From positions 1 to 42,033 of the forward strand of contig JAITTK010000105.1 in assembly GCA_031287135.1 (NCBI GenBank): a DNA stretch of 42,033 nt, written 5' to 3'. This document shows positions 1-42,033 of the stretch, one piece after another (position 1 is the stretch's first letter; every line of letters starts with the position of its first letter). Both the position numbers and the translations under genes were made by a program. The DNA is from Candidatus Methanoplasma reticulitermitis (GTDB taxonomy: Archaea > Thermoplasmatota > Thermoplasmata > Methanomassiliicoccales > Methanomethylophilaceae). The notes under the pieces were generated by a model that was not told the DNA's origin, made no database searches, and saw only the letters and a list, made by a program, of their open reading frames with translations.

Positions 1-17
1 CATCGAAAGGCCTCCTC

Positions 18-620
18 GTGATGTCATATGCTCTGCCGGTCGGCATATACTCCGGTTCAGACGGGGACGTGCTCTTCAAATGGCTCGCCGCCGGCGGAAG
101 TCTTTATTGGATGTCATCCCCGATAGGCATGTTCTACCGCACGGAGGACAGGCTGTCCGAAGTGGGGAATGCTCAGGAACTGTTTTTCGGGGAGGAATGC
201 GTCAACATGGATTTCGCGGGTCCGGCACTGTCCGTGATAGAGGATAACGGGTTCACGGACGCCCTCTGCCTGAAATGGAACCGAGTCCTTTACGGGATCA
301 AGCCGCTTGATACGGAAGGTCAGATATCTACGGGTTTTTCCCATGAGGGTTATTCCAGTGTGTCGATGGTGCCGTTCGGTGACGGTATGATATGCGTCGT
401 GGGAGGGGACTATGACAGATACCAGTGCGATGACGTATCCCAGATAATAGCATCGGGCCTGTCATGCCATTCCAAGATTCTGGAACATAAGTCCGGAACC
501 GTCACGAGAGGTACTGTGAATATGATATTCGACAGGCCGTCGGATGCGGGTAATCTATCGCTATATTTATCGATCGGGGGTTACTACACGGTTTTCGGGA
601 GGGCGTTCCATGCTCAATGA
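18..620 (+). CDS. hypothetical protein, probably 5'-truncated by the window edge
   Basis: ORF open to the window edge; its stop overlaps the ATG (610) of the downstream membrane-protein gene. No family recognised. Confidence 0.55.
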   Translation: MMSYALPVGIYSGSDGDVLFKWLAAGGSLYWMSSPIGMFYRTEDRLSEVGNAQELFFGEECVNMDFAGPALSVIEDNGFTDALCLKWNRVLYGIKPLDTEGQISTGFSHEGYSSVSMVPFGDGMICVVGGDYDRYQCDDVSQIIASGLSCHSKILEHKSGTVTRGTVNMIFDRPSDAGNLSLYLSIGGYYTVFGRAFHAQ

Positions 621-2016
621 TATGGGTTCTCCGATCTTTTCGCTGAACTCGCTGATAAGGCATCCGGTGTTTCTGATAGCCGTTGCGGGCATAATGATAA
701 GGTTATTCATCTTCCCGTTCGCCGAAGTCGGTTACGACTCGGATTTCTGGGCGACGATAATCAGGAATCTGGAAAGCGGTGAGGGACTTTACGGACTCGA
801 AGGGTATTACTATTCCCCGGTGTGGGGGTATATCCTCTCATTCGTGTCCGTGATACAGGAGTCTTTCCTGAACATCGATGTCATGGGCCTGAGGGTCCAT
901 GAGGCATTCCCGGTCGAGTCCTTCACGGAATGGTTCTTCACCGCGACGGTGACATCGGTCAAATTCAATTTCTGGATCAAAATCCCATTTCTGATAAGCG
1001 ATCTGTTGGTTGGTTATCTTGTGTATTGGATCATCAAAGACAAGACCGGGGATATGAAGAAAGCGACAATAGGATTCGCCTTATGGTTCTGCTGTCCCCT
1101 CGTCATCTGCGTGACGGCGATATCGGGGATGTTCGATACATTCTCCGTGCTGTTCACGTTGCTTTGCATAATAATGGTTAGGAAGGATAAACTCTTCCTC
1201 TCTGGGTTGCTCCTGTCTTTCGCGGTGCTGACAAAATTCTTCCCCGCATATCTGATATTCATACTCTTGGCATATATAGTCATGAAACACCGCGATGACG
1301 GCAAAGCGGTGAAGTCGGTTATCATCTCCGCCGCTGGTGCGGCTGTAGGTTTCATAGTGCTCATGGCACCGGTTGTGGCCGAGGGCAATCTTTCGGAAAG
1401 TCTTCTTTTCATAACGACGAGGGCGGGCGGTGATGCCGTCACTCTGTTCGGGGAGATAGCATCCAAGGGAGCGGTGCTCATGTATGCGCTCGGAATACTG
1501 GTCTCCTTGATACTGGCATTCCTTCTGACAAAGAAGGACAGGGGCGAACTCGACGATTCTTTTTTCAAGTACATGCTATTGATGATGGCGTTCGTTTTCC
1601 TGTATCCCCCGACTCCCCAGTATCTGGTCCTCCTGATACCGTTCCTTGTTATGTACATGGTAATGCGGGACTGGAGATTCAAGTGGTGCTGGCTGCTGAT
1701 CTCCGTCGGAGGGGCGCTGCTGATACTCAGCGGCAATTTCGTACTGTTCCTGTCGTTGGGTGCATTCACGGACATAATGTCTTTGGATCAGATAATGTCG
1801 GCTGTGGATTGGTTCCAGGCGCCTTTGTTCTCGGAAATCTCCCCTAGGCACATATTCTACTATTCGTCCGGTATAATCCAATATCTCGGTGTGGTGTTGA
1901 TATCTTACATATTCCTCAAAGATATGTATACAGGCCGCCGCAGTGAGGGGAACGGATCAAGAGCCAGCGGTTTCAGCCTATCGCGTTTTTCTTCTTGTAA
2001 ACAACCGAAAGTATGA
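610..2016 (+). CDS. multi-pass membrane protein, likely GT87/GT39-like or mannosyltransferase-type glycosyltransferase
   Basis: Many hydrophobic segments; an early EVGYDSDFW acidic loop motif typical of GT-C enzymes; ATG at 610 preferred over 544. Confidence 0.65.
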   Translation: MLNDMGSPIFSLNSLIRHPVFLIAVAGIMIRLFIFPFAEVGYDSDFWATIIRNLESGEGLYGLEGYYYSPVWGYILSFVSVIQESFLNIDVMGLRVHEAFPVESFTEWFFTATVTSVKFNFWIKIPFLISDLLVGYLVYWIIKDKTGDMKKATIGFALWFCCPLVICVTAISGMFDTFSVLFTLLCIIMVRKDKLFLSGLLLSFAVLTKFFPAYLIFILLAYIVMKHRDDGKAVKSVIISAAGAAVGFIVLMAPVVAEGNLSESLLFITTRAGGDAVTLFGEIASKGAVLMYALGILVSLILAFLLTKKDRGELDDSFFKYMLLMMAFVFLYPPTPQYLVLLIPFLVMYMVMRDWRFKWCWLLISVGGALLILSGNFVLFLSLGAFTDIMSLDQIMSAVDWFQAPLFSEISPRHIFYYSSGIIQYLGVVLISYIFLKDMYTGRRSEGNGSRASGFSLSRFSSCKQPKV

Positions 2017-2551
2017 AACTTATCGCAATTATTGCAAATGTGAAGATGACCGTGAAGAGTGTGGCCTCGCCGGTGCCGAAATAGCCGAAGAAGAAGTCAC
2101 TAACCAACAGAATGACCCCGTATTTTGCCACACACCCTATCACAACATAAAGGAGGGATTTCTTTATGTCCCACCCCGCAATCTTTATGAACGCGCCGCA
2201 GAAGGGGAACATGGGTGCGATACGGTTGAGGAGAATGAGCCTTTCATCACCCAGAACAAGGAAACCGATGTATTTATTGACGACTTTTTCTATCCTTTTC
2301 GGAATCTTCACGTGCCCGACAATGAAGTACAGCAGGGCGACCCCCAGGATCTCCGCGATTATCGCCACGGCCAGCAGTTCCAGGCCGAAAGACATTTCTG
2401 GCCGATGTCTGAACGAAAGGACGAAAAACAGTTCCGGGAGGGTCGGGAAAACGAGCGCGTCGATGAAGAAGATGAGGAATACGCACAGAAGTATGCCCAA
2501 CTCCCCGTTCGAACCGAACAGACCGTAGATCCAATCACCTATGTTGAACAT
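1973..2551 (-). CDS. DedA/VTT-like (SNARE-associated) membrane protein
   Basis: 192 aa with hydrophobic segments and an NRIAPMFPFCGAFIKIAGW segment resembling the VTT/DedA core; converges on and overlaps the upstream gene's 3' end. Confidence 0.6.
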   Translation of the reverse strand: MFNIGDWIYGLFGSNGELGILLCVFLIFFIDALVFPTLPELFFVLSFRHRPEMSFGLELLAVAIIAEILGVALLYFIVGHVKIPKRIEKVVNKYIGFLVLGDERLILLNRIAPMFPFCGAFIKIAGWDIKKSLLYVVIGCVAKYGVILLVSDFFFGYFGTGEATLFTVIFTFAIIAISFILSVVYKKKNAIG

Positions 2552-2980
2552 ATTCAGTTTCCTTCACTTTTGCGGGACCGTCCGCGCGGGCATGCTCGGC
2601 GCCCCGATTATCTTCCCGTGCCCGTCACGAGACCGTTAAGCTCAATTCGGATATTATCTTTATCGGGGCCTTCATGCTGAGCGGGGACGGGGAACGCATG
2701 CTCTCCGGGCCGGAACCGGCGGGAGCCGTCACGGCATATCCGAGGGCGTTCACGCACGGAATGCACCATATGCGCATGGCCGAACGCGTTGTAAATCGGC
2801 CGCTCAGGCAATTCCCGAAGGGTGCCCGACCCGATGCCGGACCGCGTGAACAACCGCATGTCCGCACAAGTCGGTTTATTTCGGCACATGCAGAGTCATC
2901 GCAGGTTATGCCATAAATGTTTTCGTGCTCACGGTTAAATAGAAACATCAGATAGTTCGTACCTCTATTCGGAAAAGGTA

Positions 2981-4549
2981 GTGGAATTGACAGAGGCCGA
3001 ACACAAAGAATTCTCAAAGTATCTGGCACCGAACATGGTCACGAATGTCATACGCACCGTGCTGACGGCCCTGCTAGGTCTGCTCCTCGTACCGTATTTC
3101 ATCGACGAACTGGGCAGTGCGGTCTATGCGATACTCCCTCTGGCAACCTCCGTCACATCATATGTGCTTGTGGTATCCGACGAGGTCACCAATGCATTCT
3201 CCAGATATCTTGTCATCTCGATCCACGGGGACGACGAAAAGGAAGCGGGCAGGGTATACACCACAGCGGTCCTCGGATTGGGAAAGGTCATCCTCACAGT
3301 CGCTCCCGTCGTCGTGATACTGTCTCTTGCATCCCCGTATGTATTCCAGATCGGTCCGAGTTCCGTCGCGAGCGTGCAGATGATGTTCCTAATGATACTC
3401 TCGTCGGCTCTTCTCCTGTCGTTCTCGTCCTGCTTCAACAGCATCTACACGGCGTTCAACAAGATGTACATACTCAACACGATAAGGAGCATCCACATAT
3501 CGCTCCAGGTGATCCTGACGGTAAGCTTCTTCGTCATGTTCGGACCGTCGCTCGAGATGATAGGTCTGGCATATGTGATCTCCGGCGCAGTGTTCCTGGT
3601 GATGGTGTTGGTGTCGACCAGGAGGGTCTGTCCCACCCTGAGATTCGACCGTTCGTCGTACGACAGGGCACTTCTGAAGGAGATGGGCGGCATCGGTGTA
3701 TGGTCGGTCATGAACAGGGTGGGTTTCCTCATGCTGATCCAGGCTTCCATGATAATGGTGAATATATTCCTGGGGACGGAGGAACAGACGGGGTTCGCCA
3801 TCGTGGCCACCATGGTGTCGATGACGAACACCGCATGCATAACGATAACCGCGGTCATAGCGCCCTTCCTTTTCCGCAGTTACGCCAACGGCGACCGGAA
3901 GAATCTGATCAGGATATCGAGGGTCTCGATGAAATTCATCGGACTCGTCATAGCATTCCCCATAGCTTTTCTGTGCGTGTTCTCTCCGCAGATACTCACC
4001 GTATGGGTGGGCGAATATTATTCGGATCTGTCCGGGATCGTGTTCATAATGTTCCTTGTCCAATCCGCGGTCTGCGCCGTCAGCGTCCTGGAGACCATAC
4101 CCGTACTGTATCTGAAGATAAGATCCGTTGCTTTATTCACGCTGTCGGTGGGATTCATGAACATAACGTTGACCGCCGCCGTTCTTATGTTCACCGACCT
4201 GGGCACCTTGGGCGCGGCCATCGTCTGGACGGCGGCGATGTTCGTTCTGAATGTCCTGTTCTATCCTTATGTGATAGCAAGGATGACCTCTTCCGGATGG
4301 ACCGAATTCCTTAAGCCCATGATACCCGGGCACATCGCGCTCGTCATATGCATGGCTGTCGGATTGATCTCATCCCGATACATCACCCTGCCGGCAACGT
4401 GGTCGGCGATACTATCGGTCTTTTTTGTCGCATATGCGGCCTATGCGGTCGTCGCCGTTTCGTTCGGGCTCAGCCGCGATGACAAGGACTGCATACGGAG
4501 CGTCATGCCGCAGTCGCTAATGAGGATAATGCCGCGCTGGATGCTGTGA
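2981..4549 (+). CDS. polysaccharide/oligosaccharide flippase (Wzx/MATE-like)
   Basis: 522 aa, ~12-14 hydrophobic helices, N-terminal pattern of polysaccharide biosynthesis export proteins; GTG start. Confidence 0.7.
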   Translation: MELTEAEHKEFSKYLAPNMVTNVIRTVLTALLGLLLVPYFIDELGSAVYAILPLATSVTSYVLVVSDEVTNAFSRYLVISIHGDDEKEAGRVYTTAVLGLGKVILTVAPVVVILSLASPYVFQIGPSSVASVQMMFLMILSSALLLSFSSCFNSIYTAFNKMYILNTIRSIHISLQVILTVSFFVMFGPSLEMIGLAYVISGAVFLVMVLVSTRRVCPTLRFDRSSYDRALLKEMGGIGVWSVMNRVGFLMLIQASMIMVNIFLGTEEQTGFAIVATMVSMTNTACITITAVIAPFLFRSYANGDRKNLIRISRVSMKFIGLVIAFPIAFLCVFSPQILTVWVGEYYSDLSGIVFIMFLVQSAVCAVSVLETIPVLYLKIRSVALFTLSVGFMNITLTAAVLMFTDLGTLGAAIVWTAAMFVLNVLFYPYVIARMTSSGWTEFLKPMIPGHIALVICMAVGLISSRYITLPATWSAILSVFFVAYAAYAVVAVSFGLSRDDKDCIRSVMPQSLMRIMPRWML

Positions 4550-4884
4550 TGTTTCCGCATCATTTTGGTGGTCTAGCGGTAGCTGATGAAGTTTTTTGGC
4601 TCTATCAGAAATCGAGTGGATTTGAGAATCTGATTTATCCTTCGATGCCGGAGCCGTTCCATGTGTTCATGTTTCCTCCTCTCTTGCTGGGCTCGGCGAT
4701 CTCGGTGCTCCTCTTCGATGAATTCGAATCGAAGAGGATCGGATGATACGGGATAAGCGGGGAACGTGATGTGCAATGAATCTGAGGATGGATATGTGCG
4801 GAGTGTTCGCCGGGTAAGGAAGAAGATGGAACACGGACACAAAACCATCCCTTTCCGCCCTAACGGTTTGCGCTGATGATATCC

Positions 4885-5001
4885 CGTTGCGCATATGCGG
4901 TTATCGCCGTTTCGATCGGGCTCATCCGCGATGACAGGGACCGCATACGGAGCGTCAGGTCTCAGCCACTTATGCGAAATATACCCCGCCGGATTTTGTG
5001 A
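4885..5001 (+). pseudogene. duplicated C-terminal remnant of the upstream flippase gene
   Basis: RCAYAVIAVSIGLIRDDRDRIRSVRSQPLMRNIPRRIL* closely matches the flippase C-terminus AYAVVAVSFGLSRDDKDCIRSVMPQSLMRIMPRWML*. Confidence 0.85.
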
Positions 5002-5128
5002 CCCGGTCTATATCTGTGCAACGGATATGCACCGGATCATGTCATGTCAGGTTGCGTTCCGGCATGCGCATAGGCATAAATACTACGATGAGATAGCTCG
5101 CACTGCTCTTTAAGAGCCGATGAATGAT

Positions 5129-5147
5129 GACGGTGTTTAGCACCGGA
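5129..5147 (+). promoter_or_regulatory. candidate K-turn/K-loop-like element in the L7Ae leader
   Basis: GA-CGGTG-TTTAG-CACCG-GA: perfect 5-bp stem flanked by GA/GA able to form tandem sheared pairs, 14 nt upstream of the L7Ae ATG. Confidence 0.4.
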
Positions 5148-5161
5148 AAGAGGTAATTAAA

Positions 5162-5527
5162 ATGTCGGTATTTGTGAAGTTTGAGACACCCAAGGAACTT
5201 TCAGACAAAGCGTACTCCCTCGCCGAGATAGCAAGGGACGGCGGAAAGATAAAGAAGGGAACGAACGAGGTAACGAAAGCGGTGGAGCGCGGAGACGCAG
5301 CCATAGTCATAATGGCCACGGATGTCAGCCCCCCGGAGATACTCGCGCACATCCCCGCGCTCTGCGAAGAGAGGAACGTGGTATATGTCTATGTTCCCAG
5401 CAAAGCGGAACTCGGAAACGCCATCGGTCTCGAGAAGCCAACGGCTTCAATAGCGATTGTCGATGTCGGAAAAGGAAAGCCGATCTGCGATGAGATAGCC
5501 CAGGCAGTCAAAGCGCTGAAGAACTGA
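5162..5527 (+). CDS. rpl7ae: ribosomal protein L7Ae
   Basis: [42 protein letters not shown] is the diagnostic L7Ae motif. Confidence 0.97.
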
Positions 5528-5538
5528 TGGTGATTTGA

Positions 5539-5754
5539 ATGGTAGACACAGACAGCATCCCCTCAGAGGTTGTGGAGATAATCGGCCGCACAGGGATGAC
5601 TGGTGAGGCCACTCAGGTAAAGGTCCGCGTTCTGGATGGACGTGACAAGGGAAGGATCATCACCAGGAACATAATGGGTCCGGTAAGGATGGGCGACATA
5701 CTCATGCTCAGAGAAACATCCAGAGAAGCCAGGAAACTTGGAATGGGCAGGTGA
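5539..5754 (+). CDS. rps28e: ribosomal protein S28e
   Basis: [47 protein letters not shown]...REA; conserved gene order. Confidence 0.97.
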
Positions 5755-5759
5755 TTTTG

Positions 5760-5978
5760 ATGGTTGAGGTAAGAAAATGTTCGTTCTGCGGCGGCGACAT
5801 CGAACCCGGGACCGGGAAGATGTACGTCAAGAAGGATGGGACCATACTGAACTTCGATAACAACAAGTGCTACAAGAACATGGTCGAACTCAAGAGGGTC
5901 GCCAGGACCACCCAGTGGACCGAGAAGGCAGCGGTCGAGAAGGCAGCGCGTCTCAAAGCGGCAGAGAAGAAGGAGTGA
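5760..5978 (+). CDS. rpl24e: ribosomal protein L24e
   Basis: [22 protein letters not shown] zinc-binding motif; gene order. Confidence 0.96.
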
Positions 5979-5982
5979 TGGC

Positions 5983-6438
5983 ATGGCCGCCGAGCAGACA
6001 TACCTCATGGTCAAACCCGACGGTGTCCAGAGGGGACTCTGCGGGGACATCATATCCCGCTTCGAGAAAAGAGGTCTCAAAATCGTCGCAATGAAATTCA
6101 CGGTCATAAAGAAGGAGACCGCCGAGAACCATTACGGCGAGCACAAGGGAAAGGGGTTCTACGACTCGCTGATCTCATACATCACATCCGGCCCCGTCCT
6201 CGCGATGGTGCTGGAAGGCGATAATGCGGTATCGGTTTGCAGGAACATGATGGGCAAGACGAACCCCCAGGAGGCCCCTGTCGGAACCATACGCGGTGAC
6301 TTCGCGATGGTGACCGGGATGAACCTGATACACGGTTCCGACTCCCCCGAATCCGCGAAAAGGGAGATCTCGCTGTTCTTCAGGCCAGAAGAGCTGGTGG
6401 CATACAAGAGAACGGCAGACGAATGGATTTACGAATAA
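5983..6438 (+). CDS. ndk: nucleoside diphosphate kinase
   Basis: [14 protein letters not shown] and [20 protein letters not shown] catalytic motifs. Confidence 0.98.
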
Positions 6439-6475
6439 ACCCTTTCAATCCCGGCATCTCTGTGAGTGTGGTAGG

Positions 6476-8221
6476 ATGGCGATAAGGCAACCGGTGGTCA
6501 GCGTACTTGGCCATGTGGACCATGGCAAGACTAAACTCCTCGACAGGATCAGGGGCACGTCTGTACAGTCCCGTGAGGCCGGCGCCATCACCCAGCATAT
6601 CGGGGCGACGGAGGTGCCGATAGAGCACATCTACAAGGTCTGCGCCTCTTTGATAGGAAAGAAAAAGTTCGATGTCCCCGGGTTGCTTTTCATCGACACG
6701 CCGGGGCATCACTCCTTCGTGACCCTGCGTGCCAGGGGAGGCTCCCTTGCCGATCTGGCCGTACTCGTCATAGATATAAGGGAAGGCATAATGCCGCAGA
6801 CGATCGAGTCCATCAGGATTCTCAGGCAGTACAAGACCCCCTTCGTGATAGCGCTGAACAAGATAGACACAATCCAAGGCTGGATCCCGGAAGACGGCAG
6901 GTCCTTCATAGAGTCCGAGAAGCATCAGCAGGCGCATACGATGGATGCGTTCAATGATAAGATGTACACGGTCATATCACAGCTTTCGATGGAAGGCATA
7001 TCCGCCGACCGTTATGACAGGATAGATGATTTCACGAAGACCGTTGCGCTGGTACCGATCAGTGCAAAAGAAGGGGAGGGTATACCGGACCTTCTTCTGA
7101 TGCTCATAGGATTGGCACAGCGTTTCCTCGAGCAACAGCTCGAGAAGGGAGAAGGGCCCGGCAAAGGGACGATCCTCGAGATAAAAGAGGAGAAGGGCCT
7201 CGGCAAGACCATGGATGTGATACTCTATTCGGGCACGCTGAAGAGAGGGGATACGGTGGCCCTCGGTACGAACGGGGCGCCCCACATAACGAAAGTGAAA
7301 GCGATACTCAAGCCGAAGCCGCTTGATGAGATAAGGGACCCGCGCGACAGGTTTGACTCTGTCAGAGAACTGCATGCCGCCGCGGGAGTTAAGATTTCCG
7401 CCCAGAGCATGGACGGGGTGATCGCGGGCGCACCGTTCGCGGTCGTGAAAGGTCCGAACGATCCGGCGATCAACGACCTGACGGAGGACTCATCAATAAA
7501 GATCGAAACCGCCGATAACGGGATAACGATAAAAGCGGATGCGATAGGATCGCTCGAGGCACTGGCATTCGAAACCAAAGAGGCTGGGATACCCATCCGC
7601 AAATTCGGTGTGGGCGACATCACGAGAAGGGATGTGGTCGAAGCGGCATACGGCGACAAGGCGAACAGCGTGATCCTCGGGTTCAATGTCTCCATGATGA
7701 AGGATGCGGAGGCCGAGGTCGGGAATCACAGCGTGAAAGTCCTGACCAACCAGATAGTGTACAGACTCATCGAGGATTACGTCGAATGGTCGGAGGAATC
7801 CAAAAGGAAGACCGACACTGACAAGAGGTCGGAGTTCTCGTTCCCGGCTAAATTCAGGATACTCCCCAACTGCATATTCAGGACCAGCAAGCCCGCCATC
7901 GTCGGGGTCAGGGTTCTGGCCGGGAGGATAAGGCTGGGGGAATACCTCATAGGTACCGACGGCAGGGATGCGGGCAGGATAAAGAGCATACACACGGGAG
8001 AGGATGCCCTCAAAGAGGCGAAACAGGGCGAAGAGGTAGCCGTGGGTATCGAAGGGGTCACAGCCGGGAGGCAGATCAACGAGGATGACATATTGTATGT
8101 GAATCTCGTGGGATCGGCCGTCAAACAGCTGGCCGCCGCGGACCTCACGGACGACGAGAAGCTGGTGCTGGGGGAAACGATCGAGATAAAGAGGAAGGCC
8201 GAGCCCTTCTGGGGTATGTGA
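6476..8221 (+). CDS. infB: translation initiation factor aIF5B (IF-2)
   Basis: [28 protein letters not shown] GTPase motifs; archaeal aIF5B length and C-terminal domains. Confidence 0.97.
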   Translation: MAIRQPVVSVLGHVDHGKTKLLDRIRGTSVQSREAGAITQHIGATEVPIEHIYKVCASLIGKKKFDVPGLLFIDTPGHHSFVTLRARGGSLADLAVLVIDIREGIMPQTIESIRILRQYKTPFVIALNKIDTIQGWIPEDGRSFIESEKHQQAHTMDAFNDKMYTVISQLSMEGISADRYDRIDDFTKTVALVPISAKEGEGIPDLLLMLIGLAQRFLEQQLEKGEGPGKGTILEIKEEKGLGKTMDVILYSGTLKRGDTVALGTNGAPHITKVKAILKPKPLDEIRDPRDRFDSVRELHAAAGVKISAQSMDGVIAGAPFAVVKGPNDPAINDLTEDSSIKIETADNGITIKADAIGSLEALAFETKEAGIPIRKFGVGDITRRDVVEAAYGDKANSVILGFNVSMMKDAEAEVGNHSVKVLTNQIVYRLIEDYVEWSEESKRKTDTDKRSEFSFPAKFRILPNCIFRTSKPAIVGVRVLAGRIRLGEYLIGTDGRDAGRIKSIHTGEDALKEAKQGEEVAVGIEGVTAGRQINEDDILYVNLVGSAVKQLAAADLTDDEKLVLGETIEIKRKAEPFWGM

Positions 8222-8222
8222 T

Positions 8223-9308
8223 ATGGCAGACAACGCCAAATGCCGTTCTGATCCTGAGCACAGCAGCATGTCCCACGAGATATACAATTTCGTGGAGGAT
8301 CTCAGGGATGCCATCAAGGTTCCGATAGATATCAACATCAGTTTCAACAGGATAATGATATGCGGCATGGGCGGTTCCGCGATAGGCGGCGACATAATCA
8401 AGGACTGTGTCATAAAAGATTCCAGGCATCCCATAACCGTTCAGAGGTTCCCCGAACTCCCGAAATGGGTGAACGAAAGCACATTCATAATAATATCCAG
8501 TTATTCCGGGAACACCAGCGAGACCCTCTCCATGTATCGTCAGGCGGTGGAGAAGAACTGCCCGATCGTGATAATGACATCCGGCGGAGAATTGGAAAGG
8601 CTAGGCAGAGAGAGGGGCGACACAATAGTCATGATGAAGCCCGGCTTCCAGCCGCGAAGCGCGCTGGGACTGAGCCTGGGTTATTTGGCTGTCATCATCG
8701 ATGCCACGTGCGGCACGAACTGTGTTCAGGATATCAGGAGGATGCTTCCTGACATGTACAGGCTGAGGGACAAGCTCAGCAGCGATAAGAGCGAAGCCTG
8801 GAAGGTAGCAGATGACATAAAGGGGCGCATCCCCATAATATATTCCACGGCCGGGATATATGCTTCGGCGATGAGGTGGAAGAGTCAGATCAACGAGAAC
8901 TCCAAAATGATGGCCTTTGCCGGATCCGTTCCGGAGTTCAATCACAACGAGATAGCGGGATGGTCGGAGGGGGAACTGAGGAGCAGATGCATACCGATAT
9001 TCCTCTATGAGAGTTCCGCGCACAAGGCGATCAGGAGGATGGCCGATGCATCGATGACGGCCCTGAAGAAGTACGGTCAGGATGTGAAGGTCGTCAGGAT
9101 AAGAGGCAAGACGCCGCTTCAGAGGACTCTCAGGGCAGTCATGATCGGTGATTATGTCTCATTGTATCTGGCACATCTCCAGGGCGTCGATCCCATGGAT
9201 ATAAAATCGATAAATGAGTTCAAGACCCGTCTCGACCTGGTGATCTCTCCCATGAAATATGCTGGCAGATCCATGAAGAGGAAGAGGCCGAGAGACAAAC
9301 ATTTATAA
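8223..9308 (+). CDS. SIS-domain bifunctional phosphoglucose/phosphomannose isomerase
   Basis: ICGMGGSAIGGDI, SYSGNTSETL, and EFNHNEIAGW motifs of the PGI/PMI family. Confidence 0.92.
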   Translation: MADNAKCRSDPEHSSMSHEIYNFVEDLRDAIKVPIDINISFNRIMICGMGGSAIGGDIIKDCVIKDSRHPITVQRFPELPKWVNESTFIIISSYSGNTSETLSMYRQAVEKNCPIVIMTSGGELERLGRERGDTIVMMKPGFQPRSALGLSLGYLAVIIDATCGTNCVQDIRRMLPDMYRLRDKLSSDKSEAWKVADDIKGRIPIIYSTAGIYASAMRWKSQINENSKMMAFAGSVPEFNHNEIAGWSEGELRSRCIPIFLYESSAHKAIRRMADASMTALKKYGQDVKVVRIRGKTPLQRTLRAVMIGDYVSLYLAHLQGVDPMDIKSINEFKTRLDLVISPMKYAGRSMKRKRPRDKHL

Positions 9309-9343
9309 GGGACACCATAATAAGGCGGTTCACAGGTGTTCAA

Positions 9344-9751
9344 ATGGTAGAATTCAAAGCCATCGTAAATGATGTAAAGACGGGCAGATCCTACAACGTG
9401 ACTGTCTCGGGCCACCACGCGAACTCTCTGAATGGTAAAAACATCGGAGAGATCGTGGATGGTATTTTTGTCGGTCTCCCGGGATATAAACTCAAGATTA
9501 CCGGCGGGAGCGACGGCAACGGTACCCCGATGAGGGCCGACCTTCCCGGGCCGAAGAGAAAAAGGCTCTTACTCTCAGAGGGGCTGGGCTTCCATGAGAA
9601 GTACCCCGGGGAGAGAAAGAGGGTGTCAGTCCGCGGATCGACGATATCGAACGAGATCGTACAGGTAAATCTCGCGATCACCGAGTATGGTCCGAAGTCG
9701 GTGGAAGAATCCTTCGCGCCGGCCGAGGGAGCCACCGCGGAGCAGCACTGA
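9344..9751 (+). CDS. rps6e: ribosomal protein S6e
   Basis: [37 protein letters not shown] and [14 protein letters not shown]...[11 protein letters not shown] motifs. Confidence 0.97.
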
Positions 9752-10986
9752 TGAAAGTTCCCAAACAGCCCGAGGTCAACATCGGCATGATCGGTCACGT
9801 TGACCATGGGAAGACAACCCTCACAAAGGCGCTCTCCGGAGAATGGACAGACCGTCACTCCGAGGAGATAAAGAGAGGGATATCGATCAGACTGGGATAT
9901 GCGGATGTCGCATTCTACAAGTGTCCGGTTTGCGAGGGTTCCGCCGCCTATGGCACATCCGCCAAATGCAAATGCGGGGAAAAGGCCGAATTCCTGAGGG
10001 CGGTGTCCTTCGTGGACGCACCGGGGCATGAGACCCTGATGGCGACCATGTTATCAGGCGCGGCTCTCATGGACGGTGCATTGCTTCTTGTGGCCGCCAA
10101 CGAGAAATGTCCTCAGCCGCAGACGAAGGAGCACCTTATGGCCCTGTCCATAATAGGCATCGATAAGATCATAATCGTCCAGAATAAAATCGATATCGTC
10201 ACAAGGGAGCAGGCGATCGAGAATTACAGGCAGATCAAGGAGTTCGTGAAGGGGACCATCGCGGAGAATGCACCGATAATCCCGGTCTCCGCGAACAGAG
10301 GAGTAAACATAGATATGCTCATCGAGAGCATAGAGGGACACATAGTATCCAAGATCGAGAGGGACCTGACCGCACCTCCGCTCATGCATGTTGCCAGATC
10401 TTTTGATATAAACTCTCCGGGCACCGTACCGAAGGACCTCAAAGGAGGGGTCATAGGAGGTACGCTCATCCAGGGGAAGCTGAAGATAGACGATGAGATC
10501 GAGATCGTCCCGGGAAGGAGGGTCGAGATCGCGGGCAAGCCCACTTATGAGAAGATATCCGCCAAAGTGACGTCCCTTCAGGCCGGAGGGAAGAGCGTTA
10601 AGGAGGTCCTGCCCGGAGGTCTGATAGCCATAGGCACGGGATTGGATCCGTCCATAACAAAATCGGACGGTCTCACGGGAAGGGTCGTGGGTATTCCGGG
10701 CAAGCTGCCCCCGGTCGTCCATGATTTCATGATGAGGACGACCCTTCTGGACCGCGTTGTCGGTTCCTCGGCCGATCTGATCGTCGATGAGATCAAGAGC
10801 AATGAGCCGCTCATGTTAAGCGTGGGTACCGCGACAACGGTAGGCATCGTGAAGAGCGCCAGGGCCGGGTCGGCGGAAGTGGTTCTCAAGATACCGGTAT
10901 CCATCCTGCCCGGACAAAGGGTGGCGATATCCAGAAGGATCTCCAATAAATGGAGATTGATAGGTTACGGGATAATTGAGCAGTGA
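9751..10986 (+). CDS. eif2g: translation initiation factor aIF2 gamma subunit
   Basis: [28 protein letters not shown], zinc-knuckle CPVC...[27 protein letters not shown]. Confidence 0.98.
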
Positions 10987-10990
10987 ACTC

Positions 10991-11350
10991 ATGCAGACCG
11001 TGGTCCTTGATACGAATGCGCTCCTCATGCCTTTTGAGATAAGGATCAATCTGGACCTTGCACTGAGGGACCTGCTCGGGGATGTGAGATGCGTGGTGCC
11101 CGGTCCGCTGATCGGGGAACTCAAACGTCTTGACCATAAATTCGCCAGGGCGGCACTGGAACTTGCAAGGAGATACGAGATAATCCAGACTGCCGTTGCC
11201 GGTGATGATGCGGTCATCGAGGCGGCCCTGATGACCGGAGGATATATCCTCACGAACGACAAGGATCTGAGGGCGAGGGCCAGAGAACGGAAGATACCCC
11301 TGATCTATCTCCGTTCCGGCAGTCACCTCGTGATAGATTCCTTCAGATGA
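10991..11350 (+). CDS. PIN-domain nuclease (Fcf1/Utp24-like archaeal family)
   Basis: VVLDTNALLMPFE, conserved acidic residues and GGYILTNDKDLR; linked to aIF2 gamma. Confidence 0.85.
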   Translation: MQTVVLDTNALLMPFEIRINLDLALRDLLGDVRCVVPGPLIGELKRLDHKFARAALELARRYEIIQTAVAGDDAVIEAALMTGGYILTNDKDLRARARERKIPLIYLRSGSHLVIDSFR

Positions 11351-12170
11351 GAGGGTACGGGGGGATATCGGGCCCGCTCCCATCCGAGAGATCCCTGTTT
11401 ATGTCCCTGAGCCGCATCCGGATCAATTCCTTACCTTTCTCGGATATTCCGTACACGGGTATCTTGTTGCCTGCGATGAGCGGGTCTCTTCTCCCCGATT
11501 CCTCTCTCATACATTTGGAAGCGCACGCGGTCACGATATCACAGACATCGAATGCCGTGCGTGCGTCCTCCTCCGAAGTTCCCGAGGTATGGACGGCTAT
11601 GATCACCGCACCGTCGCCGAATTCATTCCTGATTGTGACGGCATCTCTCATCGAGACGACGGTAACCGCAACACGATCGAAACCCATCGATTTTGCTTTC
11701 CTGATCCCACTTACGGCATCCATCGAAGCGGTGTCGGGGTCGAGGACGTTCTCCCTCCCCACTCCGTCTATGACTCCCGGTATGGGCGATGTCTCGCAAA
11801 GTCCGGAGATCCTTCCTCCCAGACCCTGTACGATCTCAGGATCGGTTACCACTACGGTGCCGCAGCCGTCAGCCGCGATGACGGCCGCATCGAGCGTTCC
11901 GTGTTTCAGAGCGGAACTCAGGATCTCGGATATCCCGAAAGATAGGAAATCCTTCATCCTCACCTCTCTGTTCTGGGAGCACATACCGAATGATCTGATT
12001 CTGAACTCAGCGTTTTTTTTCACGATGTCGGGCGTTATCTCATCGATGTCCCTGTACTTCTTGAAGAGAGGACAGAACTTCACCTCGGGTTCGCCCACTT
12101 CCACTACCTTACCGTCCTCTATGACCACTCTGGTCATGCCCAGGCATCTCATCACGTGACGGTCGGTCAT
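11343..12170 (-). CDS. methanogenesis marker protein 8 (DUF2099)
   Basis: EPEVKFCPLFKKYRDIDEIT, FGMCSQNREVRMKDFLSFGISEI and AADGCGTVVVTDPEIVQGLGGRISGLCETSPIPGVI. Confidence 0.9.
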   Translation of the reverse strand: MTDRHVMRCLGMTRVVIEDGKVVEVGEPEVKFCPLFKKYRDIDEITPDIVKKNAEFRIRSFGMCSQNREVRMKDFLSFGISEILSSALKHGTLDAAVIAADGCGTVVVTDPEIVQGLGGRISGLCETSPIPGVIDGVGRENVLDPDTASMDAVSGIRKAKSMGFDRVAVTVVSMRDAVTIRNEFGDGAVIIAVHTSGTSEEDARTAFDVCDIVTACASKCMREESGRRDPLIAGNKIPVYGISEKGKELIRMRLRDINRDLSDGSGPDIPPYPLI

Positions 12171-12649
12171 GTCTCGGTTATCTCCGCTCTGATGATCCTG
12201 ATATCTTCCGCGGGACGGTCGCCGCGATCCGTTTCGCAGTTGCCTATCCTGTCCACCACATCCATCCCATTAACGACCTGTCCGAACACAGGATGGGCGT
12301 ATGGCGTGCCGGGATTCTCCCTGTCAAGGTAGCAGTTGTCCACCGTGTTGATGAAGAACTGGCTGCCTCCGGTGTTCGGTCTGCCCGTATTTGCCATCGA
12401 TATCGTCCCGCGGACATTGGAATGACCTTTTCCGAACTCATCCTGTATGGTGTATCCCGGACCGCCCCTGCCGGTACCCTCGGGATCGCCGCCCTGTATC
12501 ATGAAATCCTTTATGACCCGGTGGAACACCGTATTGTCGTAGTATCCCTGACTTACGAGTTTCATGAAATTGCCGGTTGTTATGGGCATATCGTCATGCA
12601 GTTTCAGTTCGATGTCTCCCGCGGTCGTGTGAAGCACCACTTTTACCAT
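12167..12649 (-). CDS. cyclophilin-type peptidyl-prolyl cis-trans isomerase
   Basis: FHRVIKDFMIQGGDPEGTGRGGPGY and NTGGSQFFI motifs; ATGA overlap with the downstream DUF2099 gene. Confidence 0.96.
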   Translation of the reverse strand: MVKVVLHTTAGDIELKLHDDMPITTGNFMKLVSQGYYDNTVFHRVIKDFMIQGGDPEGTGRGGPGYTIQDEFGKGHSNVRGTISMANTGRPNTGGSQFFINTVDNCYLDRENPGTPYAHPVFGQVVNGMDVVDRIGNCETDRGDRPAEDIRIIRAEITET

Positions 12650-12872
12650 GAGTGCTGGATTGGTTTTTCACATAAAAATCTATTACCGCATGGAACACGA
12701 AATCGAAAACATGCAACGGAGAAGCCCGGTCGATATGTTCGGTGTCGCCGCAATCAATACGGTGTTTACAACCCCGAATACTTTGTTCGTCCAGGGTCTG
12801 TTCCGTGCAGTGACTGTATCGCCCGGAAGGTATAGTTACACCAAAACGGGTCGGTCAAATATTTTTTTATGT

Positions 12873-12888
12873 TGTAAACCGATTTACA
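12873..12888. promoter_or_regulatory. palindromic candidate operator upstream of the giant surface gene
   Basis: TGTAAA-CCGA-TTTACA perfect inverted repeat next to an AT-rich TATA-like tract (AAATATTTTTTTAT). Confidence 0.35.
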
Positions 12889-12951
12889 TGGTTTGAGCGC
12901 ACTTTGCATCCCTTTGCTGAATGCATTAATAAATCGATGGAGTAAGTCATA

Positions 12952-15900
12952 ATGAAATTAGATTCAGATAGAGGCGGACGCGCATCCGCATTGGTTGTGG
13001 TCATAGTCGTACTGATGATGTTGGCGGTCCCATTCACCGTGATGTCTTTGGGGGAAGGACGGCAGACGGAGGCTTCGGACACTTATGACGTAGGTTATTA
13101 TTCGGACGGCATACTGTTCAACACTGTCAGTTATGGTTCGGAAGAGGATCCCGAGGTGAAGTTCGATCCGATACCGCAGAAAGATGACAGCGTTTTCCTG
13201 GGATGGAGCACCGACAGTGCCGCGACCGGGGCAGATTACACGGTGTATGGCAGCAGGTCTTTCGATCCATCAAACGCGGACAGGCTGTATGCGGTATGGG
13301 GTCAGATAGGCATCGATGCAATGTTCGAGATGAGCGTTACGGATCTGGTCATCACATATTCCAACGGCATTTATTCTGTTAACGGTTCACAATTAAGCGG
13401 CAATTACATCAAGATAACGGGAGCATCGGCTACCGTTGAGAACAGCGGAAGGATAATTGTGCAGAGCACGGCAGCCGCAGGGTCTGCTGATCAGCTGTAC
13501 ATCCTGATGGACGGTCTGGGGCTGACGCGCCCCAATAATGCGGGCGGGGTGATCGACATAACTCCGGGCTGTTCGGTCAATCTGCAGTATTCCGGTAAAA
13601 ACGAGTTCAAACTGAATGTCGGCGGCAATGCGGCAGCGACCGTCACGGCCGTGATCCGTGTTTCCGGCGATACGACATTCGTGCTGCAGGGACAGGGCAA
13701 AACATCGGGAGACAACGGCCCCGGTCTGCACATCGATGTGAGGGCAACCCGCGGTCATACGGCAGTGTCCGGAATAGGGGGCAACGGTACCATCTCCGGA
13801 ACAGCGGAGAACGGAGGAAACATCCAGATCGAGTCCGGAAATCTTGAGATAGACCTTTACTGCAGTTCCTATTCATGCATGACGGGTATAGGCGGCGGAG
13901 GCAGCGGTGATAGCGGCAGCGTCTCAGGCAGCGGCGGGAACATAACGATCAACGGCGGCAGTACCAGGATAAGTACGAGCGGAACTTACACCGAAAGCAC
14001 GGCAATAGGCGGAGGGGCGACCTCGCGCGGGATTCCCGGGAGCAGCGGGAATATAAGCATCAACGGCGGCAAGATATCGATCATCCAGGAATCCAGAACA
14101 GTCATGTTAAGCGGTTCCGGTATCGGAGGGGGAGGAGGATACAACCAAGGGGCCGGCGGGATTGTTGATTCCATCGTCATAAAGAACTCGGATATATCGA
14201 TAATACAGAATGGTGACGATATCGTGACAGGTGCGGGCATAGGCGGAGGAGGGTCATACAGCGCCTCTTCGCCGGGCATCATGGGGCCGATAACGATATC
14301 CGATTCGAATATAGTCATAAAACAGATCGCGCAATCGTATATGGTGGGCGCGGGCATAGGCGGAGGAGGAATATACAGCAGATCCAGCGGTTCCGCGGGT
14401 TCCGCGCAAGTGGTTATCGAGAATTCATCGGTGGAGATCGATCAGCTGTCGGAGTACGTGTGCGGTGCGGGTATAGGCGGAGGAGGGTCATACAGCGGAC
14501 GCGGCGGATCGGCGGAGGTATCCATATCCGATTCAGAGATATGCATCAATCAAGTGGGTTATCTGGCATCCGCGGGCATAGGCGGAGGAGGGGTCAGATC
14601 GGGATCGGCCGACGCAGGAAACGGTACAGTGACCATAACCGGAGGTATCGTCGAGATCAACAGAGAGACGGACACGGGACGCTGGGGGTTCGGTGCGGGT
14701 ATAGGCGGAGGCGGACAGGGCATAAGCGGCAAAGCCGGGTCCGGCACAGTGACCATGAATGATGCAACGGTGCATGTTACCAATAAGCATGGTAACAACG
14801 GAGGGACCTACGGACTGTACGGCGCGGGCATAGGCGGAGGAGGAACTTGGAACACACAAGGTGCCGGGGAAGGCACGGTGGTCATAAACGGCGGAGACGT
14901 CAGGGTATCCGCTACCTCGGGGAACGCGAAGCTCCGCGGTGCGGGCATAGGCGGAGGAGGTTCGAACACGTCCACGGGTGCATATGGTGACGTGACCGTG
15001 ACGTCGGGTTCTGTGACAGTGACGATGTCGTCCCCCAACGGGATGAGCGGTGCGGGCATAGGGGGAGGTTCCAACCAGAACAACGCTCCGACAGGGGATT
15101 ACATGCAGACCAAGGTTTCAATCAACGGAGGGACGGTCACGGTGAACAGACTCGAAGGTACTCTGTACGGCCAGGACATAGGAACCGGCGGGACCCTGGA
15201 CAACAACAGCAACATCATATCCGCGACGGTGAACGGGGGGTCCATAAAAGTCACGGGAGGGGAAGGAGGTAACAACCTGTATCTCGGACCATCGTATCCC
15301 GGTTCCCGTCCCAAAAACACACCCGTCAGTTCAACCGGTCCGTCCGAATACGTCAACAAGACGGTGGTCGGTCTGGCACCCGGAGACGTTGTCATATCGG
15401 TCCTCGTCAGGGCGGACGGAGTCAATAATCTCATCGGCGGAAGGAACTACGATCTCGGATACAGGTATCACGACTTCGGCATAAACGCGAAACACGAAGC
15501 CGACAACGATCTGTATGTCTACCTTCCGTCCAATACCGCAAACCACAATGACGTATCCGTCGAGGTATCGGATGCCGGAGAGGTGAAATGGTTCAGATCC
15601 GACTCCTCGGATGCAAGAACCAACAATGCGGCGAGAATGGACGCGACGAACACATACTATCGGGTTAACTACAGTCTGGGGAACGGACTGATAAACCGCG
15701 AAGATATAGTCCACGTGAAATCCGGCCAGGCGGACGCGCTGATCGAGACGCTGTTCGTCTACGACACATACTCTTACGGCGGTTATGTCGCACCTCAGAA
15801 CATCTCCCTCGGGATGTACGACGGTTCGGGATATGTCGGACAAAGCGATTATGAGTACAGCACCCAGTGGACGGGCGAGGGGACCTCGGCCGACAGGGAA

Positions 15901-18900
15901 GGGGACCTGACATTCCCGCTCGAGAACACGGTATCCATAACCGGGAAGTTACTGATATCCGCGGAAGGGAAACAGAAAAGGACGGTATCATACATCGATG
16001 AGAGAGGTATCGTGCCCACCGGAAACATAACCGCGGCGATCGACGACAAGATATACGTGGGCGACGGGTCCGGCTTCGACGATACGGACTTCGAGATCGG
16101 CGGCTGGCTGTTAAACGGTTCGGCTGATAACACATACGATCCCGGGGATGAGTACACGGTGGTGGGCAACACCTCATTCGTCGCGGTCTGGAATCAGAAA
16201 GTCTGGAATATCAAATACGAGTTCGATCCTTTCGCGGTATCGCTCGACGACGGATTCAACGGCGACCCTCCCGATAAGGTGCTGTCCGGAGAGGTATGCT
16301 ATTTCGTCATCAACCTGGATGTGCTTCATGATCTGGAAAATACACATGTGGCCGTCAGTGGAGTGAGTGCGGCACCGATGTTGACCGCGGACGCGACGAA
16401 CCCTCAGAGGATCCACGTGTACATATACGGTGTGTCATCGGACATATAGGTCTTCATATCCGTGGATCCGATAGAATTCACCATAATCCTGCCCGTTGAT
16501 GTGACCGGTCAATACGAGATAAATCTCCAGGAAAGGGTGCATATTGTGGAGAGCGGCGGCAGTCTGGTATTCGAGATAAATTCGATCGGGCCCGTCAGTA
16601 ATCTCAGCGTGAAGATTTCACGCAACGGAGGTCCGCTGGATGATGTGCGGTTGAAGCCAGACGGTGACTATAAGGCGACGTGTTCTCTTATCAACATCAC
16701 ATACAATGCCAGGATCGTCATATTCTTGGATCAGGTGACCCTGAGACTGCCGGAATCCGGCAACAATGCCGGATTCGTCACATATCCGTCAGGATTGAAG
16801 ACGATGGCTGCAGGATCGGATTTCCAATTCTGGATAATGGTTAACGAGAACTACGACCCTTCCACCCTCATCGTGAAATTCATCAACGACTACGTAGTGT
16901 CCTCGGAAACACTGCCGAATCCGGTCCCGGACCAACACGGCGTCTATGGCTACAGTGTAACGGTGCAGGACCATTCTTCGGTGGAGGTCGAAGTTCAGAA
17001 AATGAAGCACCGGTTCAAAGTCCAGGGCGGCATGGGATACAAGCTCTACAGCCCTCTCGATCCAACCTCGGAGGTCAATGAGATAGATCAGGTATACGAT
17101 CGCGGGACGATCCCGGCCTTTTTCATAAAAGTCGAGGACGGTTATGACATAAACGAATTCAATGTGCATACCACACCGTCGACGGCGAACAACGGGACCG
17201 TGACCCGCGGATCGAACAACCAGTACGGCTGGTACTACTATGTATCCGATTTCAGTGGCGATGTGGAGGTCACGATAGAGGCCGGCAAGCTGAGGCATAC
17301 GGTCGTGGTTCTGTCGGGGGACGGGTTCTCCACGGACCCGCTTCCGGGAGTGTACAGATACGAGGCGGATTCCAGGATCGATGTGACCGTCCATGCCCTC
17401 ATGGGCTATGACATAAACTCCGATGAGGTCTCGGTGAGATTGATATGGAGCGGCGGGGAGATAGACTTCGAAAGGGGAACGCAAACCGCGAACACCTTCA
17501 GTCTGGATGGGATAAACGGATCAGGGACCATATCGATATATGTCCCGAAGATGACCTATTCGATATCATATTCCCCCAACGGGGGCCGGGGAACGCTTCC
17601 GGACACGGCCATCGTGGAGTATCAGGGGTCGTACACCGTATCGTCCGCAGCGAGTCTCGTCAAATCGGGATACACGTTCGGCGGCTGGGCATCTTCGCAC
17701 GATGCATCATCCGCAGACATGAGCAATGTCCGTCTGGACAACATAAGCAGAAACTACATCCTGTATGCATACTGGGTACCGATCAAGATAACCATTACAT
17801 ACAATGTGAACGGCGGGACCGGCGAAGCACCCGTATCGACAGTTGTCGGCGTCGACTATTCCGACAGTACCAGTTTCGTTGCGGCCATGAGGCCGGCGGG
17901 GATGGTGTTCGGAGACTCGTCATTCAGCAACTGGAACACCAGTCCGTACGGTTCCGGGGAGATGTACGTGCCCGGCAGCACGTACAGTCTGCCGACAACC
18001 GAATACACGACGCTCTACGCCTGGTGGACGAACTTTGTCATATTCACGGGCAATGCGGAAGGCGCGTCGATCGTGCCGCCGATAATCGGTACCGTGGGCG
18101 ACAATGCGTTCAAATTCCCCGAGGGACCGACGCATCCGAAAGGATTCACATTCGTCGGTTGGTATGACCCCTCCGTTCCGAATGTGCTGTACGGGGCGGG
18201 CGATATACTCGAGATACCGAGTCAGAGCATCGCATACTATGCGGAGTGGAGATGGGTGGACGTGAACACCGACAACGTGGATGAGGGGATCTTCGATTTC
18301 GTCGGAGATGTCCAGATCCCGGAGAACGGATCGTATGATTTCGAACTCACCGTCAAAGACGGACACACGGGAACGTATGATGTCATGGTGACCAATGACG
18401 TCCTCGATTGGGGAAATCCCCTGATCCCCGTCACGATAACGGGTAACACGGCGAGTTTCTCCGTGGCTGACTCGGGCACCGGCACCCTGTATATCAAGAC
18501 CGAGTTCAAAACGACCGAAGTTACCGTGACGTTCGACCCCGGAAACGGGGTGGAAACCATAAACGGCAATTCATCCGGTTCCATATCCGTGGATTTCAAC
18601 GGTGATTTGCCGTTGACGTACGCATACGCCCCGGGATATGACGGCGCACCGGTCGAGCTCATATACTCGACCGACAACGGCATCAGCTGGACGGTCCTGA
18701 CGGGGAACACTATAAACAACATAACGGTCCCTCTGACAGTATCCTCGACCGACATATACACGGTTTCCGTCAGACAGACTATCGGCACAACGATCACGGG
18801 GGACGGTTTCGTGCTGAAAGGGTATGATTATGAATTCACCGTCACGGTCCAGGAAGGAAGACTCGCGACCGCAGGCTTCGGATACACTCCGCAGTCCTCG

Positions 18901-21351
18901 ACGGCTTTGTCCGCCGAGCCGGGGACTGCGGATAGGTTCGTCGTGAATGACGTCGGGGCAGGCAACTCGACCGGCGGATACACGCTGTATGTCGAATCGG
19001 GCATGATCGAAACATATGCCGTGGATTATTCGGGGGTCATATCCCTGGACCCGCTGTTCTTCATGGGAGCGGACTTCGTCAATTCCGGAAGCGATTACAC
19101 CTTCGTCGTCGGTCTGAAAACAGAGTACGAGGGCCTCGGAAGCACTTTCGCGGTCAAATACAGAATCGGCGTTTCGGGAACGGAAACCCCCGTGAACACT
19201 CCCGAGTACACAATAGAGGCGTCCCTGATCCACGATACGATCTATATCTGGGTCGAAGAGAACGATCTCTATCTGCCGGTTATCCTGGCAACCCCCGGCA
19301 ACGGAGTGGATGCCATTGCCGTCGATGCGATGGACGATGGCAGCGGAGGGTACAAAATAGCGTACGGGTCGACACTGACGATAACCGTCTCGATGTCGTC
19401 CGGATACGACGGGGCACCCGTCAGGGTGTCTTACAGGTACGACGGAGGGCCGGAGCAGTTCGTCAGAATGTCCGGGCAGTCCGTTGCTCTGGCCGGCATC
19501 CATGCGGGGATAACCATCTCGACCGTGGATATCTACAAAGCGGACAAGACGACGCATGTATCGCCGAGTGTGACGCTCAGCGGAGCGGACTTCGTCATCG
19601 CCGGGGACACTTACACGGTGAACGCGACATCAGGCCTTTCTGGCGTGAACCCGATTGTCGTATACGGGTTCAACGAAACCGATTGGATCCCGATGGTATT
19701 CGCCAACAACCAATATATGACGGAGGCAGTGTCCGGCACCGGATACACCCTGTTCATAAAAGCGGACCCGGGAGTAACGTATGCCATAGATACGACCGGC
19801 ATGGATGAGTATGAGGCACTCGTATTCTCCGGGAACAGCTACGTACCGGCCGGTTCCGATTACACGTTCACCGTTGTCCTGAATTCCCCCGGTTACACGG
19901 GGATGTTCGTGACGGAGTACTCTGCGGACGGAAAGATGACGTGGATCGAACTGATCCTGGACGGATCCGACAGCGGTGTCGTCACCGCGGCACAGATAGG
20001 GACGCCGGCAGACGGTACGCTGTACCTGAGGGCGGTCAACCACTCGTCGGACCCGCTGATGGTGCCGGTGACCCTGACACTCGGCAACGGTGTATCGGCG
20101 GTCAATGGATCGTACACCGTGCTGATGGTGCAGCACGGCACCTTGAATTATCAACTGACGGCGGAGATGTCTCCCGGATACACCGGGGCATCGGTCGTGT
20201 ATTCGTACACGGCGGACGGGGCGACGCACCCCGTCACCGGCGGCGGGATACCGTCCGTCGTCACTGCGATGACCCTCTACACGGTACCCATCTACAAGGT
20301 GTCCTACAGCTCTGTACGCGGCACTTCCCCATCGGCGGAATTCGTTATCGAGGGAGGATCGGTGACCACGGCGGCGATGTCCGATATCGGCACTCACCGT
20401 TTCTATGGTTGGAGCATAGACAGTTCCGCCCAGTATATCTCGTACGGAGCAGGGATAACGTATCCCGTGAGCGAGATGGCCCCGGGTTCATACGAGATAA
20501 CGCTCTATGCATTCTGGATCGATTCCTCCGGGACAGAGATATATTTGATCTATGTGTCGAACGGAGGGAGCGACAGCATACCGAGAGTGGGATACAGCGC
20601 GGGAGAATATGCTACTGTGACCTCGATAATACCGACAAGGTCCGGATACATCTTCACCGGATGGCTGGGCGAGGACAACAGAAGATACGCGGCGGGCAGC
20701 AGTATACTCATGAACGACACATTCGTGCTTATCGCCCAATGGTCCGAGGAGATCGTCAATCAGACGTTCACCATAACGTCCGCAGCCGATCCGGGTGCCG
20801 TGATATCGCCGGCGGGAAATGTCACGGTCGGCATATTCGGAAGCGTGACTTTCGAATTCTCGGCCAAGGAAGGATATTCACTGTCCGATATCATAATCGA
20901 CGGGGTGAGCTATCCGCAGTTCGCGTCCCTGGGACACTATACGTTCGAGAATGTGATCGGGGATCACACGATAGAGGTAAAGAACGTAAAAACGACGATC
21001 GTCCTGGACATAAGCATCGACGGAAACGGCAGGGTCGAATACAGTGTGAACGGCGGCGGTTTCGAGGAGTATTCGGAACCCGTCACAATGGCCGCGGACG
21101 TGAATGTGACACTGAGGGCATATGCAGGCAATGGACACCACTTCGTAAACTGGTCAGGCACGGCATCGGGCAGCGACTCCGAGATACAGATACTGAATGT
21201 GCGCGACTCGATACAGATGAATGCGGCATTCGAGGAGAACGGTCTCCTGTCCGGTATTTCAGGCATGTTCATGTGGTTGCTGTTGTTATTGCTGATTCTG
21301 CTGGTGATCGCAATGATCCTGATATACTCACGGGACCGTTCGACGCAGTGA
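12952..21351 (+). CDS. giant surface/adhesin-like protein interrupted by a single in-frame TAG (16447-16449)
   Basis: ORFs 12952-16449 and 16462-21351 share one frame. Signal peptide at the N-terminus, GAGIGGGG beta-helix-like repeats, InlB-type repeats, C-terminal TM (MFMWLLLLLLILLVIAMILIYSRDR). Reads through in frame except for TAG. Confidence 0.75.
13880..15075 (+). repeat. tandem GAGIGGGG-containing repeat array
   Basis: GCGGGCATAGGCGGAGGAGG-like sequence recurs about every 105-130 nt (near 14232, 14350, 14467, 14572, 14693, 14823, 14940, 15051). Confidence 0.9.
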
Positions 21352-21470
21352 GGATCTCGAGGGACGGGTCTCGCATGAACGGAAAGGACAGGGTCCGCAG
21401 GGAAAAATCATATTCGTCCTCGGTCGAAGGGAGGGGTTCCGCGGGAACGGAGACCTGCCGCATGTGAGGC

Positions 21471-21517
21471 GGCATGGCACCCCGGACCCGTCTCCCGGTC
21501 GGGACGGGGGCCATGCC
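21471..21517. terminator. GC-rich hairpin in the convergent intergenic region
   Basis: GGCATGGC...GCCATGCC 8-bp stem with further CCCCG/CGGGG pairing inside. Confidence 0.45.
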
Positions 21518-21570
21518 GTACCGAGGTATGCGGCCGGCAGGCCGGCAACGCAGCACCGTTGAACAAAACC

Positions 21571-21586
21571 GCTGTCGCAAGACAGC
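21571..21586. terminator. hairpin with GCAA (GNRA) tetraloop
   Basis: GCTGTC-GCAA-GACAGC followed by ATAACCTTATTTT, between two convergent genes. Confidence 0.45.
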
Positions 21587-21653
21587 ATAACCTTATTTTC
21601 CGACACACAGGGTTTATGTAATGTGCCCTCATCCGAGCCGATCGGGGATGGGG

Positions 21654-22940
21654 TCAGCCCGTCAGGATCAGAACGCCCGCGGCGATGAGCAGGGTGATCG
21701 ATGCGACCGGGATACCGATGAGCGCGAACTTCCAGAAATCGAACGATATGCCGTCGGCCGCCGAGCGCTCGGTCACTATAACATTCGCCGCCGAACCTAT
21801 GAGCGTCGCGTTGCCCGCAAGGGTCGAGGAAGCGGCCAGGGCTAACCAAAGCGCCATATCGCCAGCAGGCAGCATATCCGCTATCATGACGGTTGCCGGC
21901 ACATTGCTCACAAGGTTGGACAGTATGGCGGAGAATATCGTCACACCGACCACCGACGGTGTCTCCCCCTCCCCGAAGCCCGGAAAGAGCGAAGCGATCT
22001 GATCCAGCAATCCCGATCCGGACACGCCCCCTATGAGGACGAAGAGACCGATGAAGAACACCAGTACGCCCCAGTCGATCTTCTTGGCCACCCAGACGAT
22101 GTTCCCGGGTGATTTCGACATCACGACGGCAAGTGCCGCTGTGCCGGCCGTCATCGCGATGACGTAAGTCTCGATGCCGATCATGTCCGAAACGGCGAAT
22201 CCGATCAATGCACCGAGGGTTATCGTCACGGTTGCCCGGAGTCTGATTCTATCGACACCGGGGTCGGGATACTCCTGTCCGACACAGGGTCCGGATGTCA
22301 GGTTCTTCCTGAATATAATGCAGATCAGCAGGAACGCGACGGGAAGACACAGGATGGACACTGGGATAGTGTGCATCGCGAAATCAGCGAAGGGGATCCC
22401 GGCCTCCGATGCGATATACGCATTCTGCGGGTTCCCTATCGGGGTGATGAGACTGCCTATGTTTGCCGAGAACATGACTCCGATGAGATACGGTATCGGA
22501 TTCGCATTCGTACTCCTGCAGCACTTTATGACTATCGGGGTGAAGATAAGGACTATCGCGTCATTCAGGGCTATGGCGGAAAGGACCGCACAGACGATCA
22601 TGACATATGCGAGCAATCTCACCTTGTTGCCGGAGTGTCTTACGAGTATGCCGGACACGATCCCGAAGAACCCTGAGAACTCGAGGCCGATCACGAGCAT
22701 CATCATGCCCAGCAAGAGGAGTATCACGTCATGGTTTATGAGACCGGGAACATCGCCTGGGGAGACTATTCCGAAGAGGACCATCAGCGTACCGCCCGCC
22801 GCGGCGGCCGCCCCCCTACCCGCCCTGATCCCGGGAAGGTTCCTGAAAGAGATGAGGGCGTATGTGAAGACGAAGATCGCGGCCGCCACAAGAACAGTGT
22901 TCAGAACCATGCGCCCCGTAACCGCACGGAATCTCGGCAT
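21654..22940 (-). CDS. ArsB/NhaD-superfamily (SLC13-like) anion or arsenite permease
   Basis: 428 aa, ~11-12 hydrophobic helices, NPQNAYIASEAGIPF and LAGNATLIGSAANVIV motifs; divergent from the ArsR-ArsM gene. Confidence 0.8.
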   Translation of the reverse strand: MPRFRAVTGRMVLNTVLVAAAIFVFTYALISFRNLPGIRAGRGAAAAAGGTLMVLFGIVSPGDVPGLINHDVILLLLGMMMLVIGLEFSGFFGIVSGILVRHSGNKVRLLAYVMIVCAVLSAIALNDAIVLIFTPIVIKCCRSTNANPIPYLIGVMFSANIGSLITPIGNPQNAYIASEAGIPFADFAMHTIPVSILCLPVAFLLICIIFRKNLTSGPCVGQEYPDPGVDRIRLRATVTITLGALIGFAVSDMIGIETYVIAMTAGTAALAVVMSKSPGNIVWVAKKIDWGVLVFFIGLFVLIGGVSGSGLLDQIASLFPGFGEGETPSVVGVTIFSAILSNLVSNVPATVMIADMLPAGDMALWLALAASSTLAGNATLIGSAANVIVTERSAADGISFDFWKFALIGIPVASITLLIAAGVLILTG

Positions 22941-23072
22941 TGATTAATTTTTCCGTCGAGCCCGTATGGCGCATCCATCAATGCCATGTATGTCCGGATC
23001 GGGACAGAGATATGCTTTGCGGCTTTGTTATAAATACATAAATGATCATCTATATGTTACACGGTGTGCGGA

Positions 23073-24527
23073 ATGGATGAGACGAGGGTGTTCAGGGCGC
23101 TCGGCGACGGGAACAGGGCAAAGATAGTCAGCATGCTGACCGAGGGGGAGATGTGTGCATGTGAGATCCTGCTCCGTTTCGGTTTCACGCAACCGAACCT
23201 AGCCTATCATATGAAGACACTTTGCGACAGCGGTCTGGTCAGGGGCAGAAAGGAAGGCAGATGGATGTATTATTCGCTGTGCCCGGATGTCATCGACGGG
23301 ATCGGGAAGATGATGAACGCGCTGAGCGGCGGAAAGGGAGGGATCCATACGGACGACGGAAGAAGGGATAGGATACGGGAAGACTACGCATCGATAGCCA
23401 GGAAAGGCGGCGCATCATGTCTTTGCGCAACGAATGCATACGGGCGCGAGGATCTGGAGTTCATCCCCGCCGAGGTGATCGGAAGGAATCAGGGATGTTC
23501 CTCGCCTCTCGCGGATGCGAAAAGATATCTGCGGCGGGGGGACACGATAGCGGACCTCGGATGCGGGGCAGGGCTGGATGTCTTCATCGCCTCCAGGTAC
23601 GTGGGGCCGGAAGGAAAGGCGATAGGCATAGACATGACACCGGAGATGCTGGAGGTCGCAGACAGGGCGAAGGGGGAAGTATCATCCGTGCTGGGATACG
23701 ATAACACGGAGTTCTTCCGGTCATTCATCGAGAAGCTCCCTCTGGAGGATTCATCGGTCGATGTGGTCATATCGAACTGCGTCATCAACCTCTCATCCGA
23801 CAAAGGGGCCGTATTCTCCGAGATATTCAGGGTGCTCAGGCCGGATGGGAGATTCATAATATCAGATGTGTTCTCCCTCGACCCTCTTCCGGAGTACATG
23901 AAGAACGACAGGGATCTCATAAGCCGATGTTTCGGTGGAGCGATGCTGATCCCGGACCTGTACCGTATCGCGGGAGAGGCCGGATTCACGGGGATACATC
24001 CGGTCCATACGGACAGCTATTCCCGCATCGACGGGATGGATTTCATCTCTGCGACGTATTGCGGCAGCAAACCGCATCCTCCCGGCGATGACGCCGGGCG
24101 TTTCACGGCGGTACTGATCGGGCCGCCGTCGAAGGTCGCGATCGAGACGGGGGACGTGTTCGTGAGAGATGTGCCAGCCGAGGTGGAGGCGTCCGTAGCC
24201 GAAATGCTTCGCGGGGATGCGTACAGCCGGTATTTCAGCATATATCGGGACGGTGTCCCCGAGAAGACGGAGGGTGTCAAGGTGCTGCCTGTGCCTGGCC
24301 CCTGTGTGTTCACCGGAAAATTCGCGGTCCCCGTCGGACCGTTTCCGGTGTTCGAGGATGATGACCGACATGTATACAGACTCGGGAAAGCGCTGGAGAT
24401 ATGCAACAAGACCGAGAAGGTTCTCAGCGATCCGTTGTATGGCGGACTGGTGATGATCACAGACCGTTCGGCCGGAAGGGCCGTGGACGCCGCAGAGACT
24501 TGCTGCGGTCCAGAGTGCAAATGCTGA
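23073..24527 (+). CDS. arsM: ArsR-type repressor fused to arsenite S-adenosylmethionine methyltransferase (ArsM)
   Basis: N-terminal ArsR HTH with GEMCACEILLRFGFTQPNLAYHMKTL; then ADLGCGAGLDVF SAM motif, VVISNCVINLSSDK of ArsM; Cys-rich tail CCGPECKC. Confidence 0.88.
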   Translation: MDETRVFRALGDGNRAKIVSMLTEGEMCACEILLRFGFTQPNLAYHMKTLCDSGLVRGRKEGRWMYYSLCPDVIDGIGKMMNALSGGKGGIHTDDGRRDRIREDYASIARKGGASCLCATNAYGREDLEFIPAEVIGRNQGCSSPLADAKRYLRRGDTIADLGCGAGLDVFIASRYVGPEGKAIGIDMTPEMLEVADRAKGEVSSVLGYDNTEFFRSFIEKLPLEDSSVDVVISNCVINLSSDKGAVFSEIFRVLRPDGRFIISDVFSLDPLPEYMKNDRDLISRCFGGAMLIPDLYRIAGEAGFTGIHPVHTDSYSRIDGMDFISATYCGSKPHPPGDDAGRFTAVLIGPPSKVAIETGDVFVRDVPAEVEASVAEMLRGDAYSRYFSIYRDGVPEKTEGVKVLPVPGPCVFTGKFAVPVGPFPVFEDDDRHVYRLGKALEICNKTEKVLSDPLYGGLVMITDRSAGRAVDAAETCCGPECKC

Positions 24528-24845
24528 CCGCATAAGGATTCGGAAAAATCGTTCGGCCGATTCTCTGGGATTCAGGGAGTTTGTGCGGAATTGGCTTCAT
24601 TGTGTTATTCTTATGCGTTGGAAGTCTTAAAGCTGTCAGGATACAAAAATTGTCTCCCGGAAGTGAGAGTTTCCGCAAAGACGTGAAAAGATTTGAAATG
24701 GATAAAGACACTTTGTAATCAACAACCATCAGCTATCTTTTGAAACGCCGAAAAAACTTTTCGTTACAAACCCGCATTTGACACTTACTGACTCACGTGA
24801 TATCTCCCGGCCGGTATTCTTTCGGTCCGAACGGAAACGCTGGCA

Positions 24846-25433
24846 ATGAGGCTGAAGATCGATTGATGGCATCGTATCTCTTGCCGATTTATTGGATGCA
24901 AGGGGAGAGTCGTCCGTTCTGAATTTTCTGGATACTTTCAGGTGTTCCCGTGATATGGAGTTGGAGATATTTCTCCGTCAGAAAGCAGTATTTTACGAGA
25001 AGCGCGACAGATCCCGTACTTTCCTGAAAGTAGTCGATGGCAAGATAGTTGCGTATTTCTCTCTGGCATTGACCGTCATCACGGAAGGTAAGATCACATC
25101 TAAAATATCAAATGGTCTCAGGAGAAGAATGGATTTCCATGGCGATTCGATAAATTCATTCCTCCTTGGCCAATTCAGCAAAGCCGATGGCGTGAAGCCG
25201 GGAATAGGCCCGGATCTCATGGCAGATGCGCTCAGTCTCTTCAAGGATGCGAAAGCCATCGTCGGATACAGGGTGTCGCGGTAGACTGCAAGATGGAATT
25301 GAAAGGATTCTATGAACAGTTTGGATTCAAGGCCATAAGCGACATGGATTCCGGAACGGAATTATGCCGCATGGTTCTGATATTCCCGGATAAGAAAAAG
25401 TTAGTGTCCCAATATACACCGCAGACACCATAG
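24846..25433 (+). pseudogene. GNAT-like N-acetyltransferase with two frameshifts
   Basis: Three frames join as MRLKI(D)//DGIVSLADLLDARGESSVLNFLDTF...AIVGYRV//VAVDCKMELKGFYEQFGFKAISD..., ending at TAG 25431-25433. Confidence 0.7.
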
Positions 25434-25643
25434 CCCCTGCCGCCAATAGGGGATGTCGCTCCCTGCACAGGTGCCGGACACACCCGGATTTCGAATACTC
25501 GACCGATCGGCCGCCTCACCCAGAGCCTCATGGGTCTCTTCCCCTGCATCATCTCGGATAAAACCATCCGTTTCGGACTTCTGCCCCCGTGACGATGCCA
25601 ATAATCCAAATGCATATATCTTCATGGACGCATCCGGAATCCG

Positions 25644-26126
25644 ATGAACGAACTCCGTGTTAGGGATCTAATGACCACTCAGGTATTGACGGTCAAACCG
25701 ACAGACACCATAAAGCGTGCGACGATAAAGTTCGCGGTAGACAATGTCACAGGCGCACCGGTAGTCGATAACAGGAGCCACGTCATAGGGATGATCACGG
25801 AGAATGATATCCTCGGGCTGATCCTGAAACATCAGGAACGGCTTGACAGAGATATGAATCCCCATTCTCTCCTCAGCCTGCCGATGGACGGTGATGCCTC
25901 GGATGCCGCCGTCGCCGACGCGAACAAGGTGATATCGGAGATGAAGGTCGAGGACGTCATGGTGAAAAGCGTACTCACGACATCTCCCGATGAGAAGATC
26001 GTCGAGGCACTGAAGAAGATGATGAAGCTCAACGTGAACCGTATCCCCGTTTTGGAACAGGGGGTCCTTGTGGGTATCTTGTCCAGATCGGATATAATAT
26101 TCTATATCTATAAGAAGAAGGTCTGA
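25644..26126 (+). CDS. tandem CBS-domain protein
   Basis: VRDLMTTQVLTVKPTDTIKRATIKFAVDNVTGAPVVD and VEDVMVKSVLTTSPDEKIVEAL...NRIPVL. Confidence 0.93.
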   Translation: MNELRVRDLMTTQVLTVKPTDTIKRATIKFAVDNVTGAPVVDNRSHVIGMITENDILGLILKHQERLDRDMNPHSLLSLPMDGDASDAAVADANKVISEMKVEDVMVKSVLTTSPDEKIVEALKKMMKLNVNRIPVLEQGVLVGILSRSDIIFYIYKKKV

Positions 26127-26132
26127 GGCCAG

Positions 26133-26894
26133 ATGTTCGAGGTCCACGTCCTTGCCAGCGGAAGCGACGGGAACTGCATCGTCATCCAGCATGACGACGA
26201 GGCGGTGATGATAGATGCCGGCATCAGCTGCAGGAGGATAACCGGGCTGATGGAACAGGAAGGCGTGGAGAAGAAAGCGATCAAGGCGCTTCTTGTGACG
26301 CATGAGCATTCGGACCATATATCGGGCGCAGGGGCGGTGTCGAGGAAGTTCGGCATACCCGTCATGTGCAACAAGGCGACGTTCGACTGCAGCGGCATAA
26401 GCAATGTCGAATATGCGGAGATAGCGACCATGGGGTCTTTCTGCATAGGGGAAATGAACATAACCCCCCTCCCCACATCCCACAACGCGGCCGAGCCCAA
26501 CGCGTTCATGGTGGAGGCGGAGGGAAAGAAGATACTGGTCGCGACGGACACCGGAAAACTCACATTCCAGGTGGAACACGCGCTGGAAGAGGCGAACATC
26601 GCGGTCATAGAATCCAATTACGACAAAAAGATGCTCGCGGATGGTCCGTATCCGCAGTACCTCAAAAGGCTCATAGCGAGCGACATGGGACATCTTTCGA
26701 ACGTGGACTGCGCCGGAGCCATAAAAAGGACCATGAATGAGAACAGGCAGATATTCCTGGCTCATCTCAGCAAAACGAACAACATCCCGGATGTTGCAAG
26801 GGACACTGTGGCGGAGATAACCGGGATGAAGAGGATGCGTATAGACTGTCTCGAGTTCCGCGGTGACACAAGGACCCTTAAGGTCCGGGGTTGA
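26133..26894 (+). CDS. MBL-fold metallo-hydrolase (YycJ/WalJ-like)
   Basis: LASGSDGNCIVI, VTHEHSDHISGAG, ATDTGKL, ESNYD and HLSNVDC motifs. Confidence 0.9.
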   Translation: MFEVHVLASGSDGNCIVIQHDDEAVMIDAGISCRRITGLMEQEGVEKKAIKALLVTHEHSDHISGAGAVSRKFGIPVMCNKATFDCSGISNVEYAEIATMGSFCIGEMNITPLPTSHNAAEPNAFMVEAEGKKILVATDTGKLTFQVEHALEEANIAVIESNYDKKMLADGPYPQYLKRLIASDMGHLSNVDCAGAIKRTMNENRQIFLAHLSKTNNIPDVARDTVAEITGMKRMRIDCLEFRGDTRTLKVRG

Positions 26895-27621
26895 TGACGA
26901 CCGCTTTATCCCTGTTGATGAGTGCCGCGGCCATTGTCTTGGGCATCCTCACGATATCCTCTTTGGAAAGTTTGTAATTCCTGTCCGGACCCGAGAACGG
27001 CGGAAGATCTTCCAATACTCTGATCAGTATCAGTTCATCATCGCCTTTCGGACATTCCTCCGATGGCCCTTCGGACTGTACGTCGGACACTTCCTCCGGG
27101 AGCCGCTCCGGATCGGGAACAGGCTCGATAATCTTCTCGGCCGTGGGTTCTTCTGCTATCTGTTCCGGCTCGGTCGTTTTCTTTCGGACGGGCTCCGGAT
27201 CTATCTCGGGTATCTCGTATTTCCTCTTCCCGCTCAGCCTGTCTGTTATGTTCACGTGTCTTCGGGATATGTTCAGGATGTCCTCGTAGTACTCCTTTTC
27301 CTCGGGCGTAAGGTTTTCGAGCACATTCTGCCCGCCCCTCGCCCCTATCAATGCCAGAGACGCGATCTTACCCATCCTGATCTCGGTTATCTCCTTTGAC
27401 ATGGACGCCGCTTTCTTGCGGCGTTGATTGACCCCTTCACATATGATCGAGTCCGGGTCTGTGGACAATTGTTTCTCATATTCTGACCTGATCTCCAGTA
27501 TGAGTCCGGCCATCGCGGAATAGAGATCCCTTCTGACGGCCGATAACGTGGGGGACTTCTTTTCCATGCGGTATATTGCACCGAGGTCCTCGAATGATAT
27601 AGGATCAGAATTTTTCAGCAT
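26878..27621 (-). CDS. archaeal GINS complex subunit, Gins51-like
   Basis: C-terminal LILIRVLEDLPPFSGPDRNYKLSKEDIVRMPKTMAAALINRDKAVVI resembles the Gins51 B domain; helical N-terminus; likely ATG at 27621. Confidence 0.75.
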   Translation of the reverse strand: MLKNSDPISFEDLGAIYRMEKKSPTLSAVRRDLYSAMAGLILEIRSEYEKQLSTDPDSIICEGVNQRRKKAASMSKEITEIRMGKIASLALIGARGGQNVLENLTPEEKEYYEDILNISRRHVNITDRLSGKRKYEIPEIDPEPVRKKTTEPEQIAEEPTAEKIIEPVPDPERLPEEVSDVQSEGPSEECPKGDDELILIRVLEDLPPFSGPDRNYKLSKEDIVRMPKTMAAALINRDKAVVINPGP

Positions 27622-28060
27622 ATGCTCTCCGGTCTTCGTGCGGGAATACGGTCCCACGTAAAAAGACATATCTGTTCCGACTACCGTCATGATATACCAA
27701 ATAGCTTTCGCCCGCATACTGCGATATGCATTCTCCCGTTCGGGATATGCCTTCGTTCCACTGTTGAGGTGCCCCGGGAGCTCTGCGGTCGTTTAGGATG
27801 CATATCTCTGTCGATGGATGTAATGAACGCTCATCCGCCGACGGACAAAAATGATAATGCCGTTTCATATTGAAGGCTGATACGGCCGCAGATGCCATTG
27901 GCTTGTTATATTGTCGGCGCGCCCGTGACGGACGCGAGGGCGACTTCGTATCTCGATGATGGGGCGCAAGGTTGTTGCCATCATATGTATGTGTATGTAT
28001 GACCCAGATAAATCTTTAGATGATCCGCGTATCCGATCCGGCGTTCACCGGGTTCGATGA

Positions 28061-28127
28061 GATTGAAGCCGACCGTACCGCATGAACCCGTACAGTTACA
28101 TTGCGATGTCGGCCGCAGGCTTCAATC
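28061..28127. repeat. 10-bp perfect inverted repeat at the 3' end of the DUF6273 gene
   Basis: GATTGAAGCC (28061-28070) and GGCTTCAATC (28118-28127). Confidence 0.6.
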
Positions 28128-28676
28128 CTTTATCCATACACAAGGGCGCACGCCAACAACGTCAGTACCTATTTTCATCCCGTCATGGATGTGACCCGCC
28201 GCGTTGACAACAACCGCCCCGCCTGCGTAAACACTTTGTGAACGCAGCCACCAATAGGCATACCGTTCAGCCTTGTGTATCCAGAGGCGTTTCATCGCAT
28301 ATTTGGTTTTTATGGTCTGTCTGTCGCCGTCATTTTTGAAATATGTCTGAGCCTCCTCGGCACTCAACATAAAAACCTTGTCTTCCGTGTTTCCGCCCGC
28401 ATTGTTCACATGCTCCGTCTCCAATATCGCTGATTTCTCCTTTTCGTTGAATGCGGTATTGAAGAATTCTGTGTTGAGCCATTTGCGTACGCCGCTTTCC
28501 GCCCAGTTATTGGCCGTGCCGCTGTCAAACGGGAGCCGATCCAAGACGAATTCGCTGATCAATAACACGGCGCCGTCACGTCTGTCGAGAACGCGCCACT
28601 GTATGGGTTCGATCGCACCTTTTTTACTTTGCGGAAAATTTCCGAACACTCTGTCATTAACCATGATAATTTCCAT
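28122..28676 (-). CDS. DUF6273-domain protein
   Basis: VFGNFPQSKKGAIEPIQWRVLDRRDGAVLLISEFVLDRLPF...WLRSQS...VGVRPCVWI follows the DUF6273 pattern. Confidence 0.8.
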   Translation of the reverse strand: MEIIMVNDRVFGNFPQSKKGAIEPIQWRVLDRRDGAVLLISEFVLDRLPFDSGTANNWAESGVRKWLNTEFFNTAFNEKEKSAILETEHVNNAGGNTEDKVFMLSAEEAQTYFKNDGDRQTIKTKYAMKRLWIHKAERYAYWWLRSQSVYAGGAVVVNAAGHIHDGMKIGTDVVGVRPCVWIKD

Positions 28677-28941
28677 TCTCCTCTGGGGGATAGCGTGATG
28701 AATATGAAACTTCGAACTCCGATTTAACCGTATCTAGTATTATGCCAGCAATACCGTTCACAAAAGCCGTCCGTTGTCTGTTGTTGTCAGTACACTGCAC
28801 ACTGCCCGTTCCGGCGTGATCGTCCATATTCATTGTGACTGTCTGCGGCACGGAATCGAAGCTGTCGCTCGTTCCTGCGCAAACACCCAAAGCCTCCACG
28901 GCCGCGACAGCTATGGACATCAGGACCGCCATATGCAACAT
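28657..28941 (-). CDS. small secreted protein with candidate signal peptide; overlaps the start of the DUF6273 gene
   Basis: MLHMAVLMSIAVAAVEALGVCAGTS hydrophobic N-terminus; AAAGGGAG upstream; 20-nt overlap with the DUF6273 ORF in another frame. Confidence 0.45.
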   Translation of the reverse strand: MLHMAVLMSIAVAAVEALGVCAGTSDSFDSVPQTVTMNMDDHAGTGSVQCTDNNRQRTAFVNGIAGIILDTVKSEFEVSYSSRYPPEENGNYHG

Positions 28942-29003
28942 TTGCTCCCTTTCATCCGATCATATTCCCACTTCTGCGGAAACCGGTGTTCCCGTGCGTG
29001 ATT

Positions 29004-29015
29004 CCCCCCCCCCCC
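29004..29015 (-). repeat. 12-nt homopolymeric G tract (C on the plus strand)
   Basis: CCCCCCCCCCCC run 63 nt upstream of the ATG at 28941, and beyond the stop of the giant surface gene. Confidence 0.9.
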
Positions 29016-29091
29016 TTTGAGGAGGGGAGGGGTTGTAAACGGGTTCTGAAAAAGTTTTGAAATGTGGGATTCGATGAATCCCTTCACGATA

Positions 29092-32000
29092 TCACTGCAC
29101 CCTGATCATCAGGGTGTCTGTGACATCATCTCCCGGAATCTCGTATACATCATCTTTCCGAACAGGCTCCTTCCACACCGTGTTGTCGCCCGTGCGGTAT
29201 GCGAGGGTTCCCTCTCCTTCCACGGAGAACATGTAAGGGCGGTTGGCCCGTGCCTTTTTCTTTCCGATGATGGTCGCGTTGTCGCTGTCTATCTTGACCA
29301 CGTCTACCATACCTCTGGAGAGCGAGGCCAGAAGTATCATGAGCAGTCCGATCAGCAGAATGGACAGCACGGCTATCATCAGGATTATGAACATGAGCGA
29401 TCCGAAGAAGTCGTCACTGCCGGGATTGACCGGAGCCGCCTTGAATACAAGGGTCTCGGTCACACTGCCTGTCACATCCATTATGGATACTCTGTCATCT
29501 GTGCCGTACACGCTGCCTTCCCATCTCTCGACGGCGTACCCGTCCGTCGGTACCGCCAGCAGGACTATGTCCGCCATCGGGGTCAGCTCCACGCGTCCGT
29601 TGTATCTCGTGAACGTCTGTCCGCCGTCCTGGCTGTACATAACATGTCCTTCGCCTCCGACGACGGTGACGTCGAGGTATATGCCGGTTTCGGCCGCGGT
29701 CACGACCATCGCATGGTTGGACATGACACTCAAGAAAGTGTAGCTGCCTGCCGCCACCAGGTCAGGGCGGCTGATTCCGTCTATCACCACGCCGACCACC
29801 TCGTATCCCGGTTCTGCGGTCCATGACACGGTGTGATTGCTTCCGGCAGGCACGGGCCTTGACCCGCTCGGGTCCACGGACACTCCCGGCCCGGCAGTCG
29901 CCGTGACGACATACCCGCTGGACGGGGGCGGCGAGAATTTGACCTCTATCATATGGTCCGCGTCAACGTTGAAGAACACGTAGTTATCCATAGGCCCGAT
30001 AGACACGTTGTCGACGATCACATCGATCACGTGGGAACCCGTACCCGGGGTGATCACGAACGTCTGATCATGGTGTTTCTCGATGAAGACCGACCCTGCC
30101 GGGGATACCCATCCGTTCCCGGAGATGATCGTCGTTATGGTGTATCCATCGACATGGAACTCCGCCGTGACGAAGCTCGGAACCGTGCCTACATCGAAGG
30201 TCTCGGGGTTGTTCATTCCAGTTACCGCGCCCGTCCATCCCACGAAGTCTCCCTGCGTATTCACCGCAAAGATCGTAAGATGGTATCCGTTCGGCACGGT
30301 CAGCTGGCTGGAGGGGAAGTTGTGCCACACCCCTTCATGATCGAACTGTATGTATCCGGTTCCGTTCCCGATGGTCGACGCGGTCACCGAAGTGACGCTG
30401 CCGTTCAGATAGAACCATGCTGTGATGCTCTTCTTCCCGTCGATCAGGAGGTTCTGTTGCGCAACTATGTCCGAAAGATCACCGGTCCACCATACGAAAG
30501 AACTGCCCGATGCAGCCAACGCCCTGACCATGAGATCGCCGTTCGGCACATTCACCGCCGAATACGGCAGATCATGCCAGACGCCGTCCCTCTGCACGGA
30601 GACGGTTCCGTCGCCGTCGCCATCCATGTCGACATCCAGCGTCGATATCTTCGAATTATCGAAGAACCAGGCTTTGATGCTCTTGTTCCCGTTTACGTTC
30701 AGGCTCTCGCTGGCGTTGAGTGTCGTGAGGTCCCCGGTCCACCATATGAAGGTGCTGCCGGATCCGGACGTCGCGACTATGTCATACACGACTTTGGGGA
30801 GCCTTGTCACAGTTCCGTAGCTGAATTCCATGAGCGTTCCGCCAAACTCGTATTCCACCTTGCCATTCCCTTCCCTCGTTACGGTGACGTTCGCGAAATC
30901 CGAGCTGGAATAGAACCAGACTATGGCATCCTCGCCACCGTCGATCGCAAGGTCCTTCGGGTTATCGGTGCCTGTGAGGTCACCGGTCCATGCGAAGAAC
31001 GTTCCGGACGATGCCGCAGCCCGGAATGTAAGATTGCCCTTGGGCACATTCACCGCACCGTACGGGAGGACGTGCCAAGCCCCGTCCCTCTGCACGGAGA
31101 CGGTCCCGTCCCCGGTCCCGTCCTTCTGCACAGTGAGCTGAGCTATGTCGCCGTCGGCGAAGAACCAGGCTTTGATGCTCTTGTTCCCGTTTACGTTCAG
31201 GCTCTCATTGGCATTTAGTGTTGTGAGGTCCCCGGTCCACCATATGAATGAGTTGCCGGATGATGCCGTGGCGGTTATGCTGAGATTGCCTCTCGGTATC
31301 TCCGTAGCAGTCCCGTAGACGAACTCGTACGTCGAACCGTCGAATACATACTCGACCTTGCCGTTTCCGTCCCTTTCGACCGTGATGAATACCAGATCGC
31401 CCCCGTTGTAGAACCAGGCTTTGACTGTTTTGTCACTGTCGATGGTCACCGTCTCGCCTGCGTTAAACGAGGTGAGGTCCCCCGTCCACCTGTAGAACAC
31501 ACCCGTGACGGCAACGGCCCGGATGTTCAGGACGTGGTTCTCCGGAATCCACTTCCCGCCGGACGGAACGTCGTACCAGACCCCACCGTACTGATACTGG
31601 GCCTTTCCTGACCCGGTTCCTCCGTACTCGGCGTTTAACATGTATGCCGTGTCGGGCGATCCCCCCGGACCGTCGTTGAACTCGAACACGGCGGATGCGG
31701 TGACGTTGTGGTTCACGGTTATCGTCGCTGTTGCCGACACGGCACTGCTGAACGATACGAGGTCCCCCGATGTCCCCGCCCACCAGATGAACAGGTAGCC
31801 TGCGGTGCCGTTGGAGGTCTTGACCTCCACCTGCTGGCCCGCGGGTACGGTCATACCGCCGGCCGGGAACACAGTCCAGACATTGCCGCTGTTCCAGTCC
31901 ATGTACTCCACCGTCCCTCCGTTCGTGGCGGAGAGGTTAAGGGTGTATGTGCTGCTCTGGGTGAATTCTGCATTCACTGTTTTGTCAGTATCGACCGTTA

Positions 32001-35000
32001 GTGTCTCGGGATTGGTCTGTCCGGAAAGGGCCCCGGTCCAGCGAATGAATTCACCAGTTGTGGCCACTGCCGTCAGCGACAGTACACATCCGTTAGGGAC
32101 CGTTATCGGTCCAGCCGGGAAATCCTGCCAGACCGAGTTCTGATAGAACTGTACCTTGCCTGAGCCGTTGCCGGACGCGGTCGTCGTCACGGCATATGTG
32201 CTATCAGAGAACAGAGCTGCGACCGTTTTATCGTCGTCCGCCGTCAGAGATTGAGGATTGACATGGCCGCTGAGGTCCCCGGACCACCAGATGAACACAT
32301 TGCCTACCGGGAGTACGGACGGTATCGCTTCCAGCGACATGACCGAGTTCGTGGCGATGTTCACGGGCGTTCCGGGGTATAGGAAGGTGGTGCCGTTCAC
32401 GGTTATGTCAACGGTACCGCTGCCTGTGACGGAAACCGTGAGGGTCTTTCCCCTGTCGGATCCGGTGTAGTTGGCCGAGACGGTCTTGTCGGAATCCACC
32501 GTCAAGGCCGGGGCCGGGTTGGCCGCGCTCGAGATGCCGCCGGACCAGTATGAGAATCTGGCTCCCGTCGGGGATGCCGAAGACTCCAGGATGACGGACG
32601 TACCCGTGGCAATATATATCGGATTCAGATAATCGAATGTTATCGCACCCACCGTCAGAGTGACGGAGCCTCCGTTATCGTTCACCGTCAGGATTTTCCC
32701 GTGACCCAGGTCCGTGAACACGGCCTTCTCCGTGTGATCCCGCCCGAAACTGCCGATCGTCAGCGGATTGGCCGAGCTGTTCACGGTTCCTTCCCAATAC
32801 GAGAAGTTGGAGCCCGCTTTGCTAGCGGTCAGCACGACCTGCGACCCGTTCGGGACATTGACAGGCAGGGTTCCGTAATCGAATGCGGGTATCGTCCCCA
32901 CTCCGACGTTGACGTTCCCGCCGTTCTTGTCCACGGTCAGTATGCGCACGTCCGCCGTGGCGTGGAACCAGGCCGTGATCGACTTGTCCGAATAGACGCC
33001 CAGGGTGTGCTGGGGCCCGTTGCCGATAAGGTCGCCGGACCATGCCACGAACGAACTGCCGGGATCAGGGACCGCCTTCACATCCAGGTCCGAATCTCTC
33101 TGTACGGTCAGCGTCCCGCCTGAAGGGAATGCCTGCCAGATGCTGTTCTGGTAGAACTGGACCGTACCGCTGCCCGACACCGCCGAGGTGACCGTGTATG
33201 TTCCGGATGCGGTGAACTCCGCGTCCACCGTCTTGTCGGATATGATGTTTGCAAGCGTCTCCGGGTTGGTCTGACCGGAGAGACTGCCGGTCCACCAGAT
33301 GAATGCGTCCGACGGCGATTTCGGAACGGCTATGAACTCCACGTCCTTTCCGGCCGCTATCGGTATTACCGCTCTGTTGGACGAGGGGGCGCCCGTGCGG
33401 AAGACTGCTCCGTCTATCAGTACGTCTATGTCCCCCGATCCGTCGCCGAGCGTCCCGAGACTGAGGTACACCGCCCCGCTGAGCGGGACGAACCATGCGT
33501 TGACCGTGTAGTCCGGAGATATGCCAGTATGAACTGTCACGCCTTCTTTGTCCAGGCCGGATGCCGCTCCGGTCCATCTCGAGAAGACGTATGAACCCGG
33601 TGCGGCGACGAGCCGTACGGTGGCCGAGTCGCCGGCCGCCGTGACTATATCGGCGGCCATGCCGGCGAAGGGTCTCCCGTTTATCTTATATTCATAGGAA
33701 GCGCCGGGGACCGTGCCGCCGGTGGAGTCATCGTAGGACTTCACGTAGACGGTGACCGAGTTCGCGGTCAAGACGAACACCGCGGTCAGATCATGCGATT
33801 CCGAAGGGAGCGAACCGATCCATGCCGCGGTGCTGTTCCCGTTCACCAGTCCCATCCACGTGGAGAAACTGTGTGTGGAGGGGATCCCGCTGTGGACCTC
33901 CATGCTGACCGAGGTCCCGGAGGGGAGGATGAGCATGCCCGTCGCATAACCCACCTCGCTTCCGATGGTATACTTGAACACCGCACCGGGGATCCCGCTG
34001 TAATTGGTCCCGTCCCATTCGTCCGTCTGAAGGTTGACGACGGTCTCCGCGTTGTGCGGAACGAATATCGCTTTGATATGCACCGTTTGTGACAGGACGC
34101 TAACGTTCAGAGTGATGGTCCCGCTGTTGGTGTTCCCGATGTTCTGATCGTCGGTCACCCATCTGGAGAATGAATAGCCTCCGGAAGGAAGGGTTGTTAT
34201 GGTTATGTTCCTGTTCGGCGGCATTGCGTCGGATTCTCCGTGGGCAACCCTGTATGTGTTCCCGTCATAGCTGTATTGTATCACCTCTCCGAGCATCGGT
34301 TTTTCGGACCCGCCTTCGATATATACAGCGTCGAATTCCACCGTGAGCCACTGGCTGCTGCTGTAATAGTATGCGGTGAGGACCGGAGCCGTATTGACCC
34401 CTATCGGCATGACCACGGTATCCGTTGTGGGACCGCCCAGTATCTCGGATCCATTCCAATGGTCGAAAATGAAGCCGCTGGGGGAATCGCAATGCGTGAA
34501 CCCTACGTCATATGTCGTCGACGATCGCGGGAGGTGGAGCGTGGAATTCATGGAAGTCCACGCTTTCCCTTCGCCCGGGATCTCATAGTATATGTTCGAA
34601 GGCACGTGCACGCCGGGAGATGTCGCCATCCTTGCGCTCAGGGCAAGGGAGACGTAATCCCCGTTGGCAAGGAAATGCGCCACGGACTCTTTGTCAGTGT
34701 CCATGACCGTGCCTGTCACGGTAGGCTCGCCTGACCCGGTGACCCCGGGCCCTTTCAGGTCATAATCCGTGGTCCATCTGGAAAAGACATAACCGCTCTC
34801 CGCGTTCGCGGTGTAATCCACGTACGTCGTCGGATCCGTCCATATGATGCCGGTGCCGCTGACGAGGGATACGGGGCCGTACCCGCTGTACGTGCTGCCT
34901 CCGTCGGTGCTCACGCGGAACTCGAAGGTTCCGGCGGCAGCCGGGTCCGAAACGATGGTCAGGCCCACACCCGCACCCGTCGTGAAGACAGCTTTGACAT

Positions 35001-38000
35001 AGGTGTTATCCAACGTAGCGTTGAACCCGAGCGGGTTGAACGTGCTGACGGTGTCCCCGTCCCAGTCCCCCTGCCAATACGAGAATTTATTGTTTGTCCC
35101 CGTCGCCGCCGCGGTAAGTGCCAGAGTTGTGTTCTTATCGAAAAGCAGCACTTGGTCGGAAGAGAACTCGGGACTGATGTTCACCCTTTCCGAGGCGGAA
35201 TAGACGGCCGACACGGCGGTCTTCCCGGCCCCGGCGAACGACAGATGCAGCCTCACGGCGTCGCTGGAGACGTATGCTTTGTATTCGGTGTTATGATTCA
35301 GCACTATGTCCGTGATTGTATCTGAGATGTAGCCTCTGGTTCCGTCGGACCAATGCAGGAACTGATATCCCGAGGTCGCGGTTATCTTCACCCCGACCTT
35401 CTTCCCCAGGTCCACCATGACCCTTCCCCCGTAGTCCGTCCACGGTCCGTTCTCGATATTGTACTGCAGATCTCCTCCGCCGGAGTCATTGATGTCCAGC
35501 TCCAGAACGGCGCCCCACAGGGCCGTCAGCGTCTCTGACGTCTCCCTCAGAACCAACGGGTCCTCCAGGAAATACCTCTTTCCTTGCGAGTCCTGCCATC
35601 CTATAAGCTGATAATCCTGGAATACCGTGCTCCACCCCCATGAGGCGGTGGGCTCGTTCAGATTGACTAGGTATCCTATACCTGCATGCAGCGTCTTCAC
35701 GGAGTTGTTGTGGCCGGACACCGGGTCGTGGAAACTCAAGGTGGCGGTCTCGGACGACCCGACGGCGATCACGAGCTTACCCGTCACAGGCGCCGTCATG
35801 GAGAACGGCGAGGTGCGGCGTGTACTGTCCCAGTCGGGGTTGTCAGGGTCGTAGGCCGGGACCAGTGCATATGTGTACGGCTTGTTCTCGGACAGCGGAT
35901 ACCATGTGTCCGTAGTGCCGTTGCTCTTGTACATGTACAGATATCTCAAGGTGCCCTGCAGGGTGTGCGAGGAGTCACTCGTGAATTCCTGCGAGAAGAA
36001 GGAGGCCGAATCGCTGTAGTGCACTATGTCGTGCGTGCGGTCAATCCCCTGTGCGAGTTTGTAGATGATACGGTAGTACCTGCTGTATCCTCCGCTGACC
36101 GTGGTCCCGTTCGGGATCGCTGGGTCGTTGCCTCTGACCGCGGTTACAGTACCGCTGTTGCCGGACGATGTGTAATAATTCACGAATCCCGTCTTTCCGT
36201 CAGTTTCGACCGATATCCCGTTCGGATCTGACGCCTGGGCCGCCGGAAGATACAGGTAGAGCTTGGTATCCTTCGCTGCCGCGCCGAGTTTGTGAGAGGA
36301 TGTTATGCCGAAATCCGAATAATACGGGGAACCGTTCTTCAGCCAGCCAGAGGCGGCGGCCCTCTTCACGAACACCGAGGCCGAATCGCCGGTATCGGGC
36401 ACCGTGGTCTTGTACAGTGCGTTGCCCTTGGAGTCCTTGGGTGACGACAGGGTTCCTCCGTCACTTCCGGTGAGCCTTATCGATCCTCCGTCCACGGTTG
36501 CGGAGTTGGTAATGTTTCCGCCTCCGCCTATGTCCTGGCCGGCGGACCCGGCCCTGTTGACCGTCACGGTACCGCCTGTTACTGTCACGGTACCGGCCGC
36601 GCCTTTGTTGCTGTTCGCCGAATGTCCGTACCCGCCTCCGCCTATACCGGCGCCGGTGAACTGATCGCCAGAGCGAGCGGTCATGTCGACGTATACGTTG
36701 CCGCCCGAGATCGTGACTTGGCCTGTGTTCGGATTCGAACTGCCGCTCTCGCCGGATCCGCCTCCGCCTATACCGGCACCGCTGCTCTTTCCGTTGTTGG
36801 TGTTGCTATGCTTCTTGGAGACCGAGACGTCACCGCCGGTTATGGTCACAACTCCTTCGCCTGCAGTCCCGTTACCTTCGATACCGCCTCCGCCTATACC
36901 CGCACCGTATATGCCCAGAAGGTATCCCCGGCTGATATCGCCCATCTGTATCTTCACGGTCCCGCCGTTTATCGCGACGTTCCCGTCCCCGCCGTTACTG
37001 CCATTGTATGATCCTCCTCCGCCGATCCCGCTGGCGGGCGTTCTGTCCGTGGTTATGACCGAGATATCGACAATCCCGCCGTCGATCGTTACGTTGCCTT
37101 TCCCCCCCCTACCATCCCACGAACCGCCGCCGCCCATACCGGACCCGGTAATCTCCTCGTTATCTGCGGTGTTTGAAGAGAGGTTGATGTTTATGTTCCC
37201 GCCTTTGATGAAGACATTCCCATCCCCGGCGGTCCCGTTCCTGCTCGCCCCGCCGCCTATCCCCGAGGAATTCACATACTGCCCGGCAATCGTTATTGTC
37301 GTCGTCCCTCCGTACATGTATACTCCTTTGGCATCCCCGGCGTAGCCGAAGGTCGACCCGCCTCCGCCTATCCCGGAATAACATGTGCCGCCGCCGACCG
37401 AACTTCTCATACTGATCGTCAGTACTCCGGACTCGACCTGTATGTTTCCCGCATCAAGGCCGTTATTCTTGCCCGGTGCTCCACCGTCGTTTCCATTCCC
37501 GCCGATCCCGGCACCTCCGGAATGGTCAGCCGTGGAGGTTTTCTGAATCGTCAGAGCAGAATTTCCCTGCCCCTGAAGTATGAGGGACGCTCCCCCGGAC
37601 ACATGGATAACAGCATTGTGATTGGAGTTTTCAATGAAATCGTTGCTACCGGCATACTGCATAACGACATTGCCGTTCCTTATATCGAAAACCGACCCGT
37701 TCGACGAATTGTTCGCACGGAGGTCCTGAACGAGGACATGCACCTTTCCGGAACCAACATCGATCTGAATCCTGTTGTTGTTCCCTCCGCCCTCTATTAA
37801 AATGTACTTTCCGGCGTCTCCGCTTCCGATGCTTGTCGTTGAAATGGAGCTTTGGTTACTCAGAGTTATTTTTCTATCATACTGCTTCCAGCATGCATAC
37901 AGCGTCAGGGACGCCGAGTCAACGGTCAGAGTCCTGCTGTCCCAATTGCCGATCTCGGATTCAAAATCCGGGGTATTTCCAGAAGTTAACGACCAGCCGG

Positions 38001-38253
38001 TGAAGAAATAGCCGGCGCGCTGAGGTATGTTCTCGAACTGAACCGTATATTCCTCATGCAGCCCGCGACTGTAGGACGGCTGGGCTCCCGGCCATGTTCC
38101 GCCGTTTGCATCGTAGATTATGTTTCCACTCGGTTCGGCGGAGGAATATTCTCCGCCGAAGTTGATCGCAGTAAATGGAACCGCTATCATAAGCAATATA
38201 GCTATAGCTACAAATGCTGATTTGCGCCCATCGTCCTCTAATCTAATATTCAT
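29092..38253 (-). CDS. giant (3053 aa) repeat-rich surface/adhesin-like protein
   Basis: Signal-anchor N-terminus, GAGIGGGG repeats, about 20 WxG InlB-like modules (e.g. WWTGDLTTLNASESLNVNGNKSIKAWF), C-terminal TM helix and ~75-aa tail. Confidence 0.92.
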   Translation of the reverse strand: MNIRLEDDGRKSAFVAIAILLMIAVPFTAINFGGEYSSAEPSGNIIYDANGGTWPGAQPSYSRGLHEEYTVQFENIPQRAGYFFTGWSLTSGNTPDFESEIGNWDSRTLTVDSASLTLYACWKQYDRKITLSNQSSISTTSIGSGDAGKYILIEGGGNNNRIQIDVGSGKVHVLVQDLRANNSSNGSVFDIRNGNVVMQYAGSNDFIENSNHNAVIHVSGGASLILQGQGNSALTIQKTSTADHSGGAGIGGNGNDGGAPGKNNGLDAGNIQVESGVLTISMRSSVGGGTCYSGIGGGGSTFGYAGDAKGVYMYGGTTTITIAGQYVNSSGIGGGASRNGTAGDGNVFIKGGNININLSSNTADNEEITGSGMGGGGSWDGRGGKGNVTIDGGIVDISVITTDRTPASGIGGGGSYNGSNGGDGNVAINGGTVKIQMGDISRGYLLGIYGAGIGGGGIEGNGTAGEGVVTITGGDVSVSKKHSNTNNGKSSGAGIGGGGSGESGSSNPNTGQVTISGGNVYVDMTARSGDQFTGAGIGGGGYGHSANSNKGAAGTVTVTGGTVTVNRAGSAGQDIGGGGNITNSATVDGGSIRLTGSDGGTLSSPKDSKGNALYKTTVPDTGDSASVFVKRAAASGWLKNGSPYYSDFGITSSHKLGAAAKDTKLYLYLPAAQASDPNGISVETDGKTGFVNYYTSSGNSGTVTAVRGNDPAIPNGTTVSGGYSRYYRIIYKLAQGIDRTHDIVHYSDSASFFSQEFTSDSSHTLQGTLRYLYMYKSNGTTDTWYPLSENKPYTYALVPAYDPDNPDWDSTRRTSPFSMTAPVTGKLVIAVGSSETATLSFHDPVSGHNNSVKTLHAGIGYLVNLNEPTASWGWSTVFQDYQLIGWQDSQGKRYFLEDPLVLRETSETLTALWGAVLELDINDSGGGDLQYNIENGPWTDYGGRVMVDLGKKVGVKITATSGYQFLHWSDGTRGYISDTITDIVLNHNTEYKAYVSSDAVRLHLSFAGAGKTAVSAVYSASERVNISPEFSSDQVLLFDKNTTLALTAAATGTNNKFSYWQGDWDGDTVSTFNPLGFNATLDNTYVKAVFTTGAGVGLTIVSDPAAAGTFEFRVSTDGGSTYSGYGPVSLVSGTGIIWTDPTTYVDYTANAESGYVFSRWTTDYDLKGPGVTGSGEPTVTGTVMDTDKESVAHFLANGDYVSLALSARMATSPGVHVPSNIYYEIPGEGKAWTSMNSTLHLPRSSTTYDVGFTHCDSPSGFIFDHWNGSEILGGPTTDTVVMPIGVNTAPVLTAYYYSSSQWLTVEFDAVYIEGGSEKPMLGEVIQYSYDGNTYRVAHGESDAMPPNRNITITTLPSGGYSFSRWVTDDQNIGNTNSGTITLNVSVLSQTVHIKAIFVPHNAETVVNLQTDEWDGTNYSGIPGAVFKYTIGSEVGYATGMLILPSGTSVSMEVHSGIPSTHSFSTWMGLVNGNSTAAWIGSLPSESHDLTAVFVLTANSVTVYVKSYDDSTGGTVPGASYEYKINGRPFAGMAADIVTAAGDSATVRLVAAPGSYVFSRWTGAASGLDKEGVTVHTGISPDYTVNAWFVPLSGAVYLSLGTLGDGSGDIDVLIDGAVFRTGAPSSNRAVIPIAAGKDVEFIAVPKSPSDAFIWWTGSLSGQTNPETLANIISDKTVDAEFTASGTYTVTSAVSGSGTVQFYQNSIWQAFPSGGTLTVQRDSDLDVKAVPDPGSSFVAWSGDLIGNGPQHTLGVYSDKSITAWFHATADVRILTVDKNGGNVNVGVGTIPAFDYGTLPVNVPNGSQVVLTASKAGSNFSYWEGTVNSSANPLTIGSFGRDHTEKAVFTDLGHGKILTVNDNGGSVTLTVGAITFDYLNPIYIATGTSVILESSASPTGARFSYWSGGISSAANPAPALTVDSDKTVSANYTGSDRGKTLTVSVTGSGTVDITVNGTTFLYPGTPVNIATNSVMSLEAIPSVLPVGNVFIWWSGDLSGHVNPQSLTADDDKTVAALFSDSTYAVTTTASGNGSGKVQFYQNSVWQDFPAGPITVPNGCVLSLTAVATTGEFIRWTGALSGQTNPETLTVDTDKTVNAEFTQSSTYTLNLSATNGGTVEYMDWNSGNVWTVFPAGGMTVPAGQQVEVKTSNGTAGYLFIWWAGTSGDLVSFSSAVSATATITVNHNVTASAVFEFNDGPGGSPDTAYMLNAEYGGTGSGKAQYQYGGVWYDVPSGGKWIPENHVLNIRAVAVTGVFYRWTGDLTSFNAGETVTIDSDKTVKAWFYNGGDLVFITVERDGNGKVEYVFDGSTYEFVYGTATEIPRGNLSITATASSGNSFIWWTGDLTTLNANESLNVNGNKSIKAWFFADGDIAQLTVQKDGTGDGTVSVQRDGAWHVLPYGAVNVPKGNLTFRAAASSGTFFAWTGDLTGTDNPKDLAIDGGEDAIVWFYSSSDFANVTVTREGNGKVEYEFGGTLMEFSYGTVTRLPKVVYDIVATSGSGSTFIWWTGDLTTLNASESLNVNGNKSIKAWFFDNSKISTLDVDMDGDGDGTVSVQRDGVWHDLPYSAVNVPNGDLMVRALAASGSSFVWWTGDLSDIVAQQNLLIDGKKSITAWFYLNGSVTSVTASTIGNGTGYIQFDHEGVWHNFPSSQLTVPNGYHLTIFAVNTQGDFVGWTGAVTGMNNPETFDVGTVPSFVTAEFHVDGYTITTIISGNGWVSPAGSVFIEKHHDQTFVITPGTGSHVIDVIVDNVSIGPMDNYVFFNVDADHMIEVKFSPPPSSGYVVTATAGPGVSVDPSGSRPVPAGSNHTVSWTAEPGYEVVGVVIDGISRPDLVAAGSYTFLSVMSNHAMVVTAAETGIYLDVTVVGGEGHVMYSQDGGQTFTRYNGRVELTPMADIVLLAVPTDGYAVERWEGSVYGTDDRVSIMDVTGSVTETLVFKAAPVNPGSDDFFGSLMFIILMIAVLSILLIGLLMILLASLSRGMVDVVKIDSDNATIIGKKKARANRPYMFSVEGEGTLAYRTGDNTVWKEPVRKDDVYEIPGDDVTDTLMIRVQ
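30560..31560 (-). repeat. 498-nt higher-order tandem duplication within the giant gene
   Basis: The CCGTCCCTCTGCACGGAGACGG segment at 30584 recurs at 31082; the GAAGAACCAGGCTTTGATGCTCTTGTTCCCGTTTACGTTCAGGCTCTC segment recurs at the same spacing. Confidence 0.85.
36500..37540 (-). repeat. GAGIGGGG-type repeat array (reverse strand)
   Basis: CCTCCGCCTATACC(G/C)GC-like segments recur throughout; protein shows SGAGIGGGG, TGAGIGGGG, YGAGIGGGG. Confidence 0.9.
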
Positions 38254-38312
38254 GTCGAATCACCATCTTTAAATGAATTAATATGTAATTGATATCGAAG
38301 AATTTAAATCAG

Positions 38313-38327
38313 ATGTTATATAAATAT
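38313..38327 (-). promoter_or_regulatory. candidate TATA box for the giant surface gene
   Basis: TTTATATAAC on the minus strand ~65 nt upstream of the ATG within an AT-rich block. Confidence 0.4.
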
Positions 38328-38716
38328 GTATCTCGCGTACAGTCATATATGATTTTATTTATATCATAATATATAAGATGGGTATTATACATACACTATT
38401 TATTTGATTGTCGCAATGTTTATGATGAAAAGTCAAAACCGAATACTGCCATCATCCATGGAAAAATGATCACGTATGCGATTTGCCCGTTCCGCCGCGA
38501 CGGGGATCGAACAATCATGGGATTCTGCCGCACTAAACGCCGAAACGCAAGGCAATACGTATTTACGGATAAGATGGCACCCGGCATGGAAACACCGCGG
38601 GAATGCTTGATAATAGAGAATACAGGGGCCGATAACGGCGTACCTGGGCGGACATGAACATCAATGGGACGTATGCGACCCGCAACGTTCCCACTCAAAT
38701 CCGGGAAGACCGTTAA

Positions 38717-40468
38717 TCATTGAAGTTCTTTTTTCAATTGTTCGAGAATCAGACGTTCACGTGCTTCCAGAAAATTCGGAAAGTTCTCGAATGAGATATC
38801 GACATCGGTCGGCATCAGATGACGTTGGCGATAGGCATCTCTCTCTCTCTTCTGATCCCCGGAGATCGGTTTCAAACCACTCCTTGAAATCTTTATCGCT
38901 TTTCTCAATATTCGGGATACCTTCCAAAAGTTGCAGATTGCCAATGCGGTCTCGTTTATCGATAAACTCTGCATCGTGCTCGTCCGATATGCCTTTGGAG
39001 CGTAAATGATTCTTAGTAAACCTGCTTCGCGGGAACATATGATCAACGTGGAATTTGTTGCGCATATCCGCCCACGGACAGATAACGGACAATATGACCA
39101 AGGTATCGCGGTCACCGTATTCTTTCCACAGAAGATTATTAAAATCATCTTCCGTGAACAGCAGCGTACGGTTCGTTCTTTTGAAATGCTCAGTGATCTT
39201 TTCAGCCGGGAATCCCTCCGCACCACACTGCCCGATGATGTCTCGAATAGGCTTCAGAAAACCGTCCGGCTCCAAACTGAAAACCTTTTTTAATAACGAG
39301 GATACAAACCATTTTTTGATGGCCCTCCTGTCTGCGGCTGTTGCTGCCGAGGTGTCAAAATTATTCGGTAAACCGATGGTTTTCAAATAATAGGCGATCG
39401 GGATAAACAAGTTGTTTGACGTGATGTTCTCCCGACTGAATCCGAATCCGCTGACAAGCGCGACCGCGCCGCGAATCGCTTTCATGATGTTATCCCATTC
39501 GGATTCGATCTTCAGCATATTTGTTCGATCAAAATTGTCCACCTTGAACCTGATGTCCCGCATATCGCAGAGGACGAGGCAGGCCTTCAGGATAATATCT
39601 CTGTTGATGTTGAACCCGTGCCCGATTCCGTTGATCTCGTCAACGAATCCCGTTATCTCTTCCCGCGCATCCCGATGTTCCCATTGTGCAGTTGCGAAAG
39701 AGAGCAGGAGGTCTGAATGGGAAAGGGTTGTTCCGCCGCTATTCAATCTGATGAAGATGTTCAGAACCTTGTCCAACTCGGTGTTCTGCTCCAAATAATA
39801 GCTGATGCTCCGATTGACGTGAATGACCTTGTGTAAACGGAACAACGTCTTGCTTGCCAGACTGCCCCTTTCCTTGTCCGGGTTTTGCATGATCCCGGCA
39901 TCTGAGAGGTAATCATTAACTTCGTATTGCTCCCTGAGATCAAGAATATCGCCTACACGAAACCAATGATGATCGTCATCCGCTTCCTTTGCATCACCTT
40001 CGGTCAAAAAAGCGAAATCGTATTCCGGATCTTCGCCGTCTGACTTTGACAGAAGATTCAGATAGAGTCGCTTTTTTGGGAATGCGCTCGAATCATTCCA
40101 CCGTCTGTGTGGTATCTTTGAAGCATAAGAACCTTTGAGCGCAATGTAGAGCGAGGTGAGCCGTTGTTGACCATCCAGAACAGCCATGACACCATTGTTG
40201 CCGCCGATATCTGCAGGCGGATTGTGACGTTGGTTTTTTTCGTGAAAATCGCGAATGAACTCATAGAATTTGAACTCGGACATTTTTTCTTTCGGCACCT
40301 TCCAAAAGAGAAATGAGTTAATCGGATAGTCGCGCATCAGGCTGTCGAACAGTCCGATTATCTGTTTCTGACTCCACACGAACTCGCGCTGTATCGACGG
40401 CAACAGATAGTTTTAGCGTGAATATCGTTGATTATCTCCACAATCGTTAAAGGTGTTTGGAAAGCCAT
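38717..40468 (-). pseudogene. DUF262-DUF1524 (GmrSD-like) protein carrying two frameshifts
   Basis: MAFQTPLTIVEIINDIHAK//NYLLPSIQREFVW...DSLMRDYPINSFLFWKV...AVLDGQQRLTSLY...FHVDHMFPRSRF...RER//DAYRQRHLMPTDVDISFENFPNFLEARERLILEQLKKELQ, spread over three frames. Confidence 0.75.
38839..38850. repeat. (CT)6 dinucleotide tract at the 3' frameshift of the GmrSD-like gene
   Basis: GCATCTCTCTCTCTCTTCTG; restoring one AG unit on the coding strand joins the two frames. Confidence 0.8.
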
Positions 40469-40492
40469 TTTCGGTACTCCTCCGTAATTTCA

Positions 40493-41140
40493 TTACCCCC
40501 CAACCGGGTTTTGTACCAGTAACTCGGAAACGAGAACAAGGTCTTCCTCACTCAATGGAGTTTTATACAATCCCCTCACCTGCCACAAACCACTATCCCT
40601 TATTTCCTCTACGGGGCTATGCAAACCAAGCCACTCTGCCGACGGATGGCACTTATTGCAACTTGAAACCGTTCCGATCATTCGTACTTTAAAATATAAT
40701 CTATCTTCCTTCGCAGGTATGTTGAATAAACAAAAACTAAAGTTGCTTTGTATGTAGGATGATATTTGCTTCTCAATTTCAGCTTCGAGTTCAGAATTGA
40801 TGCGATCCGCGTAAAGTTCCTTATTCGCTCTTGCCGTGGTGTCCAACTCCCATGTTGCCAGGTATGGGTTTTCGTTTCGATTCAAAATACATCTTCCTAT
40901 GTTCTTGCGAAAGATGCTTCTGTTTTTGTTTTCTTCAAAGTGCTGATGAATCCTATTTCCAAGCTGCTTGTCACCGGTATTTGTTCCGATGAGCACTATC
41001 CTATCACCTTCATGCGCCGTCTCTCCCTTTTCAAACATGATATAAATGCCGTTGTCGGGGATCGATTTATAGCCCATACCAAAATCAAAGCGTTTGCCGC
41101 TCCGCATGAGTGTATGTAATTGCGCACACAGATCGGGCAT
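40493..41140 (-). CDS. GIY-YIG nuclease-like protein
   Basis: PDNGIYIMFEKGE...DRIVLIGTNTG...LGNRIHQHF...SIFRKNIGRCIL. Confidence 0.65.
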   Translation of the reverse strand: MPDLCAQLHTLMRSGKRFDFGMGYKSIPDNGIYIMFEKGETAHEGDRIVLIGTNTGDKQLGNRIHQHFEENKNRSIFRKNIGRCILNRNENPYLATWELDTTARANKELYADRINSELEAEIEKQISSYIQSNFSFCLFNIPAKEDRLYFKVRMIGTVSSCNKCHPSAEWLGLHSPVEEIRDSGLWQVRGLYKTPLSEEDLVLVSELLVQNPVGG

Positions 41141-41547
41141 TAGGCATTCTCCTTATAGAATGCCAATTGTTCACCGATTCGCATCCCCAAAAGCGGCACG
41201 TCGACATGTTGAAGATGCCCAACGAGATACTTCCTATATTTTTCGCCAGCCAAGAACACGAATTCATCATTTTGCAAATCTGTCTTTTCCGCAAGCGAAA
41301 CGAGAACCCCGTCCGCCCACTTTTTGACTTCGGCCGCAGTTTTATTGTTAAGCGTTTCGTTATACGGCTCAATACTGTCGTATTCCTCGAGTAGTCCGTA
41401 CTTTGCAGAGAGGATAAACACCCTATCCGCATTTAGTTTTTTAGCGTACCTGTACGCACCTCTGAAAAGCTGACTGATGTACATATCTTTCGCAGTCGAA
41501 GGAACGTCACGCTTTTTAGCTACGCATGAAATAAGAACGATTCGCAT
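41140..41547 (-). CDS. DUF6884 (YaaA-like fold) protein
   Basis: RIVLISCVAKKRDVPSTAKDMYISQLFRGAYRYAKKLNADRVFILSAKYGLLEEYDSIEPYNETL; stop overlaps the next ATG (TAATG). Confidence 0.7.
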   Translation of the reverse strand: MRIVLISCVAKKRDVPSTAKDMYISQLFRGAYRYAKKLNADRVFILSAKYGLLEEYDSIEPYNETLNNKTAAEVKKWADGVLVSLAEKTDLQNDEFVFLAGEKYRKYLVGHLQHVDVPLLGMRIGEQLAFYKENA

Positions 41548-41704
41548 ACCATCACATCTTGTCGATGAAGTAAGCATTTGTCTAATATATGTATATATTT
41601 GAAGCACAAGTTTCCTTTTGTCTCGGCGGAAAAACAAACGCGAACACCTCCGCGATGATAAACACCCGGGTCGGGTTCGCATCCGTTCGGTATGGCGGGC
41701 CTGA

Positions 41705-41893
41705 AGGGATTCTTTAAGATTTATATCAGAAGATGGCAAGTTGCAGACAGCCAAATTAAATTTTGTAGATTACGACAGGGATTTAGCATATCAAGCAATA
41801 CAAAATAAGAACCCAATACGTCTTAAAGGTAAACTTATAGGAAATGGAAGATCAAAATGGATCGAGAATCCATTTGATTTGGAAATACTTTGA
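41705..41893 (+). pseudogene. orphan C-terminal coding fragment without start codon
   Basis: RDSLRFISEDGKLQTAKLNFVDYDRDLAYQAIQNKNPIRLKGKLIGNGRSKWIENPFDLEIL*; looks protein-like but is cut off upstream by a stop. Confidence 0.45.
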
Positions 41894-41896
41894 GGG

Positions 41897-42033
41897 TTAT
41901 GCGAATCGCGGATTCAAACCAGATTCTTGGCCAGAGCCGATGTATTTCTTGGTCTCGTCCACGGACTCATGACCGTACAACTCGGACAGTGTGTTACGAT
42001 AAGAGGAAACAATGGTGGAACAAGAAAGTCGAC
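41897..42033 (-). CDS. C-terminus of a tyrosine recombinase/integrase, truncated at the window edge
   Basis: RNTLSELYGHESVDETKKYIGSG matches the GHxSxxxTxxY catalytic end of tyrosine recombinases. Confidence 0.65.
   Translation of the reverse strand, partial: RLSCSTIVSSYRNTLSELYGHESVDETKKYIGSGQESGLNPRFA

Follow-up and report, generated by a model that had tools for sequence, protein, structure and literature searches.

The window analyzed here is the whole 42,033-nucleotide contig (C77; JAITTK010000105.1) of Candidatus Methanoplasma reticulitermitis, taken from a metagenome-type assembly (GCA_031287135.1) of 1.22 Mb in 118 contigs that is 85% complete. A forward-strand frame at 12952-21351 was translated into 1165 residues, a TAG at 16447-16449 (codon 1166), a further 1633 sense codons, and a TGA at 21349-21351. 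In agreement with the initial annotation, this TAG was the sole stop inside the 2,799-codon frame. The first possible start after it is a GTG at 16462, 4 codons on, from which a product of 1629 amino acids would be made. The features of the locus are as follows, with the basis of each in brackets.

12952-21351, + strand: probable read-through gene for an adhesin-like surface protein, 2,799 codons plus TGA (translation, coding scores, hydropathy)
12952-14331, + strand: N-terminal domain common to about 13 adhesins of the genus (sequence matches)
12970-13059, + strand: signal sequence region at the N terminus (residues 7-36), with homology to the N termini of sister adhesins (hydropathy, homology)
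16201-16479, + strand: repeat module M0, residues 1084-1176, with the TAG in its last beta-strand (module model, AlphaFold)
16447-16449, + strand: in-frame TAG, codon 1166, putative pyrrolysine (translation and pyrrolysine context)
16480-17559, + strand: module copies M1-M4, residues 1177-1536 (module model)
17557-17769, + strand: best-matching stretch of the Listeria-Bacteroides repeat (PF09479), at residues 370-440 in the downstream half (profile match)
20761-21348, + strand: C-terminal region with InlB-like repeat and membrane anchor (profile, homology, hydropathy)
29092-38253, - strand: 3,053-residue adhesin paralogue without TAG, with matching N- and C-terminal regions (sequence matches)

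Only two membrane-type hydrophobic stretches were found by hydropathy in the 2,799 residues, at about 7-36 and about 2763-2797, which bears out the earlier claim that the signal lies only upstream of the TAG and the anchor only downstream. Both the signal sequence and the C-terminal membrane anchor were recognized by hydropathy only, together with homology to the ends of the family. The C-terminal region was present in all 17 of the 17 genus genomes, and the paralogue, located 8 kb away, matched the N-terminal half at 41-47% and the C-terminal region at 29%. In the downstream half, PF09479 scored 67.7 bits over the whole half (cut-off 27). The number of Listeria-Bacteroides repeat matches varied widely within the genus, with 142 in one genome (G011; 67% GC in the stretch sampled) versus 0-35 in the other 16.

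Two neighboring loci were also noted. An ArsB/CitMHS-type transporter adjoins an ArsR-methyltransferase fusion at 21654-24527, which looks like an arsenic-handling pair. A GNAT-like acetyltransferase gene at 24892-25430 (+ strand) is split by a frameshift. The initial annotation had stated that the intact genes in the window end with TGA or TAA; one other open reading frame there, at 24892-25284, ends with a TAG, but this TAG is out of frame in the frameshift-split gene.

Continuity of the gene across the TAG

The coding score based on codon usage was 0.34 upstream of the TAG and 0.37 downstream (genome median, 0.37), and thus both sides were equally gene-like, while the remaining two forward frames downstream scored -0.61 and -0.56. 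The 20 codons flanking the TAG on each side scored 0.53 and 0.57, indicating that no non-coding gap separates the two halves.

The TAG is located in a repeat region. Residues 1177-1536 consist of four module copies (M1-M4) of about 90 residues each, and the TAG lies inside a fifth, more diverged copy, M0, directly before them. An earlier module hidden Markov model gave M0 just -1.9 bits, and this was resolved by building the model on seven other copies, of which the same protein supplied four and a protein of another genus (L009) three. With this model, the TAG-spanning copy scored 13.1 bits, and none of 2000 shuffled sequences scored as well. When M0 was split at the TAG, the part before it scored 2.9 bits and the part after it only 0.6. 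An iterated version of the module model drifted toward general InlB-type repeats.

The residues of the seven other copies in the alignment column of the TAG are R, S, E, T, I, T, and S, and an alternating hydrophobic strand pattern comes next. AlphaFold prediction on the module alignment (pLDDT, 84) placed the last strand at positions 82-90 of 95, and the TAG residue is number 83. Other copies of the module have sense residues at the place of the TAG in this last strand; both halves therefore belong to one gene, and a domain of its product is interrupted by the TAG.

Pyrrolysine machinery and stop codon usage

The initial annotation had proposed that pylT, pylS, and pylBCD be sought in the same genome, and all were found. 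The genes pylS (PylS_Cterm, 288 bits; cut-off, 178), pylB, pylC, and pylD all exceeded the NCBIfam cut-offs and lie on one contig (C15). A tRNA with a CUA anticodon is located just upstream of pylS; we take it to be tRNA-Pyl in the compact form known in this lineage, as judged by the M. alvus sequence. MtmB is encoded twice at full length on this contig, which also carries an MttB fragment; all three contain an in-frame TAG. Within the genus, PylS exceeded the cut-off in 15 of 17 genomes.

A depletion of TAG stops, another check that had been suggested, was found across the genome. In the 1.0 Mb counted (about 82% of the genome), 662 coding-like open reading frames ended with TGA (546), TAA (107), or TAG (9), and in the part in which stop-type trinucleotides were counted, TAG made up 16% of them. 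The nine TAG-ended frames were the two MtmB genes, the gene at 12952-21351, a CobN gene, the frameshifted acetyltransferase gene (out of frame), and four apparent real ends, three of them on one contig and the fourth with a TGA directly after. At most about 0.6-1.4% of genes end with TAG, and the use of UAG as a stop has almost been given up. At least 80 coding-like codons continued in frame after the stop in 4 of the 9 TAG-ended genes versus 36 of the 653 genes ended by TGA or TAA (Fisher P = 0.001).

A complete pyrrolysine code would have no TAG stops, and about 4 of 660 genes here end in TAG, although in-frame extensions beyond these could still be read. UAG decoding may therefore be partial, and termination at UAG may persist, as these few genes suggest. 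Since about 50% of the single-base nonsense changes in the genome would yield TAG, the all-TAG pattern of interruptions is modest evidence only, and its use as strong proof was dropped.

TAG codons in CobN and sister adhesins

In a CobN-like cobaltochelatase gene (L034, G000:C21, 4711-7290), a conserved domain is interrupted by an in-frame TAG, codon 771. The CobN family match continues through this codon and the frame is open to the contig end; the same column holds E, G, A, D, S, or F in relatives. Two CobN homologues in another genome (G010) also contain TAG; in one of them the TAG occupies another column, which holds R, M, K, E, or Q in others. The cell reads TAG in MtmB and, it appears, also in CobN.

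Among the roughly 13 adhesins that share the N-terminal domain, TAG was found in that domain twice in G016 and once in G001, which represent two sister species. The column of the G001 TAG holds CAA (Gln) in G016 and N, H, D, S, Q, or E in others, and that of the second G016 TAG holds D, S, A, T, N, or I in relatives. None of these TAGs lies beyond codon 100, and the frames, of 2,583 and about 3,990 codons, are otherwise open, with about 2,500 and about 3,900 codons left after them; termination there would thus remove almost the whole protein. The TAG positions of the other members of the adhesin family are all different and unconserved. Such scattered TAGs support what would be ordinary, position-independent pyrrolysine decoding. 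A further adhesin TAG, at codon 1031 in G015 (L172), was left out of the firm evidence, as the surrounding stretch is partly degenerate in appearance.

Searches of the genus, of the family (102 genomes), and of GTDB r220 yielded no orthologue covering codon 1166 itself. A search for a stimulatory or PYLIS-like RNA structure 3' of the TAG gave nothing beyond chance (z = 0.61; 146 of 200 shuffled sequences at least as stable).

Alternative explanations

A recent nonsense mutation could have truncated a formerly continuous gene, leaving a silent downstream half that has not yet decayed. Single-base nonsense changes in this genome yield TAG most often, the family has many paralogues and the loss of one might be tolerable, and no orthologue shows a TAG at the site of codon 1166. 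In addition, the frameshifted gene nearby indicates that local mutation or base errors do occur on this contig. However, the whole pyrrolysine machinery is present and TAG is read in MtmB and, apparently, in CobN. The 1,633 downstream codons are fully coding in character with no further stop or frameshift, and sister adhesins with a TAG near the start nonetheless stay open for thousands of codons; on balance, such a mutation is unlikely. A base-calling or assembly error at 16447-16449 also draws on the frameshifted gene and on the fragmented, incomplete assembly. Like the mutation, it keeps some probability since no orthologue covers the codon, but it is unlikely that a single substitution would happen to yield TAG, and separately assembled relatives also carry TAG; we regard an error as very improbable. 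Still less credence can be given to a pair of separate genes with GTG 16462 as the start of the second. This start lies close behind the TAG, but no clear ribosome-binding motif is found at the usual spacing 5' of it (ATATAGGTCTTCATATCC), the second product would have the C-terminal anchor with no signal, the stop falls inside a module, and the paralogue and the relatives are each encoded by one gene.

The initial annotation had also raised a switch dependent on pyrrolysine supply. In such a scheme, the methylamine level would set the ratio of a released 1,165-residue form to the anchored full-length form, both functional. The topology is compatible with this, with the signal only upstream and the anchor only downstream, and UAG decoding as pyrrolysine is expected to compete with termination. 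Nevertheless, the scheme was not borne out: TAG positions are unconserved across the adhesin family, the RNA after the TAG is not unusually structured, the short form would stop inside a module and lack its last beta-strand, and the paralogue at 29092-38253 has no TAG. No selection for a short form was suggested by any test run, and we consider the switch improbable. If it were true, methylamine availability would determine whether the adhesin is anchored or released, and the cell surface would report the substrate.

Probable decoding of the UAG as pyrrolysine

The best explanation, to which we assign a probability of about 0.78, is that 12952-21351 is one adhesin-like gene with a C-terminally anchored product and that its single UAG is a sense codon read as pyrrolysine. 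The earlier suggestion that the UAG may be translated is well supported by the pyl genes, the depletion of TAG stops, the other interrupted genes, the site within a domain, and the TAGs in sister adhesins. PylBCD would make pyrrolysine and PylS would charge tRNA-Pyl (CUA), which would compete with the release factor at the UAG and insert pyrrolysine as residue 1166. This position is variable and mostly polar and belongs to the last strand of an InlB-like module. Translation would then continue to the TGA at 21349, and the full-length protein would be Sec-exported and held in the membrane by its C-terminal anchor. We infer the insertion and its efficiency, as well as export and adhesion, from sequence features. 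Some termination at the UAG is likely and would give an unanchored fragment, which need not be functional. The UAG at codon 1166 is most likely a product of drift, the lineage having nearly vacated this codon as a stop, and would not be a control element. Decoded TAGs in the lineage appear to arise by drift in general, and the expectation in the initial annotation that a conserved TAG would support decoding appears ill-suited here.

Comparison with known systems

In the methyltransferases MtmB, MtbB, and MttB, UAG is read as pyrrolysine by the same machinery, and the MtmB and MttB genes of this genome carry UAG. In these enzymes pyrrolysine is a conserved catalytic residue, whereas position 1166 is variable and no role for pyrrolysine is apparent there. 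Kivenson and others (Science, 2025) reportedly described archaea that read all TAG codons as pyrrolysine. TAG is a sense codon across many genes in those archaea, as it seems to be here, but here a few genes are apparently TAG-ended. Unlike in those archaea, a Tubulin/FtsZ-like gene (L055, G000:C42, 14311-15156, - strand) appears to be TAG-ended at the same place in four species. This gene ends IPISYRSLLS-TAG and overlaps a convergent gene; the TAG is shared with G002, G007, and G010, G012 has TGA, and G001 has a Ser codon and a short run-on. The TAG is either a real stop or pyrrolysine followed by a short tail.

As reported previously for Methanomassiliicoccales ISO4-H5, 46 genes contain an amber codon, one of them for an adhesin-like protein (PMC5011839). 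That gene resembles 12952-21351, by description and not by sequence, in having an in-frame UAG in a pyrrolysine-encoding methanogen. Here the codon was placed structurally in the protein; the part of that report available to us has no such placement for the ISO4-H5 gene (PMC5011839). In the accessible part of Borrel 2014 (PMC4153887), M. alvus has 1.6% TAG stops and 16 further pyrrolysine candidates, and M. luminyensis has 11.3% and none; with TAG ending about 0.6-1.4% of genes, the present genome resembles M. alvus. In-frame TAG is described there in unrelated non-methyltransferase genes of Ca. M. alvus, half of which have TAG-free homologues. No giant adhesin like the one found here appears among the M. 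alvus candidates in that part of the text. Amber-containing genes in these archaea, including an adhesin-like one, were already known from M. alvus and ISO4-H5.

Biological implications

Standard gene calling fragments such adhesins, and consequently their size, anchoring, and number would be misread in gut-type methanogens. With the gene at 12952-21351, exported surface proteins would be added to the classes of proteins in which pyrrolysine may occur. In addition, the sister genes, with TAG at differing places, would offer a direct test of UAG as a nearly neutral sense codon.
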